Below, piece by piece: positions 1 to 64,000 of a DNA stretch of 64,000 nucleotides (its first letter is position 1; each line of letters begins with the position of its first letter). The stretch lies in the NCBI GenBank assembly GCA_029550925.1, contig JAKPGL010000130.1, forward strand, positions 1 to 64,000. Direction: 5' to 3'. Position numbers and translations under genes: made by a program. The notes under the pieces are model-generated. The model made no database searches. It was given only the letters and a program-made list of their open reading frames with translations, and was not told where the DNA came from. This DNA comes from Planctomycetota bacterium (lineage in GTDB: Bacteria > Planctomycetota > Planctomycetia > Pirellulales > Thermoguttaceae).

Positions 1-765
1 GGTAAACATCGTGTAGAGAAAGTCGGCGCAGACACGGGCGGTTTCCAGGGCGGATTCCAGAAGGATGGGTTCCAGTTTTTGGCGGTCTGGCCAGACCGCT
101 AGACCACGCTCGGCCCGCTTCGCTGAAAAGGCCACCAGTCCCTCGATCCGTTTTCGCAGCCCCTGGAGGGCTTCGTCGTCGGTTTTGCCCAGCAACTGCG
201 CCCGGTACCCGTCGATCCGGATTGCTTCGGCCGCACGGAACCACCGAAACAGTTCCATCGAAATATGATGAGGACAACGAGGCTGCGCATGGGGCGGGGA
301 ACCAGCATCCTGAATATAGTGCAACAGCGGGCCGATCTGCCGACAGGCATGAAGCGGCGTCTCCGTGCGAAACGCCTGTAGCGACCGCCGATAATGGGCC
401 TCTAAAGCATGTTTGAAAAGCTCCCCGGTGCTATGGCCAATCCGGCGGGGCAACGCACGGGTCAGCACATAATCGTCTGCATAAAAGGTCTTCAACGGCC
501 GGGCGTTGATCACCTCCGGTACTTCTCCCCACTGGGCGGCGGCCATGAACGGATAGCACAAGTCCGGCAACATGGAACAATCGACCAGCACCTGATGGAG
601 GTTTTCTTGGCCCAGCAGTTGCTCCCACCGCTGCGTTTCCGGCAGGACCGCCAGGGCCGCCTGGGTGATCTGGCGATGCGGCTCCCAGGCCAGTACCTGT
701 TGAAGTGCCATTGCACTGTCCAGCACTAGACTCCACCCTAAAAAGATTGCGAATCTTCTGTTCAT
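1..765 (-). CDS. Zinc-dependent phospholipase C / S1-P1 nuclease-like protein, runs off the left window edge (3' end missing)
   Basis: Open minus-strand frame of 255 codons from ATG at 765 (MNRRFAIFLGWSLVLDSAMA...) to the window edge, Shine-Dalgarno AAGGAGG upstream; contains HYIQDAGSPPHA resembling the HxxxDxxxPxH metal motif. Absent from the ORF track because it has no stop in the window. Confidence 0.65.
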   Translation of the reverse strand, partial: MNRRFAIFLGWSLVLDSAMALQQVLAWEPHRQITQAALAVLPETQRWEQLLGQENLHQVLVDCSMLPDLCYPFMAAAQWGEVPEVINARPLKTFYADDYVLTRALPRRIGHSTGELFKHALEAHYRRSLQAFRTETPLHACRQIGPLLHYIQDAGSPPHAQPRCPHHISMELFRWFRAAEAIRIDGYRAQLLGKTDDEALQGLRKRIEGLVAFSAKRAERGLAVWPDRQKLEPILLESALETARVCADFLYTMFT

Positions 766-812
766 GTATTTTCCTCCTTGGGATTAAAGAAAAGGAGGTC
801 CGCCGAACTTCT

Positions 813-2210
813 TCAAGCCATACCGAGTTTCTGCATCAGTTCTTTACGGCCTTTTTCGTAGTTGGGGTTGTTGACCTCGCTTCGGCCGCAACTATCCGTC
901 CATACAGAGAGAGCGTCTTCCTGGGCGCCCAATGGGAAGCGGCAGACGGCCAACGTGCTCGGTATCCGCTGGAAAATCAACCGATAGAGTTCCCGACCAT
1001 TGAGCGTGTCGCCGAACCGTAGGCCCAAAATGCGCAACAGGCGAAGGTCCCGCAGTTGATTGGTAAGTCCCCCGTGGCCGAGCACGTGAATACAGCCCCC
1101 CGCCGCCGCATCTCGGCCCGGACAAGGACCGCACACTTCCCAGGGCGTCCCCTCCGTCAGCCTGATCCGTGCTTCTGGGTCCTTCAGGACCAATTCCACC
1201 AATTCCGGCAAATTGTCGCAGGGATAACTGGCCTGGGAGTCCAGCGTATAGAGGTCGTCGGGACACGGCGGGCGCACACCGCCTCCATACTGACAGACCG
1301 CACAGAGCAAGATATGCGGTTTGACCGGGATGCCGGTCTTTTTGGCCCGGTACATCGCCGCCAAGGATTCTTTCTTCGCCCTAGCCAATTCCTCCACGCT
1401 CCGGGGTGGAATGAGCACCACCGTGCCTTTACCGCTGGCTTTCTCCTTTACGCAAGCCCGCGGGTAAGCCATTCCACAGGCCCTCTCGCACAACGAAAGC
1501 TGAATGGCCCGCCCTTTTTCGTAGTAGCCTTTGTCGGCTTTGGGGCAGCCTTTCCATGCTTCGGAACCTGCTCCGTCGGCGCCGCAAATGTCTCGCACTG
1601 TGCGGATGGCATCCAACAGATGATTGACCAGAATCCTAGCCGGCAGGGTAACCCCCGGCGGCATTTGCAACCGGTAAAGAACGTCCAAATCCCGCTTTTT
1701 ATTAAAATCGCTTCCTTCCGGCGTGTCTTCGTCGGGACCGGAAGTTTGGAATCCAAATACCTCCCGCAGGTTGCACCGGAGCGTGACCGCGGTATTGGGA
1801 TTTCGGCTGATTTGGTCGATGATCGGTTTCAGTCGGCCGGCTTTGGCGCCGGTGGGGTCTTCGCCCAAGGTGCAAAGGACGCAGAGAAGCTGATACGGCC
1901 GGAGGGTCATGGTCGGCCAGGGGTCGGCTGGCTGGTTGGCCTTGCCGGGTTCCGGTTGGTTCACCGCTGGCTCCTGCTGGGACGGTTCGGACGCCTGCCG
2001 AGGGGCGCTCCCAGTCTGGTTCTGTCCCTCTGCTTCTGCTAGGGACATGAAACAGTTTGTCTCTGCGCAGACGGCGCATGGAGGACCTAACCGGGCGCCG
2101 AGAATGCTGCCAGCCGCCAGTCCGGCGCCAAGCCGCAAAAACTCCGCTCTGGTCATCCCCGACTTCTCCGGCGGGTTCGACTCGGACAGAGGAAAGGGGC
2201 CATTGTTCAT
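813..2210 (-). CDS. Hypothetical exported protein with several CxxC-type motifs
   Basis: 465-aa ORF; hydrophobic N-terminal segment (FLRLGAGLAAGSILGARLG); CVLC, CAVC, CGPC motifs; no family recognised. Confidence 0.75.
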   Translation of the reverse strand: MNNGPFPLSESNPPEKSGMTRAEFLRLGAGLAAGSILGARLGPPCAVCAETNCFMSLAEAEGQNQTGSAPRQASEPSQQEPAVNQPEPGKANQPADPWPTMTLRPYQLLCVLCTLGEDPTGAKAGRLKPIIDQISRNPNTAVTLRCNLREVFGFQTSGPDEDTPEGSDFNKKRDLDVLYRLQMPPGVTLPARILVNHLLDAIRTVRDICGADGAGSEAWKGCPKADKGYYEKGRAIQLSLCERACGMAYPRACVKEKASGKGTVVLIPPRSVEELARAKKESLAAMYRAKKTGIPVKPHILLCAVCQYGGGVRPPCPDDLYTLDSQASYPCDNLPELVELVLKDPEARIRLTEGTPWEVCGPCPGRDAAAGGCIHVLGHGGLTNQLRDLRLLRILGLRFGDTLNGRELYRLIFQRIPSTLAVCRFPLGAQEDALSVWTDSCGRSEVNNPNYEKGRKELMQKLGMA

Positions 2211-2407
2211 GATTCGGTTCTTTCTTTGTGGGGGGATTTCTGCAAAGCGTTATCCGATTTTGCCTATCCGGAAAAGAGATTCTGGCGGGGATGTCCTCCT
2301 TCGGGGGATTGGGTAAAATGAAGGATTCTTTAACGACTTTTATTGTCTCTTCTGGCGGTACGTAGGAAAAGACCTCGGGATGACAAAACAGACCAAGGAG
2401 CAGAAGA

Positions 2408-3138
2408 TGGCGTTGCAGAACAAAGCAGTATTGGTTACTGGCGGCTCTAGCGGGATTGGTCTGGCGATTGCCAAGGCGCTGGCGCAAGAAGGCTGTCGGG
2501 TAGCGATTGCGGGTCGGGATGCGGAAAAGCTGCGACGGGCGGCGGAAAGCTATCAGGGCCAGCCGCCCTTGCTTTGGCGTCCCTGCGATGTGGCCGATCG
2601 GCAGGCCGTCGGCGAGCTTTTTGCCTGGGTGGAAAAGACCCTGGGACCATTGGACATTTTGGTCAATAGCGCCGGGATCAACATCCGTCGGCGGGCCGTG
2701 GCGGAACTGGACCCGGCGGATTGGGACCGGGTGATCGCCGTCAATCTGAACGGGGCGTTTTATTGCATTCAGTCGGCCTTGCCTGCCATGCGAGCCAAAG
2801 GAGAAGGGCTGATCATCAACATTTCCTCCATCTCCGGCAAACGGGCGTTGAAATATAGCGGCGTCGCCTATTGCGCCTCGAAGTTCGGCATGACCGCCCT
2901 GGGGACCTGCGTGGGCATCGAAGAATGGCCCAACGGCGTGCGGGTTACCAATATCTATCCCGGCGAGGTCGATACACCCATCCTGGAGCATCGACCTACC
3001 CCGGTGCCGCCGGAACGCCGAGCGCAGATGCTCAAACCGGAAGATATTGCCGCCTGCGTGGTGATGGTGGCCAAACTACCACGCCATGTGCTGGTCCCGG
3101 AGCTGGTGGTTACCCCGCTCTATCAGGAATACATTTAA
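2408..3138 (+). CDS. SDR-family NAD(P)-dependent oxidoreductase
   Basis: TGGSSGIG cofactor motif, NSAG, YCASKFG catalytic motif; start at 2408 preferred over 2380 because AAGGAG precedes it. Confidence 0.92.
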
Positions 3139-3223
3139 TTTCTACGCCTATCTTGGCTGGGCTTTGGCCGCAAGAGTTGGCCCGATCCTCGCCCGCAAGG
3201 ACGAGGGGAGGGGGGGAGAGAAA

Positions 3224-4330
3224 TCATTCTCCGCACATGCGGGCCAGGTCCCGGAGAGATTGCAGGGCTTCTTCCACATCGACGGTACGAACGCCTTGGC
3301 GGCGGGATTGCCGATCGAATTGGGCCAATAGCATCAACTCCTCGAAATCTTCGGAGGCCATGAGCCGACGTCGGGCGCGGACGCCCAACGTACCCTCCCG
3401 AAACGCCAAGGCGTCCACATGATGCTCGATGAACCAGGCCGTCCGGGGAGTAATGAAGCCGTCCAGGGCCTTCAAGCCGGCGCTGACGTGGTCCCGGGGG
3501 TCGATCGCCTTGCCCACATCGTGCAGCAGGGCGGCCAATTGGAACTCTTCGTCAAAAGGGCGGGCGTCCCGGGCCAACTCGAATACCTGTAAACTGTGGT
3601 ATAGTACATCCCCTTCCGGATGTTTTCGAGGGTCTTCCCGTACATGCTCCAAGGCCGACAGCAACAGATGATACACCTGAAACCGATCCGGCGGCGCGAG
3701 ACTTTCCTCCGTGGTTTGCCGCACCCAAAGTTGAGGGTACATCTGTGCTAGCAGGTCTTCGAATTCCTCCAGGTCTGCCTGGGGCAACGCCTGCCCGGTT
3801 GCACGACTCCGAAACACGCGCCGGTATTGCCGATACGGATACACTCGGATCTGAATGGGAAAGGCCCCGCGAAGCCAAATCCGATGGGTCGCACCGTGCG
3901 GTTTTCGCTGATCGGTGGGAACAGTTCTTATCCGATAGGCAACCTGTTGGAGATCGAAAATCCGTCGGATGGCTTCGGGCCGATCGGAAAACAGCCGCAG
4001 AGAGATGATCGGTTCAGGAGTGGGGTCCCCGGTGAGCACGCCGCCAAAGATTCGGGGACGAAACGCCCCCAAAAGCCTCATCCACCGCAACGCTTCAAAC
4101 CGCCGAAGCCGCAACGTCTCAGCATATCGGCCTGAGGCATGAAGATCCGTTAACCTCTGGAACTGTTCTCGGACTTCGCGATTGGTGGGCAGATCGGTCC
4201 GCTGGAAATGGGGACCATAGATACGTTGAGCCGCTTTCCGTTTGGCCCGGAAAAGCTCGGTTTCTTCGTGGGCCAGGAGTATCCGAGCGGCTTCCCAGGC
4301 TGTCCGTCGCCGCAGAGACTCTTCAGCCAT
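3224..4330 (-). CDS. HD-domain protein with an additional N-terminal domain
   Basis: C-terminal HDVGKAIDPRDH typical of HD phosphohydrolases; N-terminal ~200 aa not confidently assigned. Confidence 0.8.
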   Translation of the reverse strand: MAEESLRRRTAWEAARILLAHEETELFRAKRKAAQRIYGPHFQRTDLPTNREVREQFQRLTDLHASGRYAETLRLRRFEALRWMRLLGAFRPRIFGGVLTGDPTPEPIISLRLFSDRPEAIRRIFDLQQVAYRIRTVPTDQRKPHGATHRIWLRGAFPIQIRVYPYRQYRRVFRSRATGQALPQADLEEFEDLLAQMYPQLWVRQTTEESLAPPDRFQVYHLLLSALEHVREDPRKHPEGDVLYHSLQVFELARDARPFDEEFQLAALLHDVGKAIDPRDHVSAGLKALDGFITPRTAWFIEHHVDALAFREGTLGVRARRRLMASEDFEELMLLAQFDRQSRRQGVRTVDVEEALQSLRDLARMCGE

Positions 4331-4889
4331 CTTTTGGGCGCCGATTGGTTGCGGTTTTGCCGGGAGGTCTTTCCCAGAGGCTGTCCTGGAGTTTTGTTTT
4401 GTCCGATGGGTTTTGAGTTGACCGATCCCTGGAGGAAAACTCCCTACGATCCATTTCGGGACAGCCTCTCAGCACGTTCCCGCCGACTGCCTGCCGCCCA
4501 AATTGCCTTCGCTCCTTTTTCCTCATCCCCCGGCGGCAGGAGGGCTAAAAACCGCTGCTCCGGTTCTTCCTCGAAAGGAATACCATTGTGCTCATGATCA
4601 TGAGGACAGCGGAACCGCAACAAGGCCGATTCGGCAAAAGGCCTGTAAATTGGGTAAAATAGAAAAAATGGAAAAACGCAACAGCGTGGGTATCAATCCC
4701 ACTTGTCTAAAATATACCCTGAACACCCTTGAAAAAGCAATGGTAAGATACCCCTGGAAAGCAACGTGGGCTTTTTTCTCCGGGCTTGGGGAGAATGCCC
4801 TAGGTAAGGTAAAATAGGAAAAAACACCGATTTGAATCCCCTTTAAGGGGGATTAAACGAGAATTTCTTTTTGCGGAAACGGGGTTTTT

Positions 4890-5846
4890 GTGTCGGAAGA
4901 AGTGCAACTGGCAGTTCAAATTGGCCGACTCCACCTGCCCAACCCGATCCTGGTGGCCTCGGGAACCTTTGGGTATGCCCGTGAGATGGAGGGGGTGGTA
5001 GAGCTGGCTCGGCTAGGGGGCATTGTCCCGAAGACGATCACATTACAACCTCGGCGGGGAAATATCCCCCCCCGAACTTGCGAAACGCCCTCCGGAATGC
5101 TCAATTCGATTGGCCTGGATAACGATGGGGTGGAGGTGTTTTTGAAGCGGCATCTGCCCTATTTGGTAACGGTCGGTCCCCCCATTATCGTGAGCATTGC
5201 GGGCAAAGGCCCCCAGGAGTTTATCGAATTGGCTGCTCGACTGGACAAAGCCGAGGGGGTTGCCGCCTTAGAACTGAACCTCTCCTGCCCGAATGTCTCC
5301 GGCGGGATAGATTTCAGCACCGATCCTGCTCGATGTCGGCAGGTGGTGGTCGGGGTGCGCCAGGCGACGGGGTTGCCGATCCTGGCCAAGCTGACGCCGA
5401 ATGTAACGGACCTGGTTCCTGTGGCCCAAGCGGCGGCCGAGGCGGGGGCGGATGGGTTGACCTTGATCAATACCTGTTTGGGCATGGCGGTGGATTGGCG
5501 GCGGCGTCGGCCGAGGTTAGGAAACATATTAGGGGGGTTAAGCGGCCCGGCCATCAAACCGATTGCGCTGCGGGCGGTGTATCAAGCGGCTCGGGCGGTT
5601 AAAATTCCGATTATCGGGGCGGGTGGGATTGCGTCGATCGAGGATGTGATGGAATTCTTGGTCGTAGGGGCCAGTGCGGTGCAGATCGGGACGGCCAATT
5701 TCTACGATCCGACCGTGTCGATGCGTATTTTGGACGCCCTGCCGTCGGCCTTAGCCGAGCTGGGTGCTTGCAGCGTCGCCGAGGTTGTCGGCGTTCTCCA
5801 AACCGAACCCGTCCCCTCGGCGACCGAAGGCGGACCGAGACGTTGA
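4890..5846 (+). CDS. pyrD: Dihydroorotate dehydrogenase (class 1)
   Basis: GTG start; NPILVASGTFGYA, NLSCPNVSGG, KLTPNVTD, GAGGIAS..D..EFLVVGASAVQIGTANF. Confidence 0.93.
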   Translation: MSEEVQLAVQIGRLHLPNPILVASGTFGYAREMEGVVELARLGGIVPKTITLQPRRGNIPPRTCETPSGMLNSIGLDNDGVEVFLKRHLPYLVTVGPPIIVSIAGKGPQEFIELAARLDKAEGVAALELNLSCPNVSGGIDFSTDPARCRQVVVGVRQATGLPILAKLTPNVTDLVPVAQAAAEAGADGLTLINTCLGMAVDWRRRRPRLGNILGGLSGPAIKPIALRAVYQAARAVKIPIIGAGGIASIEDVMEFLVVGASAVQIGTANFYDPTVSMRILDALPSALAELGACSVAEVVGVLQTEPVPSATEGGPRR

Positions 5847-5894
5847 CGCTTTCTTAAAGAGAGTCCTTCGAGAAAAAGGAGCATTTTCCAAACG

Positions 5895-6860
5895 ATGCGC
5901 GTCTTATCAGGCATTCAACCGACCGGACGGTTTCATTGGGGAAACTATTTCGGAGCGATCCGGCAATATATCGAGTTGCAGGAAGTAGCGGACGAGGCGT
6001 TTTATTTTATCGCCAATTTGCACGCTCTGACTACGATCCGAGACCGGGAACAACTGAAGCAGAACACCTTGGATGCGGCGATCGACCTGTTGGCCCTGGG
6101 GTTGGACCCGGCCAAAGCGACGCTTTTTGTCCAGTCCGATGTGCCGGAGGTCTGCGAGCTGACCTGGTTGTTGATGACGATTACGCCCATGGGACTATTG
6201 GAGCGGTGTCACGCCTATAAAGACAAAAAGGCGCGGGGTCTGCCGGCGGATGCGGGGCTGTTTGCCTATCCGGTGCTGATGGCCGCCGATATTCTGGCCT
6301 ATGATTCGGATACGGTGCCGGTGGGCGAAGATCAATTGCAGCATATTGAGGTCTGTCGGGACTTGGCCGGCAGTTTCAACGCCAGGTTTGGGGAAACATT
6401 TGTGATGCCGCGGGCCAAAATCCTCGAAGGGATGGCCCGAGTGCCCGGCACCGACGGCGAAAAGATGTCGAAAAGTTACAACAATACCCTGGAAGTCTTT
6501 GAAGAGCCAAAAATCCTCCGCAAAAAAATCATGCGGATTGTTACCGATTCTCGGCCGGTAGAGCAGCCGAAAGAGCCGGAAACCGATCATCTGTTCCAGC
6601 TTTATTCGCTTTTTGCCAGTCCAGAGCAGCGGGAAGCGATGGCGGCCCGATACCGGCAGGGCGGCTTTGGCTATGGAGAGGTCAAGGCGGCGCTGGCCGA
6701 TTTGGCCGTGGACTATTTTGCCGAGGCTCGCCGCCGCCGCGCCGAACTAGAAAGCCAGCCGGAAAAAGTCCAGCAAATCCTGGCCGACGGCGCCCGAAAG
6801 GCCCGCGCCAAGGCCGCCGAAGTCCTCCTCCGTGCCCAAAAAGCCTGCGGCGTAAAATAA
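5895..6860 (+). CDS. trpS: Tryptophanyl-tRNA synthetase
   Basis: [18 protein letters not shown] class I signature, KMSKS loop. Confidence 0.96.
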
Positions 6861-6883
6861 CAGCAATAATAGCAAAGTGCAAA

Positions 6884-8287
6884 GTGCGCCGACCGATGTC
6901 CCATCCTCAACGAACCATGTACACGCGGCGGGAATTTTTGGGGCAAGGTCTGGGCGCCGTTGCCTTGGCCAGCGCCGGCGATTCCTTTTCTCGTGCGTTG
7001 CAGACGCACGCCGCCTTTGCGAACCGAAGGGTGGTCGGCGTGGTGCGGTCCCGGCCTGCTCCGAACGATCGGGTCCAAGCGGCCTGTATTGGATTGGGAC
7101 ATCGGGGTCGGCAACATCTTGTCGGCTTGGAGGCGGTTCCCGGGGCGGCGGTGGTCGCCCTTTGCGACGTGGATCAAGAGACGCTGGGACGCCGGGCCGA
7201 CGAGTTGCAGCAATGGACCGGTCGCAACGTCCGGTGTTCGGTGGATTATCGGCGTCTGCTGGAGGATCGGCGGATCGACGCGGTGAGCATTGCCACGTGC
7301 AACCACACGCACGCCCTGATCGCCCTGGCCGCCTTGGAGGCGGGCAAAGATGTTTATATTGAAAAGCCTTGTTCGCACAATCTGTTTGAGGGTCGGCAAT
7401 TGGTGCGGGCCGCCCAACAATACGGACGGATTTGTTTTCATGGCGTGCAAAGCCGCACTTCGCCCGCGGTGCAGGAGGCCGTCCGGCATTTGCAGGAAGG
7501 CGTGATCGGTCGAGTCGGCCTGGCCCGAGTGCGATGTTCTGTCGGAGGATTGCCGCCCGCAGCCACGCCCAACGAACCCACACCCGCCACAGTGGCGTAT
7601 GATCTTTGGCTGGGACCGGCGCCGATGCGACCGTTCAACCGTTCTCGGTTTCATGGGTGTTGGCGGTGGTGGTGGGAGTATGGCAACGGCCCGTTGGGCA
7701 ATCAGGGGTTACACCTGGTGGATTTGGCCCGGTGGGGATTGGGGGTCGGTTGGCCCCGGCAGGTCCGACCGCTCCGAAACGCCTCTGCGTCGGACGCACC
7801 TCTTCTCACGCCCGCCTTTCCGTGGGCAATGGGAGGCCAAGCTTGGGTCTTTGAGTTCCCCGGAGATAAGACACTGGTTTTGGAACTTTGGCCGAACGAA
7901 AAGTCAGAAGGCTGGTCGGGCCGAAGGCAACCGACTCCAGAGATGGTCGCCTTCTACGGCTCGGAAGGGATGATGGAGGTGGACTATTTGGGCTATCGGA
8001 CGTTTTTAGGCCGGCGTCGGCAGCCCGGCCCTTACGGTCAGGCCGCTTCGCAAGAATTCGAGCAGTTCGTCCTGGCCGTGCGTACTCGGCGGATCGAACG
8101 GGGCAGCCCAAGCATCGACGAGGGGCATCTTTCGTCGGGCTTGGTCCACTTGGCCAATATCGCTGGTCGGCTCAACCGGCCCCTCCGGTTCGACCCGGCA
8201 ACCGAGACTATCCTGGCCGACGAAGAAGCCGAGCGACTTTGCACCCGTTGGTACCGTCGGCCTTTTGTTCTCCCTGAGATGGGCTAA
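6884..8287 (+). CDS. Gfo/Idh/MocA-family oxidoreductase, Tat-type N-terminus
   Basis: IGLGHRGRQHLVGL Rossmann motif, EKPCSHN; N-term YTRREFLGQG. Start may be 6896. Confidence 0.88.
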   Translation: MRRPMSHPQRTMYTRREFLGQGLGAVALASAGDSFSRALQTHAAFANRRVVGVVRSRPAPNDRVQAACIGLGHRGRQHLVGLEAVPGAAVVALCDVDQETLGRRADELQQWTGRNVRCSVDYRRLLEDRRIDAVSIATCNHTHALIALAALEAGKDVYIEKPCSHNLFEGRQLVRAAQQYGRICFHGVQSRTSPAVQEAVRHLQEGVIGRVGLARVRCSVGGLPPAATPNEPTPATVAYDLWLGPAPMRPFNRSRFHGCWRWWWEYGNGPLGNQGLHLVDLARWGLGVGWPRQVRPLRNASASDAPLLTPAFPWAMGGQAWVFEFPGDKTLVLELWPNEKSEGWSGRRQPTPEMVAFYGSEGMMEVDYLGYRTFLGRRRQPGPYGQAASQEFEQFVLAVRTRRIERGSPSIDEGHLSSGLVHLANIAGRLNRPLRFDPATETILADEEAERLCTRWYRRPFVLPEMG

Positions 8288-8468
8288 CCGGAAAATCCGC
8301 CGCCCCCGGAGGGAACTCCCTACACATAAAAAAGCCTTTTTCCGGCGTTGAGGGGCTAGACCTTTTCGGCCCGGATGCACACAATAGGGGCTATATGCGA
8401 GGTGGAAAATACCCCGGAGAGGGGCTGTCCCCTACGTTTCGAGTCTTCCAGTAAAGGAGGAAACGACC

Positions 8469-9332
8469 ATGACCCCAGTCGCCAGGCTGTTTGTGAGATG
8501 CTTTTTTTTCGGAGAAACCCTTGTTGGACGGATCGTTGGTTTAGGAATGCTGATGGCGGGAGGGGTGCTGTTGGGGGTTGGCCTGGCCGGTCTGGCCGAT
8601 GGCCTGCTCTGGGCGGCGGAAAATGAAAAATCGTCCGCATCGGCCCCGGGGTCGGCCAGTTCGGCCGCTGCGGCGGAAAAATCCTCCCCGGCTTCTGCCA
8701 AATCGGCCGATCCAGCCCAACCCAAAAAGGAAGCCGACGACCCCCACGCTTGGAAGGCCCTTTTCGACGGCAAAACACTGAAAGGCTGGAAGGCCCCGCA
8801 GTTCGGCGGCGAAGGCAAGGTCGAAGTCAAAGACGGACAGATCATCCTCCATGCCGGCGAAACGATGACCGGCATCGTCTATGAAGGCAAAGTCCCCACC
8901 ACCAACTACGAATTGGAACTAGAAGCCAAACGGGTGAACGGCTCGGACTTCTTTGCCACCACCACTTTTCCGGTGGGCGATAGCCATGTCTCCTTTGTAA
9001 CCGGCGGATGGGGCGGCACGGTGATCGGCATCTCCTGCGTCGATTGGCGGGACGCCTCGGATAACCCGACCAGCGCCTTCCGAGAGTTCAAAAATAACCA
9101 GTGGTATAAGTTCCGCATCCGCGTGACCGACGCCGCCATCCAAGTCTGGATCGACGGCGATCCGGTCGTGGACTTGCCGCGAAAAGGGTATAAATTCTCC
9201 GTCCGGGCCGAGTGCGATCCCTGCCGACCGCTGGGGATCGCCTCCTGGTGTACTACCGGTGCGGTCCGCAATATCCGCATCCGACTGCTCAAACCGGAAG
9301 AAGTCAAACAAGCAGCCGAAGAAAAACAGTAA
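8469..9332 (+). CDS. DUF1080 / 3-keto-disaccharide hydrolase-domain secreted protein
   Basis: WKALFDGKTLKGWKAPQFGGEGKVEVKDGQIIL..., typical DUF1080 opening; N-terminal hydrophobic segment. Confidence 0.85.
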   Translation: MTPVARLFVRCFFFGETLVGRIVGLGMLMAGGVLLGVGLAGLADGLLWAAENEKSSASAPGSASSAAAAEKSSPASAKSADPAQPKKEADDPHAWKALFDGKTLKGWKAPQFGGEGKVEVKDGQIILHAGETMTGIVYEGKVPTTNYELELEAKRVNGSDFFATTTFPVGDSHVSFVTGGWGGTVIGISCVDWRDASDNPTSAFREFKNNQWYKFRIRVTDAAIQVWIDGDPVVDLPRKGYKFSVRAECDPCRPLGIASWCTTGAVRNIRIRLLKPEEVKQAAEEKQ

Positions 9333-9455
9333 AAACTGGATAGCGGCGCCTCGCCCGCAAGGGCAAGGGGCGGCCGATTCCCAGGACGTGAGTCCAAGAG
9401 GAATAGGACAGAACACACACCAATACTTCGGGCACATCCATAAGGAGTTCCTGTC

Positions 9456-10784
9456 ATGGCCGAAGCAGAACAAGGCGTGGTTCGACACATTGCTTGGAAA
9501 GAGATTTTTCCCTGGTGGATTTTGGTGCGATGTTTTCGATTGGCCATTAGCGCCCAGGTGCTGATTTTGATGGCCGTCGGCGTTACGCTGACAGTACTTG
9601 GCTGGGGCGTTTTGGAGCTGGTGCTTTCGCCGGCACCGGCCTGGCGCGTCGTTCCGGAGAATCAGTGTCCTTGGCGGTGGATAGTGAGCGTGGTCCCAGA
9701 ACAACTGGGTCCGGTCGGCTTTTTCGTGTGTCCAGCGGCGCCGAGTCGGACGGAATCTGGGACGAAAGAGCCGAAAACCTCGGCCCTGATGCCTCCCGCT
9801 TCGGCGGCGGGGGAGACGGTCTCCGAGACGCCGGTTCCTTTGCCGACGGTTCCGGCGGGGGGAGGAGGCGACTGGTGGCGCCCGCTTGGAACTGCCTTGA
9901 GCGGTTCCGGCGGTTTGAGGGATTGGCTTTATCTGGGCCTGGCTTGGCTTTGGAAACTGGCTGTTTGGGCCTTTTTCGGGGCTGCGGTAACTCGGCTGGC
10001 GGTGGTACGACTGGCGAGCGAGGAACGCCTGCCGTTGGCCAAGAGCCTTCAGTTTGCCAGTCGAAAATGGCCCTCCTATGTGGCCGCTCCGCTATTTCCA
10101 TTTTTAGGGATGTTCCTGGCGGGCCTGCCGATCGCTATTTTGGGACTGTTTCTTCGGTTCGAGGTAGGCGTATTGATAGCTGCGTTGCTTTGGCCGTTGG
10201 CCTTGCTGGCCGGGGTGATGATCATGATCCTGCTGGTGGGGCTGGTGTTCGGCTGGCCGCTCATGTGGACCACCATCAGCGCCGAAGGCACCGACTGCTT
10301 CGACGCCCTGAGCCGATCCTATGCCTACGTCTTCCAGAGACCGCTTCGGTATCTGTTCTATGCAGTGGTAGCCGGCGTACTTGGGGCGTTAGGATGGGTT
10401 TTGGTATCCCAATTTGCCGCCGGTGTGATTCAACTGACGTACTGGTCGGCTGGTTGGGGCATGGGCGGCGATGCAGGCGCTTACATTCGTCAAACCGAGT
10501 TCGGCCCCGTAGGCCGGATCGGCGCCCTATTGATCCGCTTCTGGGTGGACTGCGTTAAACTGGCGGCCTTTAGCTACTTGGTCGCCTATTTTTGGGCGGC
10601 CGCCTCGGCCATTTATCTTCTTCTGCGCTATGATGTAGATGCCACGGAAATGGATGAGGTGTATCTGGAAGAGGAAGAAGAACAACCGGGCTACGGAATG
10701 CCGCCGCTGAAATCGGACGTTTCCGCCGGCCCCGCCGGCCCCGAGCCGACCGGCCCGGCCTCCGCCCCCAACCCGCAAGAATAA
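9456..10784 (+). CDS. Multi-pass membrane protein of unknown function
   Basis: 442-aa ORF with multiple hydrophobic segments. Confidence 0.75.
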   Translation: MAEAEQGVVRHIAWKEIFPWWILVRCFRLAISAQVLILMAVGVTLTVLGWGVLELVLSPAPAWRVVPENQCPWRWIVSVVPEQLGPVGFFVCPAAPSRTESGTKEPKTSALMPPASAAGETVSETPVPLPTVPAGGGGDWWRPLGTALSGSGGLRDWLYLGLAWLWKLAVWAFFGAAVTRLAVVRLASEERLPLAKSLQFASRKWPSYVAAPLFPFLGMFLAGLPIAILGLFLRFEVGVLIAALLWPLALLAGVMIMILLVGLVFGWPLMWTTISAEGTDCFDALSRSYAYVFQRPLRYLFYAVVAGVLGALGWVLVSQFAAGVIQLTYWSAGWGMGGDAGAYIRQTEFGPVGRIGALLIRFWVDCVKLAAFSYLVAYFWAAASAIYLLLRYDVDATEMDEVYLEEEEEQPGYGMPPLKSDVSAGPAGPEPTGPASAPNPQE

Positions 10785-10970
10785 AGCTTGGATGTAGGGC
10801 CGTCTGCTAGACGATGGATAGACGGCTCAGCCAGCCAGGGCAATAACGGGGTTATACACACCACAGCGTCTGCTCCGCCAGACATTGGGGTTTCTACTAC
10901 CCGACAGCAGAGGCCATTTTTTGCTCTGCCATTTTACCTAAGCAATTTGAGGGAAGAGGATGCTCGCGTT

Positions 10971-11315
10971 TTACACGGCGCCGGGGCCGCGGGCGCCGTC
11001 CCGGATTTGAAGGGTCTCTTCGACGGGGACGACAAAAATCTTGCCGTCGCCCGGCGCACCCTCTGGCCCGGTGCGGGCCGCGCTGAGGATCGTCTCTACG
11101 GTCCGGTCCAAAAAATCGTCGTTGACGACAATTTCCAAGCAGATTTTCCGCAAGACGTTGGACCTGATTTCCCGGCCCCGATAAGTGTCCGGCCGTCCAT
11201 GCCAGCGAAATCCCTGGGCGTCGCAGATGGTCATCCGCGTTACCTCGATCTTTTCCAGGGCCTCGTGGACAGCCTTCAGTTTGGTCGGTTGAATAATAGC
11301 GATCACCAGCTTCAT
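10971..11315 (-). CDS. P-II family nitrogen regulatory protein with divergent T-loop
   Basis: MKLVIAIIQPTKLKAVHEALEKIEVTRMTI...TYRG...IEIVV-like...GDGKIFV...IRDGARG; SD GGAG before ATG 11315. Confidence 0.88.
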   Translation of the reverse strand: MKLVIAIIQPTKLKAVHEALEKIEVTRMTICDAQGFRWHGRPDTYRGREIRSNVLRKICLEIVVNDDFLDRTVETILSAARTGPEGAPGDGKIFVVPVEETLQIRDGARGPGAV

Positions 11316-11366
11316 CAATGGCTCCGGTTTCAACGCCCGCCGTTCTCAAACACCGCCGCCGCCAAA

Positions 11367-11451
11367 CGGATGGGGAGGGATTCGAACCCCCGGTGGGAAA
11401 CCCCACGCCGGTTTTCAAGACCGGTGCCTTAAACCACTCGGCCACCCATCC
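11367..11451 (-). tRNA. tRNA-Ser (anticodon TGA)
   Basis: Minus strand GGATGGGTGGCCGAGTGGTTTAAGGCACCGGTCTTGAAAACCGGCGTGGGGTTTCCCACCGGGGGTTCGAATCCCTCCCCATCCG: 7-bp acceptor, D arm, CTTGAAA anticodon loop, long variable arm, T arm. Confidence 0.95.
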
Positions 11452-11471
11452 ACTAGGAGGAAATGTTACTT

Positions 11472-11597
11472 CTGGAGTTTTGCAAATTTGGGATTTCCCC
11501 CGATCTTGTACACTACCGACCCTCAAAAATCACGGGATTTTTGAGGGACCTGTTCAGTGTACGAACACCTGAACAAGCCCATTTTGCAAAACTCCAG
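11472..11597. repeat. Nested inverted-repeat element (hairpin/MITE-like)
   Basis: Outer 15-bp inverted repeat CTGGAGTTTTGCAAA (11472-11486)/TTTGCAAAACTCCAG (11583-11597); inner perfect 12-bp stem CCCTCAAAAATC-ACGG-GATTTTTGAGGG (11520-11547). Confidence 0.75.
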
Positions 11598-12119
11598 TTA
11601 CTTCTTTTTTAAGTTGCCTCTTTCTGAAATTTACTCGGCCCCAAGCCCATCGACCAGCATCCCCGTATTTTGCGGGGGGGTTGATCCCGCAAAAAGGGTG
11701 TCATTGGTGGGTCTCCAAAGGGGACTGGTCTAAATCGTTTTTTTCTTGGGGCATTGCTCTTTTGTGTTCCGGTGGGTTTGGAAAGAGCTTTTTGTCCCTC
11801 TGCGGAGGGGGGTACATTTGCTGCATTCCTCTCCAAAAGAGAACCCCTTTAGAGAGTATAGGGAGAAATGATTTTTCCGAAGAATTTGCGTATTTGCGGA
11901 GGATATTCTAGGGTTGTACAGAGGAACCCCCATACGGAGAGCAACGCCGCCGAGGGATCATCGGCAGCAAAGGGCTTTTTGGTGTGAACGGGCGGATATT
12001 CTCCGGAGGGACCGTTCGGGGCATAGGTTGTAGAGGGCTGGATATTTTCGGTTCACACCGCGGGGACAGGGAAGTCTTGAGAAAAAACATTTGTTGAAAA
12101 TTCTGGTAGATCTCTTGCC

Positions 12120-13055
12120 ATGATGAATATGTCTTCTCAATCTTCGCCGGACACGTCCTATCCGGAATTGGAAAAGGCGCTTGCCGGTGCACAATTGCCG
12201 GCGCTGCCGCAAAGCGCGATTCGGTTGTTGGAACTTTCACGGAATCCGGACAACGGTCCTGCGGAATATGCCCAGCCGATCGAAGCGGATCCCGGTTTGA
12301 GTAGCCAAGTGCTCCGGTTTGTGAATTCTTCCTATTTTGGTTTTTCTCAAGAGATATCCAACATTAAACAGGCGATCACGTTAGTTGGGGTTCGGACGAT
12401 CAAGAACTTCGCCCTTTGGAGTGCGGTGTTCAGTCTGTTGCCGAACCCGAAGTGCGGTCCGTTTGACTTGAAATATCTCTGGCAAGATTCGTTGCGGCGG
12501 GCGTTGTTTGCACGGATGCTGGGGAAGTTATTAGGGCAGAAGGAGATGGAGGATATTTTCACGGCGGGTTTGTTGCAGGACCTGGCGATCCCCATTTTGG
12601 CAAAAGAGAAACCGGTTGAGTATCGGCGTTTGTTGGAAGAAAGCTTGTCGCAGGGGACGCCGCTTTCGGTCTTGGAGCAAAAGGTTTTCGGGTGGACCCA
12701 TGCGGATGCGGGGGGGTTTTTGCTTCGGCAATGGCATTTACCGAAAAATTTGGCCGAGCTAGTGGAAGGGCATACAAGGTTAGAGGAGTGGGTAGCCTGC
12801 CCCACAAAAGAAGGGGCAAGATTGGTCGTAGCTCTTTCGGCCCTGTTGCCTACGGTAGGATCGGCGCACTGGACTGAGCTAGGCCGATTGGAAGAGGCTT
12901 ATGGGAGGTTGACGGGTTCCAAGGGGTGTACGTTGGAGCAAATTTTTATCCAGATTGACGAGGACTTTGCCGATTTTGCCCCGATTCTCAAAATTACCCA
13001 TCCCCCCAAATCGTTGACCCTCACTTATCACGAGGCATTAGCCTCAATCGGATAA
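12120..13055 (+). CDS. HDOD-domain protein
   Basis: LPALPQSAIRLLELS...IEADPGLSSQVLRFVNSSYFGFSQEISNIKQAITLVGVRTIKNFAL. Confidence 0.9.
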   Translation: MMNMSSQSSPDTSYPELEKALAGAQLPALPQSAIRLLELSRNPDNGPAEYAQPIEADPGLSSQVLRFVNSSYFGFSQEISNIKQAITLVGVRTIKNFALWSAVFSLLPNPKCGPFDLKYLWQDSLRRALFARMLGKLLGQKEMEDIFTAGLLQDLAIPILAKEKPVEYRRLLEESLSQGTPLSVLEQKVFGWTHADAGGFLLRQWHLPKNLAELVEGHTRLEEWVACPTKEGARLVVALSALLPTVGSAHWTELGRLEEAYGRLTGSKGCTLEQIFIQIDEDFADFAPILKITHPPKSLTLTYHEALASIG

Positions 13056-13471
13056 ACAAAACATTGGCAGTTTTTCTGCCTATTTTCTCTTTTTACCGCC
13101 CGATCGAGGCTCTGGTTGGGTACTTTTTTTGCCATTTTGCCCTTCCAAACCTGTTCCCGGGGTGGCCAATGTTTACCGGCTTTTAAAAACTTTTTCTCAA
13201 AAGCAATAAACCACCCGAATTAAAAACGATTAAGATAACAGAGAATCCTTTTCCGAAGGTACATCGCCTTGAGAAGTCCTGGGGGCATCTCCCCTCTTAG
13301 GGGGGGCACAGGTACCCTTTGTGCTAAAAGACCGCCCCCCACGAACCCTTGGGAAACAATTGCCTGTCTGAGTAAAATAGAAAAAAGAGGACCTAGAGAA
13401 TTTTTTAGGAAAAAGTAGGGGGCTTCTTCTCTGGGGAAGGTTGGGTGGGAAGAGGTTGGGAGTCCCTAAGC

Positions 13472-13987
13472 ATGATGGCCAGAGATCGAATCCGACTCAA
13501 ACATCTTCAGCGTCAAGCCGAAGGGTATCTGGAGCTTGGGATGGCCCAGCAGGTGTTGGATACCTTGGCCAAGATCGGCGATCCGGAAACCTTCGGGGCC
13601 CATTTGCTTTATCTGCAAGGAGAAGCCCTTCGGAGCCTCCAACGATACGAAGAGGCGATTGCTCCCTTAGAAAAGGCTGCCGAAGGCGATCCACGCAATA
13701 TCCAAATCTGGATCGCTCTGGGATGGTGCTACAAGCGGACTGGTCGATTACCGTTGGCGATTCAAACCATCCAAAGCGCCTTGGAAGTCGAACCTACCGA
13801 GGCAGTGCTTCACTATAATTTGGCCTGCTATCTCAGTCTGGCTGGCGAAAAACATCGGGCGATTCGGGCCTTGGCCAGGGCGTTGAAGATTGATCCTCAC
13901 TATCGGGAGTTGGTCGAAAAAGAACCCGATTTCGACCCCATCCGCAACGATCCCGATTTCTTGGCTCTGACCAATTTGGTGGTCTAG
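13472..13987 (+). CDS. TPR-repeat protein
   Basis: Repeats with LYLQGEALRSLQRYEEAIAPLEKAAEGDPRN and IALGWCYKRTGRLPLAIQTIQSALEVEPTE; ORF 13445-13987, ATG 13472 preferred. Confidence 0.85.
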   Translation: MMARDRIRLKHLQRQAEGYLELGMAQQVLDTLAKIGDPETFGAHLLYLQGEALRSLQRYEEAIAPLEKAAEGDPRNIQIWIALGWCYKRTGRLPLAIQTIQSALEVEPTEAVLHYNLACYLSLAGEKHRAIRALARALKIDPHYRELVEKEPDFDPIRNDPDFLALTNLVV

Positions 13988-14105
13988 CGAACAGGCTCAG
14001 GGATAGTCTCTCCGGACTGCGGCCATACACTGGGGTGTGTTTTTGCCGCCGCGTCTGTGCAAAGAAGTTGCCGTCGGGGTCGTCGCTGCGCTCCATCCGG
14101 GAAAA

Positions 14106-15977
14106 TCAGCGGGTTTTATCCGGAGAAGCGGGAGCGTCTGGAGAAGGTTTTTCTGCTGATGGTGTGCGGTCGGCGGCAAAACCAATCGCCGCCAAATAGT
14201 TCCGTGTGGCGATATACAGGACCCCATCTATTGCGGTAGGGGGCCCGTACACAGCCTGATCCATGTGGTTTTCGGCGAGGATTTTTTTCTCTCGGCTCAG
14301 CGCGAAGACGACCACGTCGCCGTCTTCGTCGGCCAGGTAGATTTTGCCGTCGGCTACTAGCGGCGAAGCCCAGATGGAAGCCAACATGTCGTGGGTCCAG
14401 AGAAGTCGGCCTGTCCGGGCGTCCAGACAATGAACCAAACCGGCAAAATCGCCGATCACCAGCAGTCCGTCGGCCAGTACGGGCATAGCAATCGTCCGAT
14501 GGAAGGTCTCCTCGAAATCGAGCCGACCGTCGCCGTTCAGGTCCTGACCGGTGTATTTCCACACGAGGGCAGAGTTGGGATTGGGTTGGACGATTTCGCC
14601 GGCCTGGCGATCGACGGCCTGGAGACGGCGTGGGGGGACAGGCTGGCCTTGGCGGTCCAGCACCCGTTCTGGGCTGACATCGCCTCGGCGGGTGGGGTCG
14701 ATGCACCACAAAATACCCGGTCCTTCGCCCAGTTGTGGGTCTTGGCCTGTGGCGATATAGACTCGGTTTTCCCAAAGGACCGGCGTAGCGATCAGTTCGT
14801 TTCGGTCGCCTCGGCCGTCGCTTCGCCAAAGGGCGGTTTTGGGGTTGCAGTCGAACTTCCAGAGGAGTTTGGGGCGTCCGTCGGTGTGCTCCGAGGCGCC
14901 CAGAAAACCGTACAGCCAACCGTCGCCGCCGGGAAAAATCGCTTGCGGCGTCCCGCCTAAAATCCCAAAAGCCGGGGAACCCCATTGGCCGTGCAGAATA
15001 TGCTTGCCCGGCGAGTTGTCCGCCCAAACCAGTTTACCGCTCCTTTTATCGAGGGCCAAAAAACTGGGGGCTTCCGGAGCGGGAATCCGCTCATGGGACT
15101 CATCCACGCCGTTGCCCGTCGAGACAAAAAGCAGCTCACCCGCCGCTGTTACCGAACAACTGGCCATATTGTGTTGTCGAGAGCCGACCTGTTGCATCAT
15201 GTCAAATATCCAGACGATGTCCGCCTCATGGGCGTCGGTGCGGGGTTCCTGTCGGTAGGGACCGTCGTTTTCGCCGTCCCGAAATCCCTCCGTATCCAGA
15301 CAGAGGACCTCGCCCCGATTGCTGACAACCCAAAGGCGATCCCCTTCGACCAAAGGGTTGGAACAGAGGCCTACTTCAGGCCAATCATGGGCTGGGCCGG
15401 TGGGGAGTTTTTCCCTGGCCAGTTGCCAGAGGAATTGGCCCGTTTGGGCGTCGAATGCCAGCAGACATCCCAGATCGACCGAGGCTGGGTATCGGGCCAG
15501 GTAACCGGCGCCATTGTTGGTTCCGCAGAAAACTTTGCCGCCTGCGACCACCGGGGCGCCATACGTTTGACTGCCCAATCGGGCCAGCCATCGGATGTTT
15601 TTGGCCTCCTGCCGGTCCCACTGGCCGGTCTTGGGGTCAAAGGCGCCGATCTGCCAGTGGGTAGGCAAAGCCCCTGTCTGGAGGACGTTGTTCCGGTGCG
15701 GCCCGCCTCCCCATTGAGCCTGAATCGGTAAAAGCCTCTTTTCAGCCGGCGGCGAGGGGGGTTCTTTACCGGCAGGGCTTTGGGACGATCTGCTTGGGTC
15801 TTCTGGGCAAGGGGCCCTTTCCCCAGCCGCCAAACGGCCGAAAACCCCCAGCCCTATCCCTAGCCAGACCATTCCCCACACCAAGATGCTGCCAGTGTTC
15901 CAACCGATCCTGTTTTTCATCAACATTCCTTTCGCCAGGAATGGTTCGCAGTTCGAAGCAATGGCCGACGACGGCAT
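14106..15977 (-). CDS. PQQ-binding-like beta-propeller protein, secreted
   Basis: Repeated blades such as LLAFDAQTGQFLWQLAREK, LVHCLDARTGRLLWTHD; N-terminal hydrophobic segment. Confidence 0.88.
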   Translation of the reverse strand: MPSSAIASNCEPFLAKGMLMKNRIGWNTGSILVWGMVWLGIGLGVFGRLAAGERAPCPEDPSRSSQSPAGKEPPSPPAEKRLLPIQAQWGGGPHRNNVLQTGALPTHWQIGAFDPKTGQWDRQEAKNIRWLARLGSQTYGAPVVAGGKVFCGTNNGAGYLARYPASVDLGCLLAFDAQTGQFLWQLAREKLPTGPAHDWPEVGLCSNPLVEGDRLWVVSNRGEVLCLDTEGFRDGENDGPYRQEPRTDAHEADIVWIFDMMQQVGSRQHNMASCSVTAAGELLFVSTGNGVDESHERIPAPEAPSFLALDKRSGKLVWADNSPGKHILHGQWGSPAFGILGGTPQAIFPGGDGWLYGFLGASEHTDGRPKLLWKFDCNPKTALWRSDGRGDRNELIATPVLWENRVYIATGQDPQLGEGPGILWCIDPTRRGDVSPERVLDRQGQPVPPRRLQAVDRQAGEIVQPNPNSALVWKYTGQDLNGDGRLDFEETFHRTIAMPVLADGLLVIGDFAGLVHCLDARTGRLLWTHDMLASIWASPLVADGKIYLADEDGDVVVFALSREKKILAENHMDQAVYGPPTAIDGVLYIATRNYLAAIGFAADRTPSAEKPSPDAPASPDKTR

Positions 15978-16058
15978 AGCTGCCGCATGGCGTCTGCTAA
16001 AAAGGGCGCGCCTCCTAAAAAGAGGGAGGCAGTTGTTTTCCGGGAAGTCATGGAAACG

Positions 16059-16457
16059 TCAGGTGGGTTTAGGCGGCGGCCCATCGACCAGGATTTCGTC
16101 GCTAGGATCGAACTTGGGCAGGACGAAGTTCAAAATGGTCATGCGTCCCAACGCCCGATGGATACAGCCAGGCCGAATCACAATACACATCCCCGGTTTG
16201 ATGGGGAAGGTTTGGCCGTCCAGTTCGATCTGGGCGTCTGGTTCGCACTCCAAAATGTAATAGGTCTCGGTGAGCCGCTGGTGGTAGTGAGGCTCGGCGC
16301 CGGCGGTGATTTCGGTGCGGTGGAGGGTAGCGGGGTAGTCGGCCAGATCGGCCAAGGCCCGGTGCGCGGTTCCGCACGGGCAGGCTACGCCCGGCACTCG
16401 ATCAAAATCCACCAGATGATACCGAGCCGCGGGGGACTCTGCACAGCAGAAAGACAT
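16059..16457 (-). CDS. Cupin-domain protein
   Basis: EPHYHQRLTETYYILECEPDAQIELDGQTFPIKPGMCIVIRPGCIHRALG; start 16457 with upstream AAGGAG. Confidence 0.88.
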   Translation of the reverse strand: MSFCCAESPAARYHLVDFDRVPGVACPCGTAHRALADLADYPATLHRTEITAGAEPHYHQRLTETYYILECEPDAQIELDGQTFPIKPGMCIVIRPGCIHRALGRMTILNFVLPKFDPSDEILVDGPPPKPT

Positions 16458-16790
16458 GAATCGAGACTCCTTCGAAGTTCCGCTCGGTGCGGGAAGAAAG
16501 CGTTTTGTATTAGTGTAACTGTTTCGTGGAGGAAAATCACCCATCGTGTGAGGAGTGGGGAAGCCGGGGCAAAGGTCGGGCGGTTTTGTGAAACTTTACC
16601 GATTAGAGAAGATTTTCGGGAGCCGGAGGGGCGGCGTTTGCCCCTACAATCGATAAACTTTTCCTAGCTTCTGTAACAGGAAAATTCTTCTCAAAAGAAG
16701 CCGTAAGTCTTTTGCAGAAAATCGGTTTGGTTCATTCAAGCCCCTTCGCCGGGAAAGCCGATACCGTAGTTGACCCCTTTATGAATCAGC

Positions 16791-16985
16791 GCGTGCCGCC
16801 CAGGCACGCTGGAAGGGTGCGTCAGGAGAACCGGATCGGCAATTTCGAGCCACGGAGCGGCTCGACGGCCCTGACGCAAGGGACGGTGTGAACGGGCGTC
16901 CGATTCTTCAGGCCCCGGAGGCCCTCAGAAGCCTATCCCACGGCTACCCAACACTCCGGTAGAAATACTGGCGGTGGGGCTTCTG
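16791..16985 (+). ncRNA. Candidate structured RNA leader upstream of the Cys-rich protein gene
   Basis: Successive stems: GCGTGCC/GGCACGC (16791-16809); TGCGTCAGG/CCTGACGCA (16818-16826/16870-16878) enclosing TCGAGCC/GGCTCGA (16845-16851/16859-16865); GGACG/CGTCC (16881-16885/16897-16901); CAGAAGC+CCCAC+CTACC pairing GGTAG+GTGGG+GCTTCTG (16926-16985). Confidence 0.5.
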
Positions 16986-17044
16986 AAGACCTGCGGGGTA
17001 AGAAGACAGGATGTCCCAGTTCTCAGTACAGGAGAGTTCGCTCA

Positions 17045-17773
17045 ATGAAAGCGAAATTGGCTGTTGGAGCGCTCCTTGTGAGCATGGCCCTGGTGAGCCA
17101 GGGGTTGGCAGGGGATCTGCTGACTGGTTTACGGGGCTTGAAAGGCGGCCCCTGCTGCGACCCTTGCGGGGCGCCGGTCAAATGTGCTGTACCAGAACCC
17201 AAGGCGTGTGAACCGGCTTGCAACGCATGTGATGTGTGCTGCAAGCCCAGACACGACCTGCTGGTCGGCCTGAAGGAACTGTTCAAGAAGAAGTGTTGTG
17301 ATCCTTGTGGGGATGCCTGCCAGGCTTGCGAACCGGTCAAGTGCGCTGTGCCGGAACCCAAGGCATGTGATCCGTGCGAACCGGCCTGCTGCGAACCTGT
17401 GCGGGAAAAAATTCTGAAAAAGCTCTTCGCCAAAAAGTGCTGCTGCGATTCCTGCGAGGCGAAGGCCTGTGAACCAAAGGCCTGCGAGAAGGCGGCTTGC
17501 GAACCCGCTTGCGATTCTTGCTGCAAGTGCCGGCCGCAACTGATCCAAAAGATGTTGCACACCTTGTTCGGCAAGAAGTGCTGCTGCCAGGTGGATCAGG
17601 GCGATGGCTGTGGGTGTGGGGCTGCCGCCCCGGCAGGTGCACCGTCGCCTGCTCCGGCCTCCAAAGCGGCCGAACCAGCGCCTTTGCCCAAGGCGCCGAA
17701 ACCGGACGCTGAGGCCCAATTAAATCCGCCTCGAAGCATCTCGCAGACCAGCCGACATATAGCGCGGTACTAA
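17045..17773 (+). CDS. Secreted Cys-rich repeat protein
   Basis: Signal peptide MKAKLAVGALLVSMALVSQGLA then four units of the form (hydrophobic helix)-KKCC(C/D)xxC followed by CxPEPKACxPxxCxxC. Confidence 0.85.
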   Translation: MKAKLAVGALLVSMALVSQGLAGDLLTGLRGLKGGPCCDPCGAPVKCAVPEPKACEPACNACDVCCKPRHDLLVGLKELFKKKCCDPCGDACQACEPVKCAVPEPKACDPCEPACCEPVREKILKKLFAKKCCCDSCEAKACEPKACEKAACEPACDSCCKCRPQLIQKMLHTLFGKKCCCQVDQGDGCGCGAAAPAGAPSPAPASKAAEPAPLPKAPKPDAEAQLNPPRSISQTSRHIARY

Positions 17774-17871
17774 GGGAAAACCCTTCCTTTCGGAGGGGAA
17801 CCCTCTGAGCCGCCTATCCGCCAGAGAGGCAACGGTTCCTCAGCACCACCCATAAAAATCCTCTTGCGCAC

Positions 17872-17915
17872 AAAGCAGGACTGTCCTTCCCAAAGGAGAG
17901 TCCTGCTTTTTTTTT
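17872..17915 (+). terminator. Rho-independent terminator
   Basis: AAAGCAGGACT...AGTCCTGCTTT 11-bp perfect stem followed by a T run. Confidence 0.9.
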
Positions 17916-17919
17916 GGAG

Positions 17920-18129
17920 TTATTCAGCCGAGTGCAGAAGTGCCGGGAAAAAATGTCATTCCCGCGAGAGCTCTCAATCCAGGGTCCTATGAGGCGGCTA
18001 CTTCGTTATTCCTCCCAAGCAGAGGCTGCAAGAAGCCTAGATTCCCGCTAGAGCGGGAATGACATATTCGCCAGAAAAATCTCGGGTTTTGCTATGAAAA
18101 TTCCGGTACTTCTGCACTCGGCTGAATAA
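17920..18129. repeat. MITE-like element with 27-bp terminal inverted repeats
   Basis: TTATTCAGCCGAGTGCAGAAGTGCCGG (17920-17946) vs CCGGTACTTCTGCACTCGGCTGAATAA (18103-18129), one mismatch; internal TCATTCCCGCG...CGGGAATGACA inverted pair. Confidence 0.85.
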
Positions 18130-18513
18130 TTACTGAACCTCTATCAGCATCGGGGTCGGCTTTTGGAATATCTGGAGGGAGGGAGTCCCGAACTTTGTTT
18201 TGGCTGAGGCGCTCGGGGTGCGCGCCGAGCTGGTAAGGCAAAGCAAAACAGGAAAACCGGAAAGACCACAGAAGCCTCCCACCCGCCTTTTCCGTCCTCC
18301 CTACCACCCAAAGAGTAAAAAAAAAGACAAGGACAAAATTTTCAGTTATTCAGGCATTTATTCAGAAGTTCCTATTGAAGACATACAGAACGATACCGCA
18401 GCACAAGCATTGTTGCGCACAATTCCTCACGCAAAGGAGATTGACTTGCGAGCACATAAAAACCGCCACGATGATCGTATTGTTTTTGCCCAAAAGCCAT
18501 AATTACATTGGCG

Positions 18514-19470
18514 CTACTTGCCACGGATGTATTCGATAGCAAAGTAACCTCTGGTAGTTCCCGGTTTCCAATCTGTTGGGTCAAGACGTAATGCCAAGAT
18601 GTTTTGTCCATACCATTCGGGGTGGGCCCCAATTGGAATGCGGTAAGTGTGGAAATTGCCGTCGGCAATAATGTCGAAATCAACGTGTTTGGCTTCATTC
18701 CATGTGGGCGACTTTTCTGTAATCCAGTAAAACTGGGCTTTTTGGCCGATGGTAATAGCCATGCGTATTTCGATAAAGCAACAGTCCTTTCCCGAAACGG
18801 CGAATTTGTAACACACCATATAAGGATCGCCAACCATACATCCTAAGAGCCGTCCTTCTTTAATGGCGACAGCAGAGATTCCCTGCTTGGGCACCCATCC
18901 TTCCGCATCCTTTTCAAACTCAAACGCAAACACATAATTGCCCAAGCCTAATTCTTTTAGCCGCATCTTTGCAATAGATTGGTCCAGGCCGTTTATGCGG
19001 TCCAGTACACGCAAGTACCACTCAGCCGCCTCTATGCGTTTAGCTAGTCTTGCCTGCCCCTGTAACAGGATAGATTCATTCCAAAGGGCATGGCCTCTCT
19101 TGGCCGCCTCTTCCGGTGATTCCGGCATGTCCTTGGCCTCAAACTCGATCAATACGTCTAAGGCCGAAATTGCCAGCTTGCTATCCATAGCCTGCACCGC
19201 AAGTTCTTTGGCCTTCTTGGCTAGCACGTACCGATTAGCCTGGTCTTTGTCTTCGGCGGCCATACGGAGCATTTCCAGGGCCAGTTTGGTTCGCTCCTGA
19301 TTGGTTTTGGCTTTTTCCAGGTCTTTGCCGAAAACTTCCGCAAGCGCCTTTTCGGCTTTGGTTATCTCTTCCGGGGTGGGCATGGGGTGTAGGTCGCCGC
19401 CCCTACAGTAGGATACGCAAAACAAAATGGCCAGTAGCACCCCGGTTCGACAAGCCTGAAAACCGCCCAT
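18514..19470 (-). CDS. Hypothetical secreted protein
   Basis: ATG 19470 preceded by TAGGAGGAA; signal peptide GVLLAILFCVSYCRG; helical N-terminal half. Confidence 0.75.
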   Translation of the reverse strand: MGGFQACRTGVLLAILFCVSYCRGGDLHPMPTPEEITKAEKALAEVFGKDLEKAKTNQERTKLALEMLRMAAEDKDQANRYVLAKKAKELAVQAMDSKLAISALDVLIEFEAKDMPESPEEAAKRGHALWNESILLQGQARLAKRIEAAEWYLRVLDRINGLDQSIAKMRLKELGLGNYVFAFEFEKDAEGWVPKQGISAVAIKEGRLLGCMVGDPYMVCYKFAVSGKDCCFIEIRMAITIGQKAQFYWITEKSPTWNEAKHVDFDIIADGNFHTYRIPIGAHPEWYGQNILALRLDPTDWKPGTTRGYFAIEYIRGK

Positions 19471-20179
19471 GTTCGTTCCTCCTAGACAGACAAGCCAAAA
19501 CAACCCGACTTTTGCCTAAAACACCTCTAACCCCCTGTTGAGCGAGCGTTTTTTAGTGGCCCACCAAAAACTTGATCCAAACCGTCCCGTTGCGCATAGC
19601 CGCCTCCTTCTGCAAGAAAGACCTGGAAACCTGAACACAAGCGCTATTTAAGATACGCAATCCGCTCTGGGCCGTCAACACCTTGCTGCTATTGGAGTTT
19701 ACCCAGAGTTCATTTCGTGGGGATGTGCGAATTGGCCGGAATTTACGGCGATTGCCCAGGTTAGGTCGCTTTGGACCGCCCAGCTCGGATCGTACCAACC
19801 CGCTCGAGAGCTAGCACGGACGACATCCTGCCGGTAACCCGAAAGATGGGCGAATGTTAGCTTCTGCCTGTTATTTGGCGATCATCCCACACTGGGTAAA
19901 CTCCAGGGTATGCTACCTTGACTTACGCCGCCAATCCCAAATTGGAACTGCCGCCAATCCCAAATTGGAACTATTGAGCAGTGACAATCAGGTTCCCTTC
20001 TAGCACCGTCGGTCAAGACGGTATTTTGCCCGGCTTCCGACCTTTGCCTTCTCCAGCACCCGCCTTCCGCCCTTACGGAGGCTGGTCTCTGCTGCCTTTT
20101 TCCTTAGAGGTGTTCTTTCCCCGGCCAAGGTGTTACAATTTTACAAAAATCTTAGGGAGGTACCCAGAAGGATCACCCC

Positions 20180-21241
20180 ATGTCCGATTCTCCGCGGTGG
20201 GAGCAAAGTCCCTTTATGAAATCGGCCCGAAGAGAGCCGACGCCTTGCACGCCGGTCTGGCTCATGCGCCAAGCGGGCCGGTATTTGCCGGAATATCGCT
20301 CTCTGCGGCGTCAAGTCCCTTTTTTGCAACTCTGTAAGACTCCCTCCTTATGTGCAGAGGTGATGGTCCGGACGGTCGAACGTCTGGGCGTGGACGCCGC
20401 GATCGTGTTTTCCGACCTTCTGGTGATCCTGGAGCCGATGGGGTTTCCGGTAGAATATACGGCGGGGGAAGGGCCGATCTTTCCGCATCCTATCTGCACA
20501 GCTCAGGATGTAGATCGTCTCCGAGAATTGGAGTCGGTGGCAGAATTGGAGTTTGTCTTGGAAGCGGTTCGGTTGACGCGATCGGCTTTGCCGGGGCATA
20601 TCCCCCTGATCGGTTTTGCCGGGGCGCCGTTTACCTTGGCCAGTTATCTCATCGAAGGCCAAGGGAGAAGCAATTTTCATCGGACAAAATGGCTGATGTA
20701 TTCCGACCCCGGCGCCTGGCAAGCGCTGATGGATCGGCTGGCCCGAGCGGTCGGACGATTCTTGAACGCCCAAATCCAAGCCGGTGCTCAGGCCGTCCAA
20801 CTGTTCGACACCTGGGCCGGTTGTCTGGGGCCGGAAGATTACCGTCGGTATGTGCTCCCCTTTAGCCGGGCGGCAATCCAGGCGGTTGATCCCGCCGCAC
20901 CGCTCATCCATTTTACCACTGGCAATCCTGCTCTTCTGCCTTTGGTCCGAGAAGCGGGCGGACAGGTGATCGGGGTGGATTGGCGGGTTCGGCTCGACCA
21001 GTCCTGGCGTCAAATCGGCTATGATCGCGCCATCCAGGGAAATCTCGACCCGGCCGTGCTGCTCACGAATCCCGATCTCATCCGACGCCGCGTCCAGGAG
21101 ATTCTCCAACAAGCGGGCAATCGGCCAGGACACATTTTCAATCTCGGCCACGGCGTACTGCCGGAAACTCCGGTAGAAAATGTCCTGGCTTTGGTGGATG
21201 CAGTCCATCAGCTCAGCGCCCGTTCCTCCAGCCCCATTTAA
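20180..21241 (+). CDS. hemE: Uroporphyrinogen decarboxylase
   Basis: PVWLMRQAGRYLPEYR, GFAGAPFTLASYLIEG, FDTWAG, NLGHGVLPETP. Confidence 0.97.
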   Translation: MSDSPRWEQSPFMKSARREPTPCTPVWLMRQAGRYLPEYRSLRRQVPFLQLCKTPSLCAEVMVRTVERLGVDAAIVFSDLLVILEPMGFPVEYTAGEGPIFPHPICTAQDVDRLRELESVAELEFVLEAVRLTRSALPGHIPLIGFAGAPFTLASYLIEGQGRSNFHRTKWLMYSDPGAWQALMDRLARAVGRFLNAQIQAGAQAVQLFDTWAGCLGPEDYRRYVLPFSRAAIQAVDPAAPLIHFTTGNPALLPLVREAGGQVIGVDWRVRLDQSWRQIGYDRAIQGNLDPAVLLTNPDLIRRRVQEILQQAGNRPGHIFNLGHGVLPETPVENVLALVDAVHQLSARSSSPI

Positions 21242-21435
21242 CCGACGGGGGCACGGAACCGCGCCCGTAAGGAAACGGCTTTTGCCGACGGGGCGGTTGC
21301 AGCACCCGCAAGGGCGAGGGGCGTGTACTGGAGAAGGCGAGGATCGGAAGTCGGGTGAAGACGCAGCGCCGACTCGTGTAGAGGCCGATGCCACTCTATG
21401 GACAGGGCAGGGGAGGGCAGGGGGGGGAGGGAGCG

Positions 21436-21535
21436 TTTACCGCACTCGGCAGCGGAAGCGGATGACGCCGGAGTGGAGGGCGTCGCCTATTGTGAGGGCT
21501 TTTACCGCACTCGGCAGCGGAAGCGGATGACGCCG
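21436..21535. repeat. 35-bp direct repeat duplicating the 3' end of the DUF11 gene
   Basis: TTTACCGCACTCGGCAGCGGAAGCGGATGACGCCG at 21436-21470 and 21501-21535. Confidence 0.95.
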
Positions 21536-22749
21536 CCTTCGCCGGGTTTGAGCGGTTGGGCCAGTTCCCATCGCAACAGTTGCGAACCCGCCTCGTTCGG
21601 TTGGGCCGTAAACTGGGCCTTCAGACTGCACTGGGCGCTATCGGCGACGTACTCCAGCCGACCGGAGAGATTGTCCAAAATGGTTACGTTGCCGATCGGC
21701 TGGTTGCCGACATTGTCGAACCGCAGGGTGAAATCCACCACATCGCCCGGTTCGGCGTACGCGGTGGAAGCGACTTTCACCAGCCGAAGTTGCGGATTGG
21801 CCGGCGGCGAGTGGACCACATAGAGCTGCACCAGGGCGTCGGTGTCGGCGACGGCGGCGGCCCGCTGTTCGTCCAGGATGACGGCCAAGGTCTCGTCTTT
21901 GTTCCAAACGACGGCGGCCTCCACCTGGCGGGCCAGTTTCAGTCTTTCTGCCTGGTCCATCCGTCCCCAGCGGATGATTTGGAAGTCTTCGTACGGTAGG
22001 AAGCGATCTTGGAAACTTTGCGGCCCAAGGGCCGAGGAGACCACATCGCGGGTCAATCGGCTCAAATACTGTCCAGGCAAGTCTTGGCCTACATAACGAC
22101 CGGCCCCCAAATGTTGTTTATGGGAATAGGCCCCGGTGCGAATTTCCTGTTGGTTCAGTTTTGTGGGTTGATACACGTTGGCCCAGCCGTCGCGGCCTTC
22201 GTTGGCCAGTAAGTTCGAGACCTGTCGGACGGCGCCGAAGCGTGGGCTGTAAAGATGGACCCGATTCGACGGCTCAACCCGTTTGCGTCCGTCCACGGTG
22301 TCATAAAGAGCGATGGTATCTTCGATTTCCAGGCCGCGTACTTCGCCATCGGCTGCCGCCTCAGACGGCAGGCCCGCATCGCCGCCGTCCCGGAGGTATT
22401 CGTCGTCAGGCCAAGGCTGGGTAAATCCAGGCGGCGTCCAGGGGCCGTAGGCCACAAGCGGGGCAGGGGCGGGCACCCATTGGCCGCTCGCTGGGTCTTG
22501 AACTACCCCCCAAGGCATGGCGGCGGCGGTCTGCGAGGCGGTAGGCTGCCCAAATGCCTCCGGCGGCAGGGTAGGGGAGGGGGCAGGACAGGAAGAAACC
22601 GAACCGCCCGGCGGTCCCCCCCGACAGGAACATAACACCATCAGTGTGAATACGATTCCTATCTGAACGCCGCCGATCCAAGCCGAGGCGGCCAGACCTT
22701 TCGCTTTCCTCGGACCAACAGACTCCCCGTACAGCGGAAGGGGTTTCAT
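21502..22749 (-). CDS. DUF11-domain secreted protein
   Basis: LRLVKVASTAYAEPGDVVDFTLRFDNVGNQPIGNVTILDNLSGRLEYV; ATGA overlap with upstream gene. Confidence 0.85.
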   Translation of the reverse strand: MKPLPLYGESVGPRKAKGLAASAWIGGVQIGIVFTLMVLCSCRGGPPGGSVSSCPAPSPTLPPEAFGQPTASQTAAAMPWGVVQDPASGQWVPAPAPLVAYGPWTPPGFTQPWPDDEYLRDGGDAGLPSEAAADGEVRGLEIEDTIALYDTVDGRKRVEPSNRVHLYSPRFGAVRQVSNLLANEGRDGWANVYQPTKLNQQEIRTGAYSHKQHLGAGRYVGQDLPGQYLSRLTRDVVSSALGPQSFQDRFLPYEDFQIIRWGRMDQAERLKLARQVEAAVVWNKDETLAVILDEQRAAAVADTDALVQLYVVHSPPANPQLRLVKVASTAYAEPGDVVDFTLRFDNVGNQPIGNVTILDNLSGRLEYVADSAQCSLKAQFTAQPNEAGSQLLRWELAQPLKPGEGGVIRFRCRVR

Positions 22750-23675
22750 GGGCCGGCCTCCTTGGGCAAGGCGGAACCCCGCCGCGGCGGTTGAAGGATT
22801 TTCATCCGGGGGGGGTATTTTTCATACGGCGTGGGCGGCCCCATGAATTCCGGTTCCGGTCGTTCTGGGTCCAGAGGAACTCGGCCTCCGATGCGGAGGA
22901 TGGCGACGGGTCGGCCTAACTGGTCGGCCACGGCCAAAGGGTCCCGGCCTGGGCCGACTTCAAACCAATTCTCTCCGCCTGCCGCCTCTGCCGAAACGGG
23001 CAAGGCCCGTCCCGGGTCTTCCACGTAAATCACCCGGGTAACCAGCTTGCCGTCCAAGGCCAGCTCCAAGTCTTCCTGATGGAGTTGGATGGGGATGGCA
23101 AACCGGGCTTCCTGTCCCATCGGAGCATAGAGCCGATCGATCACTTCAATGGTTGGATACAGTTCTTCGCCCGGATGCCGGGGGATGTTGGCGAGCCGAA
23201 GCCGATATACCGGCCCGATGAGCAGCCCAACCCGAATGGGAGCGGGTTGGAGAGGAGCGAATTGCGTCCCCTCGGCCAAAGCGACCGATGCGCCCATCGG
23301 GGCCTTGATTTCCACGGGCTGAAAATAGCCGAGGACTGGGCCGCCGCGGGGCAGGCGAGCCGCCGCTATCTGGCCGGGGGCCAAAATCCCTTCATGCTGA
23401 TAATGGACCGGCGGTTGGTCGGCGGGGGTAGGTCGGCCCGCGGGAAGTGGACCCGCAGAAGGAAGTTGAGCCTGCACGTCGCTGGTTAGCAGGCAGACCC
23501 CCACCCAACCCAGAACGGCCAAAAGGCCCATATTTCGTAGTCCCACCACCGGGAATATCACGAGCGGCCTCCGGTTCGGCTTGGGAAGAGAGACAATGGT
23601 TTCATTCCTGAACGCCGGCTGGTTTTGCCTTCCCCACCTAGGGAGAATATCCATTCCTGCACCCATCCGGGACAA
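22746..23675 (-). CDS. Secreted protein, paralog of the upstream lipoprotein gene
   Basis: Shares RLRLANIPRHPGEELYPTIEVID...AIPIQLHQEDLELALDGKLVTRVIYVEDP with 23808-24911. Confidence 0.8.
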   Translation of the reverse strand: MSRMGAGMDILPRWGRQNQPAFRNETIVSLPKPNRRPLVIFPVVGLRNMGLLAVLGWVGVCLLTSDVQAQLPSAGPLPAGRPTPADQPPVHYQHEGILAPGQIAAARLPRGGPVLGYFQPVEIKAPMGASVALAEGTQFAPLQPAPIRVGLLIGPVYRLRLANIPRHPGEELYPTIEVIDRLYAPMGQEARFAIPIQLHQEDLELALDGKLVTRVIYVEDPGRALPVSAEAAGGENWFEVGPGRDPLAVADQLGRPVAILRIGGRVPLDPERPEPEFMGPPTPYEKYPPRMKILQPPRRGSALPKEAGP

Positions 23676-23807
23676 CGAAATTCTTTTTCCTTGTAGGCAA
23701 AAGGTGCAAGCCAGCCCCTGGACGGAAGGAAAACTTTAGTCCACATCATGGGAACCAGCAGGACGCCGTACCCCGGCGCCTGGATGGCCTACGGGCCTCC
23801 TCCGAAG

Positions 23808-24911
23808 TTATTCCTCAGCGGCGGGTGCGGGGGTCGGCGCCGACTCGCCCTCTTGAGGGCAAACGCCCGCGTCGTAACCGCCGTCCGGGCCGATCACCTG
23901 GCGTTTGATCCCATGAGGTTGTCGGTACAAGACCGGCGGGGCGCCATTCCGCTCCACAATCCAGGCATGGTTGGCCGGCCGAGGATATGAGAACCCAGGC
24001 TGCTGTTTCACGTCGATCCGCATTCGATGGGTCGGGTCGGGAATACGTTCTCGCGTATGGTTGACCATCGTGTGTTTATACAGGCCGGCCGGGCCTCCCA
24101 ACGGCACATGGGGCGGGCCGGGCAGACCAATCGGAGTGCCGACCATCGGCATTCCCCATTGCGGGGCGGAATAACCAGCCACATATCCAGGCAGATTTCC
24201 GTTGGGACACATAGGACCATAACCCATCGCCGGGAAGACCGCTGCGCCGTTGCCGCCCAGTTCCGTCGGCAACTGAAGGTCTTTATTGCCCAATCGGACA
24301 ATCGCCAGAATCGAACCGCGGTTATCCGCCTCGGTAATCGGATCCACCCCAGGGTCTAATCGGGTGCTCACTAAGGTCTCCACCCCGGCAACAGCCAATT
24401 CCTGGAACTCGGGATCGGGCAGGTAAATGACTTTCGTCACAAAGTTCCCGCTAAAAACCTGGTCGAAATCTTCTTCGGTGAATTGGATCGGAATGGCCGA
24501 GTGGGCCAGATACGCTGCGGTCCGAGGAATGGCATTGGCCACTTCCAAGGTAGGATAAAGTTCCGCTCCAGGCCGACCCGGAATGTTCGCCAGTTTCAAT
24601 TGATAGATGCCGCCTTGGGGGAAGTTATACCTTGCGGGGCAAACCAACGGTTCCGAATCGAACGCCAGCGGATGGCTTACCCCCCAAGTAACCTGCATCC
24701 CCTCCGGGCCAGCAAACAGGATTTGGGAGGCCAGCGGCGGTACCGGCTGGGCAGGCTGGAACGCCATCACCCCTGGTCCGGGGCCATCCACTCCTGGTCC
24801 GGGATGGGCCAACACAGGAGCTGGGGGTAGATTCCCAGCCAAAGGCCCTTTGCAACCTACCAGACCGATCAGCACAATCCCTAGCACAACAACAGGAAAC
24901 GTCTTTTTCAT
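23808..24911 (-). CDS. Lipoprotein, paralog of 22746-23675
   Basis: Lipobox LIGLVGC; QLKLANIPGRPGAELYPTLEVAN...AIPIQFTEEDFDQVFSGNFVTKVIYLPDP. Confidence 0.82.
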   Translation of the reverse strand: MKKTFPVVVLGIVLIGLVGCKGPLAGNLPPAPVLAHPGPGVDGPGPGVMAFQPAQPVPPLASQILFAGPEGMQVTWGVSHPLAFDSEPLVCPARYNFPQGGIYQLKLANIPGRPGAELYPTLEVANAIPRTAAYLAHSAIPIQFTEEDFDQVFSGNFVTKVIYLPDPEFQELAVAGVETLVSTRLDPGVDPITEADNRGSILAIVRLGNKDLQLPTELGGNGAAVFPAMGYGPMCPNGNLPGYVAGYSAPQWGMPMVGTPIGLPGPPHVPLGGPAGLYKHTMVNHTRERIPDPTHRMRIDVKQQPGFSYPRPANHAWIVERNGAPPVLYRQPHGIKRQVIGPDGGYDAGVCPQEGESAPTPAPAAEE

Positions 24912-25270
24912 GGTGTCCCCCCTGCCTAGCGAGTCCTTCTGGCGGCATCCGGCCGCCTTCAGGCAGATGCCAGTTCTAGTGAGTCCAAGTTACCAAAGTT
25001 ACCTAAGTTCTCCGTCTTGAATATTCGGCCGGTGCGGGACAAAAGCCGACCAGCCTTCCCTCGGAAAGATATTGCCCAGGCGGAAAGATTCCCATCGCCT
25101 TTCGGCCTGCTATGTCGTAAAATCTTCCGACGACACCCAATCGGGCAATTTCTTTCCGTGTTCCTCAGGAGGGGGCAGACGCATAGGCGCCTGGTAAAAC
25201 TCTCCCTCTGAGAGCTATTGTTCGGTTTGGAAAAACAGGTTTCTTTGGTAAATCCGGAAGAACCCCCAAA

Positions 25271-26323
25271 ATGTCCCTAACACGACAGCCAACAAGGTGG
25301 TTCTGGATTGTTCTATTAGGGGGGATCGGGGTGGGATTCCTACTCCGACACCCCACGGGAGAATTACCCCACCTATTGGCTTATCAACAGGACGCTTCCC
25401 CAAAGGGTTACCAACCCCCCCTTAAGGACGAACAAAAAAAACCAGAGGAACTGGATGCCCAAAACCTGCTCGTCCAGGCCATTGTTACCCTAGAGAGCCG
25501 ACTCTGGGTGGCAGGAAAGATCCGTTACTATTTTGAGATGTTTAATGATGTATCCGTAGAAGGCAAAGGGACCTATCTTGCCCACCTGAGCGAGTCTGGC
25601 CAATGCTTCCGCTGGGAATTGATTTTGCCTCTGGCGGACCAAAACCTCAGATGGTGGGAAGTTTTTGATGGGCAAACCTTGTGGACATATCAAGCTCAGT
25701 CCCAAGACCAGAACCAACAACAAGAAACCCTTTCCAAGGTAGATGTCCTCCAAGTAGCCCAACATCTTAAAAAACAGGGCAATCTGCCGAAAATAGGAGA
25801 AATAGACAATTGGCCTGGTCTGGGCGGACTGCCACGCCTGCTCCGCTCCTTACAGGCCAACTTCCAATTCACCCTCCTCGAAACCACCTCGCTCCGGATC
25901 ACCGACGGGCAAAAAAGCCGGAATCTGCCCGTTTGGCGTCTGCTCGGCGTCTGGAAACCCGAGCGGTTGGCCGAACTCCTGCCGGACCAGGCCGACCGAA
26001 TCCACCAGGGACTGCCGGTCCGGTGGGAAAATGTCCCCCAGAACATTCCCGAACATGTGCTCCTCTGTTTGGGTCAAGAGGACATGTTCCCGTATGAGAT
26101 TCACTACCGGCGGAAGCCCTCGGGCCGCTGGACCGCCTGGCTAGCGCAGTTCGCCTGGTTCCAACCGCAAGAGCAGACCCTGGCTAAACTGGAGTTTGTG
26201 GAACTGAGCCTCAATGTACCGTTGCCGGCCGAGGCGTTCACCTATCAGCCGCCGCCCCAGTTAGCTCCCTCCAACGCTACGCAAGAGTTTATCAGCGAAT
26301 TACAGAAAAAGATGAAAAAATAG
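25271..26323 (+). CDS. Hypothetical exported protein
   Basis: 350-aa ORF, N-terminal hydrophobic segment; 24-residue C-terminus PPPQLAPSNATQEFISELQKKMKK duplicated at 31283. Confidence 0.75.
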   Translation: MSLTRQPTRWFWIVLLGGIGVGFLLRHPTGELPHLLAYQQDASPKGYQPPLKDEQKKPEELDAQNLLVQAIVTLESRLWVAGKIRYYFEMFNDVSVEGKGTYLAHLSESGQCFRWELILPLADQNLRWWEVFDGQTLWTYQAQSQDQNQQQETLSKVDVLQVAQHLKKQGNLPKIGEIDNWPGLGGLPRLLRSLQANFQFTLLETTSLRITDGQKSRNLPVWRLLGVWKPERLAELLPDQADRIHQGLPVRWENVPQNIPEHVLLCLGQEDMFPYEIHYRRKPSGRWTAWLAQFAWFQPQEQTLAKLEFVELSLNVPLPAEAFTYQPPPQLAPSNATQEFISELQKKMKK

Positions 26324-26613
26324 TGGAACACTTTAGCCGAATGTAGTCCTTTCGTAACATTTCAGCCGTATGCAGTACCTTCTCATTCCCGCGCAAGTGG
26401 GAATCCGGTCAGTGAAACAGTCAACAACAGGATTGCCGCTTCAGGAACCATCTAAGGGTTTTCTACCTCAAATATGGATATTCTCCCCAAAATAGATGTC
26501 CTTTCATTCGGCTGAAATATCACGAGCCTTTTCGCAGAGTCTTTCGACCTCCGTGGGCGCTTAACGGATCTCTCCGATCAGAATCTGCACATCCAGTTTA
26601 CGCAGGGCTTCCA
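26246..26613. repeat. Left copy of ~370-bp direct repeat flanking cargo segment 1
   Basis: About 90% identical by eye to 31206-31576; covers the 3' end of the 350-aa gene, an intergenic MITE-like element and the 3' end of the DeoR gene. Confidence 0.92.
26354..26523. repeat. MITE-like element (copy inside left direct repeat)
   Basis: GTAACATTTCAGCCGTATGCAG...CATTCGGCTGAAATATCAC inverted ends. Confidence 0.7.
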
Positions 26614-27191
26614 TCCCATAATGCCCCTGGTCGGCCTTCTTCGTCGAACCCATCTCGGGAGAAGGTTTCCCATGCTCTTTGCGCTCTCTGCGGTAAGTAT
26701 TTCACCGCGGAGAACGCAGAGGGACGCAGAGAGTTTTGGTTTTGTTTATTTCTCGCTCCATTTTTCTTTCCTTCTCTGCGCTTCCTCCGCGATCTTTGCG
26801 CTTTCTGCGGTAAATGGATGATCGTCGCATCGACGATCATGCCGTCGTACACCCGAAGGCCGACCGGCTCCAAGCGGCGACAGACAATCTCCAAGATGCG
26901 TTTGCCCAACTCGTGCTCCTCCAACAAATGGCGGAACCGACAAATGGTGGTTTCATTCGGCGGCCTGTCCTGGCCAAGATCCAGCCCCAGAAACTCCCCC
27001 GCCGCATGACTGTCATGCATTTGGCCGTCTGTGGGTCGGACAGAGGGAACCAGATCAGCAGGAAGGAGAGTTTGAACATCCAGAGGAGCGGCTTCGTGGG
27101 TCGGCCCGGGCCGTTTTGTTTTGGGTAGTAAGGATCGACCAGGCGGATCAGCTCGGCCCAAGCCGTGTGCGGTTCGCTTGCAAAAACTCAT
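26598..27191 (-). pseudogene. IS5-family transposase remnant
   Basis: FLGLDLGQDRPPNETTICRFRHLLEEHELGKRILEIVCRRLEPVGLRVYDGMIVDATII; N-terminal portion in another frame (YYPKQNGPGRPTKPLLWMFKLSFLLIWFPLSDPQTA); reading frame interrupted by a GCAGAG-type repeat. Confidence 0.85.
26687..26817. repeat. Dispersed GCAGAGAACGCAGAGG-type repeat inserted in the transposase remnant
   Basis: TTTGCGCTCTCTGCGGTAA...TTACCGCAGAAAGCGCAAAG inverted ends with ACGCAGAGGGACGCAGAGAG core. Confidence 0.75.
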
Positions 27192-27215
27192 ACGAGCGGG
27201 TAGGTTTGCGGCGTT

Positions 27216-27323
27216 GTAACGTCGGCTGTTAGCCGGCGATTACTCAGGCTAGACAGCCTAAGTTACGTAACGCCCGCTGTCTAGCGGGCGAATTGACTCA
27301 GGCTAGACAGCCTAAGTTACGCA
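27216..27323. repeat. Mosaic palindromic repeat block
   Basis: CGTCGGCTGTTAGCCGGCG, CGCCCGCTGTCTAGCGGGCG and two copies of ACTCAGGCTAGACAGCCTAAGTTACG. Confidence 0.88.
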
Positions 27324-27500
27324 TTGTTCGAAGGACTTTCTAGGCATGGTTTACCCCTCTTTCCAGGGACGCCCCTCTGCATAATTCCTTTTCAAAAACT
27401 CCCTTAAGAAATCAATCTAAGTCTTGGTAGCCCAACAGGTTAGCAAAACTTTTCTTTTCTGAAAATTCCCCCTCGTACAATTTTTGGGAAATTTTGGGAA

Positions 27501-27652
27501 AATTTTTCTCCACCTGCTTGATAGCGCCAGGGAGGGGAGTGATTATACTATTCAAGATAGTGATGGGTGTTTTTTAGTCCTCATGGGCTTGGAAAGCTCC
27601 TTTAGCCTGTTTTCGAAGCCCACAAGGTAAAAACGGGAATTATTCAGAGATT
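27501..27652 (+). promoter_or_regulatory. Leader element copy A
   Basis: Shares TTTTTAGTCCTCrTGGGyTTGnAAGC...TTCGAAGCCCACAAGGTAAAAAC.GGAATT with 58708-58855; TGGGCTT/AAGCCCA stem. Confidence 0.7.
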
Positions 27653-27742
27653 CCCTATTATTATTGGAATGATCGTCGCAGCGGAGAGCGGACGATTTCG
27701 AGACCGCCCACACACGGATTACCAGCCATTGGGAGATTTGCG

Positions 27743-30355
27743 ATGCAGGTCCCGTTGTTTCGGCTCAGGTGGATGGCTCCCGCCGTCGTGTTGATCAACG
27801 TGGTTGCGGGGTTTCGTGGCCTGGAGGCGGGCGCGGCCGATTCCTCGACGGCGGCCCCGTGGCCCTTTGCCGTCACCGCGGGCCAGCGGCCCGGTACTTA
27901 TTGGTGGTGCCCGGGCAGCGCCTTTTCCATAGAGGACATCGACTGGAATTTGAAGCAGCTTCACGATGCAGGCTTCGGATTTGTACACGTCGTCCCCATC
28001 TACGGTGCGAAAGGGGCCGAGGCGCAAGCGATTCCCTACCTCTCGCCTCGCTGGATGGAGATGTTCGAGCACATCGTCCGCCGCGCCAAATCGCTGGGCA
28101 TGTTCGTGGACATGACCACTGGTACGGGCTGGTGTTTCGGCGGGCCGAACCTTCCCAACTGGGCGATTGACGTCAAGGCCTGCTACGAGGCCAAGTCCAG
28201 AACCGTCCGCTTGGCGCCCGCCGCACGCGTCAAGCGGGCGGCGCCGGGCGGCGAAGGCCCCATGATCAACCCCTTTTCCCCGCGCGCCATGAACCTCTAT
28301 CTGGAGCGGTTTTCTGCGGCCTTCGACGCCTTTCCCAACGCGCGGCCCCGAGCGCAGTATCACGACTCGTTCGAGTATCGGGGCGATTGGTCCGAAGAGT
28401 TGTTCGACGAGTTTCAGTCTCGCATGGGATATGACCTGCGGGAGTATTTGCCGCTGTTTTTCGACGATTCCCGTGGGGATGACGAATCCCGCGCCAGGCT
28501 GAAATACGACTATCGCCGCGTCTTGGCCGAGCTGCACTGGGAGTCCATCCGCCGCTGGTCGGCTTGGGCGCATGATCGCGGGATGCTGACGCGGAACCAG
28601 GCCCATGGCGCCCCCGCCAATTTGTTGGATCTGTATGCCGCGAGCGACATCCCCGATATGGAAATGTTCGGCGCCTCGGAGTTTCCGATCCCCGGCTTCC
28701 GACGCGATCCGGCGATGGTACGCTCCAGCGACGACGACGCTCGGATCTGTATGTTGGCGTCGTCGGCTACCCACGTAGCCCATCCGCCGGGCAAACAGTT
28801 GGTCGGTGCGGAAACGTGTACGTGGCTGCGGGAACACTGGCACACCAGCCTGGCTCACATCAAATTGCAAATCGATTTGTTTTTCCTGACAGGGGCCAAT
28901 CAACTGCTGTTTCACGGCACGTGCTACTCGCCCCGGGACGTCCCTTGGCCTGGCTGGTTCTTCTACGCCTCGATCAAAATGGATTGGCGAAACGCCTTTT
29001 GGCGCGACGTACCCGTCCTCACGCAATACGTGGCCCGCTGCCAGTCGGTCCTCCAAGCCGGTCAACACGCCAACGAGGTCCTGTTGTACTGGCCGATCCA
29101 CGATTTGTGGATGGATGCCTGCGGGACGACGATTCCCCTGACGGTACACCGCCGCGAGTGGATGGCAAACCAACCGGTGGGCGAAACGGCGAACTTCTTC
29201 CTGCGTCGCGGATTCGCCTTTGACTTCATCTCCGACCGCATGGTGGCGGAATCGGCGGTGCGGGACGGCATGATCATAACGCCGGGGGGGGCGTATCGGG
29301 CGTTGGTTGTGCCCCCCTGCCGATACATGCCGGAGGAAACCTTCACCCGATTGACCGAACTGGCGCAGGCGGGAGCAGCGATCATTTTCCAACGGCGGTT
29401 GCCCGACGATGTGCCGGGACGCGCCGACTTGGCCCGCCGACGCACACGATTCATCGAACAGCGGGCCATGGCCAAGCAAAACGGGGTGATCCTCACGGAT
29501 GACATCGAACGGGCCCTCACCGCGGCACAAGCAGTGCGGGAACCGATGGTCGATCGCGGCTTGCGATTCGTTCGCCGGAAGGTTGATGCGGATACGTGGT
29601 ACTTCATCGCCAACCATACGGCCGAGGTCGTGGACGATTGGATCGTTCTTGGCTCGCCGTGTTCCGAGGCCGCCCGATTCGATGCCATGACCGGTGCATC
29701 GGGACGTCTGCCCGTCCGCAAGCGAGATGGACGGACCGAGGTCTATCTGCGTCTCGAACCGGGGCAGACAACGTTCGTCCGTACCGGCGCTGACGCGGCG
29801 ATGCCGCCGTGGCGACACTTCCGCCCTTGTGGAGAACCGGTCGTTCTGAGCGGAACGTGGTCGGTGGAATTCATCGAGGGAGGGCCGGTGTTACCCGCCG
29901 CGTATCGAACCGGCAAACTTGCCTCGTGGACGGAGGCCCCCGACGTCGCAGCCCAGGCCTTTGCCGGAACCGCCCGTTACGTGCTGGAATTCCCAGCCCC
30001 GCCCATGCGTGCCGACGCATGGTTGCTGGATTTGGGCGACGTGCGCCACAGCGCCAGGGTTCGCCTCAATGGACGAGATTTGGGCACGCTGGTCGCCCTG
30101 CCTTTTTCCGTGCTTTTAGACCACGCCGTCCAAAAGGGCAGAAACCGCCTAGAAATCGAGGTTACGAATCTCTCGGCCAACCGCATCCGTGACCTGGACC
30201 TGCGAAACGTGGATTGGAAAATCATGAAAGACATCAACATCGTCAACGTCCATTATCAGGCGTTCGATGCATCGCACTGGCCGATCGAGCCGTCGGGATT
30301 GTTGGGTCCGGTGCGGCTCGTCCCGCTGGAGGTCTTTGACCCCGCGGCGAAGTAG
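27743..30355 (+). CDS. GH106-like glycoside hydrolase (alpha-L-rhamnosidase-type)
   Basis: 870 aa; RRAKSLGMFVDMTTGTGWCFGGPNLPNWAID and HDSFEYRGDWSEELFDEF typical of GH106-like proteins; C-terminal beta-sandwich-like region. Confidence 0.72.
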   Translation: MQVPLFRLRWMAPAVVLINVVAGFRGLEAGAADSSTAAPWPFAVTAGQRPGTYWWCPGSAFSIEDIDWNLKQLHDAGFGFVHVVPIYGAKGAEAQAIPYLSPRWMEMFEHIVRRAKSLGMFVDMTTGTGWCFGGPNLPNWAIDVKACYEAKSRTVRLAPAARVKRAAPGGEGPMINPFSPRAMNLYLERFSAAFDAFPNARPRAQYHDSFEYRGDWSEELFDEFQSRMGYDLREYLPLFFDDSRGDDESRARLKYDYRRVLAELHWESIRRWSAWAHDRGMLTRNQAHGAPANLLDLYAASDIPDMEMFGASEFPIPGFRRDPAMVRSSDDDARICMLASSATHVAHPPGKQLVGAETCTWLREHWHTSLAHIKLQIDLFFLTGANQLLFHGTCYSPRDVPWPGWFFYASIKMDWRNAFWRDVPVLTQYVARCQSVLQAGQHANEVLLYWPIHDLWMDACGTTIPLTVHRREWMANQPVGETANFFLRRGFAFDFISDRMVAESAVRDGMIITPGGAYRALVVPPCRYMPEETFTRLTELAQAGAAIIFQRRLPDDVPGRADLARRRTRFIEQRAMAKQNGVILTDDIERALTAAQAVREPMVDRGLRFVRRKVDADTWYFIANHTAEVVDDWIVLGSPCSEAARFDAMTGASGRLPVRKRDGRTEVYLRLEPGQTTFVRTGADAAMPPWRHFRPCGEPVVLSGTWSVEFIEGGPVLPAAYRTGKLASWTEAPDVAAQAFAGTARYVLEFPAPPMRADAWLLDLGDVRHSARVRLNGRDLGTLVALPFSVLLDHAVQKGRNRLEIEVTNLSANRIRDLDLRNVDWKIMKDINIVNVHYQAFDASHWPIEPSGLLGPVRLVPLEVFDPAAK

Positions 30356-30359
30356 CCGG

Positions 30360-31205
30360 ACATTGCGAGGTCCGGACGGTCGTTTCCACCGCCTCTTCGG
30401 TGCGCCGACGTTCTTTCGATTGGGCTTCCTGGTCTTTGGTGAGCCGATGCTGCCGCTTCTTCGACTCAACGCACTCAACGGCCATCAACTAACGCGCCGC
30501 ATCCTGCTGCGATTCGACGGGCTTCTTGTCCGGGATCGCCAGGGCGACCCCATTGCGGTATTGTTGTGGCGTATCGCTGTGCTTGGAAGTATTGGCGTCG
30601 CCGCCTCGCATTGTTGGCCCGACGGCTTCCCAGCAAACTTCAACGGCAGGTAACCACCCAGGAAACAGGAATCCTTATCCGCCAATTCCTCCGACGAAGC
30701 CGTCCAGACTATCACCTCTGCCTTGCCGGCCAGCCGTTGTTCGAGCATCTATCCACTGGCGGATGGTGTCCGGGTCGCGGGCTACTTCCTGCTCCGCATC
30801 TTCGATCAGCTTGGTAACGTTCGGGTCTTTCTTGAAACAGTATCGCACCCCACCGGAGTGCAGGGAAAGGCACCAGTTCCAAAGCTTCCCCTGCACCGCC
30901 GCGGCTGGTATATGGGCTATTGGCGGGACGGCAACACCGGCTACGATAACGGGCTTCGGGATATTGCCAGCAAAACGGATCGGAAGGAGCGGATACAGAA
31001 ACTTGCGGATTGGGCCAAGCTTCTATGGCGGGAAGCGGAAGAGGCTGGTTACGTGGTGGCCCTGTGGCATCCGGAGATTCTGCTCGACGAGGTGAAGGCC
31101 GCCTGGTCCCCAGTTTATGAAATTATAGCCCGCACACCGGAAGAGGCAGAGCAGCAATTGCCGGAACCATGGAAGACGTTTTTGGCGGAATACATTCCGC
31201 CGAAC
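30360..31205. pseudogene. Block of gene fragments (multiple interrupted short ORFs on both strands)
   Basis: Minus-strand fragments such as VQGKLWNWCLSLHSGGVRYCFKKDPNVTKLIEDAEQEVARDPDTIRQWIDA interrupted by frameshift; plus-strand 30723-31283 fused to duplicated C-terminus. Confidence 0.55.
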
Positions 31206-31576
31206 CAGCCGCCGCCCCAGTTAGCTCCCTCCAACGCTACGCAAGAGTTTATCAGCGAATTGCAGAAAAAGATGAAAAAATAGGGTAACACTTTAGCCGA
31301 ATGCAGTCCTTTCGTAACATTTCAGCCGTATGCAGTACCTTCGCATTCCCGCGCAAGTGGGAATCCGGTCAGTGAAACAGTCAACAACAGGATTGCCGCT
31401 TACGCAGCAGGAACCATCTAAGGGCTTTCTATCACAAAATGGGGTCTCCCCAAAATGGATCTTCTTTCATTCGGCTGAAATATCACGAGCCTTTTCGCAG
31501 AGTCTTTCGACCTCCGTGGGTGCTTAACGGATCTCTCCGATCAGAATCTGCACACCCAGTTTACGCAGGGCTTCCA
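31206..31576. repeat. Right copy of ~370-bp direct repeat flanking cargo segment 1
   Basis: See 26246-26613; this copy joins the intact DeoR-family gene. Confidence 0.92.
31314..31486. repeat. MITE-like element (copy inside right direct repeat)
   Basis: GTAACATTTCAGCCGTATGCAG...CATTCGGCTGAAATATCAC. Confidence 0.7.
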
Positions 31577-32309
31577 GAAAGCGGGGATCGGTGCGGTTAT
31601 CGGTGATCAGACCGGCCCATTGGGTCAGCCGACCATACCGGCGCAAGCCCCGTCGGCCAAACTTGGAGTTATCGGCGGCGATATACACCCGGTCGGCCGA
31701 GGCCGCCATCCTCAGCAACGTATCCGTCGTATCGGGCGGATTGGTATATACATATCCTTTTTCGTCGATAGCGTCGGCTCCCAGGATGGCAACTTCGGCA
31801 TGGAGGTCGGCCAAGTTCATCTCGGTAATCGCACCGGACAGATCCGGACAGTGGGGCCGAAGATAGCCGCCCGGCAATAACACCTCGATGCCCGGCTCAT
31901 GTTGGAGTTCTCCGGCGGCCGGTAGCGAGGTGGTAATTACCGTCAGGCCCGTTCGGCCCCGCAGATGCCGGGCAATGGCCAACGTAGTGGTGCTCCCGTC
32001 CAACATCACACTGGAACAATTCTGCAGTATTTCCACCGCCGCCCGGGCAATGGCCTCCTTGGCCGGCAGGTTCAATCGCACCTTTTTCAAAAAATCAAAC
32101 TCAAAGACCGTGCGGTACCCAAGGGTGGCCCCGCCGTGGGTACGCACGATCTGGCCCTGCTGCTCTAGAGCTTGAAGGTCTCGGCGGATGGTCATAGAGC
32201 TAACGCCCAGCGTCTGGCTGAGTTCTTCCACGCTGCACTCGCCTCCCTGGGCGATCAGTTCGCAGATTCTCCGTTGCCGGGCGTGGATTCGAGAAAAGGA
32301 CTTGTTCAT
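31524..32309 (-). CDS. DeoR/GlpR-family transcriptional regulator
   Basis: RQRRICELIAQGGECSVEELSQTLGVSSMTIRRDLQALEQQGQIVRTHGGA. Confidence 0.95.
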   Translation of the reverse strand: MNKSFSRIHARQRRICELIAQGGECSVEELSQTLGVSSMTIRRDLQALEQQGQIVRTHGGATLGYRTVFEFDFLKKVRLNLPAKEAIARAAVEILQNCSSVMLDGSTTTLAIARHLRGRTGLTVITTSLPAAGELQHEPGIEVLLPGGYLRPHCPDLSGAITEMNLADLHAEVAILGADAIDEKGYVYTNPPDTTDTLLRMAASADRVYIAADNSKFGRRGLRRYGRLTQWAGLITDNRTDPRFLEALRKLGVQILIGEIR

Positions 32310-32447
32310 ACCAGACCTATCTCCCCGGTTTGGGCGGCAAAATGAACATGGAAAATGTTTATATAATCACAATCTACACAACCCCATTTCTCTCGTCAAT
32401 CGAGGGATTTTTCTGCACTATTCCCCCCTCGCCTATCCGCAAAATTC

Positions 32448-32483
32448 TTGACGTTCGTGTTTGACCTTGTTAAAATCGAACAC
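32448..32483 (+). promoter_or_regulatory. Candidate promoter overlapping an inverted repeat (possible DeoR operator)
   Basis: TTGACG-17-TAAAAT (32448-32476); GTGTTTGA-N11-TCGAACAC inverted repeat 32457-32483 between divergent genes. Confidence 0.5.
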
Positions 32484-32607
32484 AGTAAAATAGTCAGTGG
32501 AGGTCGAGGTCTATGGGAGTTCTACGGTGAGGTTCTCCAAAGACCACGACCATAGCGACCCACAACGCCTTTTCTTTTATCCTTTTGTCCGAGGGGAGGT
32601 CTGTGCC

Positions 32608-34350
32608 ATGTCCAGTCGCACCGTGTGGATCGGCTTAGGGGTTATTGGGTTTCTGCTGGTCGGAAGCACTGGTCTAGAGGCGGCGGTCATGTACCGGGAT
32701 GCGGTCCTGAGTACCAATCCGGTCATCTATTGGCCGTTAGATGAGACTGGCGGCCCGCCTTATCCGACGGCCGTAGATATTGCCCCAGCAGGCGGGGCCA
32801 ACGACGCCACTTACCTGAAGCATTCCGACCCCAATAGTGTGTTGACGTTAGGCCAGGCAGGGCCTCAACCTACCGATGGCTTTTTGTACATGCCATCAGA
32901 TAACCGCGCCCCCTACGCCAATCACCCGATGACCGACCGAGGAGGCGCCGGCACCCTCTATCCATCACTTTACACCTCCGCCGGCGTCGGCCCAACCGCC
33001 TACAGCGTCCAGGTCTGGTTCAAACAAGAGTCCCTCTCCACAGAATACCCTACCTATGTCTTTGGTCGGGCTAGTGGAATCGCTGGAGATGATACCTATA
33101 CTCGAGATTGCATCGGCATCGGCTCCGGCAAATATGGGACCTCGGCCAAGAAGATATTTTTCTGGGACGGCAGTACGGTGGTTAATAGCACCAGTCCCCA
33201 GTCGGTGGAAGCAGGCAAATGGTATCATCTTGTTTACATTCGGAATGGAGATTCTTTTACCACGTATCTAAACGGCAAACCGGCCCTCTCCGGCACGGTG
33301 ACCTGGCGAGGTGGCAACGGCGAGCGCCTGGGCATCGGCATGCGAGCAGATAAAACAGAACCTCTCCTGAGCATTCGCGGCTGGTATGACGAGGCGGCCG
33401 TCTGGAGCCGGGCGCTGACGGAGCAAGAAGTCCGTTCTCTGTACTTGACGGCTTTTCCGCCGTATCCGGCCGCTGTTTTGGCAAGCAATCCGGCCGCTTA
33501 TTGGCGGCTTAATGAAGTGGTAGGCGATAATTTGGCCTACGACATTAGCGGCAACGGCCGGGACCAAACCCTGGGCAACGGGCAATCGCCCAATGTAACC
33601 CGCACAGGATTGCCGCCGGATGTCGGCCCCCGGCCAACGGATACCGCCCGAAACGGCGCCCGCCTAGGCGGCTTTGAACCGACCAACTACGCCCCTACCA
33701 TCCCCATTGGGAAAACAGGATATACCGATAACGATTATGCTTTGGTGGTGCATTCCACCTCGCCGGTGGTGGTGCCGGACACCCAGTACACGGTCGAAGC
33801 CTGGATTCGGCCCTCCAATACGACCAATTACGGGCTGGTGGGCTACATCTTCCATCGGCGGGATTTTGACGGCTCCGGCGGGTTCGGCGACGCCCTGGGC
33901 ATGGGCGGCACGTACAATACCCCACCGAACAATCATCCTGCCGGTGCTCTGTTCTACTATAATGGAACTAAAAGCACCTGGGCACAAAATCCCACCATCC
34001 TGCAGCCTGACCAATGGTATCATGTGGCCTTTGTTCGGGAGGGAGACATCGTCCGGGTGTATTTGGATGGACAGTTGGAGTTCACGGTCAACTCGCCTCT
34101 TCCCGGCGGGGTAAACTTTGATCAAGGCACCTGGGTCTTCGGCGGCCGGAGCGACACCAGTTTGCCCCAAAATGATCATCTCAAATGGCCGGGCAATATC
34201 GACGAAGTGGCCATCTATGGTCGGGCCTTGAGCCAGGCGGAAATCTTCGCCCATTTCAACGCCGCTTTGGTACCGGAACCAAGCAGTTGGCTGCTGCTGG
34301 CCCTGGGCGCCTTGGCGATGGTTGGCCTCCGCATTCGGAAGAACCGATAA
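32608..34350 (+). CDS. Tandem LamG-domain PEP-CTERM protein
   Basis: ATG 32608 after GGGGAGG; two LamG-like units (AVLSTNPVIYWPLDE / AVLASNPAAYWRLNE); VPEPSSWLLLALGALAMVGLRIRKNR. Confidence 0.88.
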   Translation: MSSRTVWIGLGVIGFLLVGSTGLEAAVMYRDAVLSTNPVIYWPLDETGGPPYPTAVDIAPAGGANDATYLKHSDPNSVLTLGQAGPQPTDGFLYMPSDNRAPYANHPMTDRGGAGTLYPSLYTSAGVGPTAYSVQVWFKQESLSTEYPTYVFGRASGIAGDDTYTRDCIGIGSGKYGTSAKKIFFWDGSTVVNSTSPQSVEAGKWYHLVYIRNGDSFTTYLNGKPALSGTVTWRGGNGERLGIGMRADKTEPLLSIRGWYDEAAVWSRALTEQEVRSLYLTAFPPYPAAVLASNPAAYWRLNEVVGDNLAYDISGNGRDQTLGNGQSPNVTRTGLPPDVGPRPTDTARNGARLGGFEPTNYAPTIPIGKTGYTDNDYALVVHSTSPVVVPDTQYTVEAWIRPSNTTNYGLVGYIFHRRDFDGSGGFGDALGMGGTYNTPPNNHPAGALFYYNGTKSTWAQNPTILQPDQWYHVAFVREGDIVRVYLDGQLEFTVNSPLPGGVNFDQGTWVFGGRSDTSLPQNDHLKWPGNIDEVAIYGRALSQAEIFAHFNAALVPEPSSWLLLALGALAMVGLRIRKNR

Positions 34351-34412
34351 GGAGGGAGTTTTCGGTTGGTCTTTTCTGGTCTTTTCGAGCCGCTTTCACG
34401 GAGGGGATCCCT

Positions 34413-35441
34413 ATGGCGGAATGCCGCACCGATCAAAGCAGTGCGTCCAAATCACCGAGCGGCGTCTTCTGCCCAACGCTACACGGTTTCACCTTAGTGG
34501 AACTTTTGGTCGTGATTGCCATTATTGGCATTTTGATCGCCCTGCTACTACCGGCGGTGCAGGCGGCCCGGGAAGCAGCCCGCCGGATGCAGTGCACCAA
34601 TAACCTCAAGCAACTGATGCTGGGCATGCACAATTACCACGCCGCCCACAACGTGTTTCCGCCCGGCTCGTTGGCTTATGATCCCAATAATCGGGCCACT
34701 TGGGGCAGGACCGCCGTCCACCATTGGACTATGTTCATCTGGCCTTATGTAGAATTAACCAGCTTGGCCCAGACCTATAACTGGAGCGTCGGCTTCCGAG
34801 GCCCGGACTGCGATAATGTGAACGGTAAAATCTTTCGCACCGCGATTCCGCTCTATCAATGTCCGTCGGATCGGCCGGGTGTGTTTGGCAACGAATCGCC
34901 GTTGCCGAGCGATGGCTACACCCGCTCCAATTACGTTGCCTGCCATAGTCCCGACGGCTCCATGATGGAAAAAGGCATCACTAACTTCGACAAATCCTGC
35001 AACGACGCCAATAACCCGGCCACCAAACGGGCCCTTTTCAACTGGAACGTCTTCCGCGGCATTCGGGATGTCATTGACGGCACGTCGAATACGGTGGCCC
35101 TGAGCGAAGTGATTGCCGGGCCGAGCGGATCGGCCGACCTACGCGGACTGTGGGTCTCGGATTTGGGCATCGGCTACAGCCACCTGCGCACGCCGAACTC
35201 ACCGGTGCCCGATCAACTGCTCGGAGGCCGATACTGCGACTCTAGCAAGCGCAAAGCCCCCTGTGTGGGCAATTCGCCCTGTTGGAGTACGGTCATCTAT
35301 GCAGCCCGGAGTTATCATCCGGGCGGGGTGAATGCCGCACTGGCCGACGGAAGCGTCCGCTTTTTCAGCGATTCGATCAATGCGGCCGTTTGGATCGGTC
35401 TGGCCAGCATCGACGGTATGGAAGTCGTCTCGGCCGAATAG
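34413..35441 (+). CDS. DUF1559 protein with prepilin-type N-terminus
   Basis: GFTLVELLVVIAIIGILIALLLPAVQAAREAARRMQCTNNLKQL; start 34413. Confidence 0.94.
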   Translation: MAECRTDQSSASKSPSGVFCPTLHGFTLVELLVVIAIIGILIALLLPAVQAAREAARRMQCTNNLKQLMLGMHNYHAAHNVFPPGSLAYDPNNRATWGRTAVHHWTMFIWPYVELTSLAQTYNWSVGFRGPDCDNVNGKIFRTAIPLYQCPSDRPGVFGNESPLPSDGYTRSNYVACHSPDGSMMEKGITNFDKSCNDANNPATKRALFNWNVFRGIRDVIDGTSNTVALSEVIAGPSGSADLRGLWVSDLGIGYSHLRTPNSPVPDQLLGGRYCDSSKRKAPCVGNSPCWSTVIYAARSYHPGGVNAALADGSVRFFSDSINAAVWIGLASIDGMEVVSAE

Positions 35442-35599
35442 CGCCGAGTGGAAAGCAGCCCAGCGTAAGAGTACGGTCTGTAGGGCCGGGGCAGTGCCCC
35501 GGCCGGATTGCCACATGGGAAGCGTCCCATTGGCCAGGTAGGCAGAGCCTACGCCCTACCTTCCAGGGTGGACTTCCCGTCGGTATTCGGGAGAGTCAA

Positions 35600-36037
35600 A
35601 TGAAGAAACCGGTCGTGAAACCTGCCAGGATATGGACGATTTTCCTGTTGGGCTTGCTGTTTGCCGTCGGTTGCGGCGGCAGCGGACCGGGTATGCGCGT
35701 CTGGGGTACGGTAACCTATCAGGGCAAGCCGATCCAGGAAGGCCAGATCGTCTTTACGCCCATCGAAGGCACTCCCGGCCCTTCCACCGGCGGCCAGATC
35801 CGAAAGGGCCAATATGAAATCCCCAAACAGATCGGTCCTTACAGCAAGGGGGTCTATCGGGTGGAGATTACCGCCATGGGGCCGGAAAAAACCTATTCGC
35901 CCAACGCCTCTGGCGAAGGACCGTTCTACACCGTCCGGGAAGAACTTATCCCCCCAAAGTACAACCGCCAAAGCACCCTCCGGGTAACCATCTCCCCAGA
36001 GCCGGATAAAAACCAATATGACTTCCAACTCCAATGA
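35600..36037 (+). CDS. Small lipoprotein (planctomycete type, often next to DUF1559 genes)
   Basis: MKKPVVKPARIWTIFLLGLLFAVGCGGSG lipobox; VWGTVTYQGKPIQEGQIVFTPIEG. Confidence 0.82.
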   Translation: MKKPVVKPARIWTIFLLGLLFAVGCGGSGPGMRVWGTVTYQGKPIQEGQIVFTPIEGTPGPSTGGQIRKGQYEIPKQIGPYSKGVYRVEITAMGPEKTYSPNASGEGPFYTVREELIPPKYNRQSTLRVTISPEPDKNQYDFQLQ

Positions 36038-36442
36038 AATTTTACGATACTTCAGGCGAGTGAGGGGGATTGATGGGAAAGAAGGCCATCCATTGTCATG
36101 CCCGCGCAAGCTCTTGATTCAGCATGGAAGGCATCTGCTACCCTGGCCTCCCAGGGGCTAAAGAAACTCATCAAGCAGCCCCCAAAGAAGCCTGGATTCC
36201 CGCTTATGCGAGAATGACATGTTAGGGCATCCCAGAGAAACAAAGTTTCCGCTCCGCGGAAGTCTTACAAAACTCTTGATCGCTGGCCGCCGGAGAATAC
36301 GCTAAAAGGTGGAGGTAGCTTTCTGGGGCCCTCTCTTCAAGAGGGGAAAATAGGGGAACTGTGGCTTGCTCAATGGGCTAGTGGACTCCGCTGAGGTCTT
36401 ATTTTCCATAACCAAAGGGCTATTTTGCGGGAGGGATTTACC

Positions 36443-37848
36443 ATGTATCGGCAAAGCTGGCGGGAGGTAAGGGGAGTGGTCTTGGGGCGGGGCTGGTTGT
36501 GGGTCTTGCTTTTCCTGCCCAGGCGGCCCTCGTAGGACACTGGTCCTGGGACGGAACCTATACAGATATATCTGGTAACGGGCTTGGCGGTTCACCAAAC
36601 GCCCAGGCCAGCCTGAGCAACACGATTCCCTATCTTTTGCTTGCCCAAGGTACTGGCCAATCGCTCCAACTCAATGGCAGCGCGTGGGTGGAGGTGTCCG
36701 CCAATCCGGCTCTTAACTCCAATGTGTTCACCCTGGCCCTATGGTTCAACCAAAATGGGCAGACCCAACCTGGCTCGTATTCTCGCCTCAGCAGCCGAGG
36801 AGGGGATACCTTCGAGATCGGCGTCAACGGGGCAGGCCGGGTGGCTTATTATCCGGGACCTAACTGGCAGGATACCCCATACAATCTTCCCAGCAGCGGT
36901 TGGCGGCATCTGGCTTTTGTCTCCAACGGGAGCCAACTTACTCTCTATGTCAATGGGCAAGCGGTGGCTACGGGGCCTTTTTCGGGCAATCCCACCGGCC
37001 TGCTCCGCTTCGGCGCCCGCCATAATAACACCGAAGGTTCCCGGGGCTTGATGGATGATGTGGCCTTGTGGAACGAGGCCCTTTCGCCGTTAGCGATCCA
37101 GACGCTGGCTACTGGAGTGTTTAAGCCGGAACAAGTACATCAGTTGCCTATGAAGCAAATTATCACCATCACCTCCGATCCGGCCGAATGGAAGTTGAGC
37201 ACGGTTCGACATTCCGGAGGCGCAGTAGGCAACTGGGTTCCTACCTCGGACCCGTTGCCGGATGCCGCGACCTTTACCCAGGATGCGCCCGCTGGTAGCT
37301 CCAGCAATATTCTGCAGGCGGCGGCGGACATCGGTCTGCCTGGCATCCTCCGCGGCGACGGGGGCGGCGGCCAGCCCACCGGCGTCCAATATTATCGGAC
37401 CACCTTTGAGTTGGCCCCGTTTACTGACATTGCTGCCCGGATTGTGCTGGCGGTTGACAATGGAGCGGCTGTCTATATCAACGGCCAACTGATCGCCCGC
37501 GAAACTTCCTACAGTACCGACAACTGGCAGCGGCCCTATTCCAGCCTGGTCATCGGGCCGGACGGCTCTATCAGCAATGTAACCCTTTTCGACCAGGTGG
37601 CTTCGAGCTTTACCGGCTGGCGAGTCGGCGTCAATGAACTGATCCTGGCCATCCGAAACCCCGATTCCGAAGGCCTCAACGCCGGTGCCTTAGCCTTCCG
37701 AATGGACATCTTTCATAACGTACCTGAGCCTAATAGCATGGGACTTCTCGCCTTGGGAAGCGGAGCTGTTCTTTTAGTGGCTTTCCGATCCTCAAAACGG
37801 CGGCTTGTCTCAGACCGTCTTGGCGCCACTATCGGATTGGGTATTTGA
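36443..37848 (+). pseudogene. LamG/PEP-CTERM protein with probable frameshift in the signal peptide (or a short-start CDS from GTG 36499)
   Basis: Body ALVGHWSWDGTYTDISGNG...VPEPNSMGLLALGSGAVLLVAFRSSKRR in frame of 36499; only ATG (36443) is one base out of frame. Confidence 0.6.
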
Positions 37849-38155
37849 TGTATATTTTGCCACTGAAGGCGGCGCAAACGCCAATGACCGCGGCTTCTAC
37901 CTTTACCTCCATGTGCCGGAAAGTAGTAACCAGCTCAACTTCCGCGTCCGTGGCAACGGCGCCCAGCCGAATCCAGCCGCTGAGAATAAAGTCCCCGAGC
38001 CGAACTCGCCAGCAGGGCAGGGCAGGGGGTGGGCGCCTGTGCCGCCTTGGCCCTCCAGACCGGCTGCGACCTGGCCCAGGTTGATCTCCGCAAACTCCAG
38101 GCCGCCCTACGGGCCGACGGCGCCTACCTGGAAGATGTGCCCGAAAATCAATAAA
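37849..38155 (+). pseudogene. Gene-fragment mosaic joined at a GGGCAGGGCAGGGGG repeat
   Basis: FDVYFATEGGANANDRGFYLYLHVPESSNQLNFRVRGNG...VPEPNS, then repeat, then VGACAALALQTGCDLAQVDLRKLQAALRADGAYLEDVPENQ-stop. Confidence 0.5.
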
Positions 38156-38188
38156 GGGAGAGATACCTGGGAAGAGATTCGCAAGGGG

Positions 38189-38845
38189 CTATTCTCCGCC
38201 TTGGCCGTCCAGCAGGTGGAAGACGGCGTTCAGCGTGATCACTTTCATCTTTTCGCCCTGGAATCGCAAAATACTCACGCCGCAGTTGTCCTGGGTGATC
38301 CGCCGGTACTGGGCCAGCGGGATACCCAGCACATGGGCCAGCAGGCAACGGTTGACCACATTGTGGGCCACCACCGCAATGGATTGGCCTAGGTGGCGGG
38401 GAGCGATCTGGCCGAGGGCGGCGACGGTCCGCTCCTGGACCTGCTGGAAGTTTTCGCCCTCTGGATACCCATGACGACCGGCGTCGGCCTCGAACAGTTC
38501 GCACCACTGGGGGTCTTGCCGACGGATGGTTGCCCAGTCCATGCCTTCCCATCGACCCACATCGATCTCGGTCAAACCTTCCACTTCATAGACGGGCGCC
38601 TGGTGGGGCAGGGCGATCTGCTGGGCCGTCTCTCTGGCCCGGAGCAGGGGACTGGTATAAACCGCCTGGAGCCGGGCTTGGGCCAAAAGCTGGGCGGTTC
38701 GTTCGGCCTGCCATCGACCTTCCGGCGCCAGCGCCGCATCGAGCCTTCGGCCCTGAAGCCGCGGCGGCTGCGCCAGGTTGTGTTCTGTGGCGCCGTGCCG
38801 AATCAAATATACCAGGCAACTATCCGGGGCAGGGCAGGGGAGCAT
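38189..38845 (-). CDS. Histidine phosphatase (phosphoglycerate mutase-like)
   Basis: VYLIRHGATEHN; AVVAHNVVNRCLL; EGLTEIDVGRWEG. Confidence 0.9.
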   Translation of the reverse strand: MLPCPAPDSCLVYLIRHGATEHNLAQPPRLQGRRLDAALAPEGRWQAERTAQLLAQARLQAVYTSPLLRARETAQQIALPHQAPVYEVEGLTEIDVGRWEGMDWATIRRQDPQWCELFEADAGRHGYPEGENFQQVQERTVAALGQIAPRHLGQSIAVVAHNVVNRCLLAHVLGIPLAQYRRITQDNCGVSILRFQGEKMKVITLNAVFHLLDGQGGE

Positions 38846-38874
38846 AGGTTAATGATTTTTTGTACAATAGATGG

Positions 38875-39915
38875 TTATTTTGCGACTCGTTTGCTAGCCA
38901 ATCGGGCGGCCACGCGCAGGGCCTCGATCATCCCGGCCGTCTCCGCCCGGCGTTTCCAGGCAATGTCCATCGCTGTGCCGTGGGCCACGCTGGTCCGCAC
39001 GATCGGCAGGCCCAGCGTCACGTTGACCGCTCGATACATGCCCAGCAGTTTCAGGGCGATATGGCCCTGGTCGTGGTACAAGGCCACTACGGCGTCAAAC
39101 TGGCCGTCCCGCGCACGCACCATCAGGGTATCGACTGGCAAGGGGCCTTGGACATCGAGGCCCTCCTGGCGGGCCTGCTGGACGGCCGGTTGCAGGATGG
39201 TCTTTTCTTCCTGGCCGAACAGGCCCCCTTCGCCCGCATGGGGGTTCAGGGCGGCCAGGCCGATCCGCGGCCGCTTGCCCGCCGGCATAAGCTGACGCAT
39301 GAACTGGTCGGCCAATCGACACTTGGCCAAGATATTTTCCGATGTTAATTGCTCGAAGACCTGGCGCATAGCAGTGTGCAAAGTTACATGTACCACCGCC
39401 AGCCCGGCCGGCGAACGGATCTGCTCGTCCGGTCCCAGGTAGAGCATCATGGCGAAGTCCTGCACGCCGCACAAGCTGGCCAAAAGTTCTGTATGGCCGG
39501 GGTAGTCATACCCGGCCAGGTGCAGGGCCTCTTTATGCAGCGGGGCGGTGGTCAGGGCGTCGGCCTGCCCGGCCAAGACCAGTTGGGCCGCCTGCACCAC
39601 GGCCTGGTAGGCGGCCTGGCCAGCCCGGGGGTCCACGGTCCCAGGACGCACCTTCAACACTTCGTCCGGCCCACAGCAAAGACAAGGCAACGTCTGGGGC
39701 GATGGCTGGGCTTCGGCCGGCTCGGTAATTTCGACCACCTGGATGGGCAGACGCCACAATCGGGCGGCTCGTCGGAGGATTTCCGGTTGACCCACGACAA
39801 AGGGCCGACAGAGATCGTGGACAAATGTCTCTGTCCACGCCCCCACAATTACCTCCGGTCCCACACCAGCCGGATCTCCCATGCTAATGGCTATCGTCGG
39901 TCTGTGATCGGCCAC
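38875..39915 (-). CDS. pdxA: 4-hydroxythreonine-4-phosphate dehydrogenase
   Basis: RPTIAISMGDPAGVGPEV; GHTELLAS; ALNPHAGEGGLFGQEE; YHDQGHIALK; VRTSVAHGTAMDIA. GTG 39915 with upstream GGAGG. Confidence 0.95.
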   Translation of the reverse strand: MADHRPTIAISMGDPAGVGPEVIVGAWTETFVHDLCRPFVVGQPEILRRAARLWRLPIQVVEITEPAEAQPSPQTLPCLCCGPDEVLKVRPGTVDPRAGQAAYQAVVQAAQLVLAGQADALTTAPLHKEALHLAGYDYPGHTELLASLCGVQDFAMMLYLGPDEQIRSPAGLAVVHVTLHTAMRQVFEQLTSENILAKCRLADQFMRQLMPAGKRPRIGLAALNPHAGEGGLFGQEEKTILQPAVQQARQEGLDVQGPLPVDTLMVRARDGQFDAVVALYHDQGHIALKLLGMYRAVNVTLGLPIVRTSVAHGTAMDIAWKRRAETAGMIEALRVAARLASKRVAK

Positions 39916-40268
39916 AGCAAAAACCTCCAAAACTTTATATTCTAGTCCCTTGAGCAGGAAAGGAAAAGGAGGCTTTCGACGTATCCCGCCCACCGCCCCC
40001 ACCTCCTTGCACACCAAGGAGAGGAGAAGCACAATAAAGCCTTGCCCACAAGGGGGAAATCTCCGGGGTAGGGCAGGGGAGGGAAAAAGGACAGGGGGGC
40101 CCAATTTCCCCTCGCCCCCGGCGGGAGAGAGTCAGGGTGAGGGCCCAAATACCCGAACCGGCAAAAAGGTCATGTTGAGAAAAAGGGCAGGGCAGGGGGG
40201 CCATCGGACCATCGGCTGTTACTGTTCTAAGGCCCAACCGGCAAGGGGCCAAGAAAGGAGAACCCCAC

Positions 40269-40727
40269 ATGCGAGCCTGTATTCAGCGGGTAAGCCGGGC
40301 TGAGGTCCGCGTCGGCGGCCAGCCCTGCGCCCAGATAGGCCGGGGGATGCTCGTGCTTTTGGGCGTCGCCCAGGACGACACGGAAGCCGACGCTCGGCTT
40401 TTGGCCGACAAAGTGGCCGGGCTTCGGATCTTTGAAGATGCGGCGGGCAAAATGAACCTTGCCTTGGTGGATGTAGGCGGCAGCGTTCTGGTGGTCAGCC
40501 AGTTCACCTTGCTTGCCCAATGCTGGAACGGCCGTCGGCCCAGTTTTACCGAAGCCGCCCCCCCAGAAAAAGCCCAACAGCTTTACGAACTTTTCGTCCA
40601 GACCCTGGCCGAGCAGGACATCCCGGTTGCTACCGGCCGATTCCGCGAGCACATGGAAGTAGAACTGGTCAACGACGGCCCGGTTACCTTTGTGATCCAA
40701 ACCCACCTCGGCCAACCCGCCCGGTAA
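40269..40727 (+). CDS. dtd: D-aminoacyl-tRNA deacylase
   Basis: MRACIQRVSRAEVRVGG; LLVVSQFTL-like VLVVSQFTLLAQ; NDGPVTFVIQ. Confidence 0.95.
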   Translation: MRACIQRVSRAEVRVGGQPCAQIGRGMLVLLGVAQDDTEADARLLADKVAGLRIFEDAAGKMNLALVDVGGSVLVVSQFTLLAQCWNGRRPSFTEAAPPEKAQQLYELFVQTLAEQDIPVATGRFREHMEVELVNDGPVTFVIQTHLGQPAR

Positions 40728-41173
40728 TCCCCGCCCCCAGCCCTATGCCCTTTGCTACCAACCGAAGCCTCGCCCCTGGCGGGAGAGGGTGGCTCTTTCG
40801 CCTCTCCCTTGGCGGGAGAGGCCGGCTAGCCGTCAGGCTAGCCGGGTGAGGGGGAACAAGTGGGCAGCACAAGGAACCCTGGATTCCCGCTTGCGCGGGA
40901 ATGACAGTAGGGGAGGTACGGGAATGACAATTCAGCAGATCCCCTCCACTGCCGCCTGCACGGCAGGGACATTCTTGGGACTGCCGCTTTCACGGCAGGG
41001 ACCTGATAGAGTTTTTCGAGAGACGCCCGTACTTGCTGCATTCGGCGGAAGTGTTTCCATTATCCGGCCCGGCGGCGGTAGAGGAGCACTAGACAGACCA
41101 GCAGGCCGACGGCGCAAAGGATTTGGTCTTTTTGGGCCTGGAACGGTCCGATGTCGGCCCGGTAGCAATCGAT

Positions 41174-41896
41174 CTAGCACCGCAGGCTAAGCCAGAGCAG
41201 GGCGGCCCAAAGGGCGATCAAGCCTGGCCGACGCACGTATCGCTGAAGCACTAGCACCGCCGCCAGCACAACCAGGGCTGTCGCCGCCAGGTAAAGCTGG
41301 GTCGGATGCACTGGTCTCGGTCCAGTAAAGAGGATCGCCAGATCGTACTGGAGTTGATAAAGATGCGACAGGCTGCCGGGCGGAAATTGGACGGCCCAGG
41401 GCGCGGTGGTTTCTTTTCCGAAGCAGCAACCCGCCCCATAACAGCCGAGCCGCACGATCGCCATCGCCGCTGCGGCGGCTGGGGCCAGGGCGTCGAGCAT
41501 CCGCCAGGGATCCAGGCGGAGCGCACGGCTGAGGGGCCATCCGACCGCTGCCGCCGCCAAGAAACCCCCCAATAGATAAAAATGGCCGAAATCCAGAATC
41601 AGAAGCTCGTTCCATGGTTTGGAGAACCCGTCCGGTCGGAGCGCGCCATAGGCAATCCGGGCGCCGACCAGCATCGAGACCGTTACTGCCAGGACATACC
41701 AGGCAGCCGACCCAACCCCGCCGCCTTGCCGACGCACCCCGAACCAACCTACTAAACAGAATACAAACAATCCCGCGGTGAGGGCGGCGCTATAAGTTGG
41801 CAGATTCCAACTGCCGCCTATCCAGGGCAGTCGCAAAAGCGTAGGATACATGGGGTCTATCCGCAAACCGGCGAAGTCGCCGCTGATACGTCGCAC
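41174..41896 (-). CDS. Prolipoprotein diacylglyceryl transferase family protein
   Basis: GGFLAAAAVGWPLSRALRLDP, IVRLGCYGAGCCFGKET, RPVHPTQLY; multiple TM segments. Confidence 0.82.
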   Translation of the reverse strand: MRRISGDFAGLRIDPMYPTLLRLPWIGGSWNLPTYSAALTAGLFVFCLVGWFGVRRQGGGVGSAAWYVLAVTVSMLVGARIAYGALRPDGFSKPWNELLILDFGHFYLLGGFLAAAAVGWPLSRALRLDPWRMLDALAPAAAAAMAIVRLGCYGAGCCFGKETTAPWAVQFPPGSLSHLYQLQYDLAILFTGPRPVHPTQLYLAATALVVLAAVLVLQRYVRRPGLIALWAALLWLSLRC

Positions 41897-41912
41897 TCAG
41901 GGCGTTTTAGTT

Positions 41913-42915
41913 TTAGGGTCGCACCGGTCTTACTTGGGAGACGTTCCAGGAGTATTTCACGGTCGCGCGGGCTTCGCCCATCGGCACCGAGACATTGCCA
42001 GCACCCCGGATGGTCCACGCGCTATTGATGAACTGAAATTCACCTTCCAAGGCCCATCGTCGCCCTTGGAGAGTCATCTGACTTGAAAAGCGAGCATCCG
42101 AAAGGGAGTAGGAACCGTCGATAGGGCCGACTGCTTGTACCTTTTCGTCTTTGGACTTTTTTTCCGGCGTTAGTTCCACGACCATTCGGCCAGCGGCTGG
42201 TCCAGTGGGCGTCAGATCCATGGTCAACTGGAACTGAGCGCCATCGATCTGTTGGCATCGCTTGGGCGGTTGGTTTTCCGCGGAGAGGAAGGCTTCTTGG
42301 ATGATCAGGCGGCCTATCCATCGGCCCGCCACGTTTTCGGGCATATTGGCCGGTACGGTAAAGGGAATCTTGATTTCCGGATAGGCGAAAAACTCCTTTC
42401 CGTTCACATAGACGGTGCGCTGGAGCTGGGCGGTGTATTTACCGGGTTTTTCCAATGGGTACTCCTGCTCCGGTGGATCGGAGGTCCAGTCTTCGGTTTC
42501 CGGTTTGCCATCTGGTCCGGTCCAGCGGTCTTTGACGGAGATGGCGGGCCGATCGGGCGGATCGAAGATATCCTCCGCCAATTTCCGCACCCGATTGATC
42601 GCCTTGGGTAAGGAGTCGGTGGTACGGAGGGTAACGGTAACTTTATCCACCTTAGGGGCGCCGCCGCGGAAGCCGTCTTTCGGATCGAGTTCGCATGTTG
42701 CTTGCGGCGGGTGTTGGCCTAGTTGGTCCAGCACGTTTCGAAACCCGCTGCGTTTTTTTTCTCGCCAAAGTTGCGTGATCTTCGGCTGGACGTCGGCGTA
42801 TAACCCATCGGGAGGCAGGTCTTTCAAGGTTGGCTCCTTGGCTGTGGCTTTCTGAGCGGCCTGCTTGAGGAAGGCAGGGTAGGGGAGGTATAGCCGGTGC
42901 AGTTCGCCCAGGGCA
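41913..42915 (-). CDS. Hypothetical protein, 5' end uncertain
   Basis: Frame continuous to 43448 but upstream part overlaps the next gene in another frame; no in-frame ATG near the expected start, which coincides with GGGCAGGGG repeats. Confidence 0.55.
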
Positions 42916-42991
42916 GGGGAGAGCAGGGCAGGGGGGCAGGAGATAAATAGAGAGAGATGTTCATGTGCCTGACTGTCCCCAATCAGCCCCT

Positions 42992-43939
42992 CTACCGCCA
43001 CAGGCGGAAGCGGGTGCCTTCTTCGGCCTGGGCGGTGGGCGGTTCTGAGCCGGTAGGATTCGACGGTTGGGAACCAGTGGGACGGGCCGACGGTGGAGAA
43101 CCGGAAGGAGACGACGGCGCAGCGTCTGGACGGGATGGGGTTTGGCCGGAGACGCTCGATTCTGGCTGCTTCGATGGTGATTCCGGCTGCTGGCTGCTGG
43201 ACCGGCTGTGCGGTTGGGTCAGGACGTTTTCCAGGGCGGCTAGGCGATCCCGCTGGGACTCCCAAAACTTTGCCTGGGCCTCCACGTAACGCCGTTGTAC
43301 GCCCTCCATCCAGGCCGGCTCGAAAAAGACCACCACCACCAGAAGCCCCAACACCCCGTAGCTGAGCAGGTTCGACCAGGCGTGCGAACCCCAGAGTTTC
43401 AAGGCCGTTCCGAAGGACCGGCGCAGCTTCCATCGGCCGCGCACCCACTCCAGGCTATAAAGCTCATCCAACACCAGATGGCTTAGATACCCGAGCAGCA
43501 CCCCGCCCGCCTTGTACCACCGCAGGGCCGTCTCCTGCCCCGAAGCCAGCAAAAAGGCGATCAGGAAAAACGCCCCGGCGGCAGGCAAACTGTGGAACAT
43601 CCCCCGATGCACCGTGAAATGCTTCAAAAACCAGGCCAAGCCAAACCGGATCAGCAGATAACTGCCCGCCCCGACGAGCACCAACAGTTCCGGCGCCAGG
43701 CCGAATGTCCGGAGCCGTTCCAGCAGCATCATCGGCACGACCGCCGCTGCAAAGGCCACGCTTTCCCGAAGCGGTCGGCCAGAACCGCTGTCCAAATCCG
43801 GAAGCATCCCGCACACGCCGCACAGCCCGCCCGCCAGCAGGCTGGTCGAAAGCGGCACATCGTACCAACCATAAGCAGCCGCCCCGTAGGCGGCGCCCAG
43901 GACGCTGCTGGTGGCAATGTGAGTTACAAAATCGGCCAT
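42992..43939 (-). CDS. YdjM/DUF457-like membrane-bound metal-dependent hydrolase
   Basis: DFVTHIATSSVLGAAYG; GMLPDLDS; HRGMFHSLPAAGAFF; HLVLDELYSLEW. Confidence 0.85.
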   Translation of the reverse strand: MADFVTHIATSSVLGAAYGAAAYGWYDVPLSTSLLAGGLCGVCGMLPDLDSGSGRPLRESVAFAAAVVPMMLLERLRTFGLAPELLVLVGAGSYLLIRFGLAWFLKHFTVHRGMFHSLPAAGAFFLIAFLLASGQETALRWYKAGGVLLGYLSHLVLDELYSLEWVRGRWKLRRSFGTALKLWGSHAWSNLLSYGVLGLLVVVVFFEPAWMEGVQRRYVEAQAKFWESQRDRLAALENVLTQPHSRSSSQQPESPSKQPESSVSGQTPSRPDAAPSSPSGSPPSARPTGSQPSNPTGSEPPTAQAEEGTRFRLWR

Positions 43940-44325
43940 TACGGCAACTCCTTTCGCGGCAGTCCCCACGAAGTAGCATGGGCGTTCCCGCCCAGGGGGG
44001 CAACCGATTGCCGCCCACCGCAGTTGCAACCGGCAGGCCCGAAAAACCAAGGCATCCTCAACACGGAATTCCTAGTGCTTTGGGAGAAAGTGTACGTGAT
44101 TTTGGTCTTTTGGACCAAGAGCATTTCTTGTGGGTGATTCTCTCTTTTGCCTATTCTTTCTATTTTTACCGTCTAAAGATTCGTGGATTGCTCTTTTGGG
44201 ACGGAGACCGTTGAGCTATATTGCCGGTTGAGTTGCTCCTGTTAGGGCAGAGGCCCTCCCTCTGCCGGATTTTAGCGGCGTAGGCAGGGCCTACGCCCTA
44301 CTTTTGCCAGGAGGAGCCATTACTC

Positions 44326-45192
44326 ATGGGCAACTTTCCGCTGCATCCGTATGACGTGGTGATGCTGGTGATTTTGGCCGCGGCGACCTTTTTTGGTCTT
44401 TGGAAGGGGTTGGCCTGGCAGGTGGCGTCGGTGGCCTCGTTTGTGTTGAGCTATTTTGTGGCCGTTCAAGGCAGTAGTTCCTTGGCCCCGCTTTTGCCGT
44501 TGCAAGCGCCTTGGAATCATTTGGCCGCCATGCTGATTTTGTTTGTGGCCACTTCGGCGGCTGTTTGGCTGGTGTTTCGGTTGGTGGCTGGGGTGATCGA
44601 CAAGATCCAACTGAAGGCGTTCGATCGGCAATTGGGGGCGCTGCTGGGGCTGTTCAAGGGAGTGTTGATTTGTTTAGTAGTTACCTTCTTTGCGGTAACC
44701 CTTTCGGAAAGCCTTCGGCAAGAGGTACTTCGCGCCCGGAGCGGCTATTACATCGCCCTGCTGATTGACCGGATTAAACCGGTCTTGCCGACGGAGGTCC
44801 GAGACCTGGTCGGCCAGTATATTGAAGAACTCGACCAGAAGCTGCAACAGCCTGCCGCGCCGGAGAGCAATGACCAGCAGAATCCGCAGAATCCTCTGGA
44901 GGGGCTCTTTCCGCCTGCTCGTCCCGGGAATTCCAATGGTGGTAGGGGCGAGGTCGGCTCCACGACGCCGGGATCGAACATCCCCTGGGGGACAATTCCT
45001 GGCGCAGCGGCCGAGGCGGCGGCAGGATTGTCGGACTTTTTTTCTCGGCATGGGGCTTCCGGGAGCGGCGGCTCGACTCCATCGGGCAACCCCCTGAGAA
45101 ATTCTGCCCAAGCGCCGTCGGCCGAGCCTCCTTCCGGTCCATCGCAACCAAAAAGCGATGCGCCTTTGGCGCCGCTGGTTCCGATTCGGTAA
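44326..45192 (+). CDS. CvpA-family membrane protein
   Basis: YDVVMLVILAAATFFGLWKGLAWQVASVASFVLSYFVA; DRQLGALLGLFKGVLICLVV. Confidence 0.85.
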   Translation: MGNFPLHPYDVVMLVILAAATFFGLWKGLAWQVASVASFVLSYFVAVQGSSSLAPLLPLQAPWNHLAAMLILFVATSAAVWLVFRLVAGVIDKIQLKAFDRQLGALLGLFKGVLICLVVTFFAVTLSESLRQEVLRARSGYYIALLIDRIKPVLPTEVRDLVGQYIEELDQKLQQPAAPESNDQQNPQNPLEGLFPPARPGNSNGGRGEVGSTTPGSNIPWGTIPGAAAEAAAGLSDFFSRHGASGSGGSTPSGNPLRNSAQAPSAEPPSGPSQPKSDAPLAPLVPIR

Positions 45193-45206
45193 AGGCCGCC
45201 CCGTAC

Positions 45207-45355
45207 CGTCGGCTGTTAGCCGGCATCTTGTAGCGCCGCCTGTTTAGGCGGCGACGTACCGCCCGCTGTTTAGCGGGCGCCATTGGCTCAGGCTGGACAG
45301 CCTAAGTTACGTACCGTCGGCTGTTAGCCGGCGAGGTAACGTTGGCGGTTAATCG
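45207..45355. repeat. Mosaic palindromic repeat block
   Basis: CGTCGGCTGTTAGCCGGC, CGCCGCCTGTTTAGGCGGCG, CGCCCGCTGTTTAGCGGGCG, GGCTCAGGCTGGACAGCCTAAGTTACGTA. Confidence 0.88.
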
Positions 45356-45635
45356 TGGGCGGATTTGGGTTTTTGCGGGAATTTTGGGCTTTCTGACCGA
45401 ACATAAGAAAGATTATCGGACGTTCCCGCGGGACCGTCTTCCGTAACTTTCCGCCGATTGGAGCACGGGCTTCCAGACCGTAAAACTTCATGGGTAAAAG
45501 TTGGTTCTCTCCCGGTTATATCTCTCTGCGGTGAGAACGAAAACATTTTACCGCGAGGGACGCTTTCGCGCAGCGGACGCAGAAAAGAAGCAGCAGAAAA
45601 GAGATTGCCCGTGCTCCCGGAACGCCCTGGATAGG

Positions 45636-46496
45636 CTACCGATGCTCGACGTGCAAACTGGGAAGAGCTTTTTTCAGTTGGTCGATGCCGTCCTTGGTGA
45701 CCCGAGTGTCCCGGAGATTCAGTTGGCCGAGCTGGGGGAGAAGTTCCAGATGTTTTAGGCCCGCATCCGTTACCGCGTCGCCGTCCAGCAGAAGCCAACG
45801 GAGGTCTTTCAGTTTGGCCAGTTCGGCCAGTCCTTGGTCCGTTACCTGGGTTTCCGACAGATCCAGGACTTTGAGATTCGGTAGGGCCGCCAAGTGGGCC
45901 AGCCCAGCGTCCGTAACGGCGGTTTTTCGTAGATGGAGCACTTCCAGTTGCTCCAACGGGGCCAGATGGGCCAAACCTCCATCGGCAATCGGCGTTTCGT
46001 TAAGGACCAAAGAAGCCAACGACCGAACCTTGGCCACATAAACAAGCTGCTCGTCCGTAATCGGCATTCCGGTCAGGTTTAAAGAGTTAAGTCGCACCAG
46101 CATCGCCAACTGCGTCAAACTTTCCTCAGACAATGCCTTGGGGTTTGTAAAATGGACGCTGGTTACCCCTTGCTGAGGACCTTCAAAGATGACCAGGGCG
46201 CCGGATTTTCGGAGGACCTTGGCGGCGGCTAGCTCGGCGTCCCTCTGGGACTGAGAAAGAGATGACTCTTGTAGTTGGGCGACGAGATGGGCCAGACTGT
46301 CAGAAAATCCCGGTTGGAATCGGCTGAGAATCCAAAGCCCGATCGCCCCCGCCAAAAGGAGAAGCCAGAGACTCCACCGAAAATACTTCCAGCCGTTGAC
46401 AGAAGGTCGGTCCCCGTCTGGCCTTTGCACCCCGGCGACCTCGGGCATTGAAGAATCGGCAGAAGATGACGGAGAGGCGGAGTCGTTCAGCGACAT
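45636..46496 (-). CDS. Leucine-rich-repeat protein, membrane anchored
   Basis: ATG 46496; TM WSLWLLLLAGAIGLWIL; repeats LKVLDLSETQVTDQGLAELAKLKDLRWLLLDGDAVTDAGLKHLE. Confidence 0.88.
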   Translation of the reverse strand: MSLNDSASPSSSADSSMPEVAGVQRPDGDRPSVNGWKYFRWSLWLLLLAGAIGLWILSRFQPGFSDSLAHLVAQLQESSLSQSQRDAELAAAKVLRKSGALVIFEGPQQGVTSVHFTNPKALSEESLTQLAMLVRLNSLNLTGMPITDEQLVYVAKVRSLASLVLNETPIADGGLAHLAPLEQLEVLHLRKTAVTDAGLAHLAALPNLKVLDLSETQVTDQGLAELAKLKDLRWLLLDGDAVTDAGLKHLELLPQLGQLNLRDTRVTKDGIDQLKKALPSLHVEHR

Positions 46497-46498
46497 CG

Positions 46499-47650
46499 TC
46501 AAGACTCGGGAGGGATGGTGGAGGGAGTTTGCGCCACAGGGGCAGGTTGACCGTTCGAGGAAGCATCTTCCGAAGATGCGGCGATCTCCGTAGGACTTTG
46601 TACCGCAGGAGGCGTTTGTCGGCCAGGCGGTCCTTGGGGGGCCAATTCCCGAACCCCATTCCACACCAACATCCATTGGCCGGCGGCGTCTCGTTCAAAA
46701 AACATCCCCAGACGGCGGAACTTTTGATACCTCGCCTCGAGCAATTCCGGCGTGGGAATGTGGACCAGTTCCCGGAGCGCACCCCGCAGATACATTTTCA
46801 GCCGGGCGGCCATCAGACCCGGGTCCCGATGCGCCCCGCCCAACGGCTCCGGAAGCACCTCGTCGATCAGGCCCAATCGGAGGAGGTCTTGCGAGGTGAG
46901 TTTCAGCGCCTTGGCGGCCTGTTCTTTGAAGGCGGCGCTTTTCCACAAAATGCCGGCGCATCCTTCTGGGCTGATGACCGAATAGTAGGCATACTGGAGC
47001 ATGGCGATCCGGTCGCCCACGCCGATCCCTAAGGCCCCGCCGGAACCGCCTTCGCCAATCACCACACAGATGATCGGCGTTGGCAGCCGGGCCATCTCAA
47101 ACATCGACTGGGCGATCACATAGGCCTGGCCCCGTTCCTCGGCCCCAATGCCCGGATAGGCCCCGCCGGTGTCGATCAGGCAGATGACCGGCAGATGAAA
47201 CTTGGTGGCCAAATGCATTTTGGCGATGGCCTTTCGATACCCTTCCGGATGGGCACAGCCGTAATTACATACGGTCCGCTCTTTGAGGTTTTTACCCTTC
47301 TGATGGCCGACCACCATCACTTTGAAACCGTCCAGACGCGCCCAGCCGGTCCGCAAGGCCCGATCATCGCCGAAACATTTATCGCCGTGCAGTTCGACGA
47401 ACTCCTCGAAACACAAACTGAGGTAGTCGGTCAGCATGGGCCGATCGGGATGCCGGGCCACTTCCACGATCTGCCAAGGCTCCAGATGGTCGTAAATCCG
47501 GCGCGTCAGCTCCATGATCTCCCGCCGGAGCCGACGTATCTCTTCCCGGATTTCCGGTGTGGTAGGCTGCGCGCGTTCCAGCCGGTCTTTCCGGGCTTCT
47601 AGTTCGTAAATCGGCCGCTCAAAAGCTAATCGAAATTCATGCGTTGCCAT
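46499..47650 (-). CDS. accA: Acetyl-CoA carboxylase carboxyltransferase subunit alpha
   Basis: FVELHGDKCFGDDRAL; FHLPVICLIDTGGAYPGIGAEERGQA; VIGEGGSGGALGIGVGDR; SPEGCAGILWKS. Confidence 0.96.
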   Translation of the reverse strand: MATHEFRLAFERPIYELEARKDRLERAQPTTPEIREEIRRLRREIMELTRRIYDHLEPWQIVEVARHPDRPMLTDYLSLCFEEFVELHGDKCFGDDRALRTGWARLDGFKVMVVGHQKGKNLKERTVCNYGCAHPEGYRKAIAKMHLATKFHLPVICLIDTGGAYPGIGAEERGQAYVIAQSMFEMARLPTPIICVVIGEGGSGGALGIGVGDRIAMLQYAYYSVISPEGCAGILWKSAAFKEQAAKALKLTSQDLLRLGLIDEVLPEPLGGAHRDPGLMAARLKMYLRGALRELVHIPTPELLEARYQKFRRLGMFFERDAAGQWMLVWNGVRELAPQGPPGRQTPPAVQSPTEIAASSEDASSNGQPAPVAQTPSTIPPES

Positions 47651-47983
47651 AGCTGTTTGTAGGCAATTCGTCCCAGGACTTGAAAGAGAGGCAGATGTTT
47701 CTCCCTTTCCTGTTTTAGGGGCTGCATACCCCCCAAAGCCGCTCGTAGGTAATGCGTTGGAACCCCACTTTAACCTAGTTCTTCTCGGTCTTTTTGGAAA
47801 GACCTACCCACCTTAACTTCGACCCAAAAAGGAGTATTTCTTGGAGATATTCCTACTGGAGGAAAGCAAGCAACTTTTGCCTCCTGAAATGGTTCAAAAT
47901 AGATGATTTACGCAAAATAGATAAAAAGTTGCGGATATTTTTTGTTATGTTGGTAGTCTGTGCAACCCTCCTGGGAAGGGGGA

Positions 47984-48883
47984 TCAAGACGATCCGGGGG
48001 CGGTTTTGCCTGCCGGTAGTTCCGGCGGGCGTGGCAATTGACGAAAAAGCTTGATGATCCGCAATTCGTCCAGGAATTCTTCCACGGATCGGGGCCGGTC
48101 TTTGGGCCGTTTGGCCATCGCCCGTTTTAATAGTTGCGCAAACTCCGGAGTCGCATTTTTCGCCACGGCGTCCAATAACGGCGGTGCCGCCTTCAAGTGC
48201 TTATTGAGCAGTTCGTTGGAGGTAACTCCGGTAAAAGGCGGTCGCCCTGCCGCCAGCTCAAACAGGGTACAGGCCAGACTGTATAAATCGGAGCGCTCAT
48301 CGACGGGTTCGCCACGGATTTGTTCGGGCGACATATAACTGCGGGTTCCTTGAATCTGGCGGGATCGGGGCGCAAAAAGCCGCAACAGCAAACCGCGCCG
48401 ACGCTGCGCCAAGCCAAAGTCGATCAGTTTTACCTCGCCCTGATCGTTGACCAGGAAGTTATCCGGCTTAATATCCCGGTGGATCCAGCCTTGCTGGTTG
48501 AAATAGGCGACGGCCTCCGTGGCTTGGAGAATGATTTTCGGCAGCAGAGGGGCGATCTTGTCGATCCCTTGACGGATGCGGGTTTTCATATTGGGGGCCG
48601 AAAACCATTCCATCGCCAAATAGGGCAACCCCCGATGCGTCCCGTATTCAAAAATCCGAATCACGCGGGGATGATCGAAACGATGGCCGACTTTGTATTC
48701 CCACCGTAAAAGCCCGAGCTGTTCTCGGTTTTTCCGATACTGTTCCAAAAGCACTTTCAGCCCCACAAATTGGCCGGTCGCATCGTTGATCGCCTGCCAG
48801 ATTTGCCGGGTTTGGCTGGTATTGACCACATTCAACAGTCGGTAGGGGCCAATATAGCCAGGGGCTTCGGATGCCTTGCTCAC
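47984..48883 (-). CDS. Serine/threonine protein kinase-like protein
   Basis: HRDIKPDNFLVN, IDFGLA, SPEQIRGEPVDERSDLYSLACTLFEL; glycine-rich loop degenerate. Confidence 0.9.
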   Translation of the reverse strand: MSKASEAPGYIGPYRLLNVVNTSQTRQIWQAINDATGQFVGLKVLLEQYRKNREQLGLLRWEYKVGHRFDHPRVIRIFEYGTHRGLPYLAMEWFSAPNMKTRIRQGIDKIAPLLPKIILQATEAVAYFNQQGWIHRDIKPDNFLVNDQGEVKLIDFGLAQRRRGLLLRLFAPRSRQIQGTRSYMSPEQIRGEPVDERSDLYSLACTLFELAAGRPPFTGVTSNELLNKHLKAAPPLLDAVAKNATPEFAQLLKRAMAKRPKDRPRSVEEFLDELRIIKLFRQLPRPPELPAGKTAPGSS

Positions 48884-49108
48884 GGTTTGCGTCTCTAGGC
48901 CAAAAGGGAAAAAGTTCTTTTTTTCTATTAAACATTCAGTTTACCAAGAATAAACATTTCGGAAAAGTCCTTTCCCCCCCGCTGGAGTGGGGCAAGAGAA
49001 GTCCTAATTGTAAGTGAATACTTACTTTCTTTGCCCCCCCTACCCTCCCCTGCCCCGCATCCATCCTACCGGCTGTTCGTCGGAACGCCGTCTGTCCTGC
49101 CGGCGGTG

Positions 49109-49204
49109 TGTAACGTCGGCTGTTAGCCGGCGAGGTAGCGCCCGCTGTTAGCGGGCGGATGACTCAGGCTAGACAGCCTAAGTTACGTAACGCCCGCTGT
49201 TAGG
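49109..49204. repeat. Mosaic palindromic repeat block abutting glycosyltransferase stop
   Basis: CGTCGGCTGTTAGCCGGCG, CGCCCGCTGTTAGCGGGCG, ACTCAGGCTAGACAGCCTAAGTTACGTAA. Confidence 0.88.
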
Positions 49205-50366
49205 TGCTGTTCGCTCGCAGCAGTTCCTCATACAACGCCCGCAATTGGTCTGTCATCCGTTCATGCCGAAACTGTTCCACGCATCGGCGTCGGCCTTCCT
49301 CGCCCAGTCGGGCACGAAGCTCCGGATCACCGGCTAATCGGACCACTGCCCCGGCCAATCCCTCGACATCTTTCGGCCGGACTAAGTATCCGGTCTGGTC
49401 TGGCAGGACCACCTCCCGGGCGCCGTCAATATCGAAGCTGACCACGGGCCGACCCACTAACAAAGCCTGCGGCAGCGCCCTGGCAAGCCCTTCGCGTAGG
49501 CTCCCATGCACCAGAATATCCATCGCACCGATCCACCGGGGGATTTCTTCCGGCGGCACGAGTCCCACAAGCCGAAAATAGTCGGCCAGTCCTGCTTGTC
49601 GAATTTGCTGCTCGATGTTCGGCCTGAGGATGCCGTCGCCGATCAGAAGGAACCGGACCTGCGGGTTGTGGGCGAGGATTTTCGGGGCGGCAGCCAGCAG
49701 ATATTCATGGCCTTTGAGATAGAAAAGTCGAGCGATTTTGCCCACCACGATATGTTCCGGTCCCCAGCCCAGCCGGGCCCGGTATTCCGCTCGAAACGGG
49801 TCCGCCTCCAGGAAAGGTTCTACTTCCATGCCGCTGTAAACGGTTCGGCATTTTTCCCGGGGGGCGACGTTGGCCTGGACCAATTGGTCGGCCAAGGCGT
49901 CAGCCACACAGACCAGCCGATGGCATCGTCGGGCCGCCCACCGCTCACAAGCCTGAAAAAACCATCTCGCCAAACCCGACTGATAGGGATGAAACGGCGC
50001 TCCGTGGACCGTATGCACAATGGCCGGTGTCCGAAGTTGCCAGGCAACGGCCCGACCCAGCAGGCCCGCTTTGGCGCTATGGGTGTGGACCACATCGGGC
50101 CGAAATCGCCGGATGATCTGCCGCAGGGCCAGGTAACTGACCACATCCCGCCACGGATGGATCGGCCGACATAGGCTCGGCAGCAGCAGCATGGGGACTC
50201 CCCCTGCCCTGGCCCGCTCCACCAGACTTCCTTCCGGTCCTTCCGGCGGTCCGGTTACCAGAAGCACCTGGTCGCCGTATTGGCGCAGCAGGTCCTCGCA
50301 GGTGAGCAAGGTATTCTCCTGCGCTCCGCCGAGGATCAGACGTGTGATGATATGAACGACCCGCAT
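49200..50366 (-). CDS. Glycosyltransferase family 4-like protein
   Basis: MRVVHIITRLILGGAQENTLL; HTHSAKAGLLGR; KIARLFYLKGHEYLLAAAPKI; GSLREGLARALPQAL. Confidence 0.92.
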   Translation of the reverse strand: MRVVHIITRLILGGAQENTLLTCEDLLRQYGDQVLLVTGPPEGPEGSLVERARAGGVPMLLLPSLCRPIHPWRDVVSYLALRQIIRRFRPDVVHTHSAKAGLLGRAVAWQLRTPAIVHTVHGAPFHPYQSGLARWFFQACERWAARRCHRLVCVADALADQLVQANVAPREKCRTVYSGMEVEPFLEADPFRAEYRARLGWGPEHIVVGKIARLFYLKGHEYLLAAAPKILAHNPQVRFLLIGDGILRPNIEQQIRQAGLADYFRLVGLVPPEEIPRWIGAMDILVHGSLREGLARALPQALLVGRPVVSFDIDGAREVVLPDQTGYLVRPKDVEGLAGAVVRLAGDPELRARLGEEGRRRCVEQFRHERMTDQLRALYEELLRANST

Positions 50367-50383
50367 AGGTTCCTTAGGATTCC

Positions 50384-50571
50384 GTAACACTTCAGCCGAG
50401 CGAGAAGATTTCGCCTCTCCCCTCCGTGGGAGAGGCCGGCGAGCGAAGCTCGCCGGGTGAGGGGGAGAAAAAGTGTTTCCTGTTTCTCTCGGTCCCCCTC
50501 ACCCTTACCCTCTTGGAGCCATGGGGAGAGGGCGAGAGAGATAGGCCCCCTCCATTCGGCTGAACTGTTAC
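50384..50571. repeat. MITE-like element
   Basis: GTAACACTTCAGCCGAGCG / CCATTCGGCTGAACTGTTAC inverted ends. Confidence 0.7.
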
Positions 50572-50610
50572 AGGTTCCATTGTACCGCAGAAGAAGCAGA
50601 GACCCCAGAT

Positions 50611-50683
50611 GCGCCCGCTGTTAGCGGGCGCATGACTCAGCCTGGACAGGCTAAGCTACGTGTCGCTTAGCCTGTCCAGCCTG
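50611..50683. repeat. Mosaic palindromic repeat block
   Basis: GCGCCCGCTGTTAGCGGGCGC, CTCAGCCTGGACAGGCTAAGC and inverted TTAGCCTGTCCAGCCTGAG. Confidence 0.85.
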
Positions 50684-50741
50684 AGGAGAAAGTCCGGACA
50701 TAGACATTACAACGGCGATGGGGGTTGGGGAGGCGCCGGTT

Positions 50742-51704
50742 TTATTTTTCACTTTGCCAGCTCTGCGATCTTTCCGGCGAAAAACCGGAGGGCGGATCGA
50801 ACCGGACGTAGAGCAGGTAGAGGCCTTCGGGCGGAGCGGTTTTGCCGGCGGCGGAGCGGTTTCGGGCGGCCAGGACTTCGGCCAGCCACTCCGGAGGGCG
50901 TTTTCCGCGGCCTACTTCGACCAGCGTACCGACGATGGCCCGCACCATGTGATACAAAAATCCATTTCCTTCTACTTCCACGACGACCAAGTCCCCCCCC
51001 TGCCCTGCCCTCCCCTGGGGAACGACGAAATCGCCGAAGTCGAGCGACTTTTGCTCCGGGACCGACGCTCTGCCGGACGTTTCTACGCTGGGAACTGGGC
51101 AACCCAGGCTGCAGAGCAGTACAGGGTCTTGGAGCGGCGTCCAACGGGGGCTTCCCCTCTGCCCTGCCCCGCACCGACGCACCGAAACGTCAAACAGGGT
51201 CCGGATCGTATCCAGCCGAGGCGAACCGCGGGATTGAAAACTGGCAAAGTCATGGGTTCCCACCAGCCGTTGACCGGCCTGGTGCATGGCCCACGCATCG
51301 AGCCGATAGTCCATCTGCCATGCATAGCGCCGCAGAAAAATATGTCGGATCGGACCGTCATAAATAAGATACCGATACCGTTTGGCCGCGGCGTCTCGGC
51401 TAGGCCGAAACCCAGCCGACGCTTCTTCTATCTGAAGGATCGCTACATCCGCCGGCAGTAGGGCGTTCATAGCCCGGAGGAGTTCTTCGGCCGTAAACCG
51501 GGCGTCCAGCGTGAAGGCGGCTACCTGGCCGAGTGCATGGACGCCTGTATCGGTTCGGCTGGCGCCCCGGACCCGCACCGACTGGCCCGTGAGTTGCCGA
51601 AGCACCACCTCCAGCACTCCCTGCACGGTTCGTTGTCCCGGCTGAAGCTGCCAGCCTGTAAAGCAGCTCCCATCGTAGGCCAAGGTGATCTTAAAGGTGG
51701 GCAT
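50742..51704 (-). CDS. truA: tRNA pseudouridine synthase A with ~59-aa in-frame insertion
   Basis: KITLAYDGSCFTGWQLQPGQRTVQGVLE; GASRTDTGVHALGQVAAF; DFASFQSRGSP; GFLYHMVRAIVGTLVEVGRG. Confidence 0.93.
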   Translation of the reverse strand: MPTFKITLAYDGSCFTGWQLQPGQRTVQGVLEVVLRQLTGQSVRVRGASRTDTGVHALGQVAAFTLDARFTAEELLRAMNALLPADVAILQIEEASAGFRPSRDAAAKRYRYLIYDGPIRHIFLRRYAWQMDYRLDAWAMHQAGQRLVGTHDFASFQSRGSPRLDTIRTLFDVSVRRCGAGQRGSPRWTPLQDPVLLCSLGCPVPSVETSGRASVPEQKSLDFGDFVVPQGRAGQGGDLVVVEVEGNGFLYHMVRAIVGTLVEVGRGKRPPEWLAEVLAARNRSAAGKTAPPEGLYLLYVRFDPPSGFSPERSQSWQSEK

Positions 51705-51910
51705 CGCTCCGCCTACATCGAACAGCTTTTAGGCTTCCTTGGGATAGATTCCACTCGGCTCCCCTGCCCTGCCCCGACTTAAACCCCGTGTATGGAGGCC
51801 CCGTCCAGGTAAACCATTTGCTGGGATCGTTTGCCCAACCGTTTTTTAGGGATCGGTCCTGTCCTAGGACGTTGGACGGCCTTAGAGCGCGGCTTGGAGG
51901 CGTGGAAACC

Positions 51911-52939
51911 TTAGGATGCGGCCCTAGCCAGCACACCGGCTTCTTTCAGCAGCAGTTCCGCGATCTGCACGGCGTTGGTAGCGGCGCCTTTGCGCAGATT
52001 GTCGCTCACGCACCAGAAGACCAGCCCGTTGGGGTGCGAAAGGTCTTCCCGCACTCGACCGATGAACACTTCATCACGCCCTGTGCATGTCATCGGCATC
52101 GGGTATTGTTTCTTGTCGATGTCGTCGATCACCACGATGCCGGGAAACCGCCGCCAAAGTTCCCGGGCCTCTTCGACGGACAGCTTCCGCTCCGTTTCCA
52201 CCACGATCGTCTCGCTGTGGCAGTTGCTAACCGGTATTCGGACCGTCGTGGCGCAGACTTGGATCGACTCGTCTTCCAGGATTTTGCGGGTCTCCAGGAC
52301 CATTTTCATCTCTTCGGAGGTATAGCCCTTATGTTTCGGCGAGCCGATCTGCGGAATGCAGTTGAAGGCGATCGGATATGGGAAACATTCGTACTGATAG
52401 GCTTGACCAGCCAGGGCGGCCCGCGTGCCGCCTTCCAGGTCCCGGCTGCCGACCACGCCGGCCCCGCTGACGGCCTGATAGGTGCTGACGATCACCCGCC
52501 GTACCCGGGCCGCATCATGCAGCGGCTTTAACGCTACGACCATCTGCGTGGTCGAGCAATTGGGGCTGGCAATAATCCCCTGATGACGCCGAATGGCATG
52601 GGGATTGACTTCCGGGATCACCAGCGGCACCTTCGGGTCCATCCGCCAATAGCCGCTTTCATCGACCACCACACAACCCCGCCGCACCGCCTCCGGGATA
52701 TAATCCCTAGCTACCTCGTCCGGGGTGCTGGAGATGATCAGGTCGATGCCGTCCAGGGCTTCCGGACGAAGTTCTTCGACCACCACCTCTCGGCCGTCAA
52801 AGGGGAGTTTTTTTCCGGCGGAATTCCGAGAGGCAAAAAAGCGGATATTTTTATACGGCAAACGGCGGGCCTCGATGATTTCTCGGATCAACCTTCCTAC
52901 GGCGCCTGTGGCGCCCACAACGGCGAGTGTTTCAAACAC
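51911..52939 (-). CDS. asd: Aspartate-semialdehyde dehydrogenase
   Basis: VVGATGAVGRLI; ASPNCSTTQMVVALKPLHDAA; STYQAVSGAG. Confidence 0.95.
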   Translation of the reverse strand: MFETLAVVGATGAVGRLIREIIEARRLPYKNIRFFASRNSAGKKLPFDGREVVVEELRPEALDGIDLIISSTPDEVARDYIPEAVRRGCVVVDESGYWRMDPKVPLVIPEVNPHAIRRHQGIIASPNCSTTQMVVALKPLHDAARVRRVIVSTYQAVSGAGVVGSRDLEGGTRAALAGQAYQYECFPYPIAFNCIPQIGSPKHKGYTSEEMKMVLETRKILEDESIQVCATTVRIPVSNCHSETIVVETERKLSVEEARELWRRFPGIVVIDDIDKKQYPMPMTCTGRDEVFIGRVREDLSHPNGLVFWCVSDNLRKGAATNAVQIAELLLKEAGVLARAAS

Positions 52940-53191
52940 GTCTTTTCACCTCCCAGGGCAAATCATGAACATTCCAAAACAGAACCCATTTCCAATAGTG
53001 CCGGTCTGCCTGCTCTTTCTCGGAAACGGCTGAAAAATCCAAGACTTTTTACTATAATCCGGAGAATCACTCTCGGCAAGAGCAGAGACCAGACCAAAGC
53101 CCCCACCTTTCGGGGGATTGCGTGGCGTCGATCGTGGTTGCCATTGGACGAAACCCTCGGAGTAGAGAAAACCATAGGAGACTCACCTGCC

Positions 53192-53989
53192 ATGAAAACC
53201 AATCCGGTCAAACAGAAACTTCGTCGGGGGGAGCCCAGTTTCGGTACCTGGCTTTCGTTGGGCCAGTTGCAGGCGGCGCGGATTTTGGCCCGCAGCGGCT
53301 GGGACTGGCTCACCCTGGACATGGAGCATGGGCCGTTCGATTGGTCGGAGGCGGCTGCCGTGTGTGCGGCGGTGGCCGACGCCGGCTGTGTCCCCCTGAT
53401 CCGGGTACCGGAAGGAAGCGTCCCCTACATCAAACGGGCTTTGGATGTCGGGGCCTGGGGCATTGTCGTGCCGATGGTCGAAACGGTCGAGCAGGCCCGG
53501 CTGGCCATCCAAGCGGCCAAATATCCCCCCGAAGGCATCCGAAGCGCCGGCGGCGGCATGCACGCCCTGAACTTCCAAGCCGGGCTGGAAGAATATTATC
53601 GCCAGGCCAACCAGGAGATTCTCGTCATCCTCCAGATCGAAAGCCCCCTGGGCGTCCAAAACACCGAGGCCATCTGCCAACTGCCCGGTTTTGATGCCCT
53701 GTTTATCGGGCCGAACGATTTGCGATTCCGGATGCGTCGGCCTGACGGCCAATTTCCCAGCCCGGAGGAGTTGGAATCGGCCATCCAGCAGGTGGTGGAC
53801 ATCGGTCGAAAGACCGGTCGGCCCACCGGCATCCATGCGATGGACCCGGCCGAGGCCCAACGCCGAACCGAGCAGGGAATGCAGTTTCTGGCCGTCGGAA
53901 GCGACCTGAGGATGCTGGCCTTGCAAAACGCCGCCTGGTGCGCCGCCCTTTGGCCCACCCGCCCCTTCACCGACCTGGCCCGGTATTAA
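53192..53989 (+). CDS. HpcH/HpaI-type aldolase
   Basis: GTWLSLGQLQAARILARSGWDWLTLDMEHGPFDW; LIRVPEG; GIVVPMVETVEQA; LQIESPLGVQN. Start 53192. Confidence 0.92.
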   Translation: MKTNPVKQKLRRGEPSFGTWLSLGQLQAARILARSGWDWLTLDMEHGPFDWSEAAAVCAAVADAGCVPLIRVPEGSVPYIKRALDVGAWGIVVPMVETVEQARLAIQAAKYPPEGIRSAGGGMHALNFQAGLEEYYRQANQEILVILQIESPLGVQNTEAICQLPGFDALFIGPNDLRFRMRRPDGQFPSPEELESAIQQVVDIGRKTGRPTGIHAMDPAEAQRRTEQGMQFLAVGSDLRMLALQNAAWCAALWPTRPFTDLARY

Positions 53990-53991
53990 AA
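53884..53991. repeat. Left copy of 108-bp perfect direct repeat flanking cargo segment 2
   Basis: Identical by eye, base for base, to 58590-58697; covers the aldolase 3' end and stop codon. Confidence 0.97.
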
Positions 53992-54263
53992 GAAAAGCTT
54001 CCTTGTTTATGGTGGAGACTGCCAGGGACAGTTTACATGTTTGCATTCTTTTGGACTTTACTGGGACTGCTAGGCTTCCCTAAAAAGCCACCGTTAGGGA
54101 AAGAGAAGGAGTTTGTTTCCTTCTATCTGGAGGGGGCTATCCTAGTGCGCTGGAATGCAGACGGAAATGTCATTGGAAACAGCGGTTGAAAGGGAGTGGG
54201 TGAAATAAGATAACCGACTGGGGGTGGCAGATCTATGGACCTTTTGAACAAGGAGACATAGGA

Positions 54264-55445
54264 ATGCGGAAGATGATGTTTTACAGCACACTCTTTCTGA
54301 CGGCGTTCACGATAGGAATCGGTCTTTGGGCGGCCGAAGCGATTGCTCGCTGGGAGGTCAAACAACCGGCCCCCTACGACGGCAAACAGGCAGATATGTC
54401 CAAGCCCGTTAAGATATTCATCTTCATGGGGCAGTCCAACATGCTTGGGTTTGGCCTAGTGCCGGGGATGGACGTGAAAGGATCCTTGGGATACTACTGC
54501 AAGAAGGAGAAAAAGTATCCGTTCCTGTTGGACCAGCAGGGCAACTGGGTCCTACGGAAGGATGTGCGATGTGTGCTTTGGATAACTGCCAACTCTGGGC
54601 CTGCCAAAGTGGATTGGCTTCAGCCGGGATTTGGCGCCAGGCCGCAATTTATAGGGCCTGAATTAGGGTTTGGCTATGTGGTGGGCAATGCGGTGGAGGC
54701 GCCGGTGCTTTTGATAAAAGCCTGTATTGGGAATCGGAGCTTGGGCTGGGACTATCTGCCGCCTGGCAGCCAGCGGTTTGCCAGCGTCCGAAAGGATAGA
54801 AGCGGGGTAGAGAAGACTTTTGTATATGCTGGCTATAAGGACCGGCCGCCTTTTTGGGAGATGGACAAGGCGCAAGGACTAGCTACCCCGCCCCCTCCAT
54901 GGCTGGGAAAGGATGGAAAACCGATCGATTGGTATGCCGGCAAACAGTATGACGACGATGTGGCGAAGGCCAAGGCGGTCTTGGCAGATATCGGCAAGTA
55001 CTATCCTGGGGCCGATAGCTATGAGATTGCTGGCTTTGTCTGGTTCCAGGGGCATAAGGATCAGGATCCTGTATATGCCAGCCGGTATGAACAAAATCTC
55101 GCCAACTTGATCAAGGCCCTTCGCAAGGAGTTCAATGCTCCTAAGGTTCCGTTCGTGCTGGCCACTGGTTGTGGCAATCCTGGAACCGAGGGCTTTGGGT
55201 TGAAGATTGCCGATGCTCAACTTGCGATGAATGATGCGAATAAATACCCGGAGTTTGCGGGCAACGTAACGTGTGTGGACGCTCGGGGGTTCTGGCCCAA
55301 ACCGGAAGAATCTCCCAGCAAACAGGGCTACCATTACTACTGGAATGCGGCCACTTACATGGATGTGGGGTTATCGCTCGGCTGGGCCATGGTAGAGCTA
55401 TTAAATAAGGAAAGAGCTAATATAGAAAGGGGCAAGAATGAATGA
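54264..55445 (+). CDS. Sialate O-acetylesterase-like (SASA domain) protein
   Basis: VKIFIFMGQSNMLGFG; GPELGFGYVVG; GFVWFQGHKD. Confidence 0.88.
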   Translation: MRKMMFYSTLFLTAFTIGIGLWAAEAIARWEVKQPAPYDGKQADMSKPVKIFIFMGQSNMLGFGLVPGMDVKGSLGYYCKKEKKYPFLLDQQGNWVLRKDVRCVLWITANSGPAKVDWLQPGFGARPQFIGPELGFGYVVGNAVEAPVLLIKACIGNRSLGWDYLPPGSQRFASVRKDRSGVEKTFVYAGYKDRPPFWEMDKAQGLATPPPPWLGKDGKPIDWYAGKQYDDDVAKAKAVLADIGKYYPGADSYEIAGFVWFQGHKDQDPVYASRYEQNLANLIKALRKEFNAPKVPFVLATGCGNPGTEGFGLKIADAQLAMNDANKYPEFAGNVTCVDARGFWPKPEESPSKQGYHYYWNAATYMDVGLSLGWAMVELLNKERANIERGKNE

Positions 55446-55471
55446 TCAAAAGGTCCTTATCGGAAGAAAGG

Positions 55472-56770
55472 ATGGAATCTATGAGTAAGCAGTCTCCCCT
55501 GAGCCGACGGCAGTTTCTCCGTAACTCTGCCTATGCTGGTGCAGGTGTGGCGGCCGGGCAATGGTTGGCTCCGGCAGTGCTATCTGCCCCCTCTCCTTCC
55601 AAGGTGCTTGGCATCGGGTGCATTGGCCTGGGTACCCGGGGCGGCGATCTGATCAATGCCGTCGTGCATATCCCCGACGTCAAAGTAACAGCAGTCTGTG
55701 ATGTCTATGCACCCCATCGGCAGAAAGGGGTTCAACGCAGCCAAAATCCCGATGTAAAAGCCTATGTGGATTACCGAGAGTTGCTGGCCGATCCGAATGT
55801 CGATGCCGTCATCATCGCTACGCCCGACCACTGGCACTGCCAGATGGTGGTGGATGCCGCCAAAGCGGGCAAACATATCTATTGCGAGAAAGGATTCTGC
55901 CGGACCCTAGACGAGGCCAAGCGGATGCGGGAGGCGCTGAAACGCAGCGGAGTGGTCTTTCAACTGAGCCACCAGGCACGTCAGTCCACTTGTGCTTTCC
56001 AGGCGAGAGAACTGCTGGCCCAAGGGATTCTCGGCCCCATCAGCTTGGTCCGCACTGGCCGATTCAAGGCTTCGGATCCTGAGCATCCCAATTGGCGATG
56101 GTACGGCTACTATGATCAATGGGAGCGACCGGACCCAGCAAAAGTGATTAAGGAACTGAATTGGGAGCTATGGTTGGGACCGGCGCCGAAAATCCCCTGG
56201 AACGAACGCCACTTCTGGCATTGGCGGTGTTATTGGGCCTATGGGACCGGTTATGCCGGCGACCTCTTGTCGCACGAGATGGACTTCGTGCAGTATCTTC
56301 TGGAGCATGGAATTCCAGACACCTGCATTTGCACGGGGATGATTTCGCTTCTTCGAGATGATCGGGAAGTGCCGGACACATGGTCTACCATCTACGAGTT
56401 TGAAAGGCTTGGCCGGACCGTCACCTTTATTGGGAGCATGAATACCGGTCAAGCCAAACAGCCTGTGGAAATCTGCGGCCGAGAGGCCACCCTTCGTTTT
56501 GACGATATTGCCCACAATGTAACTCGTTTCCAGATCATCCCTGAGGAGCATGACGCCCGGACGGATTTGCCTAAAGGATACGACTGGAAAAAGACGCCCA
56601 AGCAGCCCAATCACATGGAAGACTGGATCAATTGCATCCGAAATGGCGGCGCTCCGAAATGCTCCACCGACGAGGCGTTCGTGGAAGCGGCCACCTCTCT
56701 GATGTCGCTGATATCGTACCAACAAGGCCGCAAAGTCCGATGGGACCCCGTGCGGGAAGAAATTGTCTAA
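55472..56770 (+). CDS. Gfo/Idh/MocA-family oxidoreductase with Tat signal
   Basis: SRRQFLRNSAYAGAG; IGCIGLGTRGGDLINA; EKGFCRTLDEAKRM. ORF opens at 55442 with ATGA overlap to preceding gene. Confidence 0.9.
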   Translation: MESMSKQSPLSRRQFLRNSAYAGAGVAAGQWLAPAVLSAPSPSKVLGIGCIGLGTRGGDLINAVVHIPDVKVTAVCDVYAPHRQKGVQRSQNPDVKAYVDYRELLADPNVDAVIIATPDHWHCQMVVDAAKAGKHIYCEKGFCRTLDEAKRMREALKRSGVVFQLSHQARQSTCAFQARELLAQGILGPISLVRTGRFKASDPEHPNWRWYGYYDQWERPDPAKVIKELNWELWLGPAPKIPWNERHFWHWRCYWAYGTGYAGDLLSHEMDFVQYLLEHGIPDTCICTGMISLLRDDREVPDTWSTIYEFERLGRTVTFIGSMNTGQAKQPVEICGREATLRFDDIAHNVTRFQIIPEEHDARTDLPKGYDWKKTPKQPNHMEDWINCIRNGGAPKCSTDEAFVEAATSLMSLISYQQGRKVRWDPVREEIV

Positions 56771-56889
56771 GAACCTTTACCGAAATGAAAACCATGGGCA
56801 GATCGCCGGCTACCCTCTACCCTTCGGAATGGGGAGGAACATTCATTTTGTTAGAGGCGATCAGCCACCGGTGAAAAGTGGAGAAAACC

Positions 56890-58566
56890 ATGAGAGTTGG
56901 AGTTCTTCTTATTGCTCTGAGTGTTCTGGTCTGCGGGGTATCGGTGGCGGAAGAAACCATACTGAAACAGGCCCCTACCGCTCAACCGGGTAAGGCAGCA
57001 TATCGGTTAGAGGGATTGCATGGGTATATTGGTTTCGGGACATCCCCTGCTCCGTCGGAGTATTGTGTGGGGATGGGATTTTATACAGCGGTTTGGCGGC
57101 TGATCGACAAGCCGCTGGCCCACTTCCAGATTGGGCTAGCCGGTTGCTGGATCCTGCCCGACAACTCCGACAATAAGGACAAGCCACTCTGCCCGGAGGG
57201 AACACTGGCGCGGCAGTGGCAGCGGCGTGGGCCTACCTGGGAAAGTGTGTTCCAAACCATCGAAGGCGGAGTGGGCTACTGGGCAGGCAACCACTTTCGT
57301 TATGGCCCCCCAAAGTTCAGCATGAACGCCACGGCCCAATGCTACGACTACGAAATCGGCTCACCCGGGTGGTCTTTCTTTTACAGCAGTCAGGCCCTAC
57401 CAGACGATCGGCTCGGTATCGCCCAGTTGAGCAACCGGCTGCTGATTCCGCCCGACGGATTGACCTTTCAGGGCAACCCGAATGGGGAATTTCTGGGATA
57501 TACCTGGATGGCCTTGCCCTTTAGCGATCCTACCTCGGGCGAGCCGCCCACCGGGGAGCAAAGTTGGACCTGTTTTTTGAGCACCGCGAATTTCAAGGGA
57601 CCTATTGCCTATTACATTCCGGAAACTTGGAGTAAGATCGGTAAACTGTTCAAATGTCCTTTCCTTTATGGCCGGGGACTTGATACCCGGCCCGGCAAGA
57701 TGCATGGCGGCGCTATGGAGATCAATACGGTTCCCCGTTTCGATGGCCAGGATGCCCGTGGAGTCCGCTATTCGAAGATCCCGAAGCTCCAGTTTCCGGT
57801 CGATGCCCAGGGCAGATCCCTGCTCGTCCAGGAGGTTACCTACTACTCAAAAGCCGCTTTGTACGATGCCTTTAAAGCATGGCGGGACGGGGGCCCAGCG
57901 TGCCCCGGACGCTTCGACCCAAAGGGTGCCTGGAAACCTACTCTGACCACACGCAGCGTGCATCTGGACCAGGCAGGCAAGAGGATCCTCGGCCTGGAAC
58001 ATTTCTTCCAAACGAAAGTCTTCGAAGGGAATGTCTGGGGGTTGCAGTGGAACGATAACCCCATCAGTCCTAAAGGAGGCTTTCCAGAGTATTTCACCTG
58101 GGAGGGCGAAAAATGCCTGCCGGTCTCGGCCGCCCAGGTCCCTAAGGATACTTATTTACACCAACAAAAATTCAAACTCGCCGGGCCCGGAGAACCCTAC
58201 AGTTCCCCAACAGCCGGTGCGTGGGCCCGGCCAGGCCCAAAACTCGGCCCATTCACTGTCCAGCTTGCCGATGGCTCCGTGGTTACCTACTCCTGGTACC
58301 GGTTCATCGATCAGCCCTCCTTTCAGCAATATCGCTGGAGCGAGGAAAAGAAGGCTAAATTGCAGGCCTTGGTCGAAAAAATCCATGCCTCTTGGCCTAT
58401 TGACCGGGATTATATGTCGCCGCTGAAACATGGAAAACTGGCTGCTCTGGATCCAGCCCTGTTGGTCAGCCCGCCCAAAGGTCTGGAGGTGGGATATGTG
58501 CCCATCGTTACCCGCCAAGAACATCGAAGTGGGCAACCTGCTCCAGCGACTAGGAACTTTCCATGA
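56890..58566 (+). CDS. Hypothetical secreted protein
   Basis: Signal peptide MRVGVLLIALSVLVCGVSVAEE; GGAG upstream of ATG 56890. Confidence 0.78.
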   Translation: MRVGVLLIALSVLVCGVSVAEETILKQAPTAQPGKAAYRLEGLHGYIGFGTSPAPSEYCVGMGFYTAVWRLIDKPLAHFQIGLAGCWILPDNSDNKDKPLCPEGTLARQWQRRGPTWESVFQTIEGGVGYWAGNHFRYGPPKFSMNATAQCYDYEIGSPGWSFFYSSQALPDDRLGIAQLSNRLLIPPDGLTFQGNPNGEFLGYTWMALPFSDPTSGEPPTGEQSWTCFLSTANFKGPIAYYIPETWSKIGKLFKCPFLYGRGLDTRPGKMHGGAMEINTVPRFDGQDARGVRYSKIPKLQFPVDAQGRSLLVQEVTYYSKAALYDAFKAWRDGGPACPGRFDPKGAWKPTLTTRSVHLDQAGKRILGLEHFFQTKVFEGNVWGLQWNDNPISPKGGFPEYFTWEGEKCLPVSAAQVPKDTYLHQQKFKLAGPGEPYSSPTAGAWARPGPKLGPFTVQLADGSVVTYSWYRFIDQPSFQQYRWSEEKKAKLQALVEKIHASWPIDRDYMSPLKHGKLAALDPALLVSPPKGLEVGYVPIVTRQEHRSGQPAPATRNFP

Positions 58567-58589
58567 AAGAGGTTGACCCAAGAAATACC

Positions 58590-58697
58590 GTTTCTGGCCG
58601 TCGGAAGCGACCTGAGGATGCTGGCCTTGCAAAACGCCGCCTGGTGCGCCGCCCTTTGGCCCACCCGCCCCTTCACCGACCTGGCCCGGTATTAAAA
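58590..58697. repeat. Right copy of 108-bp perfect direct repeat flanking cargo segment 2
   Basis: Truncated aldolase 3' end, identical to 53884-53991. Confidence 0.97.
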
Positions 58698-58707
58698 CCT
58701 TCCCCGA

Positions 58708-58855
58708 ATTTTTCTCCACATCCTTGACAGCGTCAGGGGGGTGATTATGCTACTAAAGAAGTGGTGGGGGCTTTTTAGTCCTCGTGGGTTTGTAAGCCCT
58801 TTCAGGCTGTCTTCGAAGCCCACAAGGTAAAAACCGGAATTGTATCAGAGGTTCC
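58708..58855 (+). promoter_or_regulatory. Leader element copy B
   Basis: TTGACA-16-TATGCT promoter-like sequence then TTTTTAGTCCTCGTGGGTTTGTAAGCCCTTTCAGGCTGTCTTCGAAGCCCACAAGGTAAAAACCGGAATT; GTGGGTTT/AAGCCCAC stem. Confidence 0.7.
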
Positions 58856-58902
58856 GGGGATGTAGTTTGTATAACCCCAACCAGAAAAAGAGGGGAGAAG
58901 CG

Positions 58903-60360
58903 ATGACCAAGAGAAGTGGCCGTTTTCTGGGGCTGGTGGCTGCGGTAGCGGCTTTAGGGGGATTTTTACCCGGAGAGGTCGCCACGGGGGCCATCATCTA
59001 TTCCGTGGAGACCCGGCTTCATAGCGAGTCGGGGATCAACGTTTCCCAGCCGATAGCTCCATTTTCTACTGTTCCGAACCTTTCGGCGGTGGATTATGCC
59101 AGCCCGGCTCGAAGGAACAATGTACAGCTTCAGATTGCCGCCGGCACTCCCCAGGCCGGCAGCGGCGGCGTAGGGAAGCTGGTCGATGGCCTTTGGCCTT
59201 GGGACGGCGATCGGGACGCGCCCAGCCAGGTGCTTTTCTCCGATAGCGGCGATTTAGCCGTCCAGTTCGACCTCCGGCAGTTAGTGGACATTTGGCGGAT
59301 CAACACTTATTCCCGCCATGTGAGCAATCGCACGCCGCAGGTTTACACGGTGTACGGCAGCAGTGCGGCGGTGCCGCCCACGACCAACGGGGATCCGACC
59401 GGCTGGACGCTGATTGCTTCGGTGGATACTCGCAATAATAGCCCTGGGCCGCCCTATGGAACGACCGGCACCAGCCTGGACGGCATTGCCGGGGCAAGCA
59501 TCTATGACGATGCGGGCGGGCCGCTGGGCCAGTACCAGCACCTGCTTTTTGTATTGCAACGGCCTGGGACCTACGGCACCTTCTACGGTGAGATAGACAT
59601 TGTTACAGGTAGCCATCCAATTATCACTATGGAAAGCCGATACCACGGGGACCCGGATAATGTGGGCAGCGGCCCAATTACCACCAATCCGTTCCAGTGG
59701 GTCCCCACCGTATCCAACAAGGACTATGCGGATGCTAGTCAAGGCCACGGGGTAACCGCGACGATTGTTGCCGGCGCTAAATCGTCTGGCAGTGGGGCTC
59801 CGAGCGTGCTGCTGGATGGCCAGTGGCCTTCTACCTGGGATTCGCCGGGCCAGGTCCTTTTTGATGATGGGAATTATCCTTTCCGGGTTCTGTTTGATCT
59901 AAAGGACCGGCTATCTGTGGAGATGATCAATACCTTTTCCCGCCATACCCAAGCTACCAATCCTTCCAACGGGGCTCGCACGCCCCAGGTTTATACCCTC
60001 TACGGCATTGATGCGGATACGCCGCCCTCAGCTACCGGCGACCTAATTGCCAACGGCTGGATTCCGATCGCTGTGGTGGACACCCGGCCCTATGCCTACT
60101 CGAATGGCACAGGCACCAATCTGCCCGGCGTGGCCGGTGTGAGCATCACTCCCTTGGATGGCATCAGCCTGGGCGTGTACCGGTATTTGCTATTCGATTT
60201 CCAGCCTTCCACCGAAACGTACGGTACCTTCTATGCGGAGATCGACATTTTCGGCACGGTGGTGCCGGAGCCGGCCAGTTGGCTGCTAGTCCTGTTCGGC
60301 CTGACCAGCCTCGGCCTGGTGGCCCTTCGCAAACGCATCTGCGGACTAACAAAATCCTGA
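58903..60360 (+). CDS. PEP-CTERM protein with two internal discoidin-like repeats
   Basis: Start 58903; repeated units TPQVYTVYG.../TPQVYTLYG..., TYGTFYGEIDIV/TYGTFYAEIDIF; VPEPASWLLVLFGLTSLGLVALRKR. Confidence 0.85.
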   Translation: MTKRSGRFLGLVAAVAALGGFLPGEVATGAIIYSVETRLHSESGINVSQPIAPFSTVPNLSAVDYASPARRNNVQLQIAAGTPQAGSGGVGKLVDGLWPWDGDRDAPSQVLFSDSGDLAVQFDLRQLVDIWRINTYSRHVSNRTPQVYTVYGSSAAVPPTTNGDPTGWTLIASVDTRNNSPGPPYGTTGTSLDGIAGASIYDDAGGPLGQYQHLLFVLQRPGTYGTFYGEIDIVTGSHPIITMESRYHGDPDNVGSGPITTNPFQWVPTVSNKDYADASQGHGVTATIVAGAKSSGSGAPSVLLDGQWPSTWDSPGQVLFDDGNYPFRVLFDLKDRLSVEMINTFSRHTQATNPSNGARTPQVYTLYGIDADTPPSATGDLIANGWIPIAVVDTRPYAYSNGTGTNLPGVAGVSITPLDGISLGVYRYLLFDFQPSTETYGTFYAEIDIFGTVVPEPASWLLVLFGLTSLGLVALRKRICGLTKS

Positions 60361-60422
60361 TCCCCTGCCCTTCCCATCCAGGAAGGTTTCCAGGGGCCCC
60401 AGCATTGAGAGAAAGTTTCTCT

Positions 60423-60462
60423 GCCTCTGGCAAAGCTCTGGTTTTGCCAGAGGCTTTTTTTT
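60423..60462 (+). terminator. Rho-independent terminator
   Basis: GCCTCTGGCAAA...TTTGCCAGAGGC 12-bp stem followed by 8 T. Confidence 0.92.
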
Positions 60463-60471
60463 ATGCGGTTT

Positions 60472-61410
60472 TTATGCGGTCATGCCTTTGGTCAGGGCCA
60501 TGAAGGCGGTTTCCAGGTTGAGTTCGTCCTGGCGGAATTCCAGCAGGTGGTAGCCGGCCTGGACCAAAAGAGCAGCCAAGGGGCTGTAATCTTCGACGCC
60601 TGCGCGCAAGGTGGCCAGAATGGTTCCATCTCGCAGATCGACCCGCTGAACACAAGGGTCTTGTTCCAGCAGGCGAGCGGCGGCGTCGGGATGTTCGCGG
60701 AGTCGGATCCGAAGGACCACGTGCTCCCGCACCCGGCGAATCACCTCGGACACTTCGGCCGAGACCAAAAGCACGCCCCGCTCGATGATGCCGACTTTGT
60801 TGCAGATGTCGGCCAGTTCGGGCAGGATATGGCTGGAAACCATAATGGTTTTGCCCATCTGGCGGAGTTGTTTTAGCAGTTGGCGGATTTCGATGCGGGC
60901 GCGGGGGTCCAGGCCGCTGGCCGGCTCGTCCAAAAGCAAAACCTGCGGATCGTGCAACAGCACCCGGGCCAGACCCAACCGCTGCGTCATGCCGCGCGAC
61001 AGGCTGGTTACCAGGGCGTCACGCTTGTAGCCCAGTTCCACCAGTTGGAGCACCTCTTCGCATTTTTGGCGTCGGGCCGGGCCTCGCAGCCGATACGCCG
61101 CCGCAAAGAACTCCAAATACTCCATCACCGTCATGTCGTCATAGACGCCGAAGATGTCCGGCATGTAGCCGATCAGCCGACGGATCTCCTTGGCATGGGT
61201 GTAGATGGAATAGCCGGCCACATACGCCTCGCCCCAGGTGGGATTCAGCAAGGTGGCCAGGATTCGCAGCGTGGTGGTCTTGCCCGAACCGTTCGGCCCG
61301 ATAAAGCCGAATAGGTCCCCTTCGTGGAGCTCGAGGTTCAGGTTGTCGATGGCCCGCAGGGAACCATAGACTTTGGTGAGGTCCTGGGTTTTGATCATCA
61401 CTTCGGACAT
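60472..61410 (-). CDS. ABC transporter ATP-binding protein
   Basis: GFIGPNGSGKTTTLRIL Walker A; LSRGMTQRLGLARVLLHDPQVLLLDEPASGLDPRAR. Confidence 0.95.
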   Translation of the reverse strand: MSEVMIKTQDLTKVYGSLRAIDNLNLELHEGDLFGFIGPNGSGKTTTLRILATLLNPTWGEAYVAGYSIYTHAKEIRRLIGYMPDIFGVYDDMTVMEYLEFFAAAYRLRGPARRQKCEEVLQLVELGYKRDALVTSLSRGMTQRLGLARVLLHDPQVLLLDEPASGLDPRARIEIRQLLKQLRQMGKTIMVSSHILPELADICNKVGIIERGVLLVSAEVSEVIRRVREHVVLRIRLREHPDAAARLLEQDPCVQRVDLRDGTILATLRAGVEDYSPLAALLVQAGYHLLEFRQDELNLETAFMALTKGMTA

Positions 61411-61449
61411 GGAAAGGCCCCATTGTTGTCGTTTGGGGGTTCGCTGGGT

Positions 61450-63861
61450 TTATGGATTCGGTCTATTTTCGTGCTCTACCGGATAAACAAATCGGACAAA
61501 CACCAGATGTTGATCTTCGGGCGGATGGGGGAGCGGTTGGCCGTCTCGCAAAACCACAGTTCCAGGGATTCCGTCAACCGGTCGGTTTTCTACCGAGGCT
61601 GTTGGCCAGCCGGTCGGCTGCTGCACCTGGGCCACCAGCACCGCCCTGCCCTGCCGAAGCCAACCGGTTCCGTCCAGAAAACTATGATACCGATGGGTTA
61701 GCCCCGTGTAGGTTTCGCCGCCGATACTGTCGAAGAACATCATGGTCTGGAGGATTTCTACCAGGTTATGGGATTGGGGGTTATAGGGTTTTCGGCTCGA
61801 GGCGGCCCACCCGGCTGCGCCCACTTGTCCGCCGCCTCCGCCGCCTAGGAGTGTGGGAAGTTCGATCCGCTGGCGGGACATCGGCTCAATGCGGACGGTT
61901 TGGCCCGGCGCGAGTCGGCCCAAAGCATATCCCCATCGGCCATAGGCTAGGATACATTGGTCCAGTGGTATAGGCAGCGTATTGGTCAGATCGCCTTCGG
62001 GCAATTGGTCCCGATCGACCAGATGGGCCTGCGGCCAAGCGCGACAAGGCGTCCACCATCGGCCCAGGACCAATCGGCTGCTCCAGACGTGTACTGGCAG
62101 GCCCAGCAGTTGATCGGCTTCGGCGGTCCAGTGATACGGTCGGCCCCAAAGCAGATTGCCGCCCGGTCGGGTCTGCATTCCGCCCAGGCCTTCGCCGGCC
62201 AGGCCGATCGGCGAAAGAACGGTCTGGGAGGTTTGGAGCAGCTTTCCGTCCGGACCATACTGGCGGAGAGCCAACGTGTAGGCGTCTGTCTGTGGACTGA
62301 ACAAATTCACCCATGTCGCTCCCCGCACCAGGCCCGCGGCCGTATCCACATCCAACACGTCCACTTGATTGTAGCGAACTTGCCGACCTTTCAGATACAC
62401 ACTCAGGCCATAGGCGCCCACGGCCGTCAGGACGACCAGGGTGGAAAACGTCAGCCAGGTCCAATGCATCCGGCCGACCACTTTTCGCAGGAAGAAATAA
62501 TCCCCAGGACCGATGAGCAGAATATAGAGCACCATCAGCCCAGCCACCGGCCAGAAAGAGATCATTGGCAGCCCCTCGAACTGATCTAAGGCGGATCGCC
62601 ATTGGCCGCTCAGGTCGCGGTAGCCGGTATGGAGCAAGGCCCCGCCTTCGCTGGTTTGTTCGGTTTTGGGCAGGGGCAGGGCCAGCAGTTTGCGGAGCAG
62701 CCGACCTCGGTCCGGCCAGTGAGCAAGCGGCGGCCGATCAAAGTCCCCGGCAAGGACCAGCACTTCGCCCAATCCATAAGGCCGACGGATCGCCAGCGGG
62801 GTATCGCCTTCACGGACCTCCACCAGACCTTCTATCCGGTCCCAGCGAGGGGCGGCAATCGTTGTTTCCGGTCGCCCCATGCCGGGCACAGGCCGACTGC
62901 TCTCCGCATACATTTCATATCCGGCGGCGGAGCGGAGAGAAGCCAGGCCGACCACCCGGCCGGGCAACCATTGGGCCAATACGCCCCCCTGCCCTGCCGC
63001 CTCCTGAGCCTTGGCGCCTAAAAACACCACCAATTTCCCGCCCTGCCGAACCCACAGGTCCAGGGCGTTGGAACGCTCCGGATCGGTCCAAAGCGGCTGG
63101 AGCAGATCGGGTTGGCTGGTGGAGATGGTGATTAAATCTACTCCATCGTAGCCACACCCATTCGTCGGTAATCGACCCACCGCGTCCGGGTCGGAAAGCT
63201 GGACCACCACCGGGGCGCGGTCTTTGGGCCAATGGAGGCTGCCGATCACTTCCACCGGACGGACCGCGTCTTCCAAGCCCACAGACGCCGGGCCAATGGA
63301 GACCAGCAGAAGTTGGGCGGCCCCCATCGCTGGGAACAACTCTCCGGTCGGCGTGCTTTTGGCAGACTGGCCGGGCAATGTCTCCCCTGTCGCCCGGACG
63401 CCGATCTTTTTTTCTACGAGCCGATCGCCCGCCCGAACCTGATCGCCCTCCGAGACCGGTTCATGCAGAGCTACGGTCAGCCCCCCTTCGGTCTGGCTGA
63501 AAAGGACATACATGAAATGGCGAACTTCTTCGCCGGCCTTCCATCGCAAAAGACGTTCCGGCCGAACCCGGACGCCGAAACAGGCCGTGGTGCCTTCGCT
63601 ATCGGGCGTCTGGAGCACAACGACCGCCTGGCCCGGCGTCGAACCGCCCCGAACGATCACTTCCACCGGCGCCCAAAACCCCACCTTATACCGCCCTGCC
63701 CAGCCAACCCGTACTCCTAGGATTTCAGGCGCCGCCGAACTGGCTTGGGCCGACGGAGGAGCGGCGGTGCTCGAGGGCGGCGACTCTGCCGTGGCCGGTA
63801 GGACGCCAGAAAAGAGGAATACTAGCCCCGGCCAAGCCCAGTGAAAGGTTCCCCTAAGCAA
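61450..63861 (-). CDS. Large membrane-anchored protein of unknown function
   Basis: 803 aa; central TM segments MISFWPVAGLMVLYILLIGPGDYFFLRKV; adjacent to ABC ATPase gene. Confidence 0.82.
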   Translation of the reverse strand: MLRGTFHWAWPGLVFLFSGVLPATAESPPSSTAAPPSAQASSAAPEILGVRVGWAGRYKVGFWAPVEVIVRGGSTPGQAVVVLQTPDSEGTTACFGVRVRPERLLRWKAGEEVRHFMYVLFSQTEGGLTVALHEPVSEGDQVRAGDRLVEKKIGVRATGETLPGQSAKSTPTGELFPAMGAAQLLLVSIGPASVGLEDAVRPVEVIGSLHWPKDRAPVVVQLSDPDAVGRLPTNGCGYDGVDLITISTSQPDLLQPLWTDPERSNALDLWVRQGGKLVVFLGAKAQEAAGQGGVLAQWLPGRVVGLASLRSAAGYEMYAESSRPVPGMGRPETTIAAPRWDRIEGLVEVREGDTPLAIRRPYGLGEVLVLAGDFDRPPLAHWPDRGRLLRKLLALPLPKTEQTSEGGALLHTGYRDLSGQWRSALDQFEGLPMISFWPVAGLMVLYILLIGPGDYFFLRKVVGRMHWTWLTFSTLVVLTAVGAYGLSVYLKGRQVRYNQVDVLDVDTAAGLVRGATWVNLFSPQTDAYTLALRQYGPDGKLLQTSQTVLSPIGLAGEGLGGMQTRPGGNLLWGRPYHWTAEADQLLGLPVHVWSSRLVLGRWWTPCRAWPQAHLVDRDQLPEGDLTNTLPIPLDQCILAYGRWGYALGRLAPGQTVRIEPMSRQRIELPTLLGGGGGGQVGAAGWAASSRKPYNPQSHNLVEILQTMMFFDSIGGETYTGLTHRYHSFLDGTGWLRQGRAVLVAQVQQPTGWPTASVENRPVDGIPGTVVLRDGQPLPHPPEDQHLVFVRFVYPVEHENRPNP

Positions 63862-64000
63862 TATCGTGTTTCTGACGACCGACCCAATTGCCGGGCCTCC
63901 TGCCCTGCCCTGCCCTGCCTTTGCAGCATCGGCCTGTTGAGGCTTGGCCCCCCTGCCCTGCCCTACTCTACCTTTCCCGGCCAGTTTGGGTCTGCCCCCC

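Follow-up and report, generated by a model that had tools for sequence, protein, structure and literature searches.

A structured leader RNA with a putative CsrA-type hairpin upstream of a cysteine-rich secreted protein gene throughout the Pirellulales

The 64,000-nt stretch of planctomycete DNA analysed here (the window) carries, ahead of the gene for a secreted Cys-rich protein, a structured RNA that by comparative analysis is a real and new RNA family, order-wide in Pirellulales and previously uncatalogued. The leader is probably the 5′ part of the Cys-rich protein mRNA and a CsrA-responsive element for control of its translation. Comparison of homologous leaders shows a fold of three parts, P1/P2, P3 and P4, ending beside the ribosome site, in which P3 presents an invariant ANGGA loop. 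The finding adds an Rfam-absent RNA family that marks most of one bacterial order, makes post-transcriptional control in Planctomycetes directly testable, and points to regulatory coupling of a secreted Cys-rich protein with motility.

Structure of the leader RNA

Beginning at about 16770, the structured RNA extends as far as the ribosome site of the downstream Cys-rich protein gene (17030), and its elements are collected in Table 1. The leader folds with an energy of -118.4 kcal/mol (z = -3.5), a value equalled by 0 of 200 dinucleotide shuffles, and P4 alone gives z = -5.1 in the window sequence. The original prediction had described serial and nested stems between 16785 and 17045, and these are confirmed by the letters, by shuffles and by homologous leaders far beyond chance. 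Its start was placed too far downstream, as the match to the covariance model R1 (see below) covers 16770-16893. A free-standing sRNA was rejected, because the leader-ORF layout, with P4 reaching up to the ribosome site, is kept throughout.

Table 1. Features of the leader RNA, the downstream gene and its flanking signals in the window.
Feature	Position	Strand	Description
Promoter-like element TCAAG-N17-CCGATA	16736..16763	+	TCAAG 16736-16740, CCGATA 16758-16763; putative promoter
Helix P1	16775..16817	+	CCCTT 16775-16779 / AAGGG 16813-16817; encloses hairpin P2
Hairpin P2	16791..16809	+	GCGTGCC 16791-16797 / GGCACGC 16803-16809; inside P1
Long hairpin P3	16819..16877	+	GCGTCAGG/CCTGACGC (16819-16826/16870-16877), CCG/CGG, TCGAGCC/GGCTCGA (16845-16851/16859-16865)
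Apical loop of P3, ACGGAGC	16852..16858	+	GGA 16854-16856; putative CsrA/RsmA-type ANGGA site
Fold-out domain P4	16885..17027	+	Single long hairpin, variable in sequence and length, stopping just 5′ of the ribosome site
Shine-Dalgarno site AGGAG	17030..17034	+	Presumed second CsrA contact
Secreted Cys-rich protein	17045..17773	+	242 aa, 14.5% Cys; homologues follow the RNA across the order
Intrinsic terminator	17872..17918	+	Hairpin 17872-17909 (16-bp stem, one mismatch), then nine T; z = -5.1

Distribution and homologues

DNA comparison with 100 relatives revealed conserved pieces in 32, lying mostly within 16740-16893 and around the ribosome site. Alignment of 20 leaders yielded R1, a covariance model of the 5′ domain, which was used to search 397 Pirellulales genomes and matched 190 of them (E <= 0.01), as a rule with a single hit per genome and in about 20 families. 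A further 40 distant loci were fetched, together with 16 that were weak or duplicate. A homologous gene for a secreted Cys-rich protein directly follows every genuine R1 match whose contig is long enough, and the start codon is present on the contig in 71 of the 72 main-set loci. A scan with the P3 core, covering one genome per GTDB species, gave almost only planctomycete records among the matches listed. The class-wide hits in G610 and G612 (outside the order), the second hit in G084 (L261) and a pattern hit in Nitrospinae (L135) are not followed by a Cys-rich gene; they look like chance matches within coding sequence and were rejected as members. Searched against Rfam 15, the leader reached the gathering score of no family, with chance-level matches only at relaxed thresholds, in agreement with the earlier claim that it fits no known RNA family.

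Covariation of the helices

In the alignment of 72 loci, which is fitted to the structure, the P1/P2/P3 pairing is kept in 94.4% of cells and compensatory change is seen in 22 pairs. Double-sided changes in P1-P3 occupy 168 cells, compared with 38 +/- 6 in shuffles and at most 63 when the structure is slid along the alignment. Every one of the five P1 and seven P2 pairs is compensated (with pairing in 80% and 95% of cells, respectively), as are seven of the eight pairs at the base of P3, a hairpin in which 95.5-99.8% of cells are paired. An unfitted MAFFT alignment of 20 leaders contains 8 compensated pairs, versus 3.3 in shuffles.

P4 was subjected to an independent test, in which the sequence following P3 was paired either with its true partner ahead of the ribosome site or with a swapped one. 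Over 70 leaders, true partners gave -26.4 kcal/mol and swapped partners -20.5 +/- 0.4 kcal/mol. Its strands are replaced completely between families (for example GAACUGCGG/CCGCAGUUC, GUGGAUCAC/GUGAUCCAU and GGGGAC/GUCCCC), and the helix is separated by 0-11 nt from P3 on its 5′ side and, in the 70 leaders, by 0-9 nt from the GGAG of the ribosome site on its 3′ side. The L007 leader is without P4, and 11 nt join P3 directly to the ribosome site. Covariation across homologous upstream regions, the check proposed with the original prediction, is thus found in both P1-P3 and P4, above shuffles and swaps respectively, and the 72 loci lend strong support to the idea of a structured RNA leading the Cys-rich gene. 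In four leaders of family f16 (L274, L279, L284 and L287), the fold-out domain holds another shared hairpin, AGGGCGATTTCGNCGGCGACTTCGT, which may be a second conserved module.

The invariant P3 loop and the ribosome site

Only two elements among the well-occupied unpaired columns exceed 95% conservation, a UG right at the 5′ terminus and the ANGGA of the P3 loop. The loop has A in 71 and GGA in 72 of the 72 loci, while the N before and the N after GGA vary freely. A fixed A and GGA with a free N is the recognition pattern described for targets of RsmE/CsrA, whose best ligands combine short stems with a loop of 6 nt (PMC7652899). The P3 loop is mostly 7 nt on a 7-bp stem and so departs from this preferred, not obligatory, geometry. 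L068 and L069, with an extra closing pair, are the only loci with the exact hexaloop ANGGAN.

Because R1 itself favours GGA, a control set was assembled of 20 leaders located solely by way of the protein, from genomes with no R1 hit. Hairpins with an ANGGA loop (stem of at least 5 pairs) occur in 9 of these 20, compared with a shuffled mean of 0.8 (maximum 3); permuted control motifs gave 2-3. On visual inspection, about 13 of the 20 place GGA in an apical loop and a few lack anything comparable. In L272, a P3-like hairpin is recognisable, with the loop AACGAGT in place of GGA.

AGGAG (or GGAG) is located 13-15 nt before the ATG in 70 of 71 leaders. The GGA at this site is weak evidence for CsrA, because any Shine-Dalgarno sequence contains GGA. 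Bridging by a CsrA dimer has been shown for site distances of 10-63 nt (PMC4066749). The P3 loop of the window lies about 175 nt from the ribosome site in linear distance, most of it folded out by P4, and in the P4-less L007 the two sites are within the 10-63 nt range.

The cysteine-rich protein and its promoter-like element

No family in Pfam or NCBIfam matches the Cys-rich protein. Its homologues have a MKWNMxFGALVVSVGLCSQSFGFELLDRMLG-type signal peptide, a body of mostly 12-26% cysteine and a tail such as APMPPAPMADPSASxxxxRRVVxAS. A profile of the N-terminus was found in 272 of the 397 Pirellulales genomes, and the protein is therefore more widespread than the leader recognisable by R1. 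A search of viral contigs with the N-terminus did not find relatives.

Of 71 leaders, 70 carry the TCAAG/CCGATA element ahead of the RNA, 69 of them with a spacing of exactly 17. FliA is present, but a FliA origin of the element could not be shown: the FliA consensus has a shorter spacing, and the element was not found upstream of flagellin. In all relatives, the DNA some 60-100 bases 5′ of the RNA (about 16650-16735 in the window) contains conserved AAA-CYTTTGC-like blocks, e.g. GTAAACCTTTTGC and GAAAATACTTCCG; these blocks, which precede the promoter-like element, are possibly activator sites. Within the leader, a run of at least 5 T occurs in just 9 of 71 sequences, making a conserved intrinsic terminator inside it unlikely and translational control the simpler option.

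CsrA and the flagellar gene neighbourhood

CsrA is encoded in 100 of 100 relatives, in 1 to 18 copies each, with four copies in the window's own genome; a protein present everywhere is consistent with CsrA control and does not discriminate. Contig C78 of the same genome has the gene order flgK-flgL-fliW-csrA-flagellin, where fliW and csrA were named by Pfam, and flgK and flgL from their position and a flagellin-N match. In other bacteria with such a fliW-csrA neighbourhood, FliW antagonises CsrA. On C78 (L247/L248), the interval between csrA (19226-19507) and the start of flagellin (20115) contains a direct repeat of about 60 bp in three near-identical copies (GCTAACAGCGGGCGTTACGTAACTTAGGCTGTCCAGCCTGAGCCAATCGCCC).

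Proposed mechanism and alternatives

In the proposed mechanism, transcription would start near 16770 and a CsrA dimer would bind the P3 loop with high affinity. P4 would loop out the intervening RNA, allowing the second CsrA pocket to reach the Shine-Dalgarno GGA, where bound CsrA would exclude the ribosome and repress translation. Titration of CsrA, e.g. by FliW within the flagellar programme, would then permit the protein to be made. Repression and the motility link are the least certain of these steps. The CsrA reading is favoured by order-wide conservation on one gene, the covariation of P1-P4 and the ANGGA loop with its free N, to which are added the excess of ANGGA loops in protein-found leaders, the hexaloops of L068 and L069, the closeness of P4 to P3 and the ribosome site, the P4-less L007, and CsrA with its fliW-csrA-flagellin neighbourhood. 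Counted against it are the 7-nt loop, the 7-bp stem, the distance of about 175 nt that needs P4 to shorten it, the unexplained role of P1/P2 and the L272 loop lacking GGA.

Some of the same features could point to another RNA-binding protein, which would read the ANGGA hairpin and govern how well the mRNA is translated or how stable it is. Compared with the best CsrA ligands (PMC7652899), the hairpin has a longer stem and one more base in its loop, and P1/P2 and the base of P3 are structurally conserved beyond the needs of CsrA. However, the invariant A and GGA with a free N are the CsrA pattern and CsrA is universal in the relatives, leaving a different reader of the hairpin unlikely.

Lower still is the probability of a ligand-sensing RNA, in which sensing of a small molecule by P1/P2/P3 would decide whether the ribosome site is accessible. 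Such a riboswitch would suit the elaborate conserved fold at the very 5′ end. It would also suit a weak 4-bp alternative, the only one with some support, in which the 5′ UUGA may pair with the 5′ strand of P3 (80.9% of cells), but two of these four pairs fail in about one third of the sequences, and a search of the leader alignment for a conserved unpaired aptamer core returned none apart from the 5′ UG and the apical hairpin loop. Rfam likewise offers no match. The arrangement first called riboswitch-like, a competing pairing of TCTTCAG with CTGAAGA, is present in the letters (TCTTCAG at 16905-16911, one base from the position originally given) but is not conserved: it falls in the variable P4 domain and is altered already in the same-genus relative L004, which reads GGTCTTTGCCCC. 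This switch was rejected and the label is not supported, the nearly invariant unpaired letters other than the 5′ UG being instead a protein-binding signature; on present evidence, the leader is not a riboswitch. Very improbable is a passive leader whose helices merely shield an abundant mRNA from decay or insulate it, a role suited to the long, stable P3 and P4, the single fixed promoter-like element and the freedom of P4 in sequence and length, but one that leaves an invariant GGA loop unexplained while the stems change freely.

Relation to known systems

Returning to control by CsrA, the family is most likely a new variant among CsrA-bridged or CsrA-controlled leaders, as judged from sequence comparison. 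In the E. coli glgC leader, a hairpin-loop site and a Shine-Dalgarno site are bridged by one CsrA dimer (PMC7652899). Like the present leader, those of this CsrA-repressed type display A(N)GGA in a hairpin loop, followed downstream by a ribosome site that contains GGA, and occur together with CsrA. By contrast, the Pirellulales leader has a variable P4 that folds out the spacer, the extra conserved P1/P2 and a 7-nt loop on a long stem, is kept as a whole order-wide on one gene, and has CsrA as its presumed ligand.

The flagellin mRNA hag of Bacillus subtilis is under CsrA-FliW control. So too is the flagellin mRNA of Campylobacter jejuni (PMC4894983). These systems resemble the present one in the adjacency of fliW, csrA and flagellin in this genome and in the GGA-based control, here a proposed one, of an exported protein, whereas the presumed target here is an unrelated Cys-rich secreted protein encoded elsewhere in the genome, with a presumed link to FliW.

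Planctomycete cell-envelope chemistry is debated, and the Cys-rich YTV cell-wall proteins of planctomycetes (PMC8567305) are, like the protein studied here, secreted and Cys-rich; the latter matches no Pfam or NCBIfam family, and the likeness is one of description. The literature searched contained no paper joining planctomycetes, Cys-rich proteins and CsrA. It is quite possible, if still doubtful, that P4 serves as a spatial adaptor setting the CsrA hairpin beside the ribosome site, in a new order-wide class of leaders that couples production of a Cys-rich planctomycete protein of the envelope or surface to the CsrA-FliW (swarmer/sessile) programme. A fold-out helix between presumed CsrA sites, lost in L007, would amount to a natural experiment in how RNA architecture sets the distance bridged by a dimer.

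Terminator and flanking sequence

The strong terminator originally claimed at 17872-17915 is real, consisting of an inverted repeat followed by a T run; a simple consensus scanner gave no terminator at 17872-17918, probably owing to the internal mismatch. Just 3′ of it, at 17920-18129, is a 27-nt inverted repeat (TTATTCAGCCGAGTGCAGAAGTGCCGG and its complement) with copies 156 nt apart, which encloses a second inverted repeat of 16 nt, and the whole looks like a small MITE-type element. The sole tRNA gene in the window, tRNA-Ser(TGA), is located at 11366-11452 on the minus strand.
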